Source: Eubacteriaceae bacterium (GTDB lineage Bacteria > Bacillota > Clostridia > Peptostreptococcales > Anaerovoracaceae). Taken from it: a stretch of 64,000 nt of DNA. A model generated the notes under the pieces. It saw nothing but the letters and a program-made list of their open reading frames with translations. It was not told where the DNA came from and ran no database searches. Position 1 is the stretch's first letter; each line of letters starts with the position of its first letter. The stretch spans positions 62,001 to 126,000 of the forward strand of contig CABIXY010000006.1 of NCBI GenBank assembly GCA_902362805.1, given 5' to 3'. Both the position numbers and the translations under genes were made by a program. Shown here one piece after another: positions 1 to 64,000 of the stretch.

Positions 1-1167
1 TGTTACAGTAACGAATCCGCCTACTACCATGGACGGGAACATTTTGCTCATCAAGTATCCCCGCTCGTCAGCGTCGGTTGTAAGTGAGTTGCATGTACTT
101 TCGGTGATAATCGCGTCACAAGGGAAACCATATAAAGCGGTAAGTCCATTGGCAAAGGCTAATTGGAAATCCATATGGAATATTTTTGCGATGACGAAGG
201 CGGCTAAACCCATACCGGCAACGCCGATGACGATCATGATCAGCATTGGGATAATCAATGTTTTGAGCATACTCGGCGTACAATCCGCAAGGCCTGAGAA
301 TACGCTTAACATGGCGGCAAACATGAAGACCGTATAGGTATTTGCTCTCGAAAGGGAGCTTGTATCGAGAATGCCGATCCGTGTCAGGATTACGGAAACG
401 ATAAGGCACCAAACGATGGTCGGGATTTGAGGGAGCAGCTGACCCAGTATGGAGGAAATCCAGACGCTGCCGGCAACTTTCACGATGATAAAGACAGGGG
501 TATTGAACTGCTCTGGGACTGGAGGAACCAATTTCTTCAATCCGCTGTCATCTGCGATTGTCGAGAGGCCGATAGTCTTCATTTCATCGATTTCAGACTG
601 GGTAAGATTTAACTCACCAGAACGCCATTCTTTTAAGAGTTTTTTGCCCTCCGAGTGCAGACACAGTGCCGTAATAGGATACCCGGCAAGCCCCTGCACG
701 CTGTACATTGCAATGGCAAACACGGCGGCTTCCTTTAAGCCAGCGGCTTCAGCAGCGCCTTGCATTGTAAGTGCTGCGACAATACCGCCTGTAAGCGGCG
801 GCAGTCCAGAGATTACCAAGGCTTTGTCCATAATGAGTGGACAGATGAACCAGCATAGGGCGACCATGCCGACCAAGCCTACCAGACAGACGACGACGGT
901 TTTCCATTGTTCGATCAACTGTTTGAGGCTGATTACGGTTCCGATATGGGTGATGAACATCAAAACGCCAATGGTACTGGCGAAAGGAGCGAGTCCCGAG
1001 TCAGCAGCCACTGTCTTTGGTATCACTGTCCAGAAACCGATGAGGAAGATAATTGCTGTCACTAACACAGAAGGCACCCATGCATGGGTCAGTGTTGATA
1101 TCCATTCACCGATTACATAGGCGATACCAACGATGATTACAGCTAAAAATGCATTATAAAGTATCAT
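1..1167 (-). CDS. Polytopic membrane transporter, C-terminus outside window
   Basis: The minus-strand frame is open from ATG at 1167 to base 1 (389 codons, no stop), so the gene is truncated by the window edge. The ATG follows GAAAGG with suitable spacing. The product is almost entirely hydrophobic helices with a short polar loop around residues 175-220. Two glycine-rich re-entrant-like segments (GGIVAALTMQGAAEAAGL near residue 125 and ALYGFPCDAIITES near residue 350) suggest a GltS-like two-repeat carrier fold, but I do not recognise the exact family. It lies downstream of the M20 amidohydrolase in the same direction with a 53-nt gap, so it probably imports the hydrolase substrate or a product. 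Control by the divergent LysR protein is inferred from layout only. Confidence 0.75.
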   Translation of the reverse strand, partial: MILYNAFLAVIIVGIAYVIGEWISTLTHAWVPSVLVTAIIFLIGFWTVIPKTVAADSGLAPFASTIGVLMFITHIGTVISLKQLIEQWKTVVVCLVGLVGMVALCWFICPLIMDKALVISGLPPLTGGIVAALTMQGAAEAAGLKEAAVFAIAMYSVQGLAGYPITALCLHSEGKKLLKEWRSGELNLTQSEIDEMKTIGLSTIADDSGLKKLVPPVPEQFNTPVFIIVKVAGSVWISSILGQLLPQIPTIVWCLIVSVILTRIGILDTSSLSRANTYTVFMFAAMLSVFSGLADCTPSMLKTLIIPMLIMIVIGVAGMGLAAFVIAKIFHMDFQLAFANGLTALYGFPCDAIITESTCNSLTTDADERGYLMSKMFPSMVVGGFVTVT

Positions 1168-1220
1168 AATAATTCCTTTCTCATATTCATTGAATATATA
1201 AATAACAATAACGAATTACA

Positions 1221-2408
1221 TCATTTTTTCAGTAGAGCAAGAACGCTGTGTGTCATCGCAGCAACTCCATTTTTCATCGCATCTTCGTCAAAGGTGCAGT
1301 CAGGGCTATGTAATGTAGAAACTTCCATTCCCAAAGCATGGCCCGCATTGAGAAACATCAGTACAGATGGCTTTTCCGTGATCGTTCCAAAAAAGCTATA
1401 ATCTTCGCTGAAGCCCAAAGGTTCCATCATGATATAATAACTTTCTGGGCCGAGAGTCCCTTCAAAAGCAGCTGTCAGCAAATCAACAATTTTGTCATCG
1501 TTGATGCAGGCATCGTAGCCTTTTATTACTTTTGCATCGATAGTGCACCCAGATACCTTTTCGACACCGGCACAGATATCATAAATCTTTTCTGCAGCAA
1601 TCCTACGAGTCTCTTCTGTATAAGCACGCATCGCGCCTGCCATTTTACATTCTCCGGCTATGATATTCGTCGCTACGCCGCCGTGAAAAGAATTAATGGA
1701 GAAAATACAGGTATCCAGTGGATTGACATTCCTCGCCTGAATTTGCTGTAAGAGAATATTGATTTGTGATGCAGCTAGTATGGCATCCTTTGCCTCCTGC
1801 GGCTGTGAACCGTGCCCGCTTTTGCCATAAATGGTGATGTAAACCTCATCTGCTGAAGTAGTTACGGAGCCTTTTTTTAAGCCGATTTTGCCCAGCGCAT
1901 CTTCGCTTGGGAGAACGTGCATTGCCAGGAACACATCGACGTCGTTTACTGTGCCAGAATCGATGATTGCGCGAGCACCGCCGGGCTGTTTTTCCTCGCT
2001 TGCCTCGAAAATCAACTTAACTGTTCCAGCAAATTCGTCTCTCATGTCACAAAGAATTTTTGCGTTGCCAAGCATCATCGCAGTGTGCAGATCGTGGCCG
2101 CATGCGTGCATGACTCCGTTGTTTTCACTGGAAAAGGGAAGACCTGTAGCCTCTAAGACAGGAAGCGCATCCATATCGCACCTGATGCCGATACAGCTAC
2201 CTGCACCCCTTCGTCCTTTCACAACGCCGATGACAGATGTACCGCCTGGAGCAAGTATTTCGTCAACTCCATATTTTAATAGTTGTTCTTTGATTAGCGC
2301 AGATGTGCGGGTCTCTTCTTGCCCTAGCTCAGGGTGGCGATGGATTTCGCGTCTGATTTCGACAATCTCTTCAAAGAGCGTTTCTGCCTTTGCTAAAATG
2401 GTATCCAA
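1221..2408 (-). CDS. M20 family amidohydrolase (N-acyl-amino-acid / IAA-amino-acid hydrolase type)
   Basis: Cytoplasmic metallohydrolase of the M20D type that removes an acyl group from an N-acylated amino acid or similar amide. Visible motifs are RREIHRHPELG near the N-terminus, GIRCDMDALPV, MHACGHDLHTAMMLG with metal ligands, FEASEEKQPGGA with the catalytic glutamate, and FSEDYSFF near the C-terminus. I chose the TTG start at 2408 because AAAGGAGG sits 8 nt upstream and the resulting 395 residues match the family. The longer upstream reading adds an AT-rich, promoter-like segment. It is co-directional with the membrane transporter downstream and divergent from a LysR regulator, a typical catabolic arrangement. 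The natural substrate cannot be read from sequence. Confidence 0.9.
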   Translation of the reverse strand: MDTILAKAETLFEEIVEIRREIHRHPELGQEETRTSALIKEQLLKYGVDEILAPGGTSVIGVVKGRRGAGSCIGIRCDMDALPVLEATGLPFSSENNGVMHACGHDLHTAMMLGNAKILCDMRDEFAGTVKLIFEASEEKQPGGARAIIDSGTVNDVDVFLAMHVLPSEDALGKIGLKKGSVTTSADEVYITIYGKSGHGSQPQEAKDAILAASQINILLQQIQARNVNPLDTCIFSINSFHGGVATNIIAGECKMAGAMRAYTEETRRIAAEKIYDICAGVEKVSGCTIDAKVIKGYDACINDDKIVDLLTAAFEGTLGPESYYIMMEPLGFSEDYSFFGTITEKPSVLMFLNAGHALGMEVSTLHSPDCTFDEDAMKNGVAAMTHSVLALLKK

Positions 2409-2581
2409 ATTGTTCTGCCTCCTTTTGAAATTCACATACAACTTTGAGTTATCCCTATTTTTTGATAATTGGATTATAGCATTCGAGTTGATTAAATGGA
2501 AATTAAAGGTTATAATTGTAAGCATTAGTGACAGTAATCATACGTTCTTAGATTGAAGACAGGAATGGGAAAGGAGAGATC
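2409..2581. promoter_or_regulatory. Divergent control region between amidohydrolase and LysR gene
   Basis: This 173-bp AT-rich spacer separates two divergently translated genes and must hold both promoters. It ends with a GGAAAGGAGAG ribosome site for the LysR gene and begins, on the minus strand, with AAAGGAGG for the amidohydrolase. LysR proteins usually bind such a spacer and control both sides. I could not identify a convincing T-N11-A operator by eye. Confidence 0.5.
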
Positions 2582-3520
2582 ATGGAGATAAGACAAATAT
2601 ATTATGTGCTTGAGGTAGCAAAGTATAAAAACTTCACGAAAGCAGCACAGTCTTTGTACATAACACAATCCAATATATCCCAGCAAATCAGTTCTCTGGA
2701 GGCAGAACTGAAAACGACGCTTTTTATCAGAAATCATCATAATGTCAGTTTGACCAAAGATGGAGAGAGATTCTGTCAATGTGCAAAGGGAGTCGTTGAG
2801 GCAATCGACGTCCTCATGAAAGAATTTAACGAGAATACAGAAGCTGAAAAGGCAATCATCAATGTAGGTGCCTTTCCATTTTCCTGGACAGTTGGCGTTT
2901 CGTCAATCCTCAAAAACTTCTACAAGACGAATACCAATGTTTTGGGAACGATTCGAATAACCGATAATTATGGGGCCTACGAAGGGTTGAAGAGCGGAAA
3001 TTTAGATTTTGCCATTGTGAAGCTGAGGCCGGAGGATCGATTAGAGCAGCTGGAGTATATCCCGCTGATTGAAGAGGATTTGCTGGTGATAATTAATCGA
3101 AATAATCCGATTGCGTCTCACCAAGCGATTACGGCGGAAGATTTGACTGCTTTGCCCGTATTGGTAGGAGAGAAAACTACGAACTTATGGACTGACTTTC
3201 AAAAGATATACAAAGACAGAAATGCTGACTTTCATGTGGTGCTGGAAAACTCATTTGACAGAGACCTGATCGTGGAGATGATTGCAAATGACGATGGAAT
3301 TACCTTTGCGACAGAGTCTACAGCAGCAGGCATCATCTGCGATAAAATCACGGCGCTGCCTCTGGAAGAACCAGTTGAATACAATACCTATCTGACCTAT
3401 CCGCGGGCGAAAGAGCCAGAGGGGATATACAAAGCCTTCGTCGAGTACGTGATAAGCGGAATCAATGATTTGAAGGAAACGAGGGAGTTGAAAGTAGAAA
3501 ATAATAAAATTTTATATTAG
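2582..3520 (+). CDS. LysR family transcriptional regulator
   Basis: 312-residue LysR-type regulator. The N-terminal winged helix-turn-helix is clear (MEIRQIYYVLEVAKYKNFTK, then AAQSLYITQSNISQQISSLE), followed by the linker helix and a two-lobe effector-binding domain from about residue 90 (INVGAFPFSW onward). The ATG follows GGAGAGATC. It points away from the M20 amidohydrolase and its transporter and is the likely regulator of that pair, sensing a substrate or product. A weak hairpin terminator follows about 80 nt after the stop codon. The family is certain. The target is inferred from the divergent arrangement. Confidence 0.93.
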   Translation: MEIRQIYYVLEVAKYKNFTKAAQSLYITQSNISQQISSLEAELKTTLFIRNHHNVSLTKDGERFCQCAKGVVEAIDVLMKEFNENTEAEKAIINVGAFPFSWTVGVSSILKNFYKTNTNVLGTIRITDNYGAYEGLKSGNLDFAIVKLRPEDRLEQLEYIPLIEEDLLVIINRNNPIASHQAITAEDLTALPVLVGEKTTNLWTDFQKIYKDRNADFHVVLENSFDRDLIVEMIANDDGITFATESTAAGIICDKITALPLEEPVEYNTYLTYPRAKEPEGIYKAFVEYVISGINDLKETRELKVENNKILY

Positions 3521-3602
3521 ACAGGTCTGTAGTTCGTTTCCCCTCTTTCATTTTGTAATGGTGCTTACTAAAAAGATGAAATGATTGGTTCAGCCAGGAA
3601 TT

Positions 3603-3636
3603 ATATCGAAACATTTTATTGCTTCGATATTTTTTT
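3603..3636 (+). terminator. Rho-independent terminator after LysR gene
   Basis: An 8-bp stem ATATCGAA/TTCGATAT with a 12-nt loop is followed directly by a run of T residues. It lies 83 nt after the LysR stop. The stem is AT-rich, so it is probably modest in strength. Confidence 0.55.
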
Positions 3637-3755
3637 GCACACGGTGATGGATGATTGAGGCCAATAAACAGAAGCAGCTTCCGGTTTATATGCCAGTATG
3701 ATTTTTATCTCCAACCCATAATTATAAGCTGAAAACATCAGGATAAAAGGGAGGA

Positions 3756-3834
3756 CTTCGTACATGTTTCAGTAAACGAGAGCATACTCTGATAAGAGAC
3801 AGACGAAGCCGGAGCGTTTCTACTGAAAAGAGGG
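3756..3834 (+). promoter_or_regulatory. Structured 5' leader with pseudoknot potential upstream of CHAP gene
   Basis: Two interleaved helices can form. Helix A pairs CTTCGT (3756-3761) with ACGAAG (3803-3808). Helix B pairs TTTCAGTA (3767-3774) with TACTGAAA (3821-3828) and is extended by AACG (3775-3778) with CGTT (3815-3818) across a 2-nt bulge. The order A5'-B5'-A3'-B3' is a pseudoknot topology. A small AGAG/CTCT hairpin sits inside. Helix B ends against the AGAGGG ribosome site of the gene starting at 3839, so folding could control translation. It did not match any riboswitch consensus I know. Confidence 0.4.
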
Positions 3835-3838
3835 ATAA

Positions 3839-4489
3839 ATGCAAAACATAAAGATACACCGAGCAGGAAGAACTTTTATTAAAAAAAATGTATATACAAC
3901 ACGCAAAAAGTGGGGGTTTTGTCGTGGTTACAATAGAACTGGCTTGTACAAGTCTATTGTAACCAAGGGCATATCACGGCCTCTAGCTATGTTCGTCTTA
4001 ATTTTTATTATCGCCGTCATGCTGGCTATATTTGTGATTTTATACAGTGGGGATGGGGCAAATGTGTTAAAAAACAAGACTATTGTGGAGATTGCAGAAT
4101 CCCAGATCGGAAACAAAGGCGGACAGCCCTATTGGAGCTGGTATGGCTTTGACGAGCCTGTAGACTGGTGCGCATGCTTTGTCAGTTGGTGTGCAGATAA
4201 AGGCGGATATATTGAAGCAAAGAGGGCGCCTAAGTTTTCCGATTGTCAAGACGGCGTTAACTGGTTTATTTCCAACAAAGGCTGGTATGAGCAAAATACA
4301 ACGCCACAGCCAGGAATGTTCATCTTTTTTGATTGGGACGGTAATCAAAAAGCGGATCATGTGGGTATTGTAAAACAATATAAAGACGGTATTATTTATA
4401 CTATAGAAGGCAATAGAGGCGACGCCTGTCGTGAGGGGCGTTATTCTGTCAAAGACAATATGATTTACGGATATGGGCTGCTCAATTAA
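3839..4489 (+). CDS. Membrane-anchored CHAP-domain cell-wall amidase/endopeptidase
   Basis: 216 residues. A basic N-terminal stretch is followed by one transmembrane segment (about residues 48-68, LAMFVLIFIIAVMLAIFVIL), then an extracellular CHAP domain. The CHAP catalytic pattern is visible as DWCACFVSWCAD with the nucleophilic cysteine, and ADHVGIV with the histidine. CHAP proteins cut peptidoglycan peptides or amide bonds. The protein is probably a type II membrane protein acting at the wall. The ATG follows AGAGGGATAA. The next gene downstream, in the same direction, is a diguanylate cyclase. The substrate bond is not predictable here. Confidence 0.85.
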   Translation: MQNIKIHRAGRTFIKKNVYTTRKKWGFCRGYNRTGLYKSIVTKGISRPLAMFVLIFIIAVMLAIFVILYSGDGANVLKNKTIVEIAESQIGNKGGQPYWSWYGFDEPVDWCACFVSWCADKGGYIEAKRAPKFSDCQDGVNWFISNKGWYEQNTTPQPGMFIFFDWDGNQKADHVGIVKQYKDGIIYTIEGNRGDACREGRYSVKDNMIYGYGLLN

Positions 4490-4612
4490 CCTGCTGGATA
4501 ATCTGAAAGAATAAATCTTCCCTTACCGATGGAATTTAGTACAGTTCTGTGATATTATAGTAATTAACTAAAGATTCGGATACTTGTATTCGTAGGGAAG
4601 GGAGTACATAAT

Positions 4613-6214
4613 ATGTATCTCGGCAATTTAAAAATTAAGATATTCAGCCAAAACCTTGATTTAGAGACACTTTTAAGAAGGGCAGATTTGCCAGAGCATT
4701 TGAACTGTCAGATTGAGACCTATACTGAAGCTAGAGAAGGAATCCATTCCGCCGGGGACATCGTCTTTTTGGACAATCCTTCAGCGGGGCAGATTCCTGC
4801 TTTCAAAGATGGAAGTTACATACAATTTATATTGGTGGCGTGTGCAGATCTCGATCAGATTGAGACACTGGGGAACGAGCTGCTGGGGGCAGATGAGGTA
4901 TGGGAGAAACCTTATAACGACAGGTTACTCACACTGCGCTTCCTCAAGCTTCTGGAGATGGCACAATCCCGTAAGAACAGCCGAATCCAGGAACTCTGTC
5001 TGGACACTTTACTTGAATGCATGCCGGATATGGTCTGGTTTAAAGACGTAAAGGGCAGCCATGTAAAGGTAAACAGTGTATTTTGTCAGACAGTGGGAAA
5101 ACCAAAAGAAGTCGTCACGGGCAAGGATCACTGCTTCATTTGGGATATATCAAAAGAGGAATTCGAAAAGGGCCAGTTTGTCTGCAAAGAAACAGATGAA
5201 TTTGTGATGACAAAACGGCAAAAATGTTTTTCTACTGAAAAGGTCAGCAGTCAGCACGGGATGCGCCAATTTAACACCTACAAGGCGCCGGTTATCGATG
5301 ACCAGGGGAACCTGCTTGGTACTGTCGGGATTGGACACGATATTACGGCACTGGAAAATATGAGTGCCGAATTGGAACTGATATTGCGAAGCATGCCTTT
5401 TGCTATTTTGGTGTGGAACGAAGAAGGGACGATTATCAACAGCAACGAGAAGTTCGAGGAATACTTTGGTATCAGCAAAAGTGAAATCATTGGACAAAAA
5501 TCCACGGCATGGAGCAAAGAGATATTAAAAGATTTCAAAGAGATGAATGATGTCGGATATACAGAGGCCAAAGTCTATTACGACGCGCCGGATATGGGAC
5601 CGCGCATTCTGGAAATCAACGAAGTGCCAATACATGACGTCTTTCACAATGAGGCGGGCAGACTGTGCATTTATAGAGATATCACCAAGGAGAGAGAACT
5701 GGAAGAAAAGATTATCAAAAGTTCAAACTCTGATTTTCTAACGGGCTTAAACAATCGCCGGAGCTTTTATCAGTATATCCGTGAAAACAGACGCTTTCAG
5801 GAACTAGGACTGTTATACGTTGATTTGGATCGATTTAAATATATAAATGATACCTATGGACATAAAGTAGGAGATGAAGCGCTGGTAATAACGGCCGAGC
5901 TGCTCAAAGAATGCTTTCCAAAGGACTTCATCGCTCGCATTGGAGGCGACGAGTTTTTGATTACAAAGCTTGGCGCATTTACAGAAACAAAACTGGCTGA
6001 AGAGGCTTCTCATTTTCTTGATAGAATGGGACAAACCTTTTCTAATTCAGTTTGTTTTCAGATGCTCTCGGCCAGTATTGGGATTTCCAGTACCAAGGGG
6101 GCAGATCTCGATATTGACGAGCTGATCCGGCAGAGTGATGCTGCGCTTTATGAAGCAAAGCAAGCCGGACGAGCAAGATACTGCTTCTACTCGAAGCATT
6201 CGTGCGATAAATAA
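4613..6214 (+). CDS. Diguanylate cyclase with receiver-like and two PAS domains
   Basis: 533 residues. The N-terminal 110 residues resemble a degenerate response-regulator receiver fold (IVFLDNP, then VACADLD), followed by one PAS domain (about 125-245, CMPDMVWFKDVKGS), a second PAS domain (about 250-370, SMPFAILVWNEEG) and a C-terminal GGDEF domain (from about 375). The active-site motif is intact as ARIGGDEFLI, so it should make cyclic di-GMP from two GTP. The allosteric RxxD inhibitory site normally just before it reads FPKD, lacking the arginine, so product inhibition may be absent. No transmembrane segments are evident. Start ATG follows GGGAAGGGAG. A terminator follows the gene. Confidence 0.93.
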   Translation: MYLGNLKIKIFSQNLDLETLLRRADLPEHLNCQIETYTEAREGIHSAGDIVFLDNPSAGQIPAFKDGSYIQFILVACADLDQIETLGNELLGADEVWEKPYNDRLLTLRFLKLLEMAQSRKNSRIQELCLDTLLECMPDMVWFKDVKGSHVKVNSVFCQTVGKPKEVVTGKDHCFIWDISKEEFEKGQFVCKETDEFVMTKRQKCFSTEKVSSQHGMRQFNTYKAPVIDDQGNLLGTVGIGHDITALENMSAELELILRSMPFAILVWNEEGTIINSNEKFEEYFGISKSEIIGQKSTAWSKEILKDFKEMNDVGYTEAKVYYDAPDMGPRILEINEVPIHDVFHNEAGRLCIYRDITKERELEEKIIKSSNSDFLTGLNNRRSFYQYIRENRRFQELGLLYVDLDRFKYINDTYGHKVGDEALVITAELLKECFPKDFIARIGGDEFLITKLGAFTETKLAEEASHFLDRMGQTFSNSVCFQMLSASIGISSTKGADLDIDELIRQSDAALYEAKQAGRARYCFYSKHSCDK

Positions 6215-6240
6215 GAAAACGATGCATAAGAAAATTGCTG

Positions 6241-6283
6241 GATAAGGCACAGACTGGGAGATCTGTACTTTATCTGGTTTTTT
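6241..6283 (+). terminator. Rho-independent terminator after diguanylate cyclase gene
   Basis: The stem pairs GATAAGG and ACAGA with TCTGT and CTTTATC with one mismatch around an 8-nt loop, followed by TGGTTTTTT. It lies 27 nt after the stop codon. Confidence 0.65.
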
Positions 6284-6461
6284 GATGTAAAAAGAAAATA
6301 CACAAGGAATTTGACTGGGGAAAGGTACAGACTTGGGTGAATGCCCACTCACAGACAATACGCGTTGCATGAAACTTTCATTTCCGTGTAGAATATTACA
6401 TGATAGAACTTGCATTTTCAGATTAAGAATGATAACCTTGGTTTAGTAAAAAGGAGGCAAT

Positions 6462-7730
6462 ATGAGACATACGGAAGAACTGCTTGATTTTTTATATAAG
6501 AGTCCGTCCTGCTTTCACGCAGTGGACGAAATAAGAAGCTGCCTAGCAGAGGCTGGATATAAACAGTTAGAAGAAAACGAAAAATGGGAGATCAAAGCTG
6601 GCGGCAGATATTTTGTCATGCGGAATCACTCCTCTATCATTGCACTGGACTTGCCAGCGAAACCAGAAAAAGGCTATCGCATCATGGCCAGTCACAGCGA
6701 TTCACCTTGTTTTAAGATTAAAGAAAACCCGGAGATCGTAGTGGAAGACCAGTATGTGAAACTAAACGTAGAAAACTATGGCGGCATGATTTACAGTTCC
6801 TGGTATGACAGACCACTGTCTGTTGCAGGTCGCATTGTCTGTCAGGATGACTGCGGCAGGCTTACGGAGCGGCTGGTTAACATTGATAGAGATCTTTTAA
6901 TCATACCAAACCTGGCTATTCATATGGATCGGGAAGTCAACACAGGATATAAGTATAATCCGCAAAAGGATTTGCAGCCTCTCTATGGCACGATTGGGTC
7001 AAAGGGCCGATTTATGGAAGAAGTGGCAGCGGCGGCAGGAACGAAGGCCGATGCCATTTTGGGTCATGACTTATTCCTCTACCAAAGAGGACGGGGAACG
7101 GTATTAGGCGGAAACGAGGAATTTTTGTCTGCGCCGAAGCTGGACGATTTGCAGTGTGCTTTTTCCTCATTAAAAGGCTTTACGGCAGCAAAGGAGAAAA
7201 AGCATGTATCAATCCTTTGCGTCTTTGATAATGAGGAGACCGGCAGTGGAACGAAACAGGGAGCCGCATCCAGCTTTCTCTACGACACTCTGCAGAGGGT
7301 CAATGGCGCGATGGGGAGATCTTACGAAGATTATCTCGTCGATTTGGCAGAGGGCTTTATGGTCTCCGCAGATAATGCTCATGGTCTGCATCCTAATCAT
7401 CAGGATAAGGCTGATCCAGTCAACAGACCCGTCGTGGGCGGCGGTATCGTCATCAAATTTAATGCTGCACAGAAATACTGCACTGATGGCGTCTCTGCCG
7501 GATTCTTTCGCCAGATTTGCAAGAAAGCGGGGTTGCGGACGCAGACCTTTACCAACAGATCAGACATTGCTGGCGGTTCTACCCTGGGGAATCTTTCAAA
7601 TATGATGGTCCCAATAAAAAGTGTAGACATCGGCTTGCCCCAGCTTGCCATGCATTCGGCTTGGGAAACGGCAGGTGTCAAAGATACTGAGGATATGATT
7701 GTGATGGCGGAAGAATTTTTTAGGGAATAA
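6462..7730 (+). CDS. apeB: M18 family aminopeptidase
   Basis: 422 residues, the normal length for the M18 (aspartyl aminopeptidase / aminopeptidase I) family of cytosolic dinuclear zinc enzymes that remove N-terminal residues from peptides. Motifs include MASHSDSPCFKIK near residue 85 (metal-binding histidine and aspartate), FDNEETGSGTKQGA near residue 255 (catalytic glutamates), SADNAHGLHPNH near residue 305, and a C-terminal PQLAMHSAWET segment with the last metal ligand. The ATG follows AAAAGGAGG. It stands alone between the cyclase terminator and the spore-protein gene. In a peptide-fermenting anaerobe it would feed amino acids to fermentation. Confidence 0.93.
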   Translation: MRHTEELLDFLYKSPSCFHAVDEIRSCLAEAGYKQLEENEKWEIKAGGRYFVMRNHSSIIALDLPAKPEKGYRIMASHSDSPCFKIKENPEIVVEDQYVKLNVENYGGMIYSSWYDRPLSVAGRIVCQDDCGRLTERLVNIDRDLLIIPNLAIHMDREVNTGYKYNPQKDLQPLYGTIGSKGRFMEEVAAAAGTKADAILGHDLFLYQRGRGTVLGGNEEFLSAPKLDDLQCAFSSLKGFTAAKEKKHVSILCVFDNEETGSGTKQGAASSFLYDTLQRVNGAMGRSYEDYLVDLAEGFMVSADNAHGLHPNHQDKADPVNRPVVGGGIVIKFNAAQKYCTDGVSAGFFRQICKKAGLRTQTFTNRSDIAGGSTLGNLSNMMVPIKSVDIGLPQLAMHSAWETAGVKDTEDMIVMAEEFFRE

Positions 7731-7808
7731 AATAGGATGAAATACGCACAGGACCTGTAGTAAAGGCATATACTGTTATTGCTTTTAAAGCAAATAGGAG
7801 GTTTTGCC

Positions 7809-8333
7809 ATGGACCCCATTTCTCCATGTGTTTGCAACACCAATACTGGTACTATGGGCGTTTTCAGCGGGATGCACACGATTACCGGTTACCCGGTTCT
7901 TACAACCGAAGCCGGACAGATTGTGCCTGTTCTATTCGATCAGCAATCACCGACTCAGGGGAATTTCTCTTTTGAGGCAGGAAGCATTGATCTCGATCCC
8001 TATAAGATTACACCAGGAACCTTGACAGTTTATGAAGCAGGTTACTACGAAATCTATTATGATTTCAGTGGGGCGTCTACGTCAGTTGCCGGTCAGTATG
8101 ATACGGCTGTAACCGTCAATGGAACTCCGGTTCTGAATTCCATCGCGCATATTACCATGGCACCTGATAATTTATACGAGATATCCCGCAGAGCAGTGGT
8201 GCTGCTGAATGTTGGCGATAACTTACAGGTGACAGTGCAGGCGTTTTCGCCAGGTCAGTTTATTATTGGCGGTAACACGTCGCAATTGATCGTGCATAAG
8301 ATTGGTATCGCGAGCACAGTAAAACTAATTTAA
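7809..8333 (+). CDS. BclA-like exosporium protein with TNF/C1q-like C-terminal fold
   Basis: 174 residues. I chose the ATG at 7809 because AGGAGG lies 8 nt upstream; the longer reading has no ribosome site. The protein has a short cysteine-containing N-terminus (SPCVCNTNTGTMG) and then a beta-rich jelly-roll domain like the C-terminal trimerisation domain of collagen-like spore glycoproteins (TVYEAGYYEIYYDFSGAS, NGTPVLNSI, VVLLNVGDNLQVTVQAF). It lacks the collagen-like GXX repeats of full BclA proteins, so it is a stand-alone cap domain. It probably sits on the spore surface, and its expression in sporulation is inferred. A strong terminator follows. Confidence 0.75.
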   Translation: MDPISPCVCNTNTGTMGVFSGMHTITGYPVLTTEAGQIVPVLFDQQSPTQGNFSFEAGSIDLDPYKITPGTLTVYEAGYYEIYYDFSGASTSVAGQYDTAVTVNGTPVLNSIAHITMAPDNLYEISRRAVVLLNVGDNLQVTVQAFSPGQFIIGGNTSQLIVHKIGIASTVKLI

Positions 8334-8348
8334 GTCTGAGATTACAAA

Positions 8349-8379
8349 CACCGGTACTGTTTTTAGTACCGGTGTTTTT
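8349..8379 (+). terminator. Strong Rho-independent terminator
   Basis: A perfect 10-bp GC-containing stem CACCGGTACT/AGTACCGGTG with a 6-nt loop and a following T5 run, 16 nt after the spore-protein stop codon. Confidence 0.92.
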
Positions 8380-8475
8380 GAAAGAAATCGCGGTTTTTTG
8401 AAAAAATAAAAGAAAGGACTTGCATTATGAAATTGAATATCATATAATCAGATTTGTAAGTGTTTTATTTGATAC

Positions 8476-8551
8476 GGGGCATTAGCGCAGCTGGGAGCGC
8501 ACCACACTGGCAGTGTGGGGGTCAGGGGTTCGAGCCCCCTATGCTCCACCA
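8476..8551 (+). tRNA. tRNA-Ala, anticodon GGC
   Basis: A 76-nt cloverleaf folds fully. The acceptor stem pairs GGGGCAT with ATGCTCC, the D arm has GCGC/GCGC, the anticodon stem CCACA/TGTGG encloses the loop CTGGCAG with anticodon GGC, and the T arm is AGGGG-TTCGAGC-CCCCT. CCA is encoded. The gene is monocistronic and is followed immediately by a terminator hairpin. Confidence 0.96.
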
Positions 8552-8553
8552 CT

Positions 8554-8583
8554 AAAAATGACACCCAAATGGGTGTCATTTTT
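8554..8583 (+). terminator. Terminator of tRNA-Ala
   Basis: A perfect stem AAAAATGACACCC/GGGTGTCATTTTT with an AAAT loop starts 2 nt after the tRNA CCA. Its 5' arm is duplicated 283 bp downstream together with the tRNA 3' end. Confidence 0.9.
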
Positions 8584-8817
8584 GCGTGAAGAAAACAAAA
8601 AAAGGGGGCTCGAACCAACGTTCACTTCGTTCACTCCTCCGCATGGTTTCACCATGCTTCGCTGTCCGTTTTCGCATTGCAGCTAAAGCTGCGCGAAAAA
8701 GGCTGAAAGGGCGCGAGCGTTAGTGAACCCTTCCGGTGGAAGGGTGAACAGCGAGCGGTCCGAGCCGACTGGAAAGGGAGGGGAAGGACGGCGGACTGCA
8801 AGCAGTCCGTGAAAGCC
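8584..8817. other. Non-coding insert between duplicated tRNA 3' ends
   Basis: This 234-bp segment lies between the two copies of the tRNA-Ala 3' end. It starts with a reverse complement of the tRNA T-arm (GGGGGCTCGAACC near 8607) and contains several short inverted repeats, such as GCATGG/CCATGC and GTTCACTTCGTTCAC. No ORF with a ribosome site was found. It could be a remnant of an integrated element or an imperfect duplication product. Confidence 0.5.
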
Positions 8818-8850
8818 CCCCCTATGCTCCACCACTAAAAATGACACCCA
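8818..8850 (+). repeat. Direct repeat of the tRNA-Ala 3' end
   Basis: 33 bp (8818-8850) exactly repeat 8535-8567, covering the last T-stem bases, acceptor strand, CCA and the first arm of the terminator. Such 3'-end duplications are what tRNA-targeted integrases leave as attachment sites, but no integrase gene lies between the copies. Confidence 0.8.
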
Positions 8851-9139
8851 CCAGCCGTTAATGCCCATTGCGGGCGACATGTGGAAATGGGAATCTTGAA
8901 GCCCTAGCCCGATTTACTTTAAGTAAATCGTTGGCAGGTCTCATGCGAAAAGTCCCCAAATCTCGATTTGACGGACTTGAACGCTTGATTCCGTCCTTTC
9001 CACGTTTTTTAATGTTGAATCAGAAACGGCTTGCGTCGTATATCGACGGCTTGTGCAAATCATCTTGTATTTTTCTAGCAGGTTTGTACAATGTAATTAA
9101 ATTAGAAAAATCACATAAGTAGAGAAAGGAAGATAGAAA
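8851..9139. other. Gene-free spacer with palindrome
   Basis: I see no credible gene in this 289-bp stretch. It holds a perfect 10-bp palindromic arm pair, CGATTTACTT (8910-8919) and AAGTAAATCG (8921-8930), and presumably the promoter of the LRR-protein gene, whose ribosome site GAGAAAGGAAG lies at its end. Confidence 0.5.
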
Positions 9140-11068
9140 ATGAAAAAGAAGAATCGATTTCTGGTCATTGGACTGTGCTTTTGTTTAACCATCTGCACGC
9201 TTTCAATGTCGGGGATGACCTTTGCCGCCGAACAGCCAGACTCTCAGACCATGCGTGCGGCAGCCATGTCGAATGTAAGTATCGCCAATGCCACAGAGGG
9301 AAGTCTGCAGGCCCTTGTAGATCAAAAGCTGGGGGGGTTGCCTGATTATAAAGGGATTACCTCTCTTACGGTTTCTGGAACATTAAACGAGACGGATTTC
9401 AATTTTGTTTGTGACAATATGACAAATCTGGAGTACCTTGATCTGACTTTGACAGGTGTGACCGGTGATTTATCCAAGATGAGCGGTCTTACAGCGCTGA
9501 AACGGATGAATTTGTGGCCGACAAAAGTATCAGGCGACTTAAAGAGCCTCGCTGGTTTGACAGAGATGGAGGATCTCAATTTAGGCGGCATAAATGATAA
9601 TATAACGGGAGACTTGTCTGATTTGAAAGGCATGACAAACCTGAAAAAGCTAGTCTTAGAAAGCGGTCAGATTACTGGAGCCTTAAGCGATGTAACAAAT
9701 TTCTCCAACTTGCAGAGTCTGGTCATGGACAATACAAAGTTGCACGGAGAACTGTCCGAACTGGCTGATTTGGATAGGACCAATCCGAGGCTGACTTCTC
9801 TCAATCTGGGAGCGACGCAGGTTCGGGGGGAACTGAATGATTTGAAATGGTCGAAGGTGAAGGAACTTTATCTGAGCAGCACACAGATAGAGGGGGAACT
9901 GACGAACCTTGACGGATTTAAAGCTTTAGAGAGGCTTGAAGTAGGAACAACAGGGCTCCGCGGAGATTTCAGCGGTTTAAGTGCAGTGCCTACTCTGAAA
10001 ATACTCGGATTAAGCTATACAGAGTTAAAAGGCGATCTGAGCGAATTGAGCAGCTTGGACAACTTGCAAAGTCTTTACCTGAGTGGAGACCAAATATTGG
10101 GGAACCTCAATGGTCTTGCCGGATTAAAGTCTTTAAAGGCTATTAACATAATTTCGATAAATACAACAGGGAACATAGAGGAATTGGATTTATTTGAAAA
10201 CCTGGCCGGGGAGTTTGCTGGATTGCAGTCTCTTATGCTTACGGTTACGCTGCCGCCAATCACCTTTGACGGCGCTGCCATTGCGGTAAAGGTACCTACG
10301 AAGGACAGCCCTGCTATGCAGGGGAACATCTATGGCGGCACCTATAATGATGTAAATAAGGAGGTAGTATGGGCGGTTCCAAAAAGACTCAGCGGGAATT
10401 TGTCTTATCAATTTAAAGAGACAATAAACATCGGAGACAAGAGCGGCGTGGAGCTTTCCTGCTCCGTAAAGCAGCCGTATACCGTCAAACCACAGCCATC
10501 ACCATCACCATTAGGGAGCATCATCACGGCATCGGCAGGAGAACATGGTTCGATTTCTCCAGAAGGCACGGTATGGGCAGCTTATGGAAGCGATAAGACT
10601 TTTCAGTTTGTACCAGAAGACGGATATAAAGTGAAAGACGTAGTCATCGACGGAGAAAGTGCAGGCGCCATATCTTCCTATACCTTCAAAACGATAACAA
10701 AACCCCATACAATCGATGTGACCTTTGAACCGGAAGAAACTCCGGAAGACAGGCTGATCGCAGGGGTTGAGGCGACGACGATCAAAGCCTCCTCTCAGGC
10801 GAAGAAAGGCAAAATGATAATCAGATGGAAAAAATCATGGGGATATAAGGTCGACTGCTTCCAGATATTCAGATCGACGAAGAAGAACAGCGGATTTGGG
10901 AAAAAACCTTTCTTTACGACGAAGAGCGGGACAAAGAACATGTATACCAACACGAAACAACTGAAGAAGGGCACCAGATATTACTATAAGATCAGAGGTG
11001 TCAGAGTGATAGATGGTCAGACGATTTATACAAAATGGTCTAACAAGGCTTATAGAATAGCAAGATAA
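9140..11068 (+). CDS. Secreted leucine-rich-repeat surface protein with InlB-type and Fn3-like C-terminal domains
   Basis: 642 residues. A Sec signal peptide (residues 1-30, KKKNRF then a hydrophobic stretch ending FAAEQ) precedes about ten leucine-rich repeats (residues 65-390) with the recurring pattern L..L..L.L....I.GDLS, closer to LxGxL extracellular repeats than to internalin repeats. Then follow a linker with PQPSPSPLG (about 450), an InlB B-repeat-like domain (about 460-540, SAGEHGSISPEG, DGYKVKDVVIDG) and a basic Fn3-like module (about 545-642) ending in YTKWSNKAYRIAR. No LPXTG anchor is present. A related terminal module occurs on the 5'-nucleotidase at 34702. Likely a cell-surface binding protein of unknown ligand. 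Confidence 0.85.
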   Translation: MKKKNRFLVIGLCFCLTICTLSMSGMTFAAEQPDSQTMRAAAMSNVSIANATEGSLQALVDQKLGGLPDYKGITSLTVSGTLNETDFNFVCDNMTNLEYLDLTLTGVTGDLSKMSGLTALKRMNLWPTKVSGDLKSLAGLTEMEDLNLGGINDNITGDLSDLKGMTNLKKLVLESGQITGALSDVTNFSNLQSLVMDNTKLHGELSELADLDRTNPRLTSLNLGATQVRGELNDLKWSKVKELYLSSTQIEGELTNLDGFKALERLEVGTTGLRGDFSGLSAVPTLKILGLSYTELKGDLSELSSLDNLQSLYLSGDQILGNLNGLAGLKSLKAINIISINTTGNIEELDLFENLAGEFAGLQSLMLTVTLPPITFDGAAIAVKVPTKDSPAMQGNIYGGTYNDVNKEVVWAVPKRLSGNLSYQFKETINIGDKSGVELSCSVKQPYTVKPQPSPSPLGSIITASAGEHGSISPEGTVWAAYGSDKTFQFVPEDGYKVKDVVIDGESAGAISSYTFKTITKPHTIDVTFEPEETPEDRLIAGVEATTIKASSQAKKGKMIIRWKKSWGYKVDCFQIFRSTKKNSGFGKKPFFTTKSGTKNMYTNTKQLKKGTRYYYKIRGVRVIDGQTIYTKWSNKAYRIAR

Positions 11069-11087
11069 ATATTGATATAAACAGCAA

Positions 11088-11112
11088 AATCCCCGCCACT
11101 TGGACGGGGATT
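11088..11112. terminator. Terminator hairpin between convergent genes
   Basis: AATCCCCG/CGGGGATT stem with a short loop lies between the LRR-protein gene and the convergent flippase gene. T-rich flanks are weak on the plus side and better on the minus side (GGGGATTTTG), so it may serve both directions. Confidence 0.6.
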
Positions 11113-11215
11113 CTGCCTGCGATATTTAGTATTTAATTAAGAAAGAACGTTCAAAAGTTTGTGCGTAACCTATCTCCTTTTGACAATATCAGTATAGCGC
11201 CTAAGTGTGATGATT

Positions 11216-12571
11216 TTAAGAAGAAATTTGGGCGCTTCGGTGTAGATTAAGCGAATGCATATTTCTTATCAGGAGTACTACATTGGATATCGCAATTGCT
11301 ACTATGTAGCCATATATATTAAGGGATGGAATACCCGTAAAAATGATGAGACAGATCAAAAGCAGCAGCTGCTGGAACAGAGAATTGCGGAAGGACTGCG
11401 CTTCCTGGCCGATGCTGATCATCAGGCTTGTGGTCGTGCCGGTGACGTACAGTAAAGGGGCGCAGAGACCGGCCAGCCTGATCATCCAAGTCAGGTCATT
11501 TCTCTTGTAAAAAAACATGCCCATCTCGTCGGCCAAAAACCAGAAGACGACTCCTGTGACAAGACCAATGGTGAAGGCTGTCAGCAATGCTCTGTGAATC
11601 AGCCGGTTCCCTTGATAGGATTTTCCTGTGGCCATCATGGTGGATATCTTTGGCACGACGATGGAACAGGTAGACGCAACTAGAATCATGGGATAGTTCA
11701 TCAGCGGAAACACCATGCCTTTGTACTTGCCCATCAGAGTCAGTGACTCTGCAGCCGTGTAACCGATGGAGCAAAGCCTCGATTTCACAATAACGGAAGA
11801 AAAGGCGTTGACAAATTCCATCAGGCACTGCGTCAGACAAATTGGCGTAGCGCCTTTGATCAAAGGCTTTAATGTGCTGCCGACTAAATCAAACTTCATC
11901 TTTAGCGGAGGAACTTTCGGTTTTGTTTTCTTATAGTAAATCATCAGGAACAAGACGCTCTGCATCTCGCCGATGGCATAGCAGAGGTAAATTAGCGTAA
12001 CCGGAGGAAAAGACGTTTTATTGAGACAGAATTTGATCAGACAGTACAGGATGGGAAATCTGAGTATCTTTTCGCTGATATTGATGGCAGAGGGGACTTT
12101 GATCTTGGCCAGGCCGAGGAAATGTCCTTTGACGATGTTGGATATGGACATGAGAATCATCAGCGGACAAGTCGCCAGAATTGTATAGGTCAGTTGCGCA
12201 TCTCCCAGGAACCAGGTCGCAATGGGTTTTGCCGTCAGAAAAACGACGCCCACCAGGAACAGGGACCACAAAAAACTGAATGCGGTGGAGATTTTGATGC
12301 TGATGTCCATCTCTGCATAGTTTCGGAAATGCTGGTGTTTTGCCGATATCTTTGATATGGTGACCACCAGTCCTTCGGTCATGAAGGAGAGGAACAGACA
12401 GTTGATCGGTGAGACCAGACTGAGCAGTCCCAAACCTTCTGCACCGAAAATTCGAGACAGATACATATTAAATATGAACTCGATCAAGCCGATAATCAAA
12501 TTGGATATGGCCAGAACGATGATATTTTGCTTTACTTTTCCTAAGAACATATAAACACCATGCTTCTTCAA
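11216..12571 (-). CDS. MATE/PST-superfamily flippase, SpoVB-like
   Basis: 451 residues with about 12-14 hydrophobic helices. The N-terminal signature (ISNLIIGLIEFIFNMYLSRI, then FGAEGLGLLSLVSPI) and overall pattern match the polysaccharide-transport/SpoVB/MurJ branch of the MOP exporter superfamily, which flips lipid-linked saccharides or peptidoglycan precursors across the membrane. The start is uncertain: ATG at 12571 has only a weak GAAGAAG upstream, and an internal ATG seven codons later (MFLGKVKQ) is a fair alternative. It is separate from cysK by about 50 nt but transcribed in the same direction. A role in spore cortex or capsule formation is family-based inference. Confidence 0.85.
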   Translation of the reverse strand: MKKHGVYMFLGKVKQNIIVLAISNLIIGLIEFIFNMYLSRIFGAEGLGLLSLVSPINCLFLSFMTEGLVVTISKISAKHQHFRNYAEMDISIKISTAFSFLWSLFLVGVVFLTAKPIATWFLGDAQLTYTILATCPLMILMSISNIVKGHFLGLAKIKVPSAINISEKILRFPILYCLIKFCLNKTSFPPVTLIYLCYAIGEMQSVLFLMIYYKKTKPKVPPLKMKFDLVGSTLKPLIKGATPICLTQCLMEFVNAFSSVIVKSRLCSIGYTAAESLTLMGKYKGMVFPLMNYPMILVASTCSIVVPKISTMMATGKSYQGNRLIHRALLTAFTIGLVTGVVFWFLADEMGMFFYKRNDLTWMIRLAGLCAPLLYVTGTTTSLMISIGQEAQSFRNSLFQQLLLLICLIIFTGIPSLNIYGYIVAIAISNVVLLIRNMHSLNLHRSAQISS

Positions 12572-12621
12572 TATGTTAATATGTATTAGGAAAGAGCTTG
12601 GTCTATTCTCTAATCTTCAAA

Positions 12622-13557
12622 TTATTTGTCAGAAAAAAGAGGCGTGGAAAGATACCTGTCTCCACTGTCTGGCAACAGAACGACGATGGTTTTGCCTGCG
12701 TTTTCCGGGCGGCGAGCCAGCTGCAATGCGGCAAAGAGGGCGGCGCCAGAAGAAATTCCAGCCAGCAATCCCTCCACTTCACCCAGCATTTTGCCCGTCT
12801 CAAAGGCCTCTTCGTTTTCAACCAAAATCACTTCGTCGTAAATTTCCGTATTGAGAACAGATGGAACAAAACCTGCGCCGATACCTTGGATTTTGTGAGC
12901 GCCGGCAGTACCCTTTGACAGCAGGGGAGAAGCAGCGGGTTCGACGGCGACGACTTTAATCTGCGGGTTCTTTGCTTTGAGGTATTCACCGACACCTGTA
13001 ATGGTGCCGCCGGTTCCGATTCCGGCGACGAAGATGTCGATTTCTCCATCAGTATCCTGCCAGATTTCCGGGCCAGTGCTCTCTCTGTGCACCTTTGGAT
13101 TAGCGGCGTTATCAAATTGGCCGGGAATGAAAGAGTCTGCAATTTCTGCAGCCAGTTCCTCTGCCTTGGCGATAGCGCCTTTCATGCCCTTGGTTCCGTC
13201 GGTCAAAACCAGCTCCGCACCATAAGCTTTCATCAAAGCCCGCCGCTCGGCGGACATGGTTTCTGGCATTACGATGATAGTCTTGTAGCCTTTGGCCGCG
13301 GCCATGGCGGAAAGTCCGATACCGGTATTGCCGCTGGTTGGCTCGATGATTGTGGAGCCAGACTTCAATATTCCTTTGTTTTCCGCATCCTCAATCATGG
13401 CCTTGGCGATTCTGTCTTTGACGGAACCGGCAGGATTGAACATTTCCAGTTTTGCGATGATGGAAGCCTTTAACGCATAGTTCTCTTCTATTTTGGAAAG
13501 CTGCAGTAACGGTGTGCCGCCTGTCAGCTGATCTGTTGATTGATAAATTCTTTTCAT
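12622..13557 (-). CDS. cysK: Cysteine synthase (O-acetylserine sulfhydrylase)
   Basis: 311 residues, typical for PLP-dependent CysK, which makes cysteine from O-acetylserine and sulfide. Motifs are [30 protein letters not shown] containing the PLP lysine, [19 protein letters not shown] (the substrate-binding loop), and the phosphate-binding [16 protein letters not shown]. The ATG is preceded by AAAGGAG. It follows metY by only 18 nt on the same strand, forming a sulfur-assimilation operon whose upstream region carries a CymR-like palindrome. Cystathionine beta-synthase-type use of serine cannot be excluded from sequence alone. Confidence 0.95.
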
Positions 13558-13575
13558 CTTATATAATCTCCTTTA

Positions 13576-14865
13576 TTACTTGACAGCATCAAAAGCCTGT
13601 GCCAGGTCAGTGATGATGTCTTCGATGTGTTCTGTACCGACAGAGAGCCGGACGGTCTGCGGCTTGATTCCCGCTGCCAGCAGTTCTTCTCTGGAAAGCT
13701 GTGAATGTGTCGTAGAAGCTGGGTGAATCACCAGGGACTTCATGTCGGCTACATTGGCGAGAAGAGAAAATAGCTTCAGAGATTCTGTAAACTTTTTCGC
13801 TCTCTCCTCACTGCCTGCCAGTTCGAAGGTAAAGATAGAGCCGCCGCCCTTTGGATAGTAGGCATCGTAGAGTTCCTTCTCCTGGCCTGTTGCCAGGGAA
13901 GGATGGTTTACCTTTTCTACCAAGGGATGTTTTGATAGAAACTTCACGACCTGCAGGGCGTTGCTGACGTGGCGTTCCACTCGCAGGGACAAAGTCTCCA
14001 GTCCCTGCAGCAGCAGGAAGGAGTTGAACGGTGACAGGCAGGCTCCGGTATCTCTCAGCAGAGTGGTGCGGATTTTCATGATATATGCCAGATTTCCACA
14101 GGCCTCGGTAAATTTGACGCCATGGTAAGACGGGTTTGGCTGGGAAAGACCTGGGAATTTGGCTGTGGCTGTCCAATCAAAGGTTCCGCCATCGATAATG
14201 ACACCGCCTAATACGGTACCGTGGCCGCCGATGAACTTTGTGGCTGAGTGAACGACGATATCGGCTCCGTGTTCTAAGGGACGGAACAGATATGGCGTGG
14301 CGAAGGTATTGTCTACGATGACGGGAATGCCGTTTCTGTGTGCAATCTCTGAAACGGCCTCCAGGTCGATGATATCGCAATTGGGATTGCCCAGGGATTC
14401 CAGGTAAATGACTTTGGTATTTTCTTTAATGGCGCAGGCAAAGTTCTCCGGGTCGCTGCCGTCTACAAAGGTGGTCGTGATGCCGCAGTCTGTCAGTGTA
14501 TTGGCAAATAGATTGTAAGTGCCGCCGTATAGGCTGCCGGAAGACACGATATGGTCGCCGGCCTTTGTGACGTTCTGTACAGCATAGGTAATGGCTGCCG
14601 CACCGGAACTGACGGCTAAGGCCGCCGCACCACCTTCGAGGGCGGCAATCCTCTGTTCAAAGACGTCCGATGTTGGGTTCGTCAGTCTGGAGTAGATGTT
14701 GCCTCCTTCTGTCAGGTTAAACCTGCCGGCTGCCTGGGCAGAATCTTTAAAGACATAAGACGTAGTCGCGTAGATTGGCACTGCTCTTGCGTCAGTTGCA
14801 GGATCAGGGTTTTCTTGGCCTGCGTGAAGTTGTAGTGTTTCGAATTGATAGGTGGTATTTGTCAT
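13576..14865 (-). CDS. metY: O-acetylhomoserine sulfhydrylase
   Basis: 429 residues from the ATG at 14865, which has GAAAGGAAG upstream; the 16 extra upstream codons lack a ribosome site. It belongs to the Cys/Met-metabolism PLP enzymes. Key elements are TLQLHAGQENPDP, YSRLTNPTSDVFEQRIAALE, SSGSLYGGTYNLF, the PLP lysine in VVHSATKFIGGHG, and VIHPASTTHSQLS with the substrate arginine region following. The 425-430 length and the HAGQ start fit MetY (sulfide plus O-acetylhomoserine gives homocysteine) rather than MetB. It forms an operon with cysK and is probably repressed by the neighbouring Rrf2/CymR-type regulator when cysteine is plentiful. Confidence 0.93.
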   Translation of the reverse strand: MTNTTYQFETLQLHAGQENPDPATDARAVPIYATTSYVFKDSAQAAGRFNLTEGGNIYSRLTNPTSDVFEQRIAALEGGAAALAVSSGAAAITYAVQNVTKAGDHIVSSGSLYGGTYNLFANTLTDCGITTTFVDGSDPENFACAIKENTKVIYLESLGNPNCDIIDLEAVSEIAHRNGIPVIVDNTFATPYLFRPLEHGADIVVHSATKFIGGHGTVLGGVIIDGGTFDWTATAKFPGLSQPNPSYHGVKFTEACGNLAYIMKIRTTLLRDTGACLSPFNSFLLLQGLETLSLRVERHVSNALQVVKFLSKHPLVEKVNHPSLATGQEKELYDAYYPKGGGSIFTFELAGSEERAKKFTESLKLFSLLANVADMKSLVIHPASTTHSQLSREELLAAGIKPQTVRLSVGTEHIEDIITDLAQAFDAVK

Positions 14866-14923
14866 CGCTCTGTCTTCCTTTCGTTGCTGTATTGTATTTG
14901 TTATAACTGTCATAGATTCCTAT

Positions 14924-14946
14924 ATTCCTACTAGATTAATAGGAAT
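14924..14946 (-). promoter_or_regulatory. CymR-like palindromic operator upstream of metY-cysK
   Basis: A perfect inverted repeat ATTCCTA (14924-14930) and TAGGAAT (14940-14946) lies about 60 bp upstream of the metY start. It resembles the TAGGAAT half-sites bound by CymR/Rrf2 regulators of sulfur metabolism in Firmicutes. The Rrf2 gene lies just upstream. Binding is inferred. Confidence 0.6.
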
Positions 14947-15007
14947 TATACTTCTAAAAACCTATTATGTCAATAGGGAAATGGAAATCGTGCAAAATTT
15001 TTGATGG

Positions 15008-15442
15008 TTAGATCACATAGTTATTGCCAGGTGTTCCTGACTGGAGCAAATCCTCCAGGGTGATGCCGTCAAAGTAATCCTCTATCATCTTGTAGAAATT
15101 TTCCCACATGGATAGGGTCTTGCAGGATGCGATCCGAGAGCATTTATTGGGATTGTCCTCAAGACAGGCGACCGGCGCGAGGCTGCCTTCGGTCAGACGG
15201 AGGATGCTGCCGATGGTATACTGGTCAGGCTCACGAGTCAGCTTATAGCCGCCGCCTTTGCCTCGAAGCCCTTCTAGAAAATGAGCTTTAGTCAACGCGG
15301 AGATGATATTCTCTAAATATTTTTCTGAGATATCCTGTCTGGCGGCGATGTCTTTTAGGGGAATATATTTGCCCGTATTATTTTCGGCAAGGTCGATCAT
15401 AACTCGAATGGCATAACGACCTTTTGTTGATATTTTCATCAT
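15008..15442 (-). CDS. Rrf2 family regulator, CymR/IscR-like
   Basis: The ATG at 15442 is preceded by AGAGG at 8-nt spacing and gives MMKISTKGRYAIRVMIDLAE, the canonical Rrf2 N-terminus, so the longer reading is rejected. The product is 144 residues. The winged helix is followed by the signature LRGKGGGYKLTREPDQYTIG. Three cysteines (CLEDNPNKCSRIASC, spacing C-x7-C-x5-C) are positioned like the Fe-S ligands of IscR/RirA, so it may sense Fe-S or cysteine status. Its position directly upstream of metY-cysK, with a TAGGAAT palindrome between them, points to CymR-like control of sulfur assimilation. It has its own promoter region overlapping a hairpin repeat. Confidence 0.9.
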   Translation of the reverse strand: MMKISTKGRYAIRVMIDLAENNTGKYIPLKDIAARQDISEKYLENIISALTKAHFLEGLRGKGGGYKLTREPDQYTIGSILRLTEGSLAPVACLEDNPNKCSRIASCKTLSMWENFYKMIEDYFDGITLEDLLQSGTPGNNYVI

Positions 15443-15507
15443 ATTGTTTACCTCTTCTGACTTTTTTATGACATAGGAAATATCGTCTGAAGGACGAACT
15501 TTCGCAT

Positions 15508-15652
15508 GATGCAATGGTTCTACCTTCTTACGGCGACATCGTTAAAAGGTAGAACCATTATACCATGACGATACCTTTGAAATTAGAATCGAACGTCATG
15601 ATTCAATGGTTCTTTCCTTACGGCAACGCCGTTAAAAGGTAGAACCATTATA
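15508..15652 (-). repeat. Hairpin repeat array, 90-bp period, minus orientation
   Basis: Two P1-type hairpins flank one P2-type hairpin. P1 copies: AATGGTTCTACC (15513-15524) pairs with 15548-15559, and AATGGTTCT (15605-15613) pairs with 15641-15649, each enclosing a small CGGC/GCCG-type stem. P2: CATGACG (15564-15570) pairs with CGTCATG (15594-15600). Read on the minus strand, each P1 begins with TATAATGG. The period is 90 bp (TATAATGG at 15651 and 15561). The same unit recurs in inverted orientation at 16063-16290 and once at 44578-44692, with different stem sequences but conserved loops. Confidence 0.85.
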
Positions 15653-15729
15653 CTACTAGTTTAGTAGGGAAACAATGGGCATAATGCTTGTTACGGAAAT
15701 TCGTTGGAGCCCAATGATGTGTTTGCAAT

Positions 15730-15986
15730 AGTCCGCAGACGATATGCTGCTCAGAAAATGTTCTGAACTTTTTTTGGGACGAACTCGGCTGCGGACTGTT
15801 TAGATCCTGCAAGCAGGTAATGCAGTCCGCAAATGGTAGAGTTTTTCAAAAAAGCACAGTACATTTATTTTAGCTGGGCTGATTGTGGACTACATAGAAC
15901 CATTTCAGGGACAGAATAGTCCGCAGATGGGATAGGATGTAGAAAATGTTGCAGACATTTTTTTTAGATGCGTCAGTTGCGGACTG
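15730..15986. repeat. Diverged copies of the AGTCCGC/GCGGACT palindromic repeat
   Basis: Several AGTCCGCA and TGCGGACT inverted half-sites occur here (15730, 15794, 15820, 15929, 15979), with GAAAATGTT and runs of T between them. The order of elements matches the 93/94-bp units tandemly repeated at 47319-48185 but is much diverged. No coding potential was seen. The stretch 15653-16062 between the two hairpin arrays has no other gene. Confidence 0.6.
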
Positions 15987-16062
15987 AAGAGGCCGCAAAC
16001 CTCATGACAATTGAAAGTCTATTACTAACTAAGAACGATTTGCTCCAAGATATAGATTGTGT

Positions 16063-16290
16063 TATAATGATTCCGCAATCTTACGGCGCTGCCGAAAGGA
16101 AGGAATCATTGAAACATGACGCTCGATTCTATTTTTTAAGGAAGCGTCGTGTTATAATGAACGCGACTATTTTACAGCGTTGCTGCAAGGAAGCGTTCAT
16201 TGCATTGCAGACTACGATTATTTTCAAAAGGATGTCTGCAATATAATGATTCCGCAATCCTGCGATTTCGTCGCAAGGAAGATTCTAAAG
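16063..16290 (+). repeat. Hairpin repeat array, 90-bp period, plus orientation
   Basis: Five alternating hairpins. P1: AATGATTCC (16066-16074) with GGAATCATT (16102-16110), and AATGAACGC (16156-16164) with GCGTTCATT (16193-16201). P2: CATGACG (16115-16121) with 16145-16151, and TTGCAGAC (16205-16212) with GTCTGCAA (16234-16241). A third P1 from 16245 has lost its 3' arm. TATAATG opens every P1 (16063, 16153, 16242; period 89-90 bp). Inner stems also covary (CGGC/GCCG, CAGC/GCTG, GCGA/TCGC). Each unit keeps AAGGA near the 3' arm. It ends about 70 bp before the dynamin-like gene and may act as its leader or promoter. Confidence 0.85.
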
Positions 16291-16357
16291 AATAGTTATG
16301 CCACCCAGGGGATCTGGGCAGTGGGCATATGACATCATCCAGAGCAGGAGAGAATAA

Positions 16358-17590
16358 ATGAACAACAATGTATTAGAACAAGGAAAGAAAACATACCAGC
16401 TTCTTTCGGGGGATGAAGCTTGCTGTGGGCAGGCGGATCATGTGAAGACGCTGATTGATAAATTGGAAAATAGAGATATCACGGTATCTATTATCGGGCA
16501 ATTTAAGCGGGGCAAGAGCACCTTGGCCAATGCGATTTTGGAGGATTGTGTCCTACCCGTGGGCATTGTGCCGATTACATCGGCCGTGACGAAGGTGGTT
16601 TATGGTAAGAGAGCTGCCGAGGTTCACTACCAGAATGGCGTAGTGGAACCAGTTGAATTTGCGCGGCTGTCAGAATTCATCAGTGAGCAGGAGAATATGG
16701 GAAACAAGCTGGGCGTGGAATCCGTCATCCTCCACACACCATCAAAATTTCTGAAGAATGGACTGACTTTTGTCGATACACCGGGTGTCGGTTCGTTCCA
16801 TAAGAACAATACAGAAACGGCATATCACTACATGAAGGAAAGTGATGCGGTGATTTTTCTGCTGTCCGTGGACAGCCCGATTAACCAGATTGAAATTGAC
16901 TTTTTACATAATACCAAGGAGTTTGCCGGAAAGTTTTATTTTGCTGTCAACAAGGCAGATATCGTGGATGACAATGATCTGTCTGCTTACATGGACTATT
17001 GCGAAAAGCTGCTGTGCCAGATGATGGATATGAATGAGATTGCTATGTTTCCCGTCAGCGCCAAAACCGGCCGCGGCGTAGAGGAATTGAAAAAGGCCAT
17101 CGTTCACGACTGCAAGAAATCTGCCAGAGAAATTCTGGAGGAGTCCACAGAAAAGAAATTGAAAGATGTCATCACCAGCGCTTTGACGCAGCTGAACTTT
17201 TATTGGAAAGCGATGAACATGGAATACAAGGAGCTTGATGAGCGCTTTGCTGCTATAGCAAAGACTATAGAGGACATCAAAACAAAGGCCGCTGGCTGCG
17301 AGGCCGGGTTTGAGATCCATCTCAACGAGATGAAGTTGCAACTGTCAGAGAAAGTCCTGGAACTCTTCGGTATGGAATACCATTATGAGATTACCCAGCT
17401 TTCGGCAGGGTTGATTTCCATGGACAAAGAAGAATTCCTGAGACAAGTGGAACTTCTTTGCCAGAACCTCACCGATACGCTGAATCGCATTCTGCTTTAT
17501 CGGGAGGAAAATGCCTATACTGTGGTGAGAAGAATCAACAACATCAATAAGTTGTCCAGACAGCTGAGAAAAATCAGAAACGAATTATAA
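16358..17590 (+). CDS. Dynamin-like GTPase
   Basis: 410 residues. The N-terminal GTPase domain shows G1 (GQFKRGKSTLANAI, near residue 50), G2 (PITSAVTKVVYG), G3 (TFVDTPGVGSFHKNN) and G4 (FAVNKADIVD); from about residue 250 the protein is alpha-helical and probably forms the dynamin-type neck. Bacterial dynamin-like proteins bind or remodel membranes and often occur as pairs of longer proteins; this one is single and short, with no obvious C-terminal transmembrane paddle. The ATG follows GCAGGAGAG. Just upstream lie a TATGCC/GGGCATA hairpin (about 16298-16330) and a hairpin repeat array. A terminator follows. The cellular role is unknown. Confidence 0.85.
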   Translation: MNNNVLEQGKKTYQLLSGDEACCGQADHVKTLIDKLENRDITVSIIGQFKRGKSTLANAILEDCVLPVGIVPITSAVTKVVYGKRAAEVHYQNGVVEPVEFARLSEFISEQENMGNKLGVESVILHTPSKFLKNGLTFVDTPGVGSFHKNNTETAYHYMKESDAVIFLLSVDSPINQIEIDFLHNTKEFAGKFYFAVNKADIVDDNDLSAYMDYCEKLLCQMMDMNEIAMFPVSAKTGRGVEELKKAIVHDCKKSAREILEESTEKKLKDVITSALTQLNFYWKAMNMEYKELDERFAAIAKTIEDIKTKAAGCEAGFEIHLNEMKLQLSEKVLELFGMEYHYEITQLSAGLISMDKEEFLRQVELLCQNLTDTLNRILLYREENAYTVVRRINNINKLSRQLRKIRNEL

Positions 17591-17600
17591 GAGAATACGA

Positions 17601-17653
17601 AGTGTCGGTCAGCAGAACGCCTCATTCAGAGTGCTTGCTGACGGGCACTTTTT
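17601..17653 (+). terminator. Terminator after dynamin-like gene
   Basis: AGTGTCGGTCAGCA pairs with TGCTGACGGGCACT around a 21-nt loop and is followed by TTTTTGC. It lies 10 nt after the stop codon. Confidence 0.8.
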
Positions 17654-17832
17654 GCTTGCATCAATTCTTAAGAATTCTTAAATTTCAGAGTATTTGTTGA
17701 CGAGGAACTATGGTAAAAGTATACTAAAGATATAGATAACTGATATAATGGTTATATTGCTATCCACTGGATTTGATGCGGATTAAAAAGATGGACAGAG
17801 AATCGCGAAAAATTTGGGAAATATTAAAAGGA
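17654..17832. other. Spacer upstream of the ECF locus
   Basis: No gene was seen here. An AT-rich stretch includes GATATAATGG near 17741, which could be a minus-10 element but has no convincing minus-35 partner. Confidence 0.35.
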
Positions 17833-17870
17833 TGTCACAAAACTATTTTTAGATTTGTTTTATATAGTGA
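17833..17870 (+). promoter_or_regulatory. Putative ECF sigma promoter, copy 1
   Basis: TGTCACAAAAC (17833-17843) and TATATAGTGA (17861-17870) are separated exactly as in the second copy at 20691, with a T-rich spacer also conserved. The AAC-type minus-35 about 16 nt from a TATA-containing minus-10 is the usual ECF promoter geometry. It lies about 43 bp upstream of the disrupted lipoprotein gene. Confidence 0.7.
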
Positions 17871-17912
17871 GAGACATGCTGGCCAAGGCGGGACATATAG
17901 GAGGTAACTGCT

Positions 17913-18194
17913 ATGAGTCAAAAATACAAAAAAGTATTGATTATGATTTTGGCAATGATAATGGTAATCGCTGTATAGGGATGTTGGGTTTACAGCTTTG
18001 ATGAAAACAAGATATTCAGGGCGGAAAAAGAGGGAAACAAGCTGCATGCTTATGAGGATGGCAAAGTGATCGGCACCTTTGAATATTCTTTCAACAAAAT
18101 CCTTTGGATCCACTATGATGAGAAATACACAGCGAATTGGAGAGGAAAGGAATTAGATTTGACGAGGGTTATGCAGGGGTTTGTCTTTCCTTAG
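17913..18194 (+). pseudogene. Small lipoprotein-like gene interrupted by an in-frame TAG
   Basis: The ATG at 17913 has an excellent ATAGGAGG ribosome site. The frame encodes MSQKYKKVLIMILAMIMVIA followed by V, then TAG at 17976-17978, then GCWVYSFDENKIFRAEKEG and onward to a TAG at 18192-18194 (93 codons in all). Reading through the amber codon would restore a signal peptide with a lipobox-like cysteine (V-x-G-C), so the intact protein was probably a lipoprotein of about 90 residues. A recent nonsense mutation is the simplest reading, because the downstream part is otherwise undamaged. It lies under the ECF-type promoter at 17833. Function unknown. Confidence 0.7.
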
Positions 18195-18227
18195 CTAGAC
18201 CGGAGTTTGACTTAGAGACAGTATGAT

Positions 18228-18863
18228 ATGACGGATAAAAAAAGTAAAGCAACAGGCGTAATAATTTTTATTCTTATCCTAGCAATAGGCTTGATGTCGC
18301 TGCTGATACATATCAGGGATGATAATGCAGAATCCTTTGACCAGCAGATTGAAACCCCGGAAGGGCTATTTAATGGCACCTTTACTGATGTGCGTGACTG
18401 GAAGAATGAACTGAAGCTGATAAAGGGAGACGACATATGCGTATCTGTCAGCAATAAGAACCTGAATTATGATGAAAAAAATTTGATTTTTACAAATACA
18501 GAAAAGCATATATACGAAAACTTCAACTGCTATTTTATCAGGCACCCGGAAGATACCATGTATGATGAGGAGACCGGAAAACTGGAAACTACGTGGTACT
18601 TGTGCAAATATGACGGCGTGGGCACCATTTTGCTATTGAATGAAAACAATGAAGAACTGGGGCGGATTACGTTTGTACCGGGCAAGGAGAATTGGCTGGG
18701 GAAAAGGGAAGTGAACTACTACCTGATTACAAAAGACAAAAAGACGCGGATCTATAAGCGTGCGGATTCAGCTTACAGCGCGGGCACGGCCTATTTGAAA
18801 AGCAAGTACTATACAGGGGTGTATCCTTTTGATACAGCCGATCCTGATTTTGATGGTTTTTGA
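18228..18863 (+). CDS. Hypothetical single-pass membrane protein
   Basis: 211 residues with one N-terminal transmembrane helix (residues 10-27, GVIIFILILAIGLMSLLIHI) and a predicted extracytoplasmic domain rich in charged and aromatic residues. No known domain was recognised. The start ATG has only a weak GAGACAGTATG upstream. It begins 33 nt after the interrupted lipoprotein gene, so the two are probably co-transcribed from the ECF-type promoter at 17833. The end is followed within 16 nt by a 54-codon membrane-protein gene. Confidence 0.75.
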   Translation: MTDKKSKATGVIIFILILAIGLMSLLIHIRDDNAESFDQQIETPEGLFNGTFTDVRDWKNELKLIKGDDICVSVSNKNLNYDEKNLIFTNTEKHIYENFNCYFIRHPEDTMYDEETGKLETTWYLCKYDGVGTILLLNENNEELGRITFVPGKENWLGKREVNYYLITKDKKTRIYKRADSAYSAGTAYLKSKYYTGVYPFDTADPDFDGF

Positions 18864-18878
18864 TGAGGGGAGATTAGA

Positions 18879-19043
18879 ATGAAAAAAGTTTTTTGGTATA
18901 TTGTCAATTTAATAATCTCTGCTGCTCTGCTATTTTTTATTTTTGTTCATGAAAGTGTTCTCGGAATTTACATTTCATTAGGTGCTTCTTTGGCAATTAC
19001 CCCTTTCCAGCTGAGAGCCTATAAGGATGGGAGAAAAGGGTAA
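18879..19043 (+). CDS. Small two-helix membrane protein (54 aa)
   Basis: This short gene begins at ATG 18879 after GAGGGGAGATTAGA and ends at TAA 19041-19043. The product (MKKVFWYIVNLIISAALLFF onward) has a hydrophobic helix at residues 5-22, a second hydrophobic stretch at 27-42, and a basic tail RAYKDGRKG. It lies 15 nt after the 211-residue membrane protein and probably belongs to the same transcript. Function unknown. Confidence 0.65.
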   Translation: MKKVFWYIVNLIISAALLFFIFVHESVLGIYISLGASLAITPFQLRAYKDGRKG

Positions 19044-19133
19044 GATCCCTTTTACTATTTTCATAATTGTTAAAGTCATTATGTCCTTGGTATAAGCGCA
19101 TTTTGGGCGGGCATTTGTAGGGAGGAAGTTGAA

Positions 19134-19322
19134 ATGGATAAAACAAGTATTACAATACTTATTTGTATGGCAGGGGAAGTGATGCTTCTCAGCACAGCGG
19201 TTACAGGATATCGAAGAAAAGATTGGGAAAACTCTATACAGAAATTTTCTGATTACTTCGGGGTTTTTATTGGGACACCACTTTTTATTTTCACTATCTA
19301 TGCATTTTTCAAAACGCTATAA
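19134..19322 (+). CDS. 62-aa membrane protein, paralog A of a three-copy family
   Basis: The ATG follows GGGAGGAAGTTGAA. The 62 residues contain a first helix (TSITILICMAGEVMLLSTAV), a polar, aromatic middle (GYRRKDWENSIQKFSDYF), and a second helix ending IFTIYAFFKTL. A paralog of identical length is encoded at 22801 and a decayed third copy at 23080, all on the same strand and around the ECF sigma locus. The family is unknown to me. Size and topology would fit an immunity-type or regulatory membrane peptide, but that is speculation. Confidence 0.75.
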   Translation: MDKTSITILICMAGEVMLLSTAVTGYRRKDWENSIQKFSDYFGVFIGTPLFIFTIYAFFKTL

Positions 19323-19333
19323 TTTATGCTTTA

Positions 19334-19372
19334 TGTCACAAGTGGGGTATCAGAACTGTTTTATATATAGAA
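19334..19372 (+). promoter_or_regulatory. Possible ECF sigma promoter, degenerate copy upstream of the sigma gene
   Basis: TGTCACAAG at 19334 is followed 28 nt later by TATATATAGAAGG, resembling the motif pair at 17833 and 20691 but less exact. It would make the sigma factor autoregulated. A separate GATATAATC near 19423 could be an ordinary minus-10 element. Confidence 0.45.
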
Positions 19373-19465
19373 GGGCTGATATCTCATTTTGATTATTCCA
19401 ACCAATTTATATCTGTGATATAATCAGATTACTAAGATATAGTAAGATTTGAGGTATGGAATCTG

Positions 19466-19990
19466 ATGAGTGATGATGTAAGAGATGCAATTATTGAGCA
19501 GGTAGAACGCCAATATGGGAGATTGATGCGAAAATTGGCTTATGAGATTTTGCATGATGAGCACGAGGTGGAAGATGTGATTCAGACAGCCTTATGGGAA
19601 ATTATCTATAAGCATACAGATAAGCTGAATCTTCCTAAAGGGGAATTTCGAAATTATCTCTGCACTGCAGTGAAGAATACGGCGATAAACCTGTACAACC
19701 AAAAGAAGAAAGCGGATGTGCAGGACCCTTTTGTCATCAATGAACTGACAATGGACCAGGTTGACACAGGTTCTTTTCATGATGAATATGGATTTGGCCC
19801 GGAGCTGCAGGAACTGCTCGGTGAACTGAACAATATTGACAAGGATATCATCCTTCTGCGGTTCGGCTGTGGATACAGCCATGCCGAGATTGCCAAGGTA
19901 GTGGGCAAAAGCGAAGCAGCCGTCAGGAAAAGGCTGGAGCGGGCAACTATAAAATTGCGCGCAATACTGATTGACAGGGAGGTGGAATAA
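19466..19990 (+). CDS. ECF-type RNA polymerase sigma factor
   Basis: 174 residues with sigma region 2 (about 10-75; YGRLMRKLAYEILHDEHEVE and DVIQTALWEIIYKHTDKL) and region 4 (about 110-170; NNIDKDIILLRFGCGYSHAE, then IAKVVGKSEAAVRKRLERA), with nothing between them, as in the extracytoplasmic-function class. The next gene starts 1 nt after the stop and encodes a membrane protein of anti-sigma type. Conserved ECF-style promoter motifs upstream of 17913, 20757 and weakly of this gene suggest its regulon includes lipoprotein and secreted-protein genes in this cluster. The start ATG is preceded by a weak GAGGTATGGAATCTG. Confidence 0.9.
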   Translation: MSDDVRDAIIEQVERQYGRLMRKLAYEILHDEHEVEDVIQTALWEIIYKHTDKLNLPKGEFRNYLCTAVKNTAINLYNQKKKADVQDPFVINELTMDQVDTGSFHDEYGFGPELQELLGELNNIDKDIILLRFGCGYSHAEIAKVVGKSEAAVRKRLERATIKLRAILIDREVE

Positions 19991-19991
19991 G

Positions 19992-20660
19992 ATGATTGAT
20001 AAGAATCAGGACATCGATAAGCTGGCTGAGGATATTCTTACTGCATATGGAAAAGAACTGTGCAAGAGCAGAAAAGCATATTTTGACGCTTTGGAAGATG
20101 ACTCCGTGCCAGATCCGCCGTTCTTTGCAGAACCAGTGAGAAAGAAGATGAGGACCAGAAGAACCTTCCGCCGTGCGTTGATTCTCGTTGCCGTGCTTGT
20201 GCTAATCATGGGACTGGTGGTCATATCCTCCGAAGGCGTGAAGGAGAAGATGTTCAACTACTTCGCTGACGAGAAAGAGGGGCATACGGATTTGTCCTAC
20301 CTTGATGGTGAGGATGATGAGAGCAAAATCCCTGAGTTCGAACTGGGATATGTGCCAGAAGGGTATGAACTCCTGGAGCACAGTTCTGATATTTTCGGAT
20401 GGAAGACTGTCTATGGCAATGATAAGGAACAGTATATTCATTTTAATGTGAACAGGAGCGAAGACTACAATATGTCTGTGGACAACGACACCTTTAAGCA
20501 AAGAGAAATCTTGGTCAACAGTTACCAGGCGTTGTTGTTTTATGATGATATGAATAGTGCAATTATCTGGCAGGTGGGGGATTATACCCTGGACTTGCTT
20601 ACAGGGTTAAGCACAGAAGAAACGATAGAAATTGCAAGGAATGTCAAATTGAAGGAATAA
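19992..20660 (+). CDS. Anti-sigma factor-like membrane protein, DUF4367-type
   Basis: I chose ATG 19992, with GGGAGGTGG upstream, over the reading seven codons longer; the gene then starts 1 nt after the sigma stop, implying translational coupling. The 222-residue product has a cytoplasmic N-terminus (about 1-57), a transmembrane helix (about 59-79, ALILVAVLVLIMGLVVISS) and an extracellular C-terminal domain with ELGYVPEGYELLEHSSDIFG and later SYQALLFYDD, the pattern of DUF4367 sensor domains. The arrangement implies it binds and inhibits the ECF sigma factor until an envelope signal arrives. Confidence 0.82.
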   Translation: MIDKNQDIDKLAEDILTAYGKELCKSRKAYFDALEDDSVPDPPFFAEPVRKKMRTRRTFRRALILVAVLVLIMGLVVISSEGVKEKMFNYFADEKEGHTDLSYLDGEDDESKIPEFELGYVPEGYELLEHSSDIFGWKTVYGNDKEQYIHFNVNRSEDYNMSVDNDTFKQREILVNSYQALLFYDDMNSAIIWQVGDYTLDLLTGLSTEETIEIARNVKLKE

Positions 20661-20690
20661 TTTTAAAAAATTCAGAAAAATTTAAGACGA

Positions 20691-20728
20691 TGTCACAAAA
20701 CCCCTTTTTGATTTGTTGTATATAGTGA
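20691..20728 (+). promoter_or_regulatory. Putative ECF sigma promoter, copy 2
   Basis: TGTCACAAAAC (20691-20701) and TATATAGTGA (20719-20728) share element order, exact 28-nt start-to-start spacing and spacer wording (TTTTTGATTTGTTG against TTTTTAGATTTGTTT) with copy 1 at 17833. It lies 29 bp upstream of a secreted-protein gene. Confidence 0.72.
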
Positions 20729-20756
20729 AAGAACAAATGAGAAAGGGTTTTTTTAT

Positions 20757-21185
20757 ATGAGAAAAACTACTATCGTTATCACTGTAGTCTTATGTCTGAT
20801 CTTTTCAGCAATGCCGATATGGGCAGATACTGTTGAGAGTGTACGACCAGAGCAAGACGCTCAGTCGCCATATGCATATGCAAATTGGCTTACTTTGAAT
20901 TTCACTATTAATGGAGGAAATACTTCATGCTACGCTAATATGCCTATCAAAGCTGGAAAAAGTATTGGATATGCGCAAGTCAATGCATATATCAAGAAGA
21001 GTTCAGGAACAACAGTAAAGTCCTTCAGTCAAAAGGTATATCCAAAAGGTGGAGAAATTGCATGGAAAGGCAGTCATAAGCTGACCGGCAAGGGCACTTA
21101 TTACCTGCATGTGGTAGTGAAGTGCTATAAGTCAGGAAAGGTAGTGGAGACGATTACGGAAAATACCACGGCGAAGCGTTACTGA
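20757..21185 (+). CDS. Small secreted protein of unknown function
   Basis: 142 residues with a clear Sec signal peptide (MRKTTIVITVVLCLIFSAMP, cleavage probably after WAD). The mature part is beta-rich and basic (LTLNFTINGGNTSCYANMPI, GTYYLHVVVKCYKSGKVVET, TTAKRY) with two cysteines that could pair. It resembles the small DUF6147-like secreted proteins of Clostridia, but I cannot confirm that. The AGAAAGGG ribosome site lies within the T-rich leader downstream of a near-perfect ECF promoter, so it is probably the most direct product of the local sigma factor. Confidence 0.75.
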   Translation: MRKTTIVITVVLCLIFSAMPIWADTVESVRPEQDAQSPYAYANWLTLNFTINGGNTSCYANMPIKAGKSIGYAQVNAYIKKSSGTTVKSFSQKVYPKGGEIAWKGSHKLTGKGTYYLHVVVKCYKSGKVVETITENTTAKRY

Positions 21186-21295
21186 CTTAAAGTAAGATGG
21201 AAAAAGCCATTAGCACTACTAAAATTTGTTAATTCACAGTATGATGAGGAAAGGAGTATGATGCAATAAGTTTATAAGCATCATAAAAGGGTAAA

Positions 21296-22312
21296 ATGAA
21301 AAAAATGTTATGTAGCATGTTATGCTTTGCTTTATTTTTAACTTCGGCTTCTGCAGCATTTGCAACTGATGGAGCGATTCCTTCTGTCAAAGAAGACAAG
21401 AGTGCGGAACTGATTGAGGAAGTGGTCAAAAGTGGAATTTTGGAGGCTTCAAAGGCAGCTATTGTAGATCTGGCTATGATACAGCCAAAGGAAATTAAAG
21501 CTGGTAAGGAAGCTGTAATGGAGGGTAATTCTATTCTGCCTGACAGAAACACTAACGTAGATATAAGTGTTTCGCCATTACAGAAGGAGGAAGCCGGCGT
21601 ATCCCTTATTGGAAATAAAACGCTTGTTGAAATTAAAAATGCTTCTGCTCCAAAGCAATATTCTTTCAGGTATGATTTGCCTAATGGATATAGGATGATG
21701 AAATCTGAAGACTATTTCTATGAACAAAAGAAGGCGGCAGATCAAGACGAGGAAGATTTAATGCTTGAACAGGGTTGGATTTATATTCTCGATGGTAATG
21801 ATGAAATCGTTGCGGTTATTGATCCAGCAGAAGCGACCGATGCCGATGGAAATTCTGTCAGGACTCATTACGATTTAGTTGGAACGTCACTTGTTCAGGT
21901 TATTGACTTCGATGCGAATACATCATTTCCAGTTACGGCAACACCAACAGCAACGAGACCTACGAATCACAAGATAGAGGATGCAACTGAATCATGCACA
22001 TTAGATCATAACGTGATTGGATTACAATCTTTTGTAGCTGGAACGGGGTGTACTACTCTAACTGCTGCAGCAAAAACAAAAATTAAAAATGCTATCATTG
22101 CAAAAATAGGAAGCAAATTCGTTCCTATTCTAAATATTGCTTCTTGGGCAGTCTCGGGATATGCTACTATTGCAAGCTACGCGGGGTATAGATACACGAA
22201 AGTTACAGTTGGGTACGAAATATGGGCGTATTATAAACATCAAGGAGGTAGATGGGTTGAAGGAAGACAATATAAAAATCCAAATATTAAGTTGAAATGT
22301 ATAAAGGAATAG
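21296..22312 (+). CDS. Large secreted protein of unknown function
   Basis: 338 residues with a signal peptide (MKKMLCSMLCFALFLTSASA, cleavage near AFATDG). The middle resembles a propeptide-like domain (SFRYDLPNGYRMMKSEDYFY, WIYILDGNDEIVAVIDPAEA). The C-terminal 110 residues contain a cysteine pair (SCTLDH; GCTTL), a hydrophobic helix (FVPILNIASWAVSGYATIAS) and an aromatic tail (GYRYTKVTVGYEIWAYY). The layout, a signal then a pro-region then a compact hydrophobic C-terminal domain, recalls secreted antimicrobial proteins, but I recognise no family. Adjacent small membrane proteins could act as immunity factors; this is inference only. Confidence 0.75.
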   Translation: MKKMLCSMLCFALFLTSASAAFATDGAIPSVKEDKSAELIEEVVKSGILEASKAAIVDLAMIQPKEIKAGKEAVMEGNSILPDRNTNVDISVSPLQKEEAGVSLIGNKTLVEIKNASAPKQYSFRYDLPNGYRMMKSEDYFYEQKKAADQDEEDLMLEQGWIYILDGNDEIVAVIDPAEATDADGNSVRTHYDLVGTSLVQVIDFDANTSFPVTATPTATRPTNHKIEDATESCTLDHNVIGLQSFVAGTGCTTLTAAAKTKIKNAIIAKIGSKFVPILNIASWAVSGYATIASYAGYRYTKVTVGYEIWAYYKHQGGRWVEGRQYKNPNIKLKCIKE

Positions 22313-22800
22313 TCATGGAAACAAAGAATCGATTGGAAGTTAAAGAAAGATATCTCAACTAGGTTTGTATAAATGCAGCAGCCATAGGCGAGGAGGAACA
22401 AGGCAGTTTGCAGGTGCGTTAATCTTCCTGTAGATGGCTGCTGGATAACGTTATTTCAGATTATAGTATGTGATCCCAGTAAACCATCTAGAAATCAGCT
22501 TGCCAAATAGGTGGAGCATCAATATAAGATGTTTTGAAATAGTTTTAGGAAATGTATTATTTCCTGTAGAGCACATAAGTAGAGTAATTGTCATTCGTCG
22601 AATTAAGACAGAAGCTACAGCAACCAATATTAAGATTAACAAAACAGAATTCGACAAGTGAAACTAGAACGCTGACATATGTCGTGTCATCTGACATCCA
22701 TGAACTGGATACGGAGGAGGCGGGTCTATATGCAAATCTTTGTTGTGACATGCAAAATACATGAGATGACACAAATCTAAAGTAATTAGGGGTGAAATAC
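22313..22800. other. Gene-free region between secreted-protein and small-membrane-protein genes
   Basis: 488 bp without a convincing gene. A 63-codon open frame at 22470-22661 has no ribosome site and no membrane or known motif. The region could contain decayed coding sequence. The AGGGGTG ribosome site of the next small gene lies at its end. Confidence 0.4.
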
Positions 22801-22989
22801 ATGAGTAAAATAAGTATGACTTTACTATTCTGTATGGGGACACAAATTGCATTTCTATACACAACAATCAAAGGGTATCGAGCAAAAGATTGGGTAAACT
22901 CCGTACAAAAATTTGTTGATTATCTGGGTGTTTTCATCGGGATACCTTTTTTTATCTTTACCATCTATGCATTCTTTACATCGCTGTAA
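22801..22989 (+). CDS. 62-aa membrane protein, paralog B
   Basis: The ATG at 22801 with AGGGG upstream gives 62 residues, the same length as paralog A at 19134; the GTG three codons earlier overlaps the ribosome site. Shared features are a first helix, then GYRAKDWVNSVQKFVDYLGV, then a terminal helix FIFTIYAFFTSL. Conservation is highest in the polar GY-R-KDW-NS-QKF-DY segment and the last helix, implying a functional constraint there. The function is unknown. It sits downstream of the large secreted protein. Confidence 0.75.
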   Translation: MSKISMTLLFCMGTQIAFLYTTIKGYRAKDWVNSVQKFVDYLGVFIGIPFFIFTIYAFFTSL

Positions 22990-23079
22990 GCGGCATCAAA
23001 CGCCTGCGCATGACGGGGAGGCTTTGATGTCTAAGGATAGCTTTTTGCATTGATGTATTCCGCAAGAAGGAACCATAAA

Positions 23080-23268
23080 TTGAAATTATCGACAGTAACA
23101 CTTATCATCTGCATATTTGCTGATTTGATGTGGATTTCTTTCAATATTTGGTAGATATAAGATGAAAAAATGAGATAATAGTTATGAAAAATTTGGAGAC
23201 TATTTTTCATTTTCGTTGGGATCCCGATTACTATCCAGACTATCTATTTATTCTTCAAATCGCTGTAA
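23080..23268 (+). pseudogene. Decayed third paralog of the 62-aa membrane protein
   Basis: Translation from the TTG at 23080 gives LKLSTVTLIICIFADLMWIS, similar to the first helix of the family. After a frameshift the central segment reads GRYKMKK, stop, DNSYEKFGDYF, matching GYRRKDWENSIQKFSDYF with tryptophan changed to a TGA stop. After another shift the end reads FIFVGIPITIQTIYLFFKSL. The length is the same as the intact paralogs. It is clearly an inactivated tandem copy. Confidence 0.8.
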
Positions 23269-23295
23269 AGTCTTTAGATGTTTTAGATAAAAACT

Positions 23296-23339
23296 GGCGG
23301 AAGGGTCGGTGGAATTTCTCCACCGGCCCTTCCGCCTTT
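23296..23339 (+). terminator. Strong terminator closing the ECF cluster
   Basis: GGCGGAAGGG (23296-23305) pairs with CCCTTCCGCC (23327-23336), extended inward by CGGTGGA/TCCACCG, followed by TTTA. It separates the ECF-sigma region from the next block. Confidence 0.85.
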
Positions 23340-23389
23340 AATTCGTTATTATAATTTCTAGGAGTTTATTAGATTACTAAGTTAACTTA

Positions 23390-23655
23390 ACCCAGCTTCG
23401 CAGCGCGCAATCTCAAGCTATTTTCTTCGAAGTCCCGCGGAGCGTAATCAAGGCAATCTGGCGGAGCGCCCCCATGAGTATGCTCCTCGAAGTCCCGCGG
23501 AGCGCCCCAAGATGTCTTGCTCGAAGCTTCGCAGAGCGCAATTCTTAAATCCCGCGGAGCGCAATCTGGCAATCTCGCAGCGCGCATCAATGGAGCGCGG
23601 AGCGCAACTTTGCAGACCCCGCAGCGCACAACCAAGGCGATCTTGGAGCACAATC
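23390..23655. repeat. Degenerate GCGGAGCGC-type short repeats
   Basis: About ten imperfect copies of a motif near CCCGCGGAGCGCAATC occur in 265 bp (for example near 23434, 23461, 23497, 23532, 23554), often preceded by CTCGAAG. Spacing is irregular, from about 22 to 40 bp. The stretch lies just beyond the brnQ stop codon on its downstream side. Overlapping open frames in both strands have no ribosome site and look accidental. Confidence 0.6.
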
Positions 23656-23661
23656 TCAATT

Positions 23662-25041
23662 TTACGCGCTAACACTTCCCGCGTTTTCTTCTGCGATAAT
23701 CTTGTCGATTTCATCGACGATGCTCTCTTTGCCGAGAACCTTCCAGATGATGGCGCCGACGATGCCCCCGACTAGACATGGCACCAGCCAAGTGAGGCCG
23801 TACTGAGACAGCGGGATGGCATTGAAGAGATTATCGATGAAAGCAGGTCCTGCCGGAATCAGTCCGTTGGCGATGGCTACGCTGTATGCCTGGTAGAAGC
23901 CGACGATGATAGCCATCAGAACAGCGCCCTTCCATGCGCCGTCGTTAGGGATGAATTTTTTGAAGACACCCAAAACAGTCAAGGCGATGCACATAGGGAA
24001 CAATAGCATAAACAGCGGTCCAGATAACTTGATGACGAAGCTGACACCTGTGGATGCGACCAGCATGATGGCGATAGCCAGAATCAGAGCTGCCAACTTA
24101 TATGGAACCTTCTCTTTTGACAGCATAACCACCCAGTCTGCAGCAGTGGCAATCATGCCGGCTGCCGTGGTGAAGCAGGCAAAGATGATGGCCAGAGACA
24201 ATACGACGATACCGCCATATCCGGCCAGTTTTCTGATCAGGCCTACCAGCAATACCGTGTTGTCTGTATCTGGTGCGAACAGGTCTGTTCCTGTAGAACC
24301 CAGGTAGCAGAGACCTGCGTATACAACAAACAGGATGATGAAGGCTACCACGATGACATTGAACAAAATCTTCTTCTGCTCTTTACCAGGTTTGTAGCCT
24401 TTGGCGTTGAGCGTCGCGATGAAGATACCGCCGCATAGGATACCCGTTCCTACGTCTCCGGTGTTGATGGCCGTCAGGAAGGCATTGCTGAAGGAATTTT
24501 CTACGACCCCGCCCTTCGGACTGCCAATCGGATTGATGATGGTCAACACCACGATGATGAGCAGACAGATCAATAGAATCGGCGTAATGAATTTTCCGAT
24601 ATTGTCCATGACGCTGGATTTACTGCTGGCGAGCAGGAAAGAGATTCCAAAGAACACCAGGAGGAACACCCACTTTACTGCGGTGGACTGAATTGACGGG
24701 AAGATGCCGCAGAGACCGATTTCGTAAGCCACGCCGCCGCACCTTGGAATGGTTCCAAAGACGACGCCTAAGATTGCGACAGCCATGAAAGCCAAATGCA
24801 GTTTTGCATGAGCATGACGGCAGATATCTTCCAGATTGGTACCCACGTTGCCCACTGCAGCTACCGCTAACATCGGGAATAAAATACCGGAAAGGGTCAG
24901 ACCGATGATGGCTGGAAAGATGGCCGAACCGGATACCAGTCCGATTTGAGGCGGGAATACTAAGTTGCCTGCGCCGAAGAAAACGGCAAACATGGCGAAC
25001 CCTATGACTAAACTGTCTTTTAAGACGTTCTTACTATTCAT
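23662..25041 (-). CDS. brnQ: Branched-chain amino acid transporter, BrnQ family
   Basis: 459 residues from ATG 25041 with about 12 membrane helices. The N-terminus DSLVIGFAMFAVFFGAGNLV followed by FPPQIGL is the hallmark of LIVCS-family sodium-coupled leucine/isoleucine/valine carriers. ATG 25041 lies 6 nt after the stop of the upstream amidohydrolase gene, and its GAAAGGAAC ribosome site lies inside that gene's end; a TTG two codons earlier is an alternative start. The two genes therefore form a coupled operon in which the transporter may import the amino acid or derivative that the hydrolase handles. The downstream side is a repeat-rich gap. Confidence 0.93.
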   Translation of the reverse strand: MNSKNVLKDSLVIGFAMFAVFFGAGNLVFPPQIGLVSGSAIFPAIIGLTLSGILFPMLAVAAVGNVGTNLEDICRHAHAKLHLAFMAVAILGVVFGTIPRCGGVAYEIGLCGIFPSIQSTAVKWVFLLVFFGISFLLASSKSSVMDNIGKFITPILLICLLIIVVLTIINPIGSPKGGVVENSFSNAFLTAINTGDVGTGILCGGIFIATLNAKGYKPGKEQKKILFNVIVVAFIILFVVYAGLCYLGSTGTDLFAPDTDNTVLLVGLIRKLAGYGGIVVLSLAIIFACFTTAAGMIATAADWVVMLSKEKVPYKLAALILAIAIMLVASTGVSFVIKLSGPLFMLLFPMCIALTVLGVFKKFIPNDGAWKGAVLMAIIVGFYQAYSVAIANGLIPAGPAFIDNLFNAIPLSQYGLTWLVPCLVGGIVGAIIWKVLGKESIVDEIDKIIAEENAGSVSA

Positions 25042-25047
25042 AAACAA

Positions 25048-26655
25048 TTAGTTCCTTTCATAAATCATTTCCCCTGAGATATAGGTTTTGTCTACGCACA
25101 CTTTGTCGATGCCGTCTGCCGGTACGGACAGGATGTCATCGCTGAGCACGATAAAGTCTGCCTGATATCCAGGCTTCAATTCGCCGACACCCTTGAGGCC
25201 GGAGACTTTGGCACCGCTCTTCGTGTAAAGCTTGATAGCTGTTTCAATATCTACCTTCTGATCCTGACCACAGTCTGTGCCATCGTAAGCCTTTCTGGTG
25301 ACAGCCGCTTTGATGCAAGGGAACGGATCGGACGGCACTGCCCAGGAAGTAGCAGGGGCGTCAGTGGAAAAGCAGAGATTGACCCCGGCATCCAGCATTT
25401 TCTTTACTGGGTAGGTGGTTTTGGTTCTTTCAGGTCCCAGGTTCGTCAGGTAACTTTCAATTTCACAGTAGAGGAAAATCGGTTGCGTAGCAAAGCCAAA
25501 CCCTTTTTCTACTGTTTTGGCGATAGCCGCATCTGATGGTTCCGTTACATGCTCAAGGCGCAGATGGGGTGTATCGTCATCTGTCCATTTATCTTCTATG
25601 TAAGCTCTGTCTACAATTCTATCGATGGTCTTGCCACCCATGGCGTGCATGGAAAGCTGACAGTGGTTTTCTTTACAGAAAGCAATGGCTGTTTCCATGA
25701 CTTCATCGGAGCAGACAGAGATACCGTAGTCGTCGGTGGTTCCCAGATAAGGATGATTCATCCAGGCGGTTCTGCCGGAAACACTCCCGTCACCGATGAT
25801 TTTCAGACCGGAAGCCTGGATCTGCTGATCCTTGTTGAACTGTTCTTTAGTGATTTTGAAACTGTCGTCGTTCATGAAATTGTCCCACATGTAATAGATG
25901 CTGACTTTCTGTTTAAAACCTTTTGCAGCAGCTCTTGTGTAGTAGTCATAAGGATCGTTGTTATCCAGGAGTCCCATATCGCTGATGGATGTGACGCCCT
26001 GGGAGGATAACAGGTTACCCAGATCCAGCAGCTGATCGATGGTCTGGTCAAAGGTCAGATCAGGCATATAAGGCGTTACGAGATTTCTGGCGTTCTCACG
26101 CAGCACGCCGGTAGGTTCGCCATTTTCATCGCGGTCGATTTTGCCGCCCTGTGGATCTGGCGTATCTTTGGTGATGCCGGCTAGTTCCAGCGCTTTGCTG
26201 TTGACACATCTGATGTGACCGCAGGTACGGATGATGGAAACCGGTGCATCGCTGCAGCCTTTGTCCAGGTCGTATCTGTTTGGAGAACGTTTCTCGGCCA
26301 GCTTGCCTTCGTCGTAACCCCAGCCTTCAATCCACTGGTCTGCACTCTGCGTCTCTCTGACTGTGCGGATTCTGTCCGCCAGATCGGTGAGAGAATTTAC
26401 GTTTGGAGGCAGGGCCGAAATCTTTTTGCTGTAATCGGCAAGCATAATTGGATGCATGTGTGCATCGACAAATCCAGGTAAGACGCGTTTACCCTTTAAA
26501 TCAATTTTTTCAGAATAATCAGCAGGCATTTCGGATTCTTTGCCCACCCATGTAATAATACCGTTTTCTACTGCCATCGCGTCGGCATATAAATTGTGAT
26601 CGTCAGATGTAAATAGTCTGCCATTTACATAGACCGTTTTTTTGTTTGCGCTCAT
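25048..26655 (-). CDS. Metal-dependent amidohydrolase, YtcJ-like
   Basis: 535 residues of the amidohydrolase superfamily. The N-terminal composite beta domain ([25 protein letters not shown]) leads to the metal motif [12 protein letters not shown] near residue 65. Other elements are [38 protein letters not shown] with the late catalytic aspartate, and the C-terminal [19 protein letters not shown]. These match YtcJ/NfdA-type enzymes, which hydrolyse N-substituted formamides or amides; the actual substrate is unknown. It starts an operon with brnQ. AAAGGAG lies 14 nt before the ATG, a longer spacing than usual. Confidence 0.88.
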
Positions 26656-27214
26656 GTTAGTTTTTCACGCTCCTTTCACACGGTAAAGTACTGCAAGAGT
26701 TGTGCCATTTTCAGAAAATTAGAAATGAGCTATTTTTGGCACTTTGCCTTCCGACATTGTATGAAAAAAATTTGATAATATTATTTTTTTTTGAGATTAC
26801 TTGGAAATTTTTATCTGTAAGACTTTTTAATGTGATGAAACGTTTGGGTTCGCCATGTTTGACCAAGAAACAGATATTCACTTGCGCGAAAACAGAATTT
26901 CAAAGAAAAATTCGCCATGTTATAACCAAATTGTACATAGCAATTGCGCTACTCCCTTCGCAAAACATGGGAAAATCCAGTGATTTTACAATAACTCCCA
27001 AATAAGGCGCAAGTGGGTCTTTGGAAATCGAGGAAACATGGCGTTTTTTGCGGCAGGAAGGCAGATTTGCGCAAGGCAGATTTAGAAATCTAGAAAAACA
27101 TGGCGTTTTTTTTGCGGCAGGCATCTGCAGCTGGATTTGCTATCTCGCTGAACAGAACGTCATACCTGGGAGGCAGTTAAGGCAGCCGAGATGGCGACCG
27201 AGTATGATGCCACG
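26656..27214. other. Gene-free region with AAACATGGCG-type degenerate repeats
   Basis: Nearly 560 bp without a supported gene. Short related words recur in both orientations: CGCCATGTTT (26852), CGCCATGTTAT (26913), AAACATGGG (26963), AAACATGGCGTTTTTTGCGG (27037) and AACATGGCGTTTTTTTTGCGG (27099), the last two followed by CAGG. They suggest an eroded dispersed repeat. The first part must hold the promoter of the minus-strand amidohydrolase-brnQ operon. Confidence 0.5.
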
Positions 27215-27252
27215 AAAAAGGGGTTCCAACTAGTAGATCTAGTTGAAACCCC
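27215..27252 (-). terminator. Terminator of the PfkB operon
   Basis: Read on the minus strand, GGGGTTTCAACTA pairs with TAGTTGGAACCCC across a short loop and is followed by TTTTT. It sits 9 nt beyond the kinase stop codon. Confidence 0.9.
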
Positions 27253-27260
27253 AGGCAATC

Positions 27261-28157
27261 TTATATTGTAATGGCTAATTCTTCGCGGCTGAGGGTGGCG
27301 CCTTTCTTACCCACCACCAGGGAAGAAACCGCATTGGCTGTTTTGATGGCCTCATAGATTGACTTGCCCTTGGCCAGGCAGGCCATAACGGTGCCGATAT
27401 GGGAGTCGCCGGCGCCGATGGTGTCGACTACTTTTTCTGCTCTGACAGGTGGAACATGAATAAACTCGTCTCCATCATAATAATAGGCGCCTTCTGCACC
27501 GTGAGTGACAATGACTGTATTTCCGGTCAGAGCGTAAAGGGCTCTGGCCCCCTCCTCTAGAGATGCTGCGCCGGTAAATCCGCAGAGTTCATCTTCGTTG
27601 AGGTGGACAATGGGATGCAGGGCAAAGATTCTATCCATCAAAGATCGGTCGATGAAACAGATGCGCGGTCCAGGCGCGAAGAATACCGGAATGGTGCTGT
27701 TGGCTTCCAGAAAGTCCACGATGGTGCCGCCGGTCTTGTCCTCTATTTCCAGGCCGCAGATGTAGATGCTGCTGACCTTTTCCATCTTGAGGGTGTCGAA
27801 CCATTCTTTATAAAAAAGATATTCCGCTCCGTGATCACAGACGAAAGTCCGTTCGCCGCCTTCTTCGACAAAACAGTAGCAGCAGCCGTTGGCTTGATCG
27901 GGGGTAGGCATAGGTGACGCCAGTCCCTTTACCGCCAGCTGATTTCTGACAAAGTCTCCGTAAAGCCCTGTACCTACAGGTGAGAAGAGCCTGTAAGGGA
28001 CGTTAAAGAGGTGGATCATATTGGAAACGTTGTATGCGCAGCCTCCCAGAGACATCTCCTGTGAGATGACGTTGACGTCGCCGGAAGTTGTTGGCAGATG
28101 ATCCAGATTGATGATGATGTCGGCTACGGTAGAGCCGATGAGCAAAATTTTCTTCAT
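27261..28157 (-). CDS. PfkB family carbohydrate/nucleoside kinase
   Basis: 298 residues from ATG 28157; a TTG two codons earlier has better spacing to AAAAGG and could be the true start. Ribokinase-family motifs are present: MKKILLIGSTVADIIINLDH at the N-terminus, SLGGCAYNVSNM (sugar-binding glycines), and DTIGAGDSHIGTVMA near residue 250 with the catalytic aspartate and anion hole. The substrate specificity cannot be assigned. The gene follows the ferredoxin-domain protein by 33 nt in the same direction, so they are probably co-transcribed, although their functions are not obviously linked. A strong terminator follows. Confidence 0.87.
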   Translation of the reverse strand: MKKILLIGSTVADIIINLDHLPTTSGDVNVISQEMSLGGCAYNVSNMIHLFNVPYRLFSPVGTGLYGDFVRNQLAVKGLASPMPTPDQANGCCYCFVEEGGERTFVCDHGAEYLFYKEWFDTLKMEKVSSIYICGLEIEDKTGGTIVDFLEANSTIPVFFAPGPRICFIDRSLMDRIFALHPIVHLNEDELCGFTGAASLEEGARALYALTGNTVIVTHGAEGAYYYDGDEFIHVPPVRAEKVVDTIGAGDSHIGTVMACLAKGKSIYEAIKTANAVSSLVVGKKGATLSREELAITI

Positions 28158-28190
28158 TGACAAGTACGACCTTTTCTTAGAATGATTGTC

Positions 28191-28883
28191 TTAAATTTTA
28201 CCACCATCTGTGGAAATAGTCACTACCTGAAGGACAAGTTTTTTTCCGCTTGCATCGACGGCGCGTCTGACGGCCATTTCCAGACCGCCGCAGCAAGGCA
28301 CCTCCATGCGCGTTACCGTGACTGAGCGGATGTCATTCTGCCGGAAGATCTCTGCTAACTTCTCGGTGTAGTCCACATCGTCTAGTTTTGGACAGCCGAT
28401 CAAAGTGACCCGCCCTGCGATAAAATCTTGGTGAAAGGCGGCATAAGCGTAAGCCGTGCAGTCTGCTGCGATGAGAAGGTCTGCTCCGTCAAAATATCCG
28501 GCCCTGACTGGTGCCAATTTGATCTGTACCGGCCAGTTGGCCAGCTGTGACGGTATTTCCTGACTGGCGGCTTGAGCAGCCTGCGGATGCAGAGCTTTGG
28601 CTGCTGCACCGGGACAGCTGCAGGCGCGCTCTTCTGCCAATGCCCTCGCTGCCATGTTGGCTTTGACGGCAGCTTCGTCGTAGGCGGCAGCTTCTCTTTC
28701 TACAAAAGTGATGGCATCAGTGGGGCAGGTTGGCAGACAGTCACCGAGGCCGTCGCAGTAGTCGTCCCGCAGCAGCGTTGCTTTACCGTTCAACATGCCG
28801 ATGGCACCCTCGTGACAGGCCGCGGCACATGCGCCGCAGCCATTGCATTTCTCTTCGTCTATGTGTATTATTCTTCTAATCAT
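28191..28883 (-). CDS. Two-cluster ferredoxin-domain protein
   Basis: 230 residues. The N-terminal 2x[4Fe-4S] ferredoxin domain shows CNGCGACAAACHEGA and CDGLGDCLPTCPTDA, the second with a slightly unusual first spacing. The C-terminal part (about 105-230) contains IAADCTAYAYAAFH, LIGCPKLDD and MEVPCCGGLEMAVRRAV, a conserved cysteine-bearing domain found with such ferredoxins in anaerobes. It probably transfers electrons or senses redox state. It is divergent from a Crp/Fnr regulator, the arrangement seen for Hcp/nitrosative-stress ferredoxin genes in Clostridia; that link is inference. No good ribosome site other than AGAGGTAAG is visible. Confidence 0.85.
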   Translation of the reverse strand: MIRRIIHIDEEKCNGCGACAAACHEGAIGMLNGKATLLRDDYCDGLGDCLPTCPTDAITFVEREAAAYDEAAVKANMAARALAEERACSCPGAAAKALHPQAAQAASQEIPSQLANWPVQIKLAPVRAGYFDGADLLIAADCTAYAYAAFHQDFIAGRVTLIGCPKLDDVDYTEKLAEIFRQNDIRSVTVTRMEVPCCGGLEMAVRRAVDASGKKLVLQVVTISTDGGKI

Positions 28884-28976
28884 TTTACTTACCTCTGTTT
28901 TTCTTGACTTTTATAGTCTGATTATAATACAATGGAAAATATATTTCCGTTGCTTCTGCAACGTAAAGGAGAAAAA

Positions 28977-29639
28977 ATGAAAAAAATATGTGATGCCATG
29001 AAAAAATCAGTTCTTTTTTTGGGGATCAAAGAAGAAGATCTTGAACGTGTTATCAGTTGTTTTGACGTAAAGCTGTCTCATTACGACAGGGATCAATTCG
29101 TCGTTCACCAGGGAGAGCGGGCAAAGGGAGTCGGTCTGGTGATCAGTGGACAGCTTCACATCATCAGAGAAGACTTTCTCGGAAATCGAGAGATTTTGAC
29201 GGAAGTGGGACCAGGCGATATCTTTGACGAAGTCTATGCAGTATTGGCTGAGGAGTATCAGAGCATCGCTGTCGTGGCGGTACAGCAGGCCGAAGTTGCA
29301 TTTTTTTCTATGGAGAAGATGCTGACGACTTGCTCATCAAATTGTGATTTTCATAATATAATTATCAAGAATATGCTGCGTGCCATGGCACAGAAGAATC
29401 TGATGCTGACTAGAAAGATGGCGCATTTGTCCCGAAAGTCTATCAGAGAGAAACTGGTTTCTTACCTTTCAGATGAGAGCAGCCGGCAAGGGAAGCGGGA
29501 ACTCATCATTCCTTTTAATCGGCAGCAGCTGGCAGATTATCTGTCGGTGGAGCGAAGCGCTTTGTCGAGAGAACTTTCCAAGATGAAAGACGAAGGGCTG
29601 ATCGAATTTTACAAGAATCAATTTATACTATATAATTAG
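28977..29639 (+). CDS. Crp/Fnr family transcriptional regulator
   Basis: 220 residues from ATG 28977, which has AAAGGAG upstream. The earlier in-frame ATG at 28932 lies only 4 nt beyond a TATAAT minus-10 element and so is unlikely to be translated. It has an N-terminal cyclic-nucleotide-binding-like beta barrel (DRDQFVVHQGERAKGVGLVI, GPGDIFDEVYAV) and a C-terminal helix-turn-helix (FNRQQLADYLSVERSALSRE). No N-terminal cysteine cluster of FNR type is present. It is divergent from the ferredoxin-domain gene, its likely target, and is followed after 25 nt by a TetR-family gene. Confidence 0.92.
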   Translation: MKKICDAMKKSVLFLGIKEEDLERVISCFDVKLSHYDRDQFVVHQGERAKGVGLVISGQLHIIREDFLGNREILTEVGPGDIFDEVYAVLAEEYQSIAVVAVQQAEVAFFSMEKMLTTCSSNCDFHNIIIKNMLRAMAQKNLMLTRKMAHLSRKSIREKLVSYLSDESSRQGKRELIIPFNRQQLADYLSVERSALSRELSKMKDEGLIEFYKNQFILYN

Positions 29640-29664
29640 ATGTAAGAGATGGGAGGAAGCGATT

Positions 29665-30219
29665 ATGTCTCTTTTGACAGAAAAAGCATTGGCAGCATCC
29701 CTTAAGAAGCTGCTGGAAAAGAAAACTTTGGATAAGATTACGGTAAAGGATATCACCGACGACTGCGGGGTCAACAGGCAGACCTTTTATTATCACTTTC
29801 ACGATGTCTACGACCTGGTGGAGTGGATCTTTACAGAAGAAGCAAAGAAGTTCATGAACGATTGCGTAGAAGGCAGGGATTGGAAAGAGAGCATAGAAGC
29901 GCTGATGAACCGTCTGCTCAGTGATAAAGCCTTTATTATGAATACTTTTTATTCGGTAAACCGCAGGCAGCTCGAGAAATTCATGCAGAATCTTGCCAGA
30001 CCGGCTATTGCTGACATTGCCCAGACCTTTGCAGAGGGAAAGTGCATCGAAAAGGAAGATCTGGATTTCGTGGTCAACGTATTTACCTTTGGCCTGGTAG
30101 GCATTATCACAGAGTGGGTTTCTGACGGTATGAGCGAGGAATATAAAGGCAGCATTAATAAGTTCTTTCTGGTGATTGACGGAACGATGGAAGGAACGCT
30201 GGAGAAGTTCGCTAAATAG
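29665..30219 (+). CDS. TetR/AcrR family regulator, DhaS-like
   Basis: 184 residues. The N-terminal helix-turn-helix (LTEKALAASLKKLLEKKTLD, then ITVKDITDDCGVNRQTFYYH FHD pattern) is typical of TetR proteins of the DhaS branch; the C-terminal half is a helical ligand-binding domain (FLVIDGTMEGTLEKF near the end). The ATG follows GGGAGG. It may be co-transcribed with the Crp/Fnr gene. The downstream radical-SAM-like gene has its own possible ECF-type promoter. The ligand is unknown. Confidence 0.88.
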   Translation: MSLLTEKALAASLKKLLEKKTLDKITVKDITDDCGVNRQTFYYHFHDVYDLVEWIFTEEAKKFMNDCVEGRDWKESIEALMNRLLSDKAFIMNTFYSVNRRQLEKFMQNLARPAIADIAQTFAEGKCIEKEDLDFVVNVFTFGLVGIITEWVSDGMSEEYKGSINKFFLVIDGTMEGTLEKFAK

Positions 30220-30260
30220 GATTTATGCATCTGTAAGAATTTTATACAATCAACTAGGCG

Positions 30261-30305
30261 TGTCACAAAATGTTGCACGTCTTTTTCTTTGTCTATTGAG
30301 GAAAG
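30261..30305 (+). promoter_or_regulatory. Possible ECF-type promoter, fourth copy
   Basis: TGTCACAAAAT (30261) is followed after a CTTTTTCTTTG stretch by GTCTATTGAGGAAAGA, similar in order and length to the motifs at 17833 and 20691 but with a different minus-10 core. It lies about 100 bp upstream of the radical-SAM-like gene. If real, it would extend the local sigma regulon by 10 kb. Confidence 0.35.
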
Positions 30306-30361
30306 ATTTACTTGCTAATATGATGAGGTAATAATAGGAGAAGAATGAGGAGTAGGATGAT

Positions 30362-31417
30362 ATGAGTGTGGGACGAGAATTAAAAAAATTAGGGATGAAA
30401 GCTGCCTACCATTACCTTGATAGGGATCCTGAGACGAATATGCCGAAGCTGATGGAATGGGTGGACAAATTTGTCAGAGATGACGTTTTGACCGTGCAGA
30501 GAGACGTGTTTAGAAAGATCATTGCGGAAAAAGACAGCAACTGGTATCGTCTGCTAGCTAGTTTGTGGCAGGATATAGACGATGATGTCCGAAAGGTCTT
30601 ATTCGAAAATCTTGTTATCAATGCCAATGCTTTGGCGGCGATACAGGCAAGGGAGTCGACAGTAAAATACCAGTGCAACATTCCCTGGGTCATTGCCCTG
30701 GATATGGGACGGGAAGGGGATGGAGAAATTCTTTCTTTCGACGATTTGGACGGCATCATAGAGCAGGCGAAGGATTTAGGGACGTTTATGTTCTTACTGA
30801 CCGGCAGAGAACCGCTTGTACGCAAGGAAGAGGTTGTCGCCCTCTGCAACAAGCATACAGACTGCCAGTTCATGGCTTTTACAGACGGTCTGCTAATTGA
30901 CGAAGATTTTGCAGTGCAGGCACTGCGGGTGAAGAACTTTATTCCGGCTATCCGCGTATATGCTGCGGCAGACGACAAAAAGCTGGACGACGTCTTTGCT
31001 ATTCTCAGAACAAAAAAACTGCCTTATGGGGAGTACTGCATGTATGACAAATCGAATGCGGAACGGTTTGCCCGGGAGGCGTTTTTTGACGATGCCATTG
31101 AGCGGGGAGCAAAATTCTGCTGGTTTTTCTCGTCTCTGGCGGAGTCTGAGGACCAAGTTTACCAGCAGATTAAAAAATACCGTGAGTCAAAAACGCTGCT
31201 CACCATCAACTTCTGTAAAGACGAGGCGATGACTGGTGGCTGCATTGCCGGTAAGTATTATTGCAGCGTCAGCACGGACGGCAGAATCAAGCCGTGCAGT
31301 TTTTTGCCGTGCAGCGGGATGAATCTAAAAGAAAACTCCCTGCTGGCCGCGTATCGGTCGGACTGCTTCATGGAATACTACCACTGTGATTTGAAGTGCA
31401 GGGGAGTTTTTGAATGA
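30362..31417 (+). CDS. Radical-SAM/SPASM-family protein lacking the CxxxCxxC loop
   Basis: 351 residues. From about residue 100 the protein follows a known radical-SAM family: PWVIALDMG, then LSFDDLDGIIEQAKDLGTFM, TGREPLVRKEEVVALCNKHT, CQFMAFTDGLLIDEDFA, and a C-terminal SPASM-like GGCIAGKYYCSVSTDGRIKP with CSFLPCSGMN. In active members the segment after LD-P carries CNLxCxxCW for the [4Fe-4S] cluster and SAM; here only GREGDGEI remains, an in-frame loss of about a dozen residues, and the GGEP SAM motif reads GREP. Classical radical-SAM chemistry therefore seems impossible. Flanking motifs and the SPASM cysteines are intact, suggesting a retained binding or scaffold role. The ATG follows GAGGAGTAGGATGAT. 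Confidence 0.85.
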   Translation: MSVGRELKKLGMKAAYHYLDRDPETNMPKLMEWVDKFVRDDVLTVQRDVFRKIIAEKDSNWYRLLASLWQDIDDDVRKVLFENLVINANALAAIQARESTVKYQCNIPWVIALDMGREGDGEILSFDDLDGIIEQAKDLGTFMFLLTGREPLVRKEEVVALCNKHTDCQFMAFTDGLLIDEDFAVQALRVKNFIPAIRVYAAADDKKLDDVFAILRTKKLPYGEYCMYDKSNAERFAREAFFDDAIERGAKFCWFFSSLAESEDQVYQQIKKYRESKTLLTINFCKDEAMTGGCIAGKYYCSVSTDGRIKPCSFLPCSGMNLKENSLLAAYRSDCFMEYYHCDLKCRGVFE

Positions 31418-31464
31418 TAATTATAATCTTGGTGATTACAGCAGGTACCAGTTCCTAAATCGTT

Positions 31465-31512
31465 AAAAACGCTGAGATGGCACAATTGCCGTTCTCAGCG
31501 TTTGATTTTTTA
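31465..31512. terminator. Bidirectional terminator
   Basis: AAACGCTGAGA (31467-31477) pairs with TCTCAGCGTTT (31493-31503), followed by GATTTTTT on the plus side and preceded by A-rich sequence that gives T residues on the minus side. It separates convergent genes. Confidence 0.85.
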
Positions 31513-31520
31513 GTATCGGT

Positions 31521-31934
31521 CTAGTCCTCTTTTTTATCGAAAAGAAGTTCTTCTGCGATGGCGACAGCATCTTCGATGCAGCCGTTGCAGCTTCTGAGGA
31601 CTTCGCCGCCGTCCATGCCTTTGATTTCACGGCAGATGGTGGATTTGTTCATGGCAAGAAATCTGTTGGTGGCTTCCTTCATCAGCTTATAGCACTGGCT
31701 TTTGGATTTCGGTTTGTCCAGACTGCCGTCAGACTGTTTCATGCCGATGACCATGGCCATGCCGGATACTGCTCCGCAGGTACTGAACGTACCCATGCCG
31801 CCGCCGAAGGCTTCTGAGAGTCTGAATGCTGTCTCAAGGTCGGTACCCAGTTCTTCGCAGAAAGGGCAGACTACAGACTGGGCACAGTTGTAGCCTTTTC
31901 CGTGGAGTTCGATTGCTTGTTCTTTTCTGTTCAT
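31521..31934 (-). CDS. C_GCAxxG_C_C family putative redox protein
   Basis: 137 residues. The family cysteines are all visible: GYNCAQSVVCPFCEELG at the N-terminus, GGGMGTFSTCGAVSGMAMVI (the GCAxxG-like motif) in the middle, then a lone cysteine SQCYKLMKEA, CREIKGMDGG and SCNGCIEDAVAIAEELLF. Members are small cytoplasmic proteins thought to bind metals or Fe-S and act in redox reactions, often near oxidoreductases. The ATG follows GAGGTGAAATAA. It lies 11 nt after the end of the acyltransferase-like gene on the same strand, so the pair is an operon. Confidence 0.9.
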   Translation of the reverse strand: MNRKEQAIELHGKGYNCAQSVVCPFCEELGTDLETAFRLSEAFGGGMGTFSTCGAVSGMAMVIGMKQSDGSLDKPKSKSQCYKLMKEATNRFLAMNKSTICREIKGMDGGEVLRSCNGCIEDAVAIAEELLFDKKED

Positions 31935-31945
31935 TTATTTCACCT

Positions 31946-32824
31946 CTATTTCACTATGAATTTTGGATTTTTTACATATACATTGGGGTCCTTTATGATG
32001 GTTTCTGGTTTGATTTCAAGGACGTCAGGATTGCTCAGATATCTCTTGAACTCTTTGAAGCAGCGCCCAAAGTAATAACCGCTTTCAATCCTCTCATCGG
32101 TAGTCACCTTGACAGGAATGACTTTTCGCTCTTCTACGACCTCACCGATTTTGAACAGTTTTTTCTGGGGCTGCCCCATGGCAATGAAGATGCCGGTGGT
32201 TCCAAAATCGTATACGTGATGGTACACGGCGTTGAGCCGGATCGAAGCCAGGTTGGTGATGAAGAGGGATGTGTGAAAAGGACTGCCGTCGATGACTGGG
32301 AAGGGCAGTGAAAAATGTCTGTCCCACCACTTCAGGAAACTGACTGTCGTGCGGATTAAAAAGGGCACCTTCATCACTTTGCGAAGAAGGCGGTCCATGG
32401 AACTGGTGCTTCCGTCAGCACGGTTGATCTGTATCGCCTCGGTCACTTTCCTGTTTACTTCGAAGATGTCGTCATCCAAATTAAAATATACTTTCGCTAT
32501 GGTTTCTTCTCCGCTGTTCCCGTTGGATTTCAGGGTCACAAAGGAAACGCAGAAATGGTTTCGGGCAAAGAGCCTCTTGTTTACCACAAAGCGATTCAGG
32601 TTCGGGTTCTGGGATACCAGCCTGAGATAGGCTGCCACCATCACGCTCATATGATTCATTTTGATCCCCCTGCTGCGGCACTTGCTTATATAGCTCTGTA
32701 TTGCGTCCAAATCGAGATCCAGATCGATGTAGTTGGTCGCGTCATACCGTTTTGTCATGATATGCGGTATGATTTCGTACATCGGATCGCAATTCTTCAG
32801 TCTATATCCGTCTGTTCTATTCAT
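31946..32824 (-). CDS. CAT/2-oxoacid-dehydrogenase E2-fold protein without the catalytic histidine
   Basis: 292 residues from ATG 32824, with GGAG six nt upstream; the four extra upstream codons contain the ribosome site. It is a stand-alone member of the chloramphenicol acetyltransferase / E2 catalytic fold without lipoyl or peripheral-subunit domains (MNRTDGYRLKNCDPMYEIIP, HIMTKRYDATNYIDLDLDLD, FIAMGQPQKK). In the place of the E2 active-site motif DHRxxDG it has DERIESG, so both the histidine and the aspartate are replaced. Acyltransferase activity is therefore doubtful, though many clostridial homologs share the DER variant. It forms an operon with the C_GCAxxG_C_C gene and is divergent from the HutD-fusion gene. 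Confidence 0.82.
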   Translation of the reverse strand: MNRTDGYRLKNCDPMYEIIPHIMTKRYDATNYIDLDLDLDAIQSYISKCRSRGIKMNHMSVMVAAYLRLVSQNPNLNRFVVNKRLFARNHFCVSFVTLKSNGNSGEETIAKVYFNLDDDIFEVNRKVTEAIQINRADGSTSSMDRLLRKVMKVPFLIRTTVSFLKWWDRHFSLPFPVIDGSPFHTSLFITNLASIRLNAVYHHVYDFGTTGIFIAMGQPQKKLFKIGEVVEERKVIPVKVTTDERIESGYYFGRCFKEFKRYLSNPDVLEIKPETIIKDPNVYVKNPKFIVK

Positions 32825-32942
32825 TACTATCTCCAATCGCTAATCTGCCTGCAATTATACTATAAAAAGGTTGTTTAATCAAGAAATGGACGTTATAATT
32901 AAGAATATATTAATTATTACGCAGCGATATAGGATGATGAGT

Positions 32943-34043
32943 ATGGAATACAAAATTTATAAACAGGACGATTTTCGCATTTCCAATTGGACGGGCGGAA
33001 AGACAACTCAATTGGCAATTTTCCCGGAGACGGCAGCGTACATAGAGAGAAACTTTCTCTGGCGTTTAAGTACTGCTACTTGTGAAAAAGAGGAGTCTGC
33101 TTTTACGAAGCTGGCAGATTTTGATCGTGTTTTGATGGTACTGGAAGGCGACGTGGTGCTGGCGCATCAGGACGTGAGAGTGGCCAGACTTGGAGAATTG
33201 GAGCAGGACAGCTTTGACGGAGGATATGACACGAAGAGCTTCGGCAAAATCACAGATTACAATTTGATGGTCGCAAAGGGGAATAAAGGCTTTCTGGATG
33301 TGATTATACCGGATCAGAACAGCCAGACGCCGGCAACGGAGCAGTATCCAGAATTTGAGCAGTGTACACAGGGGTATTATTGCAGAGACGGATTTGCAAC
33401 GATCACCATAGACCACAAGACTGTGATGCTGACGGCGGGACAGCAACTGATTATCAACAGTGAGAATGGCAAGGCTCCGATGATATCGGTTATGGGCGAG
33501 GGACATCTGATCAGAGCGCAGATTTTCTTTAACTATCATCAGGAGGAGATGGGACCTACCGTCATACCGCCTGAAAAGCCGACCTTTGATGACTTTAAGG
33601 CCTGTGTGTATTTGGCCAATATCCAGTTTCGGGGGGCGGGCTTCATTTTTAAGAAGTTAAAAACCCAGTGGTTTGACGAGGCGTTGACAGCGGCCATTCG
33701 AAAGATTGAACGCTTATACCTGACATTCTTCATCGCTACCATCGGTGCGGCTATCGTGGCTGCCGTCGGAATCAATCATCTTTCTACGGCAGGGTGCATC
33801 ATCGCTATCGCAGTTTGGCTGTTGGTCGATATTTTCTTAATTTCGCCGCTGCTGTATTTTGCTGTGGTGCCTAAGCCTGTGAGAAAGCATATCAAAGACA
33901 TTGACAGCCTGACGCCTTACGAGCAGAAAGTTCTGGAAAAACAGCGAGCCACTAATGAGCGCCTGGACAGACTACTCAAGAAATACAAGAATTCTGGACG
34001 ATACCAGTATGACGAAGACGGCAACAGAGTGGATCTGCTTTAG
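32943..34043 (+). CDS. HutD-like cupin fused to a C-terminal membrane domain
   Basis: 366 residues from ATG 32943 with AGGATG upstream; further upstream in-frame ATGs lack a site. Residues 1-190 match the HutD/Ves bicupin family: ISNWTGGKTTQLAIFPE, FLWRLSTATCEKEESAFTKL, FDRVLMVLEGDVVL, DSFDGGYDTKSFGKI, DYNLMVAKG. HutD proteins bind small ligands such as formylglutamate in histidine metabolism. After a linker, residues about 255-310 form two transmembrane helices (YLTFFIATIGAAIVAAVGIN, IIAIAVWLLVDIFLISPLLY), followed by a charged tail (PYEQKVLEKQRATNERLDRL). Membrane fusion of HutD is unusual. No hut genes are nearby. A bidirectional terminator follows. Confidence 0.85.
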   Translation: MEYKIYKQDDFRISNWTGGKTTQLAIFPETAAYIERNFLWRLSTATCEKEESAFTKLADFDRVLMVLEGDVVLAHQDVRVARLGELEQDSFDGGYDTKSFGKITDYNLMVAKGNKGFLDVIIPDQNSQTPATEQYPEFEQCTQGYYCRDGFATITIDHKTVMLTAGQQLIINSENGKAPMISVMGEGHLIRAQIFFNYHQEEMGPTVIPPEKPTFDDFKACVYLANIQFRGAGFIFKKLKTQWFDEALTAAIRKIERLYLTFFIATIGAAIVAAVGINHLSTAGCIIAIAVWLLVDIFLISPLLYFAVVPKPVRKHIKDIDSLTPYEQKVLEKQRATNERLDRLLKKYKNSGRYQYDEDGNRVDLL

Positions 34044-34053
34044 AAAAATACAG

Positions 34054-34097
34054 AAAACCCCCGGCGTGTTGACACGATGTCTTGCGCCGGGGGTTTT
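34054..34097. terminator. Strong bidirectional terminator
   Basis: AAAACCCCCGGCG pairs perfectly with CGCCGGGGGTTTT (34085-34097). The flanking A and T tracts make it work in both directions between convergent genes. Confidence 0.93.
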
Positions 34098-34115
34098 AAT
34101 GATATGCCTGCTTTA

Positions 34116-34625
34116 TTATTCCACGAATACTGCGGTGATGTTTTTTGCGGGATCGCCTTTATGCTGGACAACCTGCAATCCCCAGCCTAAATTTTTTGCT
34201 GTGCTGTACACGTCTATGCCGAGGGCATATAGCGGGGGTCTGACTTTTTTTGGATTGATGCAGGTTCCTTTTTCCGAGAAAGAACAGGCATCACAGTTTT
34301 CGCATTCTGTTGCGCCGAAGGCAAAGTGGCAGCCTGATAGAAATGCGCGGCTTTCTAATTCCAGGGTAATTTTTTGCCCTAGTTTTAAATCCTCTGTGCA
34401 CAGTATAATCCCCCAACTGTAATTTTTTATAATATCGGCGTATACCAAGGAATTAGCGACATCTTGTTTGGATGGGCAGTAGGGCATTCCACCGGGACAT
34501 CCAAAGAGACATTTTAGAAAGGTTCTCTGGTCGAAGACAATTTGATCCAGGGTGAAAATTGCCGCTTGTTGGGCTCCCATCTCCATGGCTTTGTTCCTCA
34601 ACTCTCGTTTTAGCAAGTCATTCAA
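34116..34625 (-). CDS. DUF2284 putative metal-binding protein
   Basis: 169 residues with the DUF2284 cysteine arrangement: FLKCLFGCPGGMPYCPSKQD near residue 37, then CHFAFGATECENCDACSF SEKGTC pattern around 100-125, and PPLYALGIDVYSTAKNLGW near the end. The eight or so conserved cysteines suggest an Fe-S or other metal site. Members are common in anaerobes, but their function is unproven. The ATG has GGAGGAGG upstream. It is convergent with the HutD-fusion gene and lies downstream of the 5'-nucleotidase, from which it appears independent. Confidence 0.85.
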   Translation of the reverse strand: MNDLLKRELRNKAMEMGAQQAAIFTLDQIVFDQRTFLKCLFGCPGGMPYCPSKQDVANSLVYADIIKNYSWGIILCTEDLKLGQKITLELESRAFLSGCHFAFGATECENCDACSFSEKGTCINPKKVRPPLYALGIDVYSTAKNLGWGLQVVQHKGDPAKNITAVFVE

Positions 34626-34660
34626 TACTTCCTCCTCCTTTTCAGTTTTGTATCTTTAGA

Positions 34661-34690
34661 AAAGGAACTCTGCCGCAGGCAGAGTCCCTA
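34661..34690 (-). terminator. Terminator of the 5'-nucleotidase gene
   Basis: On the minus strand, GGGACTCTGCC pairs with GGCAGAGTTCC around TGC and is followed by TTTTC. It lies 12 nt beyond the stop codon. Confidence 0.88.
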
Positions 34691-34701
34691 AAACTATAAT
34701 G

Positions 34702-36633
34702 TTATTTAATCGTTACTTTTTTGCTGACCGTCTTGCCGTATACCTTTTCACCAGTTACATAGGTGTAAGGCCTTACGCTGACAGTATATTTTCCTTTGGC
34801 AAGTTTCTTGCTGGTAAAGGTTTTACCAGGTTTTGATAAGGAAGATACGATCTTGCCTTTAGAGTTTGTCACCTTATAGTAAAATCCATAAGCTTTGCTG
34901 TTGCCGCTGATCTTAGCGGTAATTTTCTTAGTCTTGGCGGAAGCTTTTGCAGAAGTGAGCTTCGTCGTGCGCGCGAGGGCAGCTTTGTATTCTTTGATAG
35001 GCGCTTTGTCTGCTGCAGTAAGCACCTTGATCCTGCCTTCGGTCTTCGCATATTGCTGACCGATGGTTCCGCCCAGCTTCTCGATGTATTTCTGAATGAC
35101 CTCTGTGTCAACCAGCGACTCCTTAGTGACTTCCTTGCAGCCGTCGAACATGGTATAGCCGTCACCCTGCTGGGTCAGAATGTAAGTTGTCGATGCGACA
35201 GTATAAGTCTTTTTCGGATCGATTGGCACACCGTTTACCTTGACATTGACCACTCTTCTTGCACCGGCAACTTTGACGAACATTTCGTTTTTATCAGTTT
35301 CTACGGTAGACGGAACGGTGGTGTCAATTTCGTAGGTGATACCGGATACCTGCAGAAATCCACCGACCTCTCCCGGCGTATTTCTTGCGCCCAGTTCCAA
35401 AGCGTCGAGAACCTGCTGTCCGGTCGCTTCGATGACGCCGTACATGTTGCCCCAAGGATGGAGTGCGATGAGATCGCCGTAGGTTACGTCGCCTGCCTTG
35501 ATATCGGCACGGACACCGCCGCCCTGGATGATGCCGATATCTGCACCTCCGATAATGCGGTAAGCGTCAGCGCAGAAGTTACCCATGTTGGTTTCCTGAT
35601 TTCTGACAGCGCGTTTGCCTTCGGCATCCAGCGTGGTCAAGAGGACTTCAGAAGTACCCACTTTTTTGGAGGAGACTGCCTCGATTTTGTCATTGATCTC
35701 TTTGATTAAAGCTGCGGTCTTTTCATCCTTTGTCGCATAGTCGGTGACTAGGCTGGTGGAAATCTTTCCATCCGCTGTAATGATCAATTCACCAATAGCG
35801 GCCAGCTTTGTTCCGGCCTGAGATAGAGTAACATCTTTGCCTGCTTTGTCTTTTACGGCTTCACTGGCTACCGTGCTGTGGGAGTGACCGTCGATAAAAG
35901 CGTTTAAGCCAGTGGTGTTGGCGATGACTTCTCTGGATGTCCATGGGCTGCTCTGCTCGTCGATTCCCATGTGTCCGAGAGCGATGATATAGTCAGCGCC
36001 TTCTGCCTTTGCAGCGTCGATGGCTTTCTGAACAGCTGCATAGAGTTTCTTGCCTGTCTTATCATTACAGAAGTCGTAGATATAGTTGCCTTTTTCGTCC
36101 TGGAAGAAAGCCGGCGTAGATTTGGTGATGGATTCCGGTGTGCTGATGCCGACAAATGCGACCTTTTTGCCGCCGATTTCTTTGATGACATACGGATCAA
36201 AGACGGTCTTATCTGCTTTGGTATCCATGAAGTTGGAACTGATATATTTAGCGTTGGATTTTTTTGTCAGCTCCAAAAATTGCTCCATGCCGAAGTCGAA
36301 CTCATGATTTCCCGGCACTGCCACGTCGTAGCCGACCTGGTTCATGATGTCGACAATGTAGTCACCCTTGGAAAGAGCGCCTGCCAGGTCTCCCTGGATG
36401 GCATCGCCTGCGTCAACGAGGACGACATTCTTCGTTTCTTTCAGCTTGTCTGCTTTGTAGGCGGCAAGACCGGCATAACCGATACTGTCGTCGATTCCGC
36501 AGTGGACGTCGTTGGTATAGAGCACCACGATGTCGTCTGATTTTGCGTTTGCGGCAAAGACCATGGATGGCATCATCGCAACAACCAGGCAGACAGCCAG
36601 CAAAATCGTTAATAATCTCTTGTTCTTTCGCAT
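34702..36633 (-). CDS. Secreted 5'-nucleotidase / 2',3'-cyclic-nucleotide phosphodiesterase
   Basis: 643 residues. A signal peptide (1-27, LLTILLAVCLVVAMMPSMVF) is followed by a calcineurin-like metallophosphatase domain (about 33-290; VVLYTNDVHCGIDD, DAGDAIQGD, GNHEFDFGME, IALGHMGIDEQSS, GHSHSTVA), a 5'-nucleotidase C-terminal substrate domain (about 325-520; TNMGNFCADAYRIIGGADIG, GGGVRADIKAGDVTYGD), and a basic Fn3-like module (about 555-643). It would degrade extracellular nucleotides to nucleosides and phosphate. The missing wall anchor and the basic module suggest binding to wall polymers. The ATG has AAGGAGG, which directly abuts the last of five tandem leader repeats. Confidence 0.93.
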   Translation of the reverse strand: MRKNKRLLTILLAVCLVVAMMPSMVFAANAKSDDIVVLYTNDVHCGIDDSIGYAGLAAYKADKLKETKNVVLVDAGDAIQGDLAGALSKGDYIVDIMNQVGYDVAVPGNHEFDFGMEQFLELTKKSNAKYISSNFMDTKADKTVFDPYVIKEIGGKKVAFVGISTPESITKSTPAFFQDEKGNYIYDFCNDKTGKKLYAAVQKAIDAAKAEGADYIIALGHMGIDEQSSPWTSREVIANTTGLNAFIDGHSHSTVASEAVKDKAGKDVTLSQAGTKLAAIGELIITADGKISTSLVTDYATKDEKTAALIKEINDKIEAVSSKKVGTSEVLLTTLDAEGKRAVRNQETNMGNFCADAYRIIGGADIGIIQGGGVRADIKAGDVTYGDLIALHPWGNMYGVIEATGQQVLDALELGARNTPGEVGGFLQVSGITYEIDTTVPSTVETDKNEMFVKVAGARRVVNVKVNGVPIDPKKTYTVASTTYILTQQGDGYTMFDGCKEVTKESLVDTEVIQKYIEKLGGTIGQQYAKTEGRIKVLTAADKAPIKEYKAALARTTKLTSAKASAKTKKITAKISGNSKAYGFYYKVTNSKGKIVSSLSKPGKTFTSKKLAKGKYTVSVRPYTYVTGEKVYGKTVSKKVTIK

Positions 36634-36646
36634 AATTCGCCTCCTT

Positions 36647-37097
36647 AATGGTACTGGTCCCGATTTACGGAGAAAACCGCAGGACAGACCTTATGCTTTA
36701 GCGCCCCGCGAACAAAGAGAGCGGAATGGCGCTAGTCGTATAATGGTACTGGTCCCGATTTACGGAGAAAACCGCAGGACAGACCTTATGCTTTAGCGCC
36801 CCGCGAACAAAGAGAGCGGAATGGCGCTAGTCGTATAATGGTACTGGTCCCGATTTACGGAGTAAATCGCAGGACAGACCTTATGCAACCACCCTCCAAG
36901 AGAACGAGCCGATGGGCGAAGTTCGATTGGAAAAGGGCTGACTGCAAATGGTACTGGTCCCGATTTACGGAGTAAATCGCAGGACAGACCTTATGCAACC
37001 ACCCTCCAAGAGAACGAGCCGACGGGCGAAGTTCGATTGGAAAAGGGCTGACTGCAAATGGTACTGGTCCCGATTTACGGAGTAAATCGCAGGACAG
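36647..37097 (-). repeat. Five tandem leader repeats upstream of the 5'-nucleotidase gene
   Basis: A 46-bp core starting AATGGTACTGGTCCCG recurs at 36647, 36742, 36837, 36947 and 37057. The first two gaps contain one identical filler (unit 95 bp) and the next two contain another (unit 110 bp). The core holds an inverted repeat, CGATTTAC/GTAAATCG, nested in GGTCC/GGAC, so each copy can fold as a hairpin. Copies 1-2 differ from 3-5 in the hairpin arm (GAGAAAACCG against GAGTAAATCG). On the minus strand the last core ends 3 nt before the nucleotidase AAGGAGG site. Identical fillers exclude a CRISPR array. Confidence 0.88.
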
Positions 37098-37121
37098 ACC
37101 TTATTAAAGAAATAAGTGGTT

Positions 37122-38150
37122 TTATTTATGTAAAGCATCTAGGAATGCTTTCACATCGTCTTCCGTAGTTCCCCATGAAGTCACCAGTCTGATGGCAATC
37201 AGGCCGTCTTTTTCTGGAGCCCACTCATAGAAGAAAAAATTCTCTTCGAGTTCTTTGACCTTGGCAGCAGGCAGAAGCGGGAAAATCTGGTTGGTATGGG
37301 AGTTGCCCAGGAATCCGTAACCGGCCTTTTCGATACCCTCACGGAGCATTTTTGCCATTGCGTTGGAGTGTGCAGCCATCTGGAAATAGATGCTGTCTTC
37401 GCCGCCCTTGAGCAGGGCTTCAAACTGTACGCCGATGAGACGTCCTTTTGCCAGCATACCGCAGTGCTGTTTGATGACCCATCTGTAGTGATCGTTGATG
37501 GCGTCGTTGAAAATAATCATGGCTTCTCCTAGAAGCGCACCGTTCTTGGTTCCGCCAATGTAGAAGGCATCGACCAGCTGAGCGATGTCTTTGATGGTTA
37601 AATCGCTGTCCTCGCACGTCAAAGCAGTTCCAAGGCGTGCACCATCCATGTAGAGATACATGTCGTGTTCTTTGCAGCATTTGCTCAGCGCTTCTAACTC
37701 TGCTTTGGTATAAATCGTACCTAGTTCGGTAGTATGAGAGATGCATGCCATCTTTGGAATGACAGTATGGTCGTCTTCAAACTCGTCCCATGCTGCTTCA
37801 ATGTGTTCTGGAGTCAGCTTGCCGTCTTCGGTATCGTAATACATAATTTTGTGTCCGGCTGCCTCTACACCGCCGCATTCGTGCGTGCAGATATGAGCTG
37901 ACTTAGGGGCCACTGCTGCTTCGTAACAGCGCAGAGCAGCTGTGATGGTGATGATATTCGATGGCGTACCGCCGACCATCATATATACTTCGCAGTCCTG
38001 CCTGCCAATTAAGTCCTTGATCATCTGTGCTGCGTGTTCACTGTGCGGATCCAGGGCGTATCCGTCGGTGTGTTCCAAATTGGTATCAATCAATGCCTGC
38101 AGAACATCAGGATGTGCACCCTGGCTATAATCACTTCTAAAATAAATCAT
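37122..38150 (-). CDS. Threonine aldolase-like PLP enzyme
   Basis: 342 residues of the beta-eliminating lyase/threonine aldolase family (fold type I). Visible elements are IYFRSDYSQGAHPDVLQALI, CEVYMMVGGTPSNIITITAA, HICTHECGGVEAAGHKI, YLYMDGARLGTALTCEDSDL with the aspartate that contacts the pyridine nitrogen, and FYIGGTKNGALLGEA with the PLP lysine. Low-specificity L-threonine aldolases split threonine or allo-threonine to glycine and acetaldehyde, which would fit amino acid fermentation, though related lyases act on other beta-hydroxy amino acids. The ATG is preceded by GGAGGAAGATAACA. It is monocistronic, with a free promoter region on its upstream side. Confidence 0.87.
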   Translation of the reverse strand: MIYFRSDYSQGAHPDVLQALIDTNLEHTDGYALDPHSEHAAQMIKDLIGRQDCEVYMMVGGTPSNIITITAALRCYEAAVAPKSAHICTHECGGVEAAGHKIMYYDTEDGKLTPEHIEAAWDEFEDDHTVIPKMACISHTTELGTIYTKAELEALSKCCKEHDMYLYMDGARLGTALTCEDSDLTIKDIAQLVDAFYIGGTKNGALLGEAMIIFNDAINDHYRWVIKQHCGMLAKGRLIGVQFEALLKGGEDSIYFQMAAHSNAMAKMLREGIEKAGYGFLGNSHTNQIFPLLPAAKVKELEENFFFYEWAPEKDGLIAIRLVTSWGTTEDDVKAFLDALHK

Positions 38151-38537
38151 TGTTATCTTCCTCCTCTAATCTGTCAGATACCTCTATTATAGAATAGTTT
38201 TCAGAACAATTCATCTATTTTTGGAAGATATTTACGAAATTTTTACAATGTAGATAGCTGCAAGGATTATATATTGAAGTCACTCGATATTACTGAAAGA
38301 ATTGGATGATTATTGACAAATGGTCATGCGCAAAAAACACTAGACAAGTCATGAAAAAGAGCGTATAATATTTCAGTAATATTATTTAAAAATGCGCAAA
38401 ACATATAGAAATGAGGAAAAGATGGCGAGTTTCGGGGTCTTAGATATCCTACTCACTGAAAACGCCGCAGACCTTATTTCTTTTTGGTTTTTGCGCTTTT
38501 GTTTTTTTTGTCAAGCGAGATAGAAGGGAGCAGGATT
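38151..38537. promoter_or_regulatory. Promoter and leader of pyrG
   Basis: This gap holds promoters for threonine aldolase (minus) and pyrG (plus). For pyrG, TAGACA (38341-38346) and TATAAT (38364-38369) are 17 nt apart. In the leader, GGTCT (38437-38441) can pair with AGACC (38469-38473) just before TTATTTCTTTTTGG, and a second T8 tract follows near 38503. This hints at attenuation like the CTP-sensing pyrG leader of other Firmicutes, but the stem is weak and a GGGC-type start is not evident. Confidence 0.5.
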
Positions 38538-40136
38538 ATGAAAAAATATATCTTTGTTACAGGCGGCGTGGTCTCAGGTCTCGGCAAGGGAATCACTGCG
38601 GCATCTTTGGGACGGCTGCTCAAAGCTAGAGGACTGAAAGTGGCCGCACAGAAGCTGGACCCGTATATTAACATCGACCCAGGCACCATGAGTCCTTATC
38701 AGCACGGAGAGGTTTTTGTCACCGAGGATGGGGCGGAGACAGATTTGGATTTGGGACATTACGAGAGATTTATCGACGAAAATCTGAACAAATTCAGTAA
38801 CCTGACAACGGGGAAGGTCTATTGGAATGTTTTAAACAAGGAGCGCAATGGGGAATACCTTGGGAATACAGTACAAGTAATACCGCACATCACCAATGAA
38901 ATCAAATCTTTCATCTATAATGTGGGCGAGACATCTGACGCAGATGTTATCATTACGGAAATCGGCGGCACCGTGGGCGATATCGAAAGTCAGCCGTTCT
39001 TAGAAGCCATCAGGCAGGTATCCCTGGAAGTGGGGAAAGAAAACTGCATCTTTATCCACGTCTGCCTGGTGCCGTATCTGCAGAGTTCAGGCGAACATAA
39101 GTCCAAACCGGTACAGCATTCTGTAAAGGAGCTGCGGACTGTGGGCATTTCACCTGACATCATTGTCTTGCGCGTGGATCAACCGGTAGACCAGGAAATC
39201 ATCGATAAGATTTCATTGTTCTGCAATGTCAAGAAGGACTGTGTTATTGAAAATATTACACTGCCTGTGCTCTATGAAGCGCCTATGATGCTGGAAAAGT
39301 CCAATCTGAGCTGGATTGTCTGCCGAGAACTCTCCCTCAACGCCGGACCTTGTGATATGGAAGAATGGACAGCCATGCTGGAACGTATCGCACGCCGTGA
39401 GAAAAAAGTGATGATCGGCCTGGTAGGGAAATATGTGAAGCTGCACGATGCCTACCTTTCTGTGGCTGAAGCCCTTCGCCACGGCGGTTATGAAAACGAT
39501 GCCAAGGTGGATATCAAGTGGATTGAAGCAGAGGATCTGACTGAGGATACTGCAGACAGCCTGCTGGGAGATGTAGATGGAATTCTGGTTCCCGGAGGCT
39601 TCGGCGACAGGGGCATCGAAGGGAAGATTTTGGCGGCTAAGTTTGCCAGGGAACAGAATATTCCATACCTGGGAATCTGCCTGGGCATGCAGACTGCTGT
39701 CATTGAATTTGCCAGAGACGTGCTGGGACTTACAGCCGCCCATTCAGGAGAATTTGTGCCGGAGAGCAAACATCGGGTCATCGATTTGATGGCTGATCAG
39801 CAAGGCAACCTGCCTAAAGGCGGAACCATGAGACTGGGAGCCTACCCGTGCAAAATCAAAGCAGGCACTATTTTGGCGGATGCATATGGAAAAGAAGAAA
39901 TTCAGGAACGGCACAGACACCGTTACGAGTTCAACAATGATTATAGGGAGTCTATGGAAGCTGCGGGACTGGTGATTGCAGGAACCTCTCCTGACGGCAG
40001 ACTGGTGGAAGCTGTTGAAATCCCCGGTAAGCGTTTTTTTGCAGCCGTACAATATCATCCGGAGTTTAAATCAAGACCAAATCACGCCCACCCGCTGTTC
40101 CGTGAGTTTATCAAAGCCAGTTTAGAGAAGGAATAA
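38538..40136 (+). CDS. pyrG: CTP synthase
   Basis: 532 residues from ATG 38538, which has GAAGGGAG upstream; the longer reading is not supported. The N-terminal synthetase domain ([60 protein letters not shown]) aminates UTP using ATP, and the C-terminal class-I glutamine amidotransferase domain supplies ammonia ([33 protein letters not shown] with the catalytic cysteine, [17 protein letters not shown] with histidine and glutamate). Length and motifs are standard. It is monocistronic with a strong terminator. Confidence 0.97.
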
Positions 40137-40151
40137 TCGCTGCAAATTAAA

Positions 40152-40200
40152 AGAGGTGGTTACGTCGACAATACTTGTCAGCGCAGCTACCTCTTTTTCT
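40152..40200. terminator. Terminator between pyrG and spoIIID
   Basis: AGAGGTGGTTACGTCGACAA pairs imperfectly with TTGTCAGCGCAGCTACCTCT around a 3-nt loop and is followed by TTTTTCT. It ends against the convergent spoIIID stop codon and may serve both genes. Confidence 0.85.
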
Positions 40201-40461
40201 CTATTCGTCTTCTTTAATATGATTATATTTTTCTCTGGTCGCAAGACCACCGCGTATATGTCTCTCTGCTTTGTTGACATCAAGTACTGCCTTTACCTGT
40301 GCGGCAAGAGAAGGACTTATTTCCTGCAGTCTTTCTGTGACGTCTTTGTGCACCGTACTCTTGCTGACCTTGAATCTCTTTGCAGCGGCTCTGACAGTGG
40401 AATTAGTTGAAACTATGTATTCAGCCAGCGCAAGTACTCTCTCTTCTATGTAATCCTTCAT
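40201..40461 (-). CDS. spoIIID: Sporulation transcriptional regulator SpoIIID
   Basis: 86 residues from ATG 40461 (AAGGAG at 11 nt); a GTG three codons earlier is too close to the ribosome site. The sequence matches SpoIIID along its length: MKDYIEERVLALAEYIV, then the helix-turn-helix TVRAAAKRFKVSKSTVHKDV, then TERLQEISPSLAAQVKAVL and RHIRGGLATREKYNH. In Bacillus and Clostridium it is a mother-cell DNA-binding protein that tunes sigma-E and sigma-K genes. Its presence is good evidence that the organism forms endospores. Confidence 0.96.
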   Translation of the reverse strand: MKDYIEERVLALAEYIVSTNSTVRAAAKRFKVSKSTVHKDVTERLQEISPSLAAQVKAVLDVNKAERHIRGGLATREKYNHIKEDE

Positions 40462-40725
40462 ATTAAACACCGCTCCTTAAACTCAAGTTAGAACCAATAT
40501 ATGCAGCGGTTTGACGGGATATGCAAAGGAATGATGATTTCACATAGAATTTCATTTGACACAAGCCAAGTTCTTTCGAACTTTATGACAATCGGCGGAG
40601 AAGACGGGTACCCTTTGACAAATCAGTGTCTTAAGACTATGGTTTTACACAGATTTAACATTAAAACTATAGAATTCATATCGCTAATATAGTAGACTGA
40701 ATGTAGAAAAATGGAGGAACTCGCG
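40462..40725. promoter_or_regulatory. Divergent region upstream of spoIIID and the PhoB-like gene
   Basis: 264 bp without a supported gene. AT-rich direct words such as TTTAACATTAAAACTATAGAA (split motif, 40655-40675) resemble spaced TTAACA Pho-box halves upstream of the response regulator, but the match is loose. A short open frame at 40501-40692 has no ribosome site. Confidence 0.35.
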
Positions 40726-41418
40726 ATGATTTATTTTGTTGAAGACGACAACAGTATCAGGGAACTTGTTTTATATACACTTAACAATGCAGGTTATGAG
40801 GCCAGAGGGTTTGAAAGACCGTCGCTCTTTTGGGAGGCACTGAAACAAGAAGCGCCGCGGCTGATTTTGCTGGATATCATGCTGCCGGAAGAAGACGGAC
40901 TGCAAATTTTGAAGAGGCTGAGGGCCTCCTCGACAACCAGCAAAATACCTATCATGATGCTGACTGCGAAGGGGACAGAATACGACAAAGTCATCGGATT
41001 GGACTACGGTGCGGATGACTATGTGCCAAAACCTTTTGGCATGATGGAACTGATTGCCAGGGTGAAAGCACTGCTGCGCAGAGCAGAAGTCGTCGATACC
41101 GACAGGGATTATACTATCGGCAAACTCTTCGTTTCTCCTTCAAAACACGTAGTCCGCACCTGTGGCCAAGATGTAACTTTGACTCTGAAAGAATTTGAGA
41201 TGTTAGTTCTGCTGGTAGAAAATCAGGGCATCGTATTTACGAGAGATCAGCTGCTCACCAAAATCTGGGGTTATGCCTTTGACGGCGAAAGCAGGACGGT
41301 TGACGTTCATATCAGATCTTTGAGACAGAAGCTGGGCGAATGTGGTGGACTGATTGAAACAGTTCGAGGTATCGGTTATAAAATTGGAGAAGATAAATAT
41401 GAAAAGCCGAATATTTAA
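40726..41418 (+). CDS. OmpR/PhoB family response regulator
   Basis: 230 residues from ATG 40726 (GGAGGAACTCGCG upstream). The receiver domain has the acidic pair in YFVEDDNSIREL, the phosphorylated aspartate in LILLDIMLPEEDG, the threonine in MMLTAKGTEYDKV and the lysine in DDYVPKPFGMMEL. The C-terminal winged helix is of the PhoB type (TLKEFEMLVLLVENQGIVFT, RTVDVHIRSLRQKLGE). The sensor-kinase gene overlaps its 3' end by 20 nt, and a Na/Pi cotransporter-PhoU gene follows, so this is most likely a phosphate-responsive PhoP/PhoB. Confidence 0.93.
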   Translation: MIYFVEDDNSIRELVLYTLNNAGYEARGFERPSLFWEALKQEAPRLILLDIMLPEEDGLQILKRLRASSTTSKIPIMMLTAKGTEYDKVIGLDYGADDYVPKPFGMMELIARVKALLRRAEVVDTDRDYTIGKLFVSPSKHVVRTCGQDVTLTLKEFEMLVLLVENQGIVFTRDQLLTKIWGYAFDGESRTVDVHIRSLRQKLGECGGLIETVRGIGYKIGEDKYEKPNI

Positions 41419-42748
41419 AGGAATCTTTCTAGTCGCTATTCTAGTATGGATTGCATGCATGATTCTTATTATGGGAGCACTTTACATGCAGTACAACGGA
41501 GAGTACGTGCGGGAACTGAAAAACGAAGCCTATCTGGTAGCCCATGCTGTTGAACAGAACGGCGGGGAATATTTTGCTGACTTGAAGCTGGCAGAAAATC
41601 ATAGAATCACCTGGATTGGTCAGGATGGCACTGTAAAGTACGATTCTTCCGTCAATGGTGATAAACTGGAGAATCACGGCAGCAGACCGGAAGTGCTGGA
41701 GGCCATGGAAAAGGGGTATGGCGAGGACACCCGTTATTCAAAGACGTTAGCCGAAAAAACCATATACAGCGCCGTCAAGCTGACAGACGGAACTGTGATG
41801 CGTGTTTCCCAAGTGCAGTTTTCAATTATTACGCTGATTCTCAGCATGCTGCAGCCAATTTTGATCGTATTGATTCTTACAGTCCTCTTATCACTGCTGT
41901 TAGCGGCACAGATTGCTAAGAAAATTGTCAATCCGATTAACGAAATCGATTTGGAACATCCTGAAGCGGTGCAAATTTATGAAGAAGTAAAACCTCTGGT
42001 GGACAAAATTTCGGAGCAGAATAAGGCTCTGAACTATCAGATCAATCAACTGCAGGTAGACGTTGACGAGAAGACCAAGGAAGCAGACTTCAGAAAAGAG
42101 TTCACAGCTAACGTTTCTCACGAGTTGAAAACGCCTTTGACCTCCATTTCCGGTTTTGCTGAGATCATCAAGAATGGTATCGTCAAAGAAGAAGATATAC
42201 CGCGGTTTGCGGGAAGAATTTATGATGAAGCTCAAAGGCTGATCACCCTGGTAGGAGACATCATCAAATTGTCGCAGCTGGACGAGAAGCAGATTGCGGC
42301 GAAAAAAGAACGGTTGGACCTCTATTTGATTTGCCAGGACGTCATCGACACCTTGGAACCGGCGGCCTTTGAGCGCCATGTGGAGGTTTCTCTAACGGGA
42401 CAGCACCTCTATGCGGAAGGCGTGGGACAGATTTTGGGAGAAATCATCTATAACTTGTGCGATAATGCGATAAAATATAACAAGGAGGGCGGCAGCGTTA
42501 CCGTCAACGTCCACGAAGAGGAAGGAAAGCCGGCTGTGACAGTACGTGATACTGGTATCGGAATCCCGGAGGAGGATTTGGACCGAGTCTTTGAACGGTT
42601 CTTCCGGGTCAACAAGAGTCACTCCAAAGAAATAGGCGGTACCGGGCTGGGTCTGTCTATCGTAAAGCATGGAGCCGCTTATCACAATGCACAGATCAGA
42701 ATCGACAGCAAGCTGAACTGCGGAACAAGTATTACAATTATTTTTTAA
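41399..42748 (+). CDS. PhoR-like sensor histidine kinase
   Basis: 449 residues from ATG 41399, overlapping the response-regulator stop. Transmembrane helix 1 (about 6-28, GIFLVAILVWIACMILIMGA), an extracellular sensing loop (about 30-140), helix 2 (about 145-175), a short linker, the dimerisation domain with the phosphorylated histidine (FTANVSHELKTPLTSISGFA, near 240), and an ATPase domain with N box (LCDNAIKYN), DTGIGIPEEDL and GGTGLGLSIVKHG. There is no obvious cytoplasmic PAS domain, unlike B. subtilis PhoR. It pairs with the PhoB-like regulator and probably tracks phosphate supply. Confidence 0.92.
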   Translation: MKSRIFKGIFLVAILVWIACMILIMGALYMQYNGEYVRELKNEAYLVAHAVEQNGGEYFADLKLAENHRITWIGQDGTVKYDSSVNGDKLENHGSRPEVLEAMEKGYGEDTRYSKTLAEKTIYSAVKLTDGTVMRVSQVQFSIITLILSMLQPILIVLILTVLLSLLLAAQIAKKIVNPINEIDLEHPEAVQIYEEVKPLVDKISEQNKALNYQINQLQVDVDEKTKEADFRKEFTANVSHELKTPLTSISGFAEIIKNGIVKEEDIPRFAGRIYDEAQRLITLVGDIIKLSQLDEKQIAAKKERLDLYLICQDVIDTLEPAAFERHVEVSLTGQHLYAEGVGQILGEIIYNLCDNAIKYNKEGGSVTVNVHEEEGKPAVTVRDTGIGIPEEDLDRVFERFFRVNKSHSKEIGGTGLGLSIVKHGAAYHNAQIRIDSKLNCGTSITIIF

Positions 42749-42782
42749 TAAATTGACACTGATTTAAGAGAGGAAAACGTAC

Positions 42783-44525
42783 ATGGATATTTTTTCATTT
42801 ATTACACTGTTTGGAGGCTTGGCGCTATTTCTTTATGGCATGAACCTGATGTCTCAAGGCCTTGAAAAACTGGCTGGAGGTAAATTGGAAGGGATTCTCA
42901 AGAAAATGACCTCAAATCCGGTGAAGAGTCTGTTTCTGGGAATCGGCATCACGGCAGTAATTCAAAGTTCATCGGCTGTCACGGTCATGCTGGTAGGTCT
43001 GGTTAACTCCGGAATCATGCAGCTTTCTGGCACGGTAGGCGTCATCATGGGTTCTAATATTGGAACGACAGTGACCGCCTGGATTCTCAGTTTAGTAGGC
43101 ATCGAAAGTGATAACGTATGGGTAAAGCTTTTGAAACCAGAGTCCTTCTCGCCGATTCTGGCTTTGGTCGGCATTATTTTGATGATGTCATCCAAGACCA
43201 GTAAAAAGAAGGACATCGGCAGCATCATGATCGGCTTTGCCATCCTGATGTATGGCATGAATTTCATGAGTGATTCGGTGAGTCCGCTAGCGGATATGCC
43301 TGAATTCACCTCTATGCTGACTGCGTTTACCAATCCGCTGCTGGGTATTGTCACTGGCCTGGTACTGACGGCGGTAATTCAGAGTTCCTCTGCTTCGGTA
43401 GGAATTCTGCAGGCACTATCCCTGACTGGGGGAATCTCCTATGGAATGGCCATTCCGATCATCATGGGACAAAATATCGGAACTTGTGTCACAGCGCTGA
43501 TTTCCAGTATCGGTGTAAATAAAAATGCCAAACGCGTTGCGGTGATTCATATCGCTTTCAATCTTCTGGGTACAACAGTGTGCCTGCTGCTCTATTTCAT
43601 ATTGCATTTTGTCGTGGATTTGACCTTTATTGAAACAGCAATTAATCCTGTGGGAATCGCCATTGTGCACAGCATTTTCAACATTACGACGACGATCCTG
43701 CTGCTGCCGTTCTCAAAACAGCTGGTAAAACTGGCGGAAGGAACCATCAAGACAGAACCAGAGAAAGAAATCGCTTTCCTGGACGAAAGACTGTTGAAGA
43801 CGCCGTCCATCGCACTGCAGGAATGCAATCATATTACGACAGAGATGGCATATGTGTCAAAGCAGTCCATGATGGACGCTATGGATTTACTCTTTGCCTA
43901 CAATGAGAAAAAAGCGACTGGTGTCAAAGCATTGGAGGGAGAGGTTGATATTTATGAAGACCGCCTCGGTTCTTATCTGGTAAAATTGTCGGGTTACGAT
44001 CTTTCAGATACCGACAGCAAACAGATATCAAAGCTGCTGCACACCATTGGAGACTTTGAACGTATCAGCGATCATGCTGTAAACGTCATGGAAGCAGCGC
44101 GGGAAATTGAGGAAAAGAGAGTTCCTCTGTCACCGGAAGGGGTAGAGGAAATAAAAGTAGCTACTGCGGCAATCAGGGAGATCATGGAAATCGCCATCAA
44201 GGCTTTTGACGAAAACGACTTGGAACTGGCTTATCGTGTAGAGCCGCTGGAACAGGTTGTAGACGGGATCATCGAAGGCATTAAGCTGAACCACATAAAT
44301 AGACTGCAGGCGGGTAAATGCACCATTCAGCAGGGATTTGTACTCTCAGATATTTTAACCAACTACGAAAGAGTATCAGACCACTGTTCAAATATCGCTG
44401 TCGCTATGATTGAATTATCAAAATCAGCCTTTGACACCCACGAATATCTGGACAAGCTGAAAGCGATGGACGACCCTGAATTCAGAAAGATGTTTACAGA
44501 ATACAAACAAAAATATGCCATATAA
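42783..44525 (+). CDS. Na/Pi cotransporter with C-terminal PhoU domain
   Basis: 580 residues. The membrane domain (1-about 320) has two inverted repeats, each with the NptA/SLC34 signature QSSSA (VIQSSSAVTVMLVGLVNSG near 60; VIQSSSASVGILQALSLTG near 200), which forms the sodium and phosphate pathway. The C-terminal third (about 350-570) is a PhoU-like helical domain (LLHTIGDFERISDHAVNVME, LTNYERVSDHCSNIAVAMIE). It is a sodium-coupled phosphate transporter or exporter under PhoU-type control. It lies 34 nt after the sensor kinase, implying one operon: regulator, sensor, transporter. The ATG has only a modest GAGAGGAAAACGTAC upstream. Confidence 0.93.
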   Translation: MDIFSFITLFGGLALFLYGMNLMSQGLEKLAGGKLEGILKKMTSNPVKSLFLGIGITAVIQSSSAVTVMLVGLVNSGIMQLSGTVGVIMGSNIGTTVTAWILSLVGIESDNVWVKLLKPESFSPILALVGIILMMSSKTSKKKDIGSIMIGFAILMYGMNFMSDSVSPLADMPEFTSMLTAFTNPLLGIVTGLVLTAVIQSSSASVGILQALSLTGGISYGMAIPIIMGQNIGTCVTALISSIGVNKNAKRVAVIHIAFNLLGTTVCLLLYFILHFVVDLTFIETAINPVGIAIVHSIFNITTTILLLPFSKQLVKLAEGTIKTEPEKEIAFLDERLLKTPSIALQECNHITTEMAYVSKQSMMDAMDLLFAYNEKKATGVKALEGEVDIYEDRLGSYLVKLSGYDLSDTDSKQISKLLHTIGDFERISDHAVNVMEAAREIEEKRVPLSPEGVEEIKVATAAIREIMEIAIKAFDENDLELAYRVEPLEQVVDGIIEGIKLNHINRLQAGKCTIQQGFVLSDILTNYERVSDHCSNIAVAMIELSKSAFDTHEYLDKLKAMDDPEFRKMFTEYKQKYAI

Positions 44526-44577
44526 ATCTATATTTTGAAAATATCAGCAATTTCGTTGAAAAAACATGAAAAATTGT

Positions 44578-44692
44578 ATATAATAGTTCCGTAATCCTAA
44601 ACGACGTTACCATGACGTGGGCATTATAGTAGAAAGTGTTCATTGAATCATGACATTCGATTCTGAATTCAGAGGTAAGTCATGGTATAATG
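44578..44692 (+). repeat. Degenerate single copy of the 90-bp hairpin repeat
   Basis: TATAATAGTTCCGTAATCC at 44579 and GTGTTCATTGAATCATGAC near 44637 mark a damaged P1 element, followed by an intact P2 hairpin: CATGAC (44649-44654) with GTCATG (44679-44684). Its loop ATTCGATTCTGAATTCAGAG closely matches the P2 loops at 15571-15593 (minus) and 16122-16144. GTATAATG follows immediately at 44685, as in the other arrays, and could be a minus-10 element for the MreB-like gene starting at 44760. Confidence 0.75.
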
Positions 44693-44759
44693 TATCAAAA
44701 AATGGCAATGCTATATATAATTGAGAATATATTATTTTTTAGAGAAAAGGAGTATGGAA

Positions 44760-45776
44760 ATGGCAAGTGAAGTAGGAATTGACTTAGGGACAGCCAATGT
44801 CTTAGTATATATAAAAAACAAGGGCATAGTACTGAACGAGCCGTCAGTAGTGGCAATTAACAAAGACACGGATGATATTCTCGCTGTGGGTGAAGAAGCA
44901 AGACAGATGCTGGGAAGAACACCTGCTAATATCATCGCCGTGCGTCCACTTCGTGACGGTGTGATTTCAGATTATGATATTACTGAGAGGATGCTGAAGT
45001 ATTTTATCAAAAAGACATGCGGAAGCGGCAGATTCTTTAAACCGAAAATCATGGTTTGTGTCCCGAGCGGAGTGACTGAGGTTGAGAAAAGAGCTGTCAG
45101 GGAAGCGGCAACACAAGCAGGAGGAAAAGACGTTTATCTGATGGAAGAACCAGTTGCAGCAGCGATCGGTGCTGGAATTGATATTGCCCAGCCGGATGGT
45201 GTCATGGTTATCGACATCGGAGGCGGAACCACAGATATCGCTGTCATTTCCCTTGGCGGTATTGTTGCAAGTACATCCGTAAAGATGGCCGGAGATAAAT
45301 TCGATGATTCCATCATTAAATATATGAGAAAAGTACACAAGCTGTATATCGGTGAAAGAACTGGCGAAGAAATCAAGAAAACGATTGGTACTGCATATCC
45401 AAGAGAAGAAAACATGGTCATGGAATGCCGGGGCAGAGATTTAGTTACGGGGCTTCCAAAGACCGTGGAGGTCAGTTCCGAGGAAATCATGGAAGCGCTG
45501 GAAGAACCACTTCACACTATTTGTGAAGCAGCCCATAGCGTTCTTGAACAAACCCCGCCTGAACTGGCAGCGGATATCAGTAATTCTGGTATTGTCATCA
45601 CCGGCGGAGGTGCATTGCTTTACGGCATCGATAGAAGGATTCAGGATAGGACAGGCATCCAGGTGAGAATCGCTGATGACCCGACGTCTTGTGTAGCAAT
45701 CGGTACAGGAAAGGCGCTCAATGAGTTAGAGTCGTTGGAAAGCAATTCACTGAATAGAAGAGCACCTTATTTATAA
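44760..45776 (+). CDS. MreB/Mbl-like actin homolog
   Basis: 338 residues from ATG 44760 (AAGGAG at 7 nt; the ATG two codons earlier is too close). Actin-fold motifs are phosphate-1 (EVGIDLGTANVLVYIKNKGI), the hinge region (VREAATQAGGKDVYLMEEPV), phosphate-2 (VMVIDIGGGTTDIAVISLGG) and the adenosine motif (GIVITGGGALLYGIDRRIQD). MreB paralogs organise lateral cell-wall synthesis and cell shape. No mreC, mreD or rod genes follow, so it is a solitary Mbl-type copy, as often seen in Firmicutes. A good terminator lies downstream. Confidence 0.94.
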   Translation: MASEVGIDLGTANVLVYIKNKGIVLNEPSVVAINKDTDDILAVGEEARQMLGRTPANIIAVRPLRDGVISDYDITERMLKYFIKKTCGSGRFFKPKIMVCVPSGVTEVEKRAVREAATQAGGKDVYLMEEPVAAAIGAGIDIAQPDGVMVIDIGGGTTDIAVISLGGIVASTSVKMAGDKFDDSIIKYMRKVHKLYIGERTGEEIKKTIGTAYPREENMVMECRGRDLVTGLPKTVEVSSEEIMEALEEPLHTICEAAHSVLEQTPPELAADISNSGIVITGGGALLYGIDRRIQDRTGIQVRIADDPTSCVAIGTGKALNELESLESNSLNRRAPYL

Positions 45777-45788
45777 AACAAATTATCC

Positions 45789-45843
45789 AAAGACGCATTG
45801 GCTATGCGGCAGACTCCGCAGCACTAGCCGATGTGTCTTTTTG
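45789..45843 (+). terminator. Terminator after the MreB-like gene
   Basis: AAAGACGCATTGGCTA pairs with TAGCCGATGTGTCTTT, with inner GCGG/CCGC pairing and a trailing TTT run. It lies 13 nt after the stop codon. Confidence 0.85.
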
Positions 45844-46056
45844 GTTACATTAGCTTACAATATCACATCAGGATAACCGCCTATCTCATTAGAGGCTGAG
45901 AAGCCCTTGGGTGCTAAGGAGGGAAACGCTATCACGTTTTTCTAGTAAACATAAGTAAATCTTATTCTTAGATAAGTACAATTCGTTTTACTTATATTGA
46001 GTGATGCTATAGAATAAAGACAAGAAAAGCGAATGTATGAGAAGGAGGTCAATATC

Positions 46057-46251
46057 ATGAGAAATAACAGTAAAATTTGGACTTTGATCATGTTGATGAG
46101 TTTAGCTGTGGTGGTGCTGGTGACTTTTATAATCTGCCTAGCAGAAATTAACTGGGCAATGGAGAAAATTTTGATGACGGTCGATGTAGTTGCAGCGGTG
46201 GTGTTCACCACTTGCCCGGTGATGATTACAGGAACCACAGAAACCGTATAA
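46057..46251 (+). CDS. Small membrane protein (64 aa), unknown function
   Basis: ATG 46057 has AAGGAGG upstream and gives MRNNSKIWTLIMLMSLAVVV onward. Two hydrophobic helices (about 7-29 and 40-60) are separated by a short loop with AEINWAME. No family was recognised. It is isolated between the MreB-like gene and a convergent LysR gene, with an AT-rich upstream region. A GGGGCTG/CAGCCCC hairpin at 46263-46281 follows and probably terminates it. Confidence 0.65.
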   Translation: MRNNSKIWTLIMLMSLAVVVLVTFIICLAEINWAMEKILMTVDVVAAVVFTTCPVMITGTTETV

Positions 46252-46311
46252 TAAAACAGGGAGGGGCTGATGGCAGCCCCTATTTCTGTGTGAATTTTTG
46301 TATTAATGCAA

Positions 46312-47178
46312 TTATGATGATATGCTGTTGACAATATAATCGATAAATTTTCGGGCAGCTAACGGCATTGTATCCCAGTTATGCCATGCCAAGGATAGTG
46401 TACGTTCAGGTCTTTCCCTGATTTCACGGATTTCTAAGTCTGGTTTGACTTTTGCGAGCAAAATATCATAAAAGGCTGATATACCTAGACCCTGCTCTAC
46501 CATAGACATGATGGAGTAATCATCATAAACTTTATATTCTATATTAGGGGTCAACTGTTCCTGCTGAAAGGCGCGGAGAAGCAGATTGTATTCCCCTTCA
46601 TCGGGAAGGATGATTGGCCCCTGTGCCAATTGTGCTAAAGTGACTTCTTTTTCATTTATCAGTGGATGGTTTTTGGGCAGAACGGCCTGCAGCCGTTGGC
46701 GTAGCAGCGGTCTTGTTTCTAATTTTGTGACCGCATCTGGATTGACAAAGCCAAAATCAATGTTGCCATCAAGGATCCCTCTTTCGATACTGTCGTAGCT
46801 GCCTTGCTGCAGTTCAAATTTAACTTCGGGATATTTTTTTTTGAACGCCATCATTGGTTCAGGCAGTAGAAACCGGCTGACTGTAATAAAAGTACCGATG
46901 CGAATCGTGCTGTTCTTTAGTCCCTGCATCTCTGAATGCTTGCGATTTAAATTTAGTTCGGCGCTGTAAATAGAATGCAGATAAGGAAAGTATTGCTCAC
47001 CATCCCGAGTGAGTGTGATCCCATCTTTCCCACGATTGACCAGAGTAGTCGAGAGTTCCTGTTCTAAAGATTTGATGGTCTGGCTGACTGCACTTTGAGA
47101 GTAACCGATGATGTCAGCTGTCTTTGTAAAACTGCCTGTCTCTATGACTTTGCAGAAAATTCCATAACGAGAAATCAT
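46312..47178 (-). CDS. LysR family transcriptional regulator
   Basis: 288 residues. The N-terminal helix-turn-helix (FCKVIETGSFTKTADIIGYS, QSAVSQTIKSLEQELSTTLV) and the two-lobe effector domain (STIRIGTFITVSRFLLPEPM, DGNIDFGFVNPDAVTKLE, VEQGLGISAFYDILLAKV) are typical. The ATG has GGAAGGGGAACACT upstream. It has no divergent partner; its upstream side is the long tandem repeat array, so its target cannot be inferred from context. Confidence 0.92.
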   Translation of the reverse strand: MISRYGIFCKVIETGSFTKTADIIGYSQSAVSQTIKSLEQELSTTLVNRGKDGITLTRDGEQYFPYLHSIYSAELNLNRKHSEMQGLKNSTIRIGTFITVSRFLLPEPMMAFKKKYPEVKFELQQGSYDSIERGILDGNIDFGFVNPDAVTKLETRPLLRQRLQAVLPKNHPLINEKEVTLAQLAQGPIILPDEGEYNLLLRAFQQEQLTPNIEYKVYDDYSIMSMVEQGLGISAFYDILLAKVKPDLEIREIRERPERTLSLAWHNWDTMPLAARKFIDYIVNSISS

Positions 47179-47318
47179 AGTGTTCCCCTTCCTAGTTATA
47201 ATGAAGTTAAAGTGGAGTCTGCCGCCTGGCGGGCGATACCCAACGTTTCGTATAAATCTATTATATCTATTGTAAGGACTAGTTCCGAGAATGTCAACGC
47301 TGATTGAACGGCTGAAGC

Positions 47319-48185
47319 CGATCGCGGACTCTTAGAGGGGCAAAATAGGCCGTTGCAGTCCGCAGCCGAGCGCGCCAGAAAAAAAGTGCGGGACATTTTT
47401 TGAGAACCTAGTCGATTGCGGACTGTCAGAAGCGCAAAACGGGCCGTTGCAGTCCGCAGCCGAGCGCGCCAGAAAAAAAGTGCGGGACATTCTTGAGAAC
47501 CTAGTCGATTGCGGACTGTCAGAACCGCAAAACAGGCCGTTGTAGTCCGCAGCCGAGCGCGCCAGAAAAAAAGTGCGGGACATTTCTTGAGAACGTAGTC
47601 GATTGCGGACTGTCAGAACCGCAAAACAGGCCGTTGCAGTCCGCAGCCGAGCGCGCCAGAAAAAAAGTGCGGGACATTTCTTGAGAACCCGGCCGATTGC
47701 GGACTCTTAGAGAGGTAAAACGGGCCGTTGCAGTCCGCAGCCGAGCGCGCCAGAAAAAAAGTGCGGGACATTTTTTGCGAACCCGGTCAATTGCGGACTG
47801 TCAGAACCGCAAAACAGGCCGTTGCAGTCCGCAGCCGAGCGCGCCAGAAAAAAAGTGCGGGACATTCTTGAGAACCTAGTCGATTGCGGACTGTCAGAAG
47901 CGCAAAACGGGCCGTTGCAGTCCGCAGCCGAGCGCGCCAGAAAAAAAGTGCGGGACATTCTTGAGAACCTAGTCGATTGCGGACTGTCAGAACCGCAAAA
48001 CAGGCCGTTGTAGTCCGCAGCCGAGCGCGCCAGAAAAAAAGTGCGGGACATTTCTTGAGAACGTAGTCGATTGCGGACTGTCAGAACCGCAAAACAGGCC
48101 GTTGCAGTCCGCAGCCGAGCGCGCCAGAAAAAAAGTGCGGGACATTTCTTGAGAACCCGGTCAATTGCGGACTATCAGAACCGCG
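47319..48185. repeat. Tandem array of 93/94-bp palindromic repeats
   Basis: Nine full units and one partial unit start at 47319, 47413, 47506, 47600, 47694, 47788, 47881, 47974, 48068 and 48162 (periods 93 or 94 bp). Each contains TGCGGACT and AGTCCGCA as an inverted pair around a 26-nt loop, then GCCGAGCGCGCCAGAAAAAA and GTGCGGGACAT. Units 47413-47693 and 47881-48161 share the same variant pattern (for example GTTGTAGTCC at 47539 and 48007), showing a later 468-bp five-unit duplication. Repeats are nearly identical. No gene lies in 47179-48330. Antisense frames repeating MSRTFFLARSAAD look accidental. Confidence 0.92.
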
Positions 48186-48330
48186 ACTACAGTAGATGGA
48201 TTTGACTCTTAGAACCACGCCTACCGTGGATGGATTAGCTAGTGAGAGTTTAAACTTTCCTTTACACTCTCGCAAAAAGCGGGTATCATAATAGTATTAG
48301 AAACTGAAGTAGATAAGAATAGGAGAACCT

Positions 48331-49458
48331 ATGAAATTAGAGTTAATCGCAACTGCCACTTTTGGTTTGGAAGCAGTTGTCAAGAGAGAAATACAGAATC
48401 TGGGATACAAAGTGGTCAAATCGGAGGACGCCAAGATTACTTTTTTGGGGGATGAGCGGGCCATCGTCAGAAGTAACTTATGGCTTCGATCGGCAGACCG
48501 AGTGCTGCTGAAAATGGGAGAGTTTACTGCACTGACCTTTGAGGAGTTATTTCAGCAGACGAAGGCGATTCCTTGGGAGGAACTGATTCCCATCGATGGA
48601 AAATTCACAGTGACAGGCACATCCGTAAAGTCGAAGCTGCACAGTGTGCCATCCTGTCAGAGCATCGTTAAAAAAGCTGTTGTGGAGCGCCTCAGGGAAT
48701 ACTATTGTATCGACCGTTTTGAGGAAACAGGTGCAGACTATACTATTAAAACGACCATTTTGAAGGACAAAGTCACGCTGACGATCGATACCAGCGGCCC
48801 AGGACTACACAAGAGAGGCTATAGGGTTCGCGATGTGGCGGCGCCAATCAAAGAAACTCTGGCGGCAGCTATGGTTCAGTTGTCTTTTTGGCGGGTGGGC
48901 AGACTGCTGATTGATCCTTGCTGTGGGTCTGGAACCATTCCAATTGAGGCAGCTATGATTGGCAGAAACATCGCTCCTGGACTCAACCGCAAATTTGCAT
49001 CTGAAGAATGGGAGATGATACCAGAGGAGACGTGGAAAGAGGAGCGGCGCAGCGCTTTTGAAGCGGTGGATTATGACGCAGAACTGAAAATCTATGCCTT
49101 TGATATCGATGGCAAAGCCATTGAGGCCGCCAAAGAAAACGCCATTGAAGCTGGTGTGGATGACTGCATCATCTTCAAGACGATGGATATGGCAAAACTT
49201 TCCGCCAGGGAGAACAGCGGCATCATTATCACCAATCCGCCATATGGTGAACGTATCGGTGAAGAGAAGCAAATTGAAACGATATATAAGAAGTACAGAA
49301 CATTCATGGCGGAAAATCCGACCTGGTCACTTTTCCTCATTACGACGGACAAGACCGTAGAAGGAAAAATCATGGGAAGGCCGGCAGACAGAAGACGGAA
49401 ACTCTACAATGGAAGATTGGAAGTATGCTATTATCAGTTTCATGGAAAGAAGGAGTAA
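48331..49458 (+). CDS. THUMP-domain 23S rRNA guanine-N2-methyltransferase, RlmL/YpsC-like
   Basis: 375 residues. The N-terminal ferredoxin-like and THUMP RNA-binding region (about 1-155; KLELIATATFGLEAVVKREI, FTVTGTSVKSKLHSVPSC) is followed by a class I SAM-dependent methyltransferase domain (LIDPCCGSGTIPIEAAMIGR near 195, AFDIDGKAIEAAKENAIEAG, and the catalytic TNPPYGERIG). This is the short form equivalent to B. subtilis YpsC and the N-terminal half of E. coli RlmL, which methylates G2445 of 23S rRNA. The ATG follows GGAGAACCT. It is 6 nt upstream of a MocR-type regulator gene, probably co-transcribed. Confidence 0.92.
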   Translation: MKLELIATATFGLEAVVKREIQNLGYKVVKSEDAKITFLGDERAIVRSNLWLRSADRVLLKMGEFTALTFEELFQQTKAIPWEELIPIDGKFTVTGTSVKSKLHSVPSCQSIVKKAVVERLREYYCIDRFEETGADYTIKTTILKDKVTLTIDTSGPGLHKRGYRVRDVAAPIKETLAAAMVQLSFWRVGRLLIDPCCGSGTIPIEAAMIGRNIAPGLNRKFASEEWEMIPEETWKEERRSAFEAVDYDAELKIYAFDIDGKAIEAAKENAIEAGVDDCIIFKTMDMAKLSARENSGIIITNPPYGERIGEEKQIETIYKKYRTFMAENPTWSLFLITTDKTVEGKIMGRPADRRRKLYNGRLEVCYYQFHGKKE

Positions 49459-49464
49459 ATTCTC

Positions 49465-50919
49465 GTGGACATTACCGTAGATAAAAGTATCAGAACTCCT
49501 CTATATTGGCAGATTGCGGATCAGATTAAGTCGATGATTATTGAAGGGCAGATGGCGGACGGATCGATTTTGCCGTCGGAACGATCATTGGCTCAAATGC
49601 TGGGCGTGCACAGGAACACCATTATCAAAGCCTATTCTCACCTCAAGGACCAGGAACTGATTGATTCGCTACAGGGCATCGGCTATCGAGTGACCTACAA
49701 GAGCAAAAGTTTTTATGAGCCGGATGTGAGGAAAAAGGTCAATTGGAGTACGATTATAAAGGATGAATATCAGGACATGGAACGCACTTTTGATGATATT
49801 TTCCTTCGTTTCACGGAAGAAAACAATATTTCCTTTTCTACGGGCATGCCGCCTGCCATCTATAACGAAGAAGATCTTGCGGCTGATCTCGCCGCGATCC
49901 TTAGGGAAGAGGGTAGACGACCGTTCTATCTATCTCCTTATCAGGGGGATTTGACGTTACGTCACAAAATCATCGCCTATTTAAGAACAAAGGGTATCAA
50001 AGCGGGGCTGAACCAGGTACAAATTCTTTCCGAAACGAATCAAGCTCTCGACTTTATCGTCACGTCCCTTTTGAGGCCGGGAGACAGAGTGATTACTGAA
50101 GAGCCGGTTTCCCCTGATGTTTACCGCGTTATCGAGCTAGCTGGGGGCAAGCCCGTCACAGTACCGGTGGATGAAAATGGTATGATCTGTGACAATCTGG
50201 AAGCCCTCATAGAAACCCATCATCCCAAATTCATTTATGTCAATTCCAGCTATCACGACCCTACTGGCAATATCTTGTCAGTGGAACGCAGGCGAAAACT
50301 TCTTGAACTTTCCAACCGCTATCGACTGCCAATCATCGAGGAGGATGCGGCTTCAGAGTTATCCTTCGAGGAAAAATTTTTACCTACCATCAAATCCATG
50401 GATCGCAGCGAGAATGTCATTTATATCTATTCGTTTGCCTTGACTTTTATACCGGGCATGTCCATGGCATTTGTAGCCGCACCGGAGAAATTGATCAAAA
50501 GCCTCAGTTACCTGGTTTCCATTCGAATTATGACCCTGGATTGGATGACGCAGAAACTTTTGGCGAAATACATAACTGACGGCAAATACTACGAAAACGT
50601 CCAGAAAATCGCTGCTCTTAACAAGACAAAGAGGGATCTGATGTGTTCTTATCTAGATCGGATGTCTGATATCGGCGTCAGCTATCAGAAGCCTCGCGGC
50701 GGTGTCTATATCTGGTGTCAGCTGCCGAAGACAGTGGACAGCAAAGCGGTCGTATCCGAAAGCTTGAAGCGGGGTATTTCCATCATTCCTGGAGAAATTT
50801 TTTACCCCATGAGAAACGGCGGTCAAAATAATATCCGCCTGAATTATTCCTACGAGACGATCAGTAGAATCAAGCTGGGCATGGAAAATCTGATTGACAT
50901 TATTAGGGAGTTGGTATAA
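49465..50919 (+). CDS. MocR/GntR-type regulator with aminotransferase domain lacking the PLP lysine
   Basis: 484 residues. The N-terminal GntR winged helix (about 10-75; PLYWQIADQIKSMIIEGQMA, LPSERSLAQMLGVHRNTIIK) is joined to a fold-type-I aminotransferase-like domain (about 125-480). In PLP-binding MocR proteins the Schiff-base lysine lies in SFSKTLFPGLR; here the segment reads YSFALTFIPGMSMAF, with leucine replacing lysine. The EDDYDSE motif reads EEDAASE, losing the tyrosine that contacts PLP. Other features (SSYHDPTGNILS) are kept. The protein probably does not hold PLP covalently and may sense another ligand. It is directly upstream of argF-arcA-arcC. The start GTG/ATG context is ATTCTC before GTGGAC; the GTG at 49465 is assumed. 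Confidence 0.88.
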   Translation: MDITVDKSIRTPLYWQIADQIKSMIIEGQMADGSILPSERSLAQMLGVHRNTIIKAYSHLKDQELIDSLQGIGYRVTYKSKSFYEPDVRKKVNWSTIIKDEYQDMERTFDDIFLRFTEENNISFSTGMPPAIYNEEDLAADLAAILREEGRRPFYLSPYQGDLTLRHKIIAYLRTKGIKAGLNQVQILSETNQALDFIVTSLLRPGDRVITEEPVSPDVYRVIELAGGKPVTVPVDENGMICDNLEALIETHHPKFIYVNSSYHDPTGNILSVERRRKLLELSNRYRLPIIEEDAASELSFEEKFLPTIKSMDRSENVIYIYSFALTFIPGMSMAFVAAPEKLIKSLSYLVSIRIMTLDWMTQKLLAKYITDGKYYENVQKIAALNKTKRDLMCSYLDRMSDIGVSYQKPRGGVYIWCQLPKTVDSKAVVSESLKRGISIIPGEIFYPMRNGGQNNIRLNYSYETISRIKLGMENLIDIIRELV

Positions 50920-50991
50920 GAGCAAAAATAGGACAAATTTGGTAAAGAAAGGATAAAACTGGTACACAAAAAAAGCAAAGCGCTGGTACTT
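50913..50991 (+). promoter_or_regulatory. Direct TGGTA repeats upstream of argF
   Basis: TTGGTATAA (50911), TTGGTAAAG (50939), CTGGTACAC (50959) and CTGGTACTT (50983) occur in the same orientation in a 170-bp promoter region. MocR/GabR-type regulators bind direct repeats, and the MocR gene is immediately upstream, so these are candidate operators for argF. TTGACA near 50999 lies just downstream. Confidence 0.4.
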
Positions 50992-51089
50992 TAATTTTTT
51001 GACAAATATAGTATGATTTTTTTATCGAGAGTTAAACTATCTTATGAACGAAATTTAAAATTATTCAAAGAGAAAAGGAGATTACACCA

Positions 51090-52085
51090 ATGGCAGTAAA
51101 TTTAAAGGGAAGAAGCTTTTTAACACTTATGGATTTCACACCAGAAGAAATCAGATATATGCTTGATCTGGCACACGATCTCAAAGCAAAAAAGAGAGCA
51201 GGAATCTGCAACCAGGTTCTGAAAGGAAAGAACATCGTTCTTCTGTTCGAGAAGACTTCAACTAGAACAAGATGTGCATTTGAAGTAGCAGCTATGGACG
51301 AAGGCGCTGGCGTTACATTCTTAGACTCCGGAAGCTCCCAGATGGGCAAGAAGGAAACTATGGAAGATACTGCAAAAGTATTGGGTAGATTCTACGATGG
51401 TATCGAATACAGAGGATTCGATCAGGAAGTCGTAGAGGGTCTGGCGAAATATGCTGGAGTACCAGTATGGAACGGTCTGACTGACGTTGACCATCCTACT
51501 CAGATCTTAGCTGACCTGCTGACAATCGAAGAACACGTTGCAAAACCACTGAACAAAGTAAAAGTTGTATTCAGCGGAGACATCAGAAACAACATGAGCT
51601 ATGCTTGGATGTATGGATGCGCTAAGATGGGAATGCACTATGTTGCATATGGACCGGACGAAATGAAAGCTGAATTAAAGCAGGATGTTATCGCAAAGGT
51701 TCAGGAAGTTGCAAAAGAGACTGGCGCAACAATCGAAGTATCCTCAGATCCAGCTTGCCTGAAAGGTGCAGACGTTATCTATGCTGACGTTTGGGCTTCC
51801 ATGGGTGAAGAAGCAGAAATTCCTGAAAGAGTTAGACTTCTGACTCCATTCAAAGTTACTGAAGAATTAATGGCAGCAACTGAAAACCCAGATTGCATCT
51901 TCATGCACTGCCTGCCTTCCTTCCATGACTTTGAAACAAAGATGGCTAAAACACAGAAGGAAGAAGGATATGACATCCGCGAAGTTACTGACGAAGTATT
52001 CAGAAGCAAGAACTCCGTTGTATTTGATGAAGCTGAGAACAGAATGCACACTATCAAGGCTGTTATCGTAGCAACAATCGGCTAG
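51090..52085 (+). CDS. argF: Ornithine carbamoyltransferase (catabolic, ADI pathway)
   Basis: 331 residues. Carbamoyl-phosphate binding loop FEKTSTRTRCAFEVAAMDEG near residue 55, then YDGIEYRGFDQE, the conserved NGLTDVDHPTQILADLLTIE, and the ornithine-binding FMHCLPSFHD near 270 are all intact. In the arginine deiminase pathway it converts citrulline and phosphate to ornithine and carbamoyl phosphate. Its place before arcA and arcC makes the catabolic name arcB equally suitable. AAAAGGAG precedes the ATG. Codon choice is strongly biased to GAA, AAA, GCA and CTG, suggesting high expression. A hairpin terminator lies between it and arcA. Confidence 0.95.
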   Translation: MAVNLKGRSFLTLMDFTPEEIRYMLDLAHDLKAKKRAGICNQVLKGKNIVLLFEKTSTRTRCAFEVAAMDEGAGVTFLDSGSSQMGKKETMEDTAKVLGRFYDGIEYRGFDQEVVEGLAKYAGVPVWNGLTDVDHPTQILADLLTIEEHVAKPLNKVKVVFSGDIRNNMSYAWMYGCAKMGMHYVAYGPDEMKAELKQDVIAKVQEVAKETGATIEVSSDPACLKGADVIYADVWASMGEEAEIPERVRLLTPFKVTEELMAATENPDCIFMHCLPSFHDFETKMAKTQKEEGYDIREVTDEVFRSKNSVVFDEAENRMHTIKAVIVATIG

Positions 52086-52180
52086 CCTTTTCGCCCCAAG
52101 CTTGCCTGGATAGGCGAAACGGAGGAGTTCAGCTTGATGAACGTTATTCGCATTATATTAGTAAGGACAAACAAAAACCC

Positions 52181-52214
52181 AAGGGCTGCCGCGCAGGCGG
52201 CGGTCCTTTTTAAG
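52181..52214 (+). terminator. Terminator or attenuator between argF and arcA
   Basis: AAGGGCTGCCGC pairs with GCGGCGGTCCTT around a small loop and is followed by TTTTAAG. It lies about 95 bp after the argF stop and 90 bp before arcA, so it may give partial termination within the arc cluster. Confidence 0.75.
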
Positions 52215-52302
52215 ATTTCTAAGTAAAAAATAACGCGGACCTGGTCCGCAAAAGAAGTGCTTGGCGTGAAGCCTCGCACGAAAGATGAAAAGGAGATAAA
52301 TT

Positions 52303-53523
52303 ATGCATCCTGGAATTCATAATTATTCTGAAATTGGTAAATTAAATAAAGTGCTTCTTCACAGAATCGGTGAAGAAGTAGAAGGTCTGGTTCCAGACAA
52401 CTTTGAAAGACTGTTGTTCGACGACATCCCTTTCCTGAAAGTTGCCCAGCAGGAACACGATAGATTTGCAGAAGTACTGAGAGAAAACGGCGTCGAAGTC
52501 GTTTACTACGTAGACGAAACTGCAAAGGCTTTAGCTGATCCGACTATAAAAAAAGAGTTTTTAAACAAGATGTTAGACGAAAGCCATCTGAATTCAGAAG
52601 GCATCAGAGAAGCAATCTTTGACTATCTGATCAAACTGCCTGAGAAGCAGATGGTAGAGAAAATCATCGCAGGAGTAAAGAGAGAGGAAATTCAGGGCGT
52701 TGAAAGTAAATCCTTAGCAGATTTTATTTCATCATCCTATCCGTTCTATATGGATCCAATGCCGAACCTTTACTTCACAAGAGACCCTGGTGCATGCGTA
52801 GGGAATGGTATCAACATTCACCACATGAGCACAGCGACAAGAAGAAGAGAAGCATTGCTTCTGAAGTATATGTTCCTTCACAACAGAGATTTTGCACCAG
52901 AAGGTTCACAGATCTGGTATGACTATGACCATGAATATTCAATCGAAGGCGGAGACGTTTTAGTTCTCAACGCTGAGACTGTTGCAATCGGACTGAGCCA
53001 GAGAACGACAGCCGCTGCCATCGAAAGATTTGCAGAAAACATGCTGAACAAGTCCACATTCAAGAGGGTATTGGTATTCGACATCCCTAAGACTCGTGCA
53101 TTTATGCATCTGGATACCGTATTCACAATGGTTGACTTTGACAAGTTCACAATTCATCCAGAAATTGAAGGACCTCTGCAGCTGTTCGAAATCACCCTTG
53201 AAAAAGATGGAAAGGCGCATTTTGAATCAGTTACAGACTCCTTACCGAATATCCTGAAGAAAGTTCTCAATTTACCAGCAGTTGAGTTAATCCGCTGCGG
53301 AGGAACTGACTTGATGGCTGCACAGAGAGAACAGTGGAACGATGGTTCCAACACTCTTTGTATCGCTCCGGGAACAGTAGTTACCTATGAGAGAAACTAC
53401 GTGACCAACGACCTGCTGGATAAGAAGGGCGTAAAAGTGCTGACCATTCCAAGTGCTGAGCTTTCAAGAGGAAGAGGGGGCCCAAGATGTATGTCTTGCC
53501 CTGTTAATAGAGACGACCTATAA
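52303..53523 (+). CDS. arcA: Arginine deiminase
   Basis: 406 residues, standard for ArcA, which hydrolyses arginine to citrulline and ammonia. Motifs are KLNKVLLHRIGEEVEGLVPD, the guanidinium-binding YFTRDPGACVGNGINIHHMS, GGDVLVLNAETVAIGLSQRT, and the C-terminal RGRGGPRCMSCPVNRDD, which contains the catalytic cysteine. The first step of the ADI pathway feeds the argF and arcC products on either side. AAAAGGAG precedes the ATG. Codon use is biased as in argF. A small GCCC-GTGT/ACAC-GGGC hairpin lies in the following gap at 53573-53599. Confidence 0.97.
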   Translation: MHPGIHNYSEIGKLNKVLLHRIGEEVEGLVPDNFERLLFDDIPFLKVAQQEHDRFAEVLRENGVEVVYYVDETAKALADPTIKKEFLNKMLDESHLNSEGIREAIFDYLIKLPEKQMVEKIIAGVKREEIQGVESKSLADFISSSYPFYMDPMPNLYFTRDPGACVGNGINIHHMSTATRRREALLLKYMFLHNRDFAPEGSQIWYDYDHEYSIEGGDVLVLNAETVAIGLSQRTTAAAIERFAENMLNKSTFKRVLVFDIPKTRAFMHLDTVFTMVDFDKFTIHPEIEGPLQLFEITLEKDGKAHFESVTDSLPNILKKVLNLPAVELIRCGGTDLMAAQREQWNDGSNTLCIAPGTVVTYERNYVTNDLLDKKGVKVLTIPSAELSRGRGGPRCMSCPVNRDDL

Positions 53524-53689
53524 AAAATGCTTGTTATTTCACTCACAGCATTGTAAACAACTTTCGCTGCGTGCCCCGTGTGCTTTGTGTACACAGGGCG
53601 CCTGGCGTGCAGTTGTATTTCGGCTGAAGTGTTGCGCATTTATTTAGGTTCGCTTACTAAATTTGTTTGTAAAATAGGAGAGAAAAAAC

Positions 53690-54634
53690 ATGGCAGAAAA
53701 AATTGTTATCGCCTTAGGCGGAAACGCTCTTCAGTCAGGTAAGAGCGAAGCTACTGCAGAAGCGCAGTTAGAAGTAGTTAAAAAGACATGTGAATATATC
53801 GCAGATATCAGCTGCAAAGGATACGAAATCGGACTGGTTCACGGAAATGGACCACAGGTAGGCAGAATTCTTCTTGCATCTGAAACTGCAAAAGATGTTA
53901 CACCTTCCATGCCGTTTGACGTATGCGGCGCGATGTCTCAGGGATATATCGGATATCACCTGCAGCAGGCTCTGAAATATGCGCTGAACAAGAGAGATAA
54001 GAACATTCCGGTTCTGACTGTTGCAACGCAGATGATCGTTGAAAAGAAGGACCCTGCGTTCCAGAACCCGACAAAACCGATCGGACCTTTCTATTCAGAA
54101 GAAGAAGCAAAAGCTTTAGAAACTGAAAAGGGATACACTATGAAAGAGGACGCTGGCAGAGGATGGAGAAGAGTCGTAGCTTCCCCGCTGCCGAGAAAGA
54201 TCGTAGAAATCGGCGCAGTGAAGAAACTGTGGGATTCTTCCATCGTCATCTCCTGCGGAGGCGGCGGAATTCCAGTCGTTGAAAACATGGACGGTACTAT
54301 GGAAGGCGTTGCTGCTGTTATCGACAAAGACTTTGCTGCAGAACTGCTTGCAGAGCAGGTTGGCGCAGACGTGCTGATGATTCTGACAGAGGTTGAAAAG
54401 GTTGCAGTAAACTTCAATAAGCCAGATCAGAAAGACTTAGACAAGCTGAACCTGGAAGATGCAGTAAAATACATCGACGAAGGACAGTTTGCTCCAGGCA
54501 GCATGCTTCCAAAGGTAGAAGCTGCCATGAAGTTTGTAAGAGCAAATCCGAACAAGAAGGCGATTATCACTTCTTTGGATTGTGCAATAGACGCATTAGA
54601 AGGAAAGACTGGTACTGTCATCACTTTTGCCTAA
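53690..54634 (+). CDS. arcC: Carbamate kinase
   Basis: 314 residues of the amino-acid-kinase fold: KIVIALGGNALQSGKSEATA at the N-terminus, EIGLVHGNGPQVGRILLASE, FDVCGAMSQGYIGYHLQQAL, GWRRVVASPLPRKIVEI, ISCGGGGIPVVENMDGTMEG, and APGSMLPKVEAAMKFV near the end. It transfers phosphate from carbamoyl phosphate to ADP, giving ATP, carbon dioxide and ammonia, the energy-yielding last step of the ADI pathway. AATAGGAG precedes the ATG. Codon bias matches argF and arcA. No arcD gene follows; a YfcC-type transporter lies 5.7 kb downstream. Confidence 0.97.
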   Translation: MAEKIVIALGGNALQSGKSEATAEAQLEVVKKTCEYIADISCKGYEIGLVHGNGPQVGRILLASETAKDVTPSMPFDVCGAMSQGYIGYHLQQALKYALNKRDKNIPVLTVATQMIVEKKDPAFQNPTKPIGPFYSEEEAKALETEKGYTMKEDAGRGWRRVVASPLPRKIVEIGAVKKLWDSSIVISCGGGGIPVVENMDGTMEGVAAVIDKDFAAELLAEQVGADVLMILTEVEKVAVNFNKPDQKDLDKLNLEDAVKYIDEGQFAPGSMLPKVEAAMKFVRANPNKKAIITSLDCAIDALEGKTGTVITFA

Positions 54635-54653
54635 AATATAATAACGTCAGTAG

Positions 54654-54694
54654 AAGAGCTGCTTTGTGGGGATATCCCTCGCGGGCAGCTTTTC
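54654..54694 (+). terminator. Terminator closing the arc cluster
   Basis: AAGAGCTGC pairs with GCAGCTTTT through a partly paired interior, followed by TTTTCT. It lies 20 nt after the arcC stop. Confidence 0.8.
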
Positions 54695-54706
54695 TGTTGG
54701 AAAAAT

Positions 54707-54736
54707 CCAGTTATTGCAAAAAACGACCAGTTATGG
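54707..54736 (+). promoter_or_regulatory. LytTR direct-repeat box pair upstream of the regulator gene
   Basis: CCAGTTATTG (54707-54716) and CCAGTTATGG (54727-54736) are direct repeats with 20-bp start-to-start spacing, matching the paired-box format of AgrA/LytTR regulators. The LytTR response-regulator gene starts 120 bp downstream. A TATAAT element lies near 54815. An almost identical pair is at 56889. Confidence 0.75.
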
Positions 54737-54856
54737 AATCGTGGTGATTTGGTACGCAAAAGTGTGGTAACATAAAAATCAGAAGGGATACTTTTCCTGA
54801 GTCTGATTATGCGGTATAATATAGGTGTGAGAATTTTCGGAAAACGGGAGACGCCT

Positions 54857-55585
54857 ATGAAAATCATGATATGTGATGATCAGATCAAGGAGATGGAATG
54901 CATCGTAGAATGCTGCAGGGAATACATAGAGAGTAGAAAAATCAATGCGGAAATCAAGGGGGTTACGGATCCGGCGGAGTTGGCGGGGGAAAAGCCGGAT
55001 ATCCTGCTCCTCGATGTGGAAATGCCCGAAGAGAACGGGATTGAGGTCAAAGACCGTCTGGCCATGGAGGCCGATGGGCCGCTGATTATCTTCGTGACCA
55101 ATTATCAGGATGCCATATTAGAGGCATTTAACCGAAACGTGATCGGCTTTTTGATGAAGCCCCTGAAGCTGAGCCAGCTGTCGAAGTTACTGGACACGGC
55201 AATCACCCATCTGACCATCGATAAGAAGGTTCGCTATGATGACGGCAGCATTGGCAGCACCAAAGACATCCTCTGGATTACGGCAAACAGAGGCTATTCA
55301 GATTTTCAACTTGTGAACGGCCGTGTGAAGGACGGCGGCAAAAAAACCTTGAAGTTCTGGGAACAGGAACTGGAGGTCTGTGGTTTTATCCGTATCGACG
55401 AGAAACACCTGATCAATGCAAGGCATGTGCAGCGGTATTCCTTTGAAAAGGTGGTTCTGCACAATGCGGCAAAGGGTTTGGAAGCAGAACCCGATACGGT
55501 GGAGTTCGAGATCGCCAGACGCAGGAGAAAGGAATGCCGGGAAAAGTATATTGCATTTTGCAACAAAATTGCCAAGTATGTATAA
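54857..55585 (+). CDS. LytTR-family response regulator (AgrA/VirR-like)
   Basis: 242 residues from ATG 54857 (GGGAGACGCCT upstream); the longer reading is rejected because it runs through the TATAAT promoter element. The receiver domain has MKIMICDDQIKEMECIVEC, the phospho-acceptor in DILLLDVEMPEENGIEVKDR, FVTNYQDAILEAF, and the lysine in GFLMKPLKLSQL. The C-terminal LytTR domain (about 130-240) has KFWEQELEVCGFIRIDEKHL and INARHVQRY. LytTR regulators bind paired direct repeats, and two such pairs flank this operon. The partner histidine-kinase gene starts 10 nt after the stop. Confidence 0.93.
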   Translation: MKIMICDDQIKEMECIVECCREYIESRKINAEIKGVTDPAELAGEKPDILLLDVEMPEENGIEVKDRLAMEADGPLIIFVTNYQDAILEAFNRNVIGFLMKPLKLSQLSKLLDTAITHLTIDKKVRYDDGSIGSTKDILWITANRGYSDFQLVNGRVKDGGKKTLKFWEQELEVCGFIRIDEKHLINARHVQRYSFEKVVLHNAAKGLEAEPDTVEFEIARRRRKECREKYIAFCNKIAKYV

Positions 55586-55595
55586 GGGGGACGCT

Positions 55596-56888
55596 ATGAT
55601 TGTCTTTGCAGTGGAACTGCTGAATTTGTTTATATTGTTTAAATATGTACTGGGATACGAGTTTCGGAAAACTCGCATCCCTATTGCGATAGGGATGATT
55701 CTGATTGTGGCGAACTGCGGACTCAGGATTGTTTTTTTAAACAGCATGACGTATGAGGTGGATTACCTAATCACGGGGATTTCAACGATGCTCCCGGCTT
55801 TTTTCTGTAAGGGCAGAGTTTGTGTTGTTGCTGGGCTGAGTGCAAGCATCGAAATGGCTGTAGCACTTTTATATAATATGTTTTTAGGTATTGCGTTGAT
55901 TGCATTAAAAGGGGACATCGAGGCACTTGACGGGACGCATATTGCGTTGATTATGCAAGCTGTACTGCTGATTCTCTATTGCTGCATGGCATTTTTTCTG
56001 CGAGAGAAGAGAAAACAAATTCATTGGGTGATGGAAAAAATACCGCCGTTTGCCTTTATAATATTTGCAGTCGCCATGTTTGCATTTCGGTGGAGCTCAT
56101 ATTTCGTTGGTGCGGTAGAACAGAATGAAGCACAGTTGATATACGCTTCCAATATGACAAGTAACGGACTGCAGGGGATATTTGTCATCGTCATCTGTAT
56201 CCTGGTAATCTACCTGCGCAGTCAAAAGCAAATATTGAAGCACCAAGTCCTATTGAACGAGAAATGTATTGAAGAACAGTCAAAGCAGTATCAGTTTATG
56301 GGGGAGAAAGATCAGGAATTAAGAAAGTTCCTCCATGACTATAACAAGCACGTCACAATGCTGCAGATGCTGATGGAGAAGGGGAATCTTGAAGTATTGA
56401 AATCTTACATCAAAGATTTAGGTACAATCAAAGAGAGGCTTGATTATATCAGCGCCAATCATATCATCTGCGACGCGATTCTCAATCAGTATTGTGAGTT
56501 GTGCATTCAAGATGAAATTAAATTATCCGTAATGGGAAAATTTCCCGTAGGCATGAAGATTTGCGAGGTGGATCTCTGCGTGATCCTCTCTAACGCTGTA
56601 GAGAACGCCTATGAAGCGGCAAAGAAGTGTGAAGGCAATAGAAAAATTCATTTTGAAATCAGAAGTCACGGAAATATGGTTCTCATCGAGATTACAAATC
56701 CAACAGTAAAAAAACTGGTAATCAGGGATGGATTCATAGAGACAACGAAAGAGGATAAGGTCTGCCACGGATATGGTACAAGGAATATGAGAGAAGCCGC
56801 CCTTCGAAATGGCGGAGATGTGACATGGGAATATGACGGAGGCGGCGTAGTTCTGACCCGTATCACGCTGCTTTGCGACGAAAAATGA
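55596..56888 (+). CDS. AgrC-like GHKL sensor histidine kinase
   Basis: 430 residues from ATG 55596, with AAGGGGG upstream; an open frame extends further 5' inside the regulator gene but is not coding. The N-terminal half has six to seven transmembrane helices, as in AgrC/ComD peptide-pheromone receptors. The kinase core has the phosphorylatable histidine in ELRKFLHDYNKHVTMLQ (near 247) and a GHKL ATPase of HATPase_c_5 type (LSNAVENAYEAAKKCEGN; HGYGTRNMREAALRNGGD). It forms an operon with the LytTR regulator. No agrB or agrD gene was found nearby, so the inducing signal is unknown. Confidence 0.92.
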   Translation: MIVFAVELLNLFILFKYVLGYEFRKTRIPIAIGMILIVANCGLRIVFLNSMTYEVDYLITGISTMLPAFFCKGRVCVVAGLSASIEMAVALLYNMFLGIALIALKGDIEALDGTHIALIMQAVLLILYCCMAFFLREKRKQIHWVMEKIPPFAFIIFAVAMFAFRWSSYFVGAVEQNEAQLIYASNMTSNGLQGIFVIVICILVIYLRSQKQILKHQVLLNEKCIEEQSKQYQFMGEKDQELRKFLHDYNKHVTMLQMLMEKGNLEVLKSYIKDLGTIKERLDYISANHIICDAILNQYCELCIQDEIKLSVMGKFPVGMKICEVDLCVILSNAVENAYEAAKKCEGNRKIHFEIRSHGNMVLIEITNPTVKKLVIRDGFIETTKEDKVCHGYGTRNMREAALRNGGDVTWEYDGGGVVLTRITLLCDEK

Positions 56889-56955
56889 CCAGTTATTGCA
56901 AAAAACGACCAGTTATTTCACAGAAGTTGCGTCAGAGGAATGAATGAGGTATAGT
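56889..56955 (+). promoter_or_regulatory. LytTR-activated promoter of the secreted-protein gene
   Basis: CCAGTTATTG (56889-56898) and CCAGTTATTT (56909-56918) repeat with 20-bp spacing. They end 8 bp upstream of a minus-35-like TTGCGT (56927-56932), which is 17 bp from TATAGT (56950-56955). A box pair immediately before a poor minus-35 is the standard architecture of an AgrA-activated promoter. The AAAACGA spacer between boxes is also identical to that at 54717-54726. The gene at 57000 follows. Confidence 0.82.
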
Positions 56956-56999
56956 GCGGTTAGAAGCAAGGAACAGTGTTAATATAAGGAGGATAGGAG

Positions 57000-57773
57000 A
57001 TGAAAAGGAAATTATTAACCGCGCTGATCAGCGCATCGCTGATTCTGGGAGTGACATCGATTCCATCTTTCGCAGAAGCGGAACAAGGCTACATAGACGA
57101 TGTGAATCAATTGAAGTCAGTCTTGCAGCAGGATGTCAGAATGGAAGATTTAAAAGATATCGTAGCGCCGGAGGTTGCAGCAGAGTTTATGGGAGAGAAA
57201 CTGAATCAAGCTGTAGAGTTGATTGGCGGACAGAAGTTTACAGCGGATATGCAAGAACAGACAGACGGGTCATTATATGGCGAACAAAGTTTTGACCTTG
57301 GTGATGGATGTGAGTTCGTAATCGAACTTAGCGACAAAAGCGAAGAATATTTGCCAGCAACATCAAGAGCGGTTGTATCTGATCCAAAGTGGTTAGGATA
57401 TGGTAACCGGTCGTTTACGGCAAAAGCGTCGGTGAAATGTGCAATTGGCACTGCGAATATGAGCTTGACCAACAGATATGAGTTGTCTGCAAACGGTATT
57501 GATGAAAGACCAGGTATAGCAACCTGTTCATGCAGTAGTATGGGGAGCTCAATAACTAATGGGACTCCACAAATAACTGATAGTGTGGCGAGAACACCAG
57601 GCGCATCGGATGTGAATATGCATTGTGTTTACAGTTTAACAGCATATTCTGTGAAGGGGAGTATTATTAAGAGTAAATACAAACTGAATACTACCATAGG
57701 ATTTGTGGATATCAACAAATCCACGAAGAAGGTCAAGGTAAAGCAATCCTGGAGCTTGGCAAAAGTATCATAG
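57000..57773 (+). CDS. Secreted protein, LytTR-promoter target
   Basis: 257 residues with a signal peptide (MKRKLLTALISASLILGVTS, cleavage after SFAEA). An acidic pro-like region (about 26-120; DLKDIVAPEVAAEFMGEKLN) precedes a beta-rich C-terminal domain (about 125-257) with SFTAKASVKCAIGTANMSLT, ELSANGIDERPGIATCSCSS and VNMHCVYSLTAYSVKGSIIK; four cysteines could form two disulfides. The fold is unknown to me. AAGGAGGATAGGAG precedes the ATG. It lies directly behind an excellent LytTR box-pair promoter, so it is the main inferred output of the two-component system. Confidence 0.8.
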   Translation: MKRKLLTALISASLILGVTSIPSFAEAEQGYIDDVNQLKSVLQQDVRMEDLKDIVAPEVAAEFMGEKLNQAVELIGGQKFTADMQEQTDGSLYGEQSFDLGDGCEFVIELSDKSEEYLPATSRAVVSDPKWLGYGNRSFTAKASVKCAIGTANMSLTNRYELSANGIDERPGIATCSCSSMGSSITNGTPQITDSVARTPGASDVNMHCVYSLTAYSVKGSIIKSKYKLNTTIGFVDINKSTKKVKVKQSWSLAKVS

Positions 57774-58049
57774 AACATGAGGTGGCTTTAGGCAAACGCT
57801 TGAAGTATATTTCAGAGGATAAGGGAGGAGGACAGACCGATGTTCAATTAAACTGACAAAGGGAAATGATTAGGGAAAGAAAGCGTAATTTACAACAAAG
57901 ACTCGTTGTTATGAATAGAGAAAAAGAGCCTTTCATAAAAACAAATCGATGTGGCGCATCAGAATAAGCATTTAAGAAAAACTCTTTTCTTTATTATGAA
58001 ACATAGCACGGGCGAAGTCAAGCCATTATATGGTGGAAAGGAAGAAACG

Positions 58050-58505
58050 ATGAAGCGAAAATTTTTAGCACTAGTAATTTGTGTCGCTATGATGCTGACA
58101 TTAGTGCCGCAGGCAATCTTCGCAGTAGAGAAGGATGCTGACTCGACTGTCTCTACAGAAGTGGCTGCCCCTCTGGTAAATGAGGATGGTTACGGTTCTG
58201 CTATAGAACCAAAAAGTAGCAGATGGTACCCTCAAATTGTAGTGGAGAAAGAAGACGAACCGTTTACAAAATATAGCGCAGATAAAAAAAGGAAGGTGAA
58301 AGGCACGTATACACTTAAGGCATTGTATCATGTATACAGGGATGGCTCAGGTAAGAGAATACATCAACATGATACATACTACTATACATGGACTGGGTAT
58401 CAAAAAAAGGGGGATGCTTGGGTTAAGGTGCCAGGCTATATAGATGTAAAAGAAACGATTAGAGATAGAGGTCCAGTGGCTTTCCTGTTTAGTTTTCTTA
58501 TTTAA
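58050..58505 (+). CDS. Small secreted protein of unknown function
   Basis: 151 residues from ATG 58050, with GGAAAGGAAG upstream; the reading that begins 33 codons earlier has no site. Signal peptide MKRKFLALVICVAMMLTLVP with cleavage near IFAVEK. The mature part has SSRWYPQIVVEKEDEP, then KKRKVKGTYTLKALYHVYRD and HDTYYYTWTGYQKKGDAWVK, a basic beta-rich domain without cysteines. Its N-terminal design is similar to the 57000 product. It lies 277 bp downstream of that gene, so read-through or a separate promoter are both possible. Confidence 0.72.
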   Translation: MKRKFLALVICVAMMLTLVPQAIFAVEKDADSTVSTEVAAPLVNEDGYGSAIEPKSSRWYPQIVVEKEDEPFTKYSADKKRKVKGTYTLKALYHVYRDGSGKRIHQHDTYYYTWTGYQKKGDAWVKVPGYIDVKETIRDRGPVAFLFSFLI

Positions 58506-58610
58506 TGTAGAGAGATTTATTGCGATATGGCTTTGTGCCATATCGCATGTGTGCCTATATATTGTCAAAGAAAATATATAGGATGGGTTAATCAAGTTTG
58601 GAGGCGGACG

Positions 58611-59660
58611 ATGAAGATGAGTAAGAGAAAGGGTGTTGCAATCCTATGCGTATTTATGGTCATTATAGCAGTAGTATATTACGCTCTGGTTATGAATCAG
58701 GCGGATGAAAGATTGGATAGCGTGGAACTCAATAATGGTGACGAGATATCTTTTAACAAAGGAGAAAATTATGTTACTGCTGTCGGAACTTATGATGAAA
58801 GATATATGATATTTTCCAAAAAAAATTTTAGTAGGAAATTCCCTGGGCATGAAGAGGATAAAGTAAAAATAAATCTACCGGAACAAGCGGTGAACTTGAA
58901 ACACTTTTATCAACTAAAGGGAGAAACGGGGAAGCCGACAGAGGATTATGACGAGATTTACCAGTGGGAAACAGAAGTCTATAAAGATGCGCAAAGCGAA
59001 ATTCTTTTTTTGATCAGAAATAGTGGGAATCAAGGTGTGACAGCCGATAGGGGTTATGTAGAATTATCTTTCTACAAAGAGGAGCCACAGAGACTACAAG
59101 TTAAAGATGGAGGTGATTTAGAAGAGATTTCTTATATAAAATCACACATTAACAAAAAAGAGGCAAGAGTTACTGAGATTCCGACAAAGTTTAACTCTGA
59201 CAGGAAGTGTTATTTGGCTGAAATCTTTGACATAGACGGTGAGGGTACAAATGCCTTCTTGACAGCCGACAATGTATCGCGAGAGTATTTTATTGCGGTG
59301 GTGGAGCGGTTGGCGGGACGTAATTACCCAATGCCTGAAACCGCAGGGGGTTCACAAGATGGAAAGGCAGACAGCAAAGAATCCTTTGCTATGGCGGAAA
59401 AGGCAATAAAGTATAAAGAAGCCGCAGAGGAGATGCTCTATACTCAGCATAATGACGAGATTAGGGCAAAAGATTTTGTGTATAATATTTATTCAGAATA
59501 TGTCGCTGACACAAAAGAAAAGGATGGAAAAATCTATAATATCTATGCCCAAGTCACTATAGGCGACGAAAAAACCAAGGAATTTTATATGCATATCAAA
59601 AAGAACCGACAAGGTGTTTTTGTAGAGAAAGGAGAAACGCTGGTCGAAACTATGGAATAA
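58611..59660 (+). CDS. Membrane-anchored protein of unknown function
   Basis: 349 residues from ATG 58611, with GGAGGCGG upstream. One N-terminal transmembrane or uncleaved signal helix (about 7-27, GVAILCVFMVIIAVVYYALV) and a large extracellular part. The middle contains YDERYMIFSKKNFSRKF and DEIYQWETEVYKDAQSEILF; the C-terminal third (AEEMLYTQHNDEIRAKDFVY onward to ITIGDEKT-like YAQVTIGDEKTKEFYMHIKK) resembles nuclear-transport-factor-like or cell-surface sensor domains, but without clear identity. It is co-directional with the secreted-protein genes and may be part of the LytTR-controlled group. Confidence 0.7.
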   Translation: MKMSKRKGVAILCVFMVIIAVVYYALVMNQADERLDSVELNNGDEISFNKGENYVTAVGTYDERYMIFSKKNFSRKFPGHEEDKVKINLPEQAVNLKHFYQLKGETGKPTEDYDEIYQWETEVYKDAQSEILFLIRNSGNQGVTADRGYVELSFYKEEPQRLQVKDGGDLEEISYIKSHINKKEARVTEIPTKFNSDRKCYLAEIFDIDGEGTNAFLTADNVSREYFIAVVERLAGRNYPMPETAGGSQDGKADSKESFAMAEKAIKYKEAAEEMLYTQHNDEIRAKDFVYNIYSEYVADTKEKDGKIYNIYAQVTIGDEKTKEFYMHIKKNRQGVFVEKGETLVETME

Positions 59661-60287
59661 TTACGTTACTTTCACTGGATTAGTCGACATGGACACAATC
59701 CTTTCGGAGCAAAGGGTAGAACCATGATCATAGTAGCTTTAAAGCCCGCTATTGCAATACCAGCAACATGTTTTATTTTGTAATTTTTAAATATCAATGT
59801 TGATATTGGCTTCCTAAAGCCATTTAATATCTTCTGTATCATTGCTTCACTGGTTTGCTTTGTGAGATGGGTTATATGCAAAACATATTTAAGCCGAAAG
59901 TCAGAAGATAGGAAAATGTAAAACCGTTACTTGTTATCATAAGATAAATTCCTTTGCAAGGTATTGTTTCTGGACAGAGAAGAAATTGAATTTAGAAATG
60001 TGGCAGAGAAAATGATTTATGATCGGGAAAAGACTGAAGTGACAGAATTGTGGAGGGAGGCAAGCCCCTGATCATACTGGTTTTAATATGGAGGAAAGGA
60101 ATATCTGGCGCAGGCACGGTAAATATTTGTGTCTGCGTCGTTTTTATTATGGTTAAAAAAAGCACCGCTAATGTCGGATCCTACATTCATCTGTGTTCGG
60201 ACTACACTTTGCAATATCGTTAGAATAATCGGAAAACACGTAGTCTTTACCAAAAAACCCAAAGTAAATAATAAACACCCTCTTATA
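59661..60287. other. Gene-free region with coding-like remnant and terminator
   Basis: About 630 bp with no supported gene. Between 59961 and 60072 the plus strand reads LDREEIEFRNVAEKMIYDRE and on to a TGA without a start codon, which could be a gene fragment. A convincing hairpin, CGCAGGCAC (60109-60117) with GTGTCTGCG (60129-60137), is followed by TCGTTTTTATT and is a terminator. The promoter of the transporter operon must lie between 60147 and 60323. Confidence 0.45.
60109..60146 (+). terminator. Terminator upstream of the YfcC operon
   Basis: A 9-bp stem CGCAGGCAC/GTGTCTGCG with one wobble, an 11-nt loop and a following T-rich tract. No intact gene ends directly before it. Confidence 0.7.
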
Positions 60288-60323
60288 GTTTATATTACAA
60301 TAACTATAAGTTGTAATATAAAC
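60288..60323. promoter_or_regulatory. Perfect 13-bp inverted repeat in the YfcC leader
   Basis: GTTTATATTACAA (60288-60300) and TTGTAATATAAAC (60311-60323) are perfectly complementary across a 10-nt spacer. A second, nested repeat TTATAGTT (60283-60290) / AACTATAA (60302-60309) overlaps it. The dyad ends 18 bp before the start codon, so a bound repressor or the folded RNA could block expression of the operon. Confidence 0.65.
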
Positions 60324-60341
60324 AATAGAGAGGAGAAGAAA

Positions 60342-61742
60342 ATGGAAAAGAAAAAAAGAAAGTTTCAAGTACCACATGTCTATGCGCTGCTGGTAGGATT
60401 GATCATCCTTTGCGCTATTTTAACCTATATTATCCCGGCTGGCGCCTATGACATGATGACCCTGGAGGATGGCCGTGAGGTAGTGGATCCCGATACCTTC
60501 CACTATATCGAGCAGACGCCGGTAGGCCTTATGGGAACCATGTCCGCTGTATTCCGCGGCATGCTGGAAGCGGCGGAAATCGTATTTCTGATTTTTATCT
60601 TTGGCGCTTGTTTTGGCGTTATCGGAGAAACCGGAGCGATTGAGGCGGGTCTGGTCAAGGCATCAAAGGCTCTTTCGGGCAAAGAAGTAGTAATTATTCC
60701 AGTATTAATGGTCATTTTTTCAGTAATGGGCGCTATCATCGGTTCGGCGGAGGACTTGCTCCCCTACATTCCGATCTGCGTGAGCCTGTGTCTGGCACTT
60801 GGCTTTGACTCCATTACGGGAACTGCCATCGTATTGTGTGGAGGAGCCGCAGGCTTTGCTGGCGCGTTTCTGAACCCTTACACTGAAGGGGTGGCACAGA
60901 GTATTGCAGGACTGCCGATGTTTTCGGGGTTGGGATACAGATTGGTGGTTTACGGATGTCTGGTACTTCTGACCATCACCTTTGTATTTATCTATGCCAG
61001 AAGAGTCAAAAAAAACCCACAGCTTTCACCGATGTACCAGATTGACCAGGCAAGAGAGGACAAACTGGAACTGGACGAGAAGACGCATCCTTTCGGCATC
61101 AGAGAGAAACTGATTTTGATCGCTCTGGCAATCACTGTCGGCCTCTTGGCCTATGGAACCATTCAATGGGGATGGTATTTTGAGCAGATTGCAGGTCTGT
61201 TCTTCGGACTGGGCATCGTGTCAGCCATTTTGGGCGGACTGTCCGTGAACCAGTTTGCCAATGCGATGGGAAAAGGAATGGCCGATATCGCAACAGGTGC
61301 GCTGGTCTGCGGTTTTGCGAGAGGTATTATGGTAGTGCTGACAGACGGCAACATCATTCATACCATTCTCCACGCGACGGCAAATGTGCTCATGAAACTT
61401 CCGTCCGTTATATCCGCTATCGGTATGTATATTTTCCAGTGTCTGCTCAACTTTGTCGTCCCATCAGGAAGCGGACAGGCGGCAGTGTCTATGCCAATCA
61501 TGGCACCGCTGTCAGACCTGGTCGGTGTCACAAGGCAGACAGCCACATTGGCATTCCAATTGGGCGACGGCATTTCCAACATCTTTACGCCGACGTCGGG
61601 ATACTTTATGGCGGCACTTGCTCTGGCAAAGATTCCATGGGAAAAGTGGGCAAAATGGATTCTGCCTTTGATCGGTCTGCAATACCTGCTGGGCGCGGTT
61701 CTGATCGTTATTGCACATCTGATGAATTGGGGACCATTTTAA
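60342..61742 (+). CDS. YfcC/ArcD-like amino acid or peptide transporter
   Basis: 466 residues from ATG 60342 (GAGAGGAGAAGAAA upstream); the extended reading covers the inverted-repeat leader and is rejected. About 12 helices. The sequences FQVPHVYALLVGLIILCAIL, YIIPAGAYD, FLIFIFGACFGVIGETGAIE, AGFAGAFLNPYTEGVAQSIA and NFVVPSGSGQAAVSMPIMAP match the YfcC family of the ion-transporter superfamily (related to DcuC and ArcD carriers). It heads an operon with an M20 hydrolase, a small membrane protein and a D-aminoacylase, so it probably imports an N-acyl amino acid or dipeptide. Because the genome region encodes the ADI pathway without arcD, an arginine/ornithine role is a weaker alternative. Confidence 0.88.
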   Translation: MEKKKRKFQVPHVYALLVGLIILCAILTYIIPAGAYDMMTLEDGREVVDPDTFHYIEQTPVGLMGTMSAVFRGMLEAAEIVFLIFIFGACFGVIGETGAIEAGLVKASKALSGKEVVIIPVLMVIFSVMGAIIGSAEDLLPYIPICVSLCLALGFDSITGTAIVLCGGAAGFAGAFLNPYTEGVAQSIAGLPMFSGLGYRLVVYGCLVLLTITFVFIYARRVKKNPQLSPMYQIDQAREDKLELDEKTHPFGIREKLILIALAITVGLLAYGTIQWGWYFEQIAGLFFGLGIVSAILGGLSVNQFANAMGKGMADIATGALVCGFARGIMVVLTDGNIIHTILHATANVLMKLPSVISAIGMYIFQCLLNFVVPSGSGQAAVSMPIMAPLSDLVGVTRQTATLAFQLGDGISNIFTPTSGYFMAALALAKIPWEKWAKWILPLIGLQYLLGAVLIVIAHLMNWGPF

Positions 61743-61756
61743 GTTAAGAGGTAATG

Positions 61757-62926
61757 ATGAATAATTATGAGAAGATAGTAGATGCGGCGGAGGAAACAAT
61801 CCGCCGCTATCACAAAAACCTTGCAGAACTCAACGATGACATTGCTGATCATCCCGAGGTTTCGACCAAGGAGTATGAAACCTCGAGGAAAATGACAGCG
61901 CTGCTGGCCCAAGAGGGGTTTCAGATCATTTATCCCTTCGTCGGCCTTGAAACCGCATTCAAAGCCCATATGGGCGGCGGACATAGATATAAAGTGGCGA
62001 TTCTGGCAGAATACGACGCACTGCCCGAATTGGGCCACGCCTGCGGGCATTGTCTGAGCGGCAGCATCAGTTTACTTGCGGGGCTTGCGCTGAAAGACCT
62101 GCAGGATCAGTTGGATGCAGATATCGATATTATAGGAACGCCGGACGAGGAGTACGATGGAGGCAAGGTAAAAATGCTCAGAGCAGGTGCTTTTGACGGA
62201 TATGACATGGCAATGATGGTACACCTGTATGACTCTAATTTGGTTTATACCAAACTGCAGGCCATGGATACCTATACTTATTATTTTCATGGACAGGCGG
62301 CACATGCATCAGCCTGCCCGTGGGAAGGGCGCAACGCCTTCAACGCCAGCCAGCTGATGTTCCATGCGGTGGATATGCTGCGGCAGCACGTGACCTCTGA
62401 CGTGAGAATTCACGGAATTATCAGGTATGCGGGAGAGGCACCGAACATCGTGCCAGAGGAGAACGCCTTGGAGATGTATATTCGCGCACTGGAGCGGGAA
62501 AATCTCAATGAGGTGGTTCGGAAAATTGACGACTGTGCCAGAGGCGCTGCCATTGCAACCCAGACCACATGGGAAAAGAAGGCAACGGCAGAGGTCTACG
62601 ACAATATGAAGCAGAACGCCTTTGGCATTGAAAATCTAAGGCAGGTTTATGAGGAACTCAATCTGCCCTTAAACGGCGATGCGGAAGAAATCTTCGGTTC
62701 ATCGGATACAGGCAATGTGAGTATGATCTGCCCGGTATTTCATCCGACCCTGCAGGTAGTGGATCGGGGCGTAGCAGTTCACACGCGGGAGTTTGCCGAG
62801 GCAATGAAGTCAGAGCGGGCGCATCAGGCGCTGCAGACAGGGGCGCGGATTATCTGCAGACAAGTTGCAAAACTGCTCTGTGAACCAGAAAATATGGAGA
62901 AACTGAAAGAGGATTTTGAGAGGTAA
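61757..62926 (+). CDS. M20 family amidohydrolase, AbgB/PepT-like
   Basis: 389 residues from ATG 61757 (AAGAGG five nt upstream; an adjacent ATG at 61754 is too close). It is an M20 metallopeptidase of the AbgB type: EVSTKEYETSRKMTALL, the metal region VAILAEYDALPELGHACGHC, then GTPDEEYDGGKVKMLRAGAF and YFHGQAAHASACPWEGRNAF of the lid domain, and SSDTGNVSMICPVFHPT. AbgB-like enzymes split aminobenzoyl-glutamate or other N-acyl amino acids or dipeptides. It begins 14 nt after the transporter gene, so uptake and hydrolysis are coupled. Confidence 0.9.
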   Translation: MNNYEKIVDAAEETIRRYHKNLAELNDDIADHPEVSTKEYETSRKMTALLAQEGFQIIYPFVGLETAFKAHMGGGHRYKVAILAEYDALPELGHACGHCLSGSISLLAGLALKDLQDQLDADIDIIGTPDEEYDGGKVKMLRAGAFDGYDMAMMVHLYDSNLVYTKLQAMDTYTYYFHGQAAHASACPWEGRNAFNASQLMFHAVDMLRQHVTSDVRIHGIIRYAGEAPNIVPEENALEMYIRALERENLNEVVRKIDDCARGAAIATQTTWEKKATAEVYDNMKQNAFGIENLRQVYEELNLPLNGDAEEIFGSSDTGNVSMICPVFHPTLQVVDRGVAVHTREFAEAMKSERAHQALQTGARIICRQVAKLLCEPENMEKLKEDFER

Positions 62927-62931
62927 AAATC

Positions 62932-63186
62932 ATGGTATATGTATTGGTGTTCCTTCCTGCCATCTGCTCAGCAGTGGCACTGGCCGTTTCTCTCGCCTAT
63001 GGACGGGAGAAAAGCGCCTTGGTGATTGCAGCGGTAGCGGCCATGTCTGTGTTTCTTCTGGTCAAAGACACGCTGCCGCTGCCCGCCTGTGTTAACGGTG
63101 TAGCGGTGGCTTTTGCCCTGACGTACCTGGCAATCTCAATCTATCTCGCTGTGAAAAGAAGAAAAAAGCGTGATGCAGAATGCTAG
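62932..63186 (+). CDS. Small three-helix membrane protein (84 aa)
   Basis: The ATG (AGAGGTAAAATC upstream) begins 5 nt after the M20 stop. Three hydrophobic helices (about 2-22, 28-46, 55-74) precede a basic tail KRRKKRDAEC. No family was recognised. Its stop overlaps the D-aminoacylase start by 7 nt, so it is clearly translated within the operon. A role as accessory subunit of the transporter is possible but unproven. Confidence 0.75.
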   Translation: MVYVLVFLPAICSAVALAVSLAYGREKSALVIAAVAAMSVFLLVKDTLPLPACVNGVAVAFALTYLAISIYLAVKRRKKRDAEC

Positions 63187-64000
63187 ATACGTTGATTATA
63201 AACGGCTGCTATCCTGATTTTGAAAGAGATAGATTGATAGAAGCAAATATCGGGATTAAAAATGGAAAGATCAGTTATATCGGTGACCAAAGGCCGTCTG
63301 CACGAAGGCATATCGATGCGGCGGAGCGGGTCGTGTCCCCCGGTTTCATAGATATCCACATGCACGAAGAAAACTTTCAAGAGGATGGAACAGGCTATAT
63401 CATCGGAGAACTGATGCTGAAAATGGGTGTCACCACTGTCTGCGGCGGCAATTGCGGTATGCAGAATCAAAGGCTGTCACAATTTAAAAGGATGATAGAG
63501 CACCTGGGCGGCGCTCCTGTTAATTATGTCATGCTGGCAGGGTACAACCAGATGCGCTATCTTCTGGGAATCGGACATAGTGAGCGCATCTCACCAAGGC
63601 AGCAACAGCAGGTGCTGCGTTTGCTGTGTGAAGAACTGGCGGAAGGCGCCAGCGGCATTTCTTTTGGCATAGAATACGACCCCGCTATCACCTTTGAGGA
63701 GCTGGCAGAGGCTCTGACGCTGCTTCATGGCAATCAAAGGTATCTGGCGGCGGCACACTTTCGTCAGTCGGCGGACGGAGCACTTGATTCAATCAAAGAG
63801 ATGATTGCGCTGTCTGAAGTTTCGGCGACAAAATTTCAGATTTCTCACCTGGGCAGCTGCGCGGCTACGGGACAGATGGCTGAGTCTTTGGAACTCATTG
63901 ACGAGGCAAAAAAGAAGCATGCCTGGATCGATTATGATATTTATCCTTATAACGCCTTTTCTACATTGATCGGCAGCGAGGTGTTCGAGAAGGAGAGCCG
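63180..64000 (+). CDS. D-aminoacylase-like amidohydrolase, C-terminus outside window
   Basis: The ATG at 63180 overlaps the previous stop; 273 full codons are seen and the frame is open at the window end. The N-terminal beta domain (MLDTLIINGCYPDFERDRLI, GIKNGKISYIGD) leads to the metal motif VVSPGFIDIHMHEEN (near 60), then TTVCGGNCGMQNQRLSQF, EGASGISFGIEYDPA, AAHFRQSADG and HLGSCAATGQM. This is the N-acyl-D-amino-acid deacylase branch of the amidohydrolase superfamily, often also containing dihydropyrimidinase-like members. In this operon it would process acylated amino acids imported by the YfcC-type carrier. The start has no strong ribosome site and probably relies on translational coupling. 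Confidence 0.88.
   Translation, partial: MLDTLIINGCYPDFERDRLIEANIGIKNGKISYIGDQRPSARRHIDAAERVVSPGFIDIHMHEENFQEDGTGYIIGELMLKMGVTTVCGGNCGMQNQRLSQFKRMIEHLGGAPVNYVMLAGYNQMRYLLGIGHSERISPRQQQQVLRLLCEELAEGASGISFGIEYDPAITFEELAEALTLLHGNQRYLAAAHFRQSADGALDSIKEMIALSEVSATKFQISHLGSCAATGQMAESLELIDEAKKKHAWIDYDIYPYNAFSTLIGSEVFEKES

What the first reader, a model, noticed from the sequence alone, without database searches (positions are those of the whole stretch)
15508..16290. A 90-bp hairpin repeat with compensatory stem changes, conserved loops and a built-in TATAATG
Seen directly: two arrays (15508-15652 minus, 16063-16290 plus) plus a degenerate copy at 44578-44692 are built from alternating hairpins. P1 stems differ between copies (AATGATTCC, AATGAACGC, AATGGTTCT), yet each keeps its exact complement. 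P2 stems also differ (CATGACG, TTGCAGAC, CATGAC) and stay paired, while the P2 loop is nearly constant (CGATTCT, then T-rich, then AAGG). Every P1 starts with TATAATG directly after P2. Covariation with constant loops implies selection for an RNA or DNA structure rather than drift of a dead repeat. I know no named family with this design.
Basis: seen in the sequence. Interest (0 to 1): 0.85.

Follow-up and report, generated by a model that had tools for sequence, protein, structure and literature searches.

The report
Hairpin repeats inserted at promoter boxes
A family of short two-hairpin DNA repeats sits at the -10 box of dozens of promoters in a group of Clostridia, in the direction of the gene and often in tandem, so that each copy appears to hand the host gene a fresh promoter box; we found no described repeat family that behaves this way.

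Summary
The window comes from a relative of Emergencia timonensis. Each unit reads TATAATG-P1-P2-CATGn, then the next TATAAT. From E. timonensis (G001) I collected 137 units in 66 arrays, plus 4 units in 3 arrays in the window; relatives add 78 arrays. Arrays lie upstream of genes, in the gene's direction (61 of 69; 63 of 76 in the family set, by a simple rule). TTGACA-like matches upstream of the first TATAAT peak at a 17-bp spacer. Orthologous promoters without the repeat (pfkB, mreB, pyrH) show precise insertion at the -10 hexamer. The left TATAAT seems to be the element's own, since the hexamer after the array varies more. The base before the first hexamer matches the unit's last base (47 of 58; 44 of 69; P<1e-4). 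Stems covary strongly, but P1 shows no G-U excess over A-C, so an RNA role is not indicated; template switching may contribute. Rfam has no match; the papers searched gave nothing similar. Best reading: a non-autonomous hairpin element that inserts at -10 boxes, leaves a usable extended -10 and expands in tandem. Enzyme unknown. A new variant of promoter-bearing small mobile repeats.

The parts
15563..15652 (-). Unit 1 (P1+P2) of the array in the promoter of the Rrf2-family regulator gene
   Evidence: CM hit 102.6 bits; folding
15512..15562 (-). Terminal P1 (TATAATGG...CCATTG) between the last -10 and the Rrf2 leader
   Evidence: Sequence; the longer stretch 15471-15562 scores 33.3 bits
15647..15652 (-). 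First TATAAT (-10) of this array; TTGTTT at 15670-15675 is its -35-like hexamer, spacer 17
   Evidence: Read from sequence; same flank in the G001 ortholog
15008..15514 (-). Rrf2-family regulator ORF (listed from a TTG inside the repeat; likely real start at the ATG at 15442)
   Evidence: Pfam PF02082 E=8.9e-36; start inferred
16040..16045 (+). TTGCTC, -35-like hexamer 17 bp before the first TATAAT of the plus array
   Evidence: G001 ortholog TTGCCC-17-TATAAT
16063..16152 (+). Unit 1 (P1+P2) of the array in the promoter of a dynamin-type GTPase gene
   Evidence: CM 97.9 bits
16153..16241 (+). Unit 2 (P1+P2)
   Evidence: CM 81.2 bits
16242..16292 (+). Last TATAAT with a P1 remnant that runs into the gene leader
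   Evidence: Sequence
16358..17590 (+). Dynamin_N GTPase gene downstream of the plus array
   Evidence: PF00350 E=6.8e-29
44556..44584 (+). mreB promoter: TTGAAA, 17-bp spacer, TATAAT (first hexamer of the degenerate copy)
   Evidence: repeat-free in 10 of the 11 genus genomes with a usable mreB promoter
44579..44685 (+). Degenerate unit (broken P1, paired P2), followed by TATAAT at 44686-44691
   Evidence: CM 38.5 bits
44721..45776 (+). MreB gene (ORF listed from TTG; ATG at 44754)
   Evidence: PF06723 E=3.4e-147
28195..28200 (-). Repeat-free -10-like TAAAAT of the pfkB gene; the G001 ortholog carries 4 units exactly here
   Evidence: PfkB PF00294

Best explanation
This is a non-autonomous dispersed DNA repeat of two hairpins (P1, P2; mostly 77-101 bp) that inserts, in the gene's direction, at the 5' edge of the -10 hexamer of sigma-A-type promoters (TGn^TATAAT). 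It carries its own TATAATG at the left end and its own CATGn at the right end. After insertion the native -35 faces a consensus TATAAT and the native hexamer receives an extended -10 (TGn), so transcription would be kept or improved; this is how it could live in promoters of essential genes. Units then multiply in tandem. Shown here: structure, promoter position, orientation, precise repeat-free orthologs, a left hexamer more conserved than the native one, near-identical neighbouring units. Inferred: that it moved by a dedicated mechanism (perhaps recombination of a folded single strand or of a circular unit with its junction at n|TATAAT) and that the -10 boxes work. The enzyme is unknown.
For: Repeat-free versus filled: pfkB promoter, window ..GGTGG|TAAAATTTA.. 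versus G001 ..GGTGG[TATAATG..CATGG]x4|TATATTTA..; mreB filled in window and G001, free in 10 other genus genomes, which keep TTGAAA and TATAAT at a 17-bp spacer in 9 and 16 bp in G011; pyrH filled in 5 of 13, free in 8 of 13 (by eye, hexamers counted in 108). Direction: Shine-Dalgarno plus start within 300 nt in 61 of 69 arrays, median 66 nt, versus 29 of 69 on the opposite side; family 63 of 76 versus 31. TTGACA matches peak at spacer 17 in both sets. First hexamer TATAAT and last not in 19 arrays, the reverse in 2 (31 arrays without P1 remnant, P=0.0002); family 9 versus 0 (38 arrays, P=0.004). Internal hexamers exact in 68 of 72, family 38 of 42. Base before the hexamer equals the unit's last base in 47 of 58 (shuffled 29.6) and 44 of 69 (shuffled 25.5), P<1e-4, positions -2 to -4 not significant. 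Position 13, where a transcript would start, is A in 100 of 117 and 77 of 113 units. Adjacent units at least 97% identical in 18 of 71 pairs in G001.
Against: No mobilising gene, no larger autonomous copy and no insertion difference within one species was found (only PF01797 was searched as enzyme; within-species data were not available). Between-array identity is low (best-match median 0.85, maximum 0.96), so dispersal looks old. 29 of 60 G001+window arrays with a recognisable last hexamer end in a P1 remnant, which blurs the right boundary; hexamer asymmetry in the family's single-unit arrays alone is weak (5 versus 0, P=0.06). Redundant last boxes could also simply decay. The -35 signal is moderate: after filtering 11 of 58 and 13 of 69 arrays have at least 4 matches at spacer 17, and in the family set spacers 12 and 24 reach 9 each. 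The start-codon rule is crude; some starts it picks are not the real ones. Promoter activity was not measured.
Confidence: 0.6

Rival explanations
1. The stems covary because template switching during replication keeps correcting one arm from the other; the hairpins need no present function.
For: P1 arms fall into a few block types (AACGC, GTTCC, ATTCC); one-sided changes absent in helix 1 of 20 units; no G-U excess in P1; a published mechanism (PMC8794818, abstract and opening).
Against: Unpaired features (hexamer, P2 loop, AAGG) are conserved too, which correction does not explain; 8 of 120 scored units keep at least 3 non-Watson-Crick P1 pairs, some of them chimeric. It would explain the stems, not the placement at promoters.
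Confidence: 0.35
2. RNA leader: transcripts from the upstream promoter fold into P1/P2 and regulate or stabilise the mRNA.
For: Strong RNA folding; arrays lie just upstream of genes; in the family set P2 shows 63 G-T versus 6 A-C cells.
Against: P1 over both sets: G-T 14 versus A-C 20 of 1150 cells; P2 in G001+window 10 versus 15. The family P2 excess seems to come from pairs beyond a shorter stem (by eye). A transcript starting at a unit's own promoter would lack the left P1 arm (inference). By my reading of the ORF starts the genes share no function. No Rfam match.
Confidence: 0.12
3. Operator arrays: a global regulator binds P1/P2 next to the -10 and the genes are its regulon.
For: Fixed position and orientation; conserved core motifs.
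Against: Stem sequences vary while staying complementary; genes look like unrelated housekeeping genes (my reading); mreB and pyrH promoters lack the repeat in close relatives.
Confidence: 0.1
4. An ordinary MITE of a DDE-type insertion sequence, or a REP/BIME mobilised by a Y1 transposase (RAYT).
For: Small, dispersed, hairpin-rich; a short target match (n, or n plus hexamer).
Against: Unit ends are not inverted repeats of each other (TATAATG.. versus ..CATGn). Y1_Tnp is absent from G001, which had the most matches, and from 5 of 14 further element-bearing genomes; no unit in the 15 loci fetched around the Y1 genes. DDE transposases were not searched.
Confidence: 0.15

Closest known systems
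Correia repeat enclosed elements (Neisseria)
   Same: Small dispersed repeats, mostly just upstream of genes, that carry functional sigma-70-like promoters (PMC10969869, passages seen).
   Different: Recalled, not tested: Correia elements have terminal inverted repeats and a TA target. Here unit ends are not inverted repeats, orientation follows the gene, the site is the -10 hexamer, and units form tandem arrays.
BOX elements (Streptococcus)
   Same: Modular hairpin repeats with tandem boxB arrays of variable number, affecting neighbouring genes (PMC3049150, passages seen).
   Different: BOX has flanking boxA/boxC modules; the passages seen report no -10 targeting. Here one unit type repeats and each boundary is a -10 box.
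REP/BIME with RAYT
   Same: Hairpin modules in high copy, intergenic; BIMEs place regularly spaced REPs in alternating orientation (PMC2817692, abstract start in the listing).
   Different: No Y1 transposase in G001; units are head-to-tail.
Integron attC arrays
   Same: Head-to-tail units whose hairpin stems vary in sequence while structure is kept (recalled).
   Different: No genes between sites; integrase and attC core sites were not searched for.

Membership tests
Known RNA family (Rfam 15) | Match at gathering score | tested here: not met
   Only a tRNA in the window; permissive scan of 15400-16400 gave six matches, all snoRNA, microRNA or lncRNA families far below cut-off
REP/BIME-RAYT | Y1 transposase in the genome | tested here: not met
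   PF01797 absent in G001; present in 9 of 14 other element-bearing genomes, with no R2 match at E<=1 in the 15 loci around those genes
MITE (general) | Terminal inverted repeats | tested here: not met
   Unit ends TATAATG-N5 and CATGn are not reverse complements (read)
MITE (general) | Target site duplication | tested here: inconclusive
   Base n matches in 47/58 and 44/69, but the upstream hexamer is more often consensus than the downstream one, so the hexamer need not be a duplicate
MITE (general) | Parent transposase | not tested
   Only PF01797 was searched
Correia element | Sequence similarity to Neisseria elements | not tested
   No Neisseria sequence was compared
BOX element | boxA-boxB-boxC modules | not tested
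   No BOX sequence was compared; architecture by reading only
Integron attC | Integron integrase and attC core | not tested
   Not searched

The most novel reading that the evidence does not exclude
A dedicated promoter-targeting mobile system: the unit moves as a folded single strand (in the fold, the TAT between the P2 foot and the P1 foot is about the only unpaired linker at the junction) or as a circle, and integrates at the -10, possibly using the DNA bubble opened by RNA polymerase, with site choice helped by a match at the base before the hexamer. Each insertion leaves two usable -10 boxes, a built-in safe haven.
Probability: 0.2. Interest if true: 0.9.

Novelty: new variant of a known kind. 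Interest (0 to 1): 0.74.

Why it matters
If right, this is a repeat that spreads by landing exactly on the core promoter box without breaking it. It would have changed more than 60 promoters in one genome, among them housekeeping genes such as mreB and pyrH, and turned single promoters into arrays of up to 9 units (G060). It makes a testable question of how mobile DNA finds -10 boxes and how promoters multiply. It is also a warning that strong covariation without G-U intermediates need not mean a functional RNA.

Tried and rejected
Coding function across units: rejected by inspection, because unit lengths vary (62-181 bp, mostly 77-101) so no frame is kept. Rho-independent terminators: rejected by eye, no T-run follows P1 or P2; the terminator scan was not run. 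Y1 transposase partner: not supported. Plasmid or viral carriage: no match for window 15500-16300 in plasmids or for one exact P2 pattern in viral contigs. pyk as a further repeat-free site: relatives have a different upstream layout, uninformative. Simple 7-bp duplication of nTATAAT: weakened by the hexamer asymmetry. Pairing between the native base and the 5' closing base of P2 as a guide: significant in G001+window (47 of 56, shuffled 36.5, P=0.0002) but not in the family set (42 of 58, 37.3, P=0.06), so not claimed. Of the 12 pattern hits in genome contigs, 7 are E. timonensis; the other 5 (L004, L005, L007, L009, L010) were not followed and are probably chance.

Rows dropped: of 167 CM matches I kept 141 for the array statistics (26 left out: weak, truncated, opposite-strand or terminal pieces, among them window 15471-15562 and 15510-15601); of 127 I kept 120 (one a duplicate place, the others truncated, opposite-strand or weak). 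Later filters are given with their n. G003, G006 and G011, counted among the 9 of 13 genus genomes, have only one match each at E 0.004-0.055, probably chance.

Full report
What is there. The plus array at 16063-16292 and the minus array at 15512-15652 are head-to-tail units of about 90 bp: TATAATG, a 9-bp P1 stem enclosing a small hairpin (CGGCGTTGCCG and variants), CATTG, then the P2 hairpin, ending CATGn in most units, then the next TATAATG. A degenerate copy lies at 44579-44691. Folding is far beyond dinucleotide shuffles. On 20 full units, 15 of 23 pairs have two-sided changes and 69 cells have double changes against 21.0 in shuffles; helix 1 has no one-sided change; the number of further pair types (24) does not exceed shuffles (26.2).

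Whose genome. No genome is held for the window. A P2 pattern search found copies in E. timonensis SN18 contigs (7 of 12 hits), which lie in genome G001. Aligned blocks of the window and G001 are mostly 75-92% identical, two short ones 95%, so I take the window for a related but different species (inference). By NCBI taxonomy E. timonensis is in Anaerovoracaceae, Clostridia.

How many. In G001 a simple P1 pattern occurs 108 times against 15 for the reversed control; a covariance model finds 146 matches at E<=0.1, with 3 to 9 in G002, G004, G005, G010 and G012. From the fetched regions (167 matches) I kept 141 units in 69 arrays: 137 units in 66 arrays of G001 and 4 units in 3 arrays of the window. 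Arrays of 1, 2, 3, 4, 5 and 6 units number 28, 21, 12, 6, 1 and 1. The regions were chosen from hits, so nothing is said about genome regions that no hit reached.

They sit at -10 boxes. In 61 of 69 arrays a start codon with a Shine-Dalgarno-like motif and an ORF of at least 60 aa follows within 300 nt in the same direction (median 66 nt); on the opposite side the same rule gives 29 of 69. The rule is crude: for the window Rrf2 gene it picks a TTG inside the repeat. Matches to TTGACA upstream of the first TATAAT peak at spacer 17 (mean 2.60 of 6; other spacers 1.3-2.1; 65 arrays). The three window arrays show TTGTTT-17-TATAAT, TTGCTC-17-TATAAT and TTGAAA-17-TATAAT. Downstream genes in the window are an Rrf2 regulator, a dynamin-type GTPase and MreB; in G001, recognised by me from ORF starts without a database check, they include pyrH, murA, pyk, mutS, murI and lysC.

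Repeat-free relatives. At the pfkB promoter the window has no repeat and G001 has four units exactly before the -10 hexamer; the hexamer lies in the last codons of the preceding gene. At mreB the window and G001 are filled and ten other genus genomes are repeat-free, with TTGAAA and TATAAT 17 bp apart in nine and 16 bp in G011; for G012 and G013 no usable mreB promoter was found. At pyrH 5 of 13 genomes are filled and 8 repeat-free (judged by eye). At the dynamin gene G001 has one -10 and a rudimentary P1 only; the Rrf2 array is shared with different unit numbers. At pyk the relatives have another upstream layout.

Who owns the hexamer. If a -10 hexamer were duplicated on insertion, both copies should vary alike. 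Among arrays without a P1 remnant at the right end the first hexamer is TATAAT and the last is not in 19 cases, the reverse in 2 (31 arrays, P=0.0002); in the family set 9 versus 0 (38 arrays, P=0.004); single-unit arrays alone give 9 versus 1 (P=0.02) and 5 versus 0 (P=0.06). Internal hexamers are exact in 68 of 72 and 38 of 42. So the element most likely brings its own TATAATG and lands just 5' of the native hexamer; later decay of a redundant last box is not excluded. The base before the first hexamer equals the unit's last base in 47 of 58 arrays whose upstream flank is not itself a P2 (29.6 in shuffles, P<1e-4); -2 to -4 show nothing. TGn precedes the first hexamer in 38 of these 58 and in 51 of 69 family arrays.

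Independent set. A second model found matches at E<=1e-5 in 30 of 296 genomes of the family (some are the genus genomes the model was built from), 25 of 393 of the order, 24 of them among the 30, and 2 of 391 of the class, G001 and G496. At most 11-14 candidates per genome were scored, so counts are lower bounds. From 77 loci I used 120 units in 78 arrays. Units are mostly 77-101 bp and P2 comes in at least three designs (by eye), yet the layout repeats: start within 300 nt in 63 of 76 (31 on the other side), TTGACA matches highest at spacer 17 (13 of 69 with at least 4; spacers 12 and 24 reach 9), and base match before the hexamer 44 of 69 (25.5 shuffled, P<1e-4). G496, whose place within the class is not told, has four matches with quite different arms (TATAATAAAACC..GGTTTTATTG) but the same plan.

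Structure: RNA or DNA. Under RNA selection G-U should outnumber A-C mismatches. In P1's five variable pairs G-T versus A-C is 5 versus 14 (G001+window) and 9 versus 6 (family). P2 gives 10 versus 15 and 63 versus 6; the last figure goes against me, though many of those cells seem to lie beyond the shorter family stem (by eye). A transcript starting at the usual distance after the hexamer (A in 100 of 117 units and 77 of 113) would lack the left P1 arm. I therefore favour a DNA-level role, or correction by template switching (PMC8794818, abstract and opening seen), over an RNA function.

Age and mobility. Best identity between units of different G001 arrays has median 0.85 and maximum 0.96, while 18 of 71 adjacent pairs within arrays are at least 97% identical: old dispersal, recent tandem growth. 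In ten other genomes the best between-array identity in the sampled arrays is 0.85-0.96. No Y1 transposase is in G001; 9 of 14 other element-bearing genomes have one, with no unit in the loci around them. No other enzyme family was searched; the mobilising mechanism is unknown.

Literature. Searches (three of them without any hit) showed no description of such a repeat in these bacteria nor of an element inserting at -10 boxes; the library lacks most subscription papers. Of PMC10969869 and PMC3049150 I saw passages; of PMC8794818 the abstract and opening; others only as search listings.

Verdict. A real, widespread, structurally constrained repeat placed at promoter -10 boxes; the insertion anatomy is well supported, promoter function is likely but unmeasured, the mechanism of spread is open.

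Noticed in passing
window 36619-37104: A different tandem array (95- and 110-bp units with hairpins, TATAATG at some unit junctions) between two minus-strand genes, upstream of a 5'-nucleotidase-like one; TATAAT points away from that gene.
   Followed up: partly
window 47319-48184: About nine 94-bp tandem units with AGTCCGCAG/CTGCGGACT motifs; similar motifs lie at 15727-15986 between the two arrays of the finding.
   Followed up: no
L104, L105, L108, L091 (G001), L237 (G221), L260 (G141): A long P1 variant whose inner loop holds an extra multi-hairpin stretch (..AAGCTTGCTTGG..); found in three genomes, perhaps an ancestral longer form.
   Followed up: partly
window 17977-18193: 217 bp at 95% identity to G001 where the neighbouring block is about 80%, with a second copy in G001 at 76%; candidate conserved non-coding element.
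   Followed up: no
G001:C9:1203124-1203338: Two P1-like palindromes (TATAATGGAAGC..GCTTCCATTG) 171 bp apart that are not in the main set.
   Followed up: no
L124 and L111 (last units), L087 (terminal P1): Chimeric P1 with left arm of one type and right arm of another, pointing to recombination within P1.
   Followed up: partly
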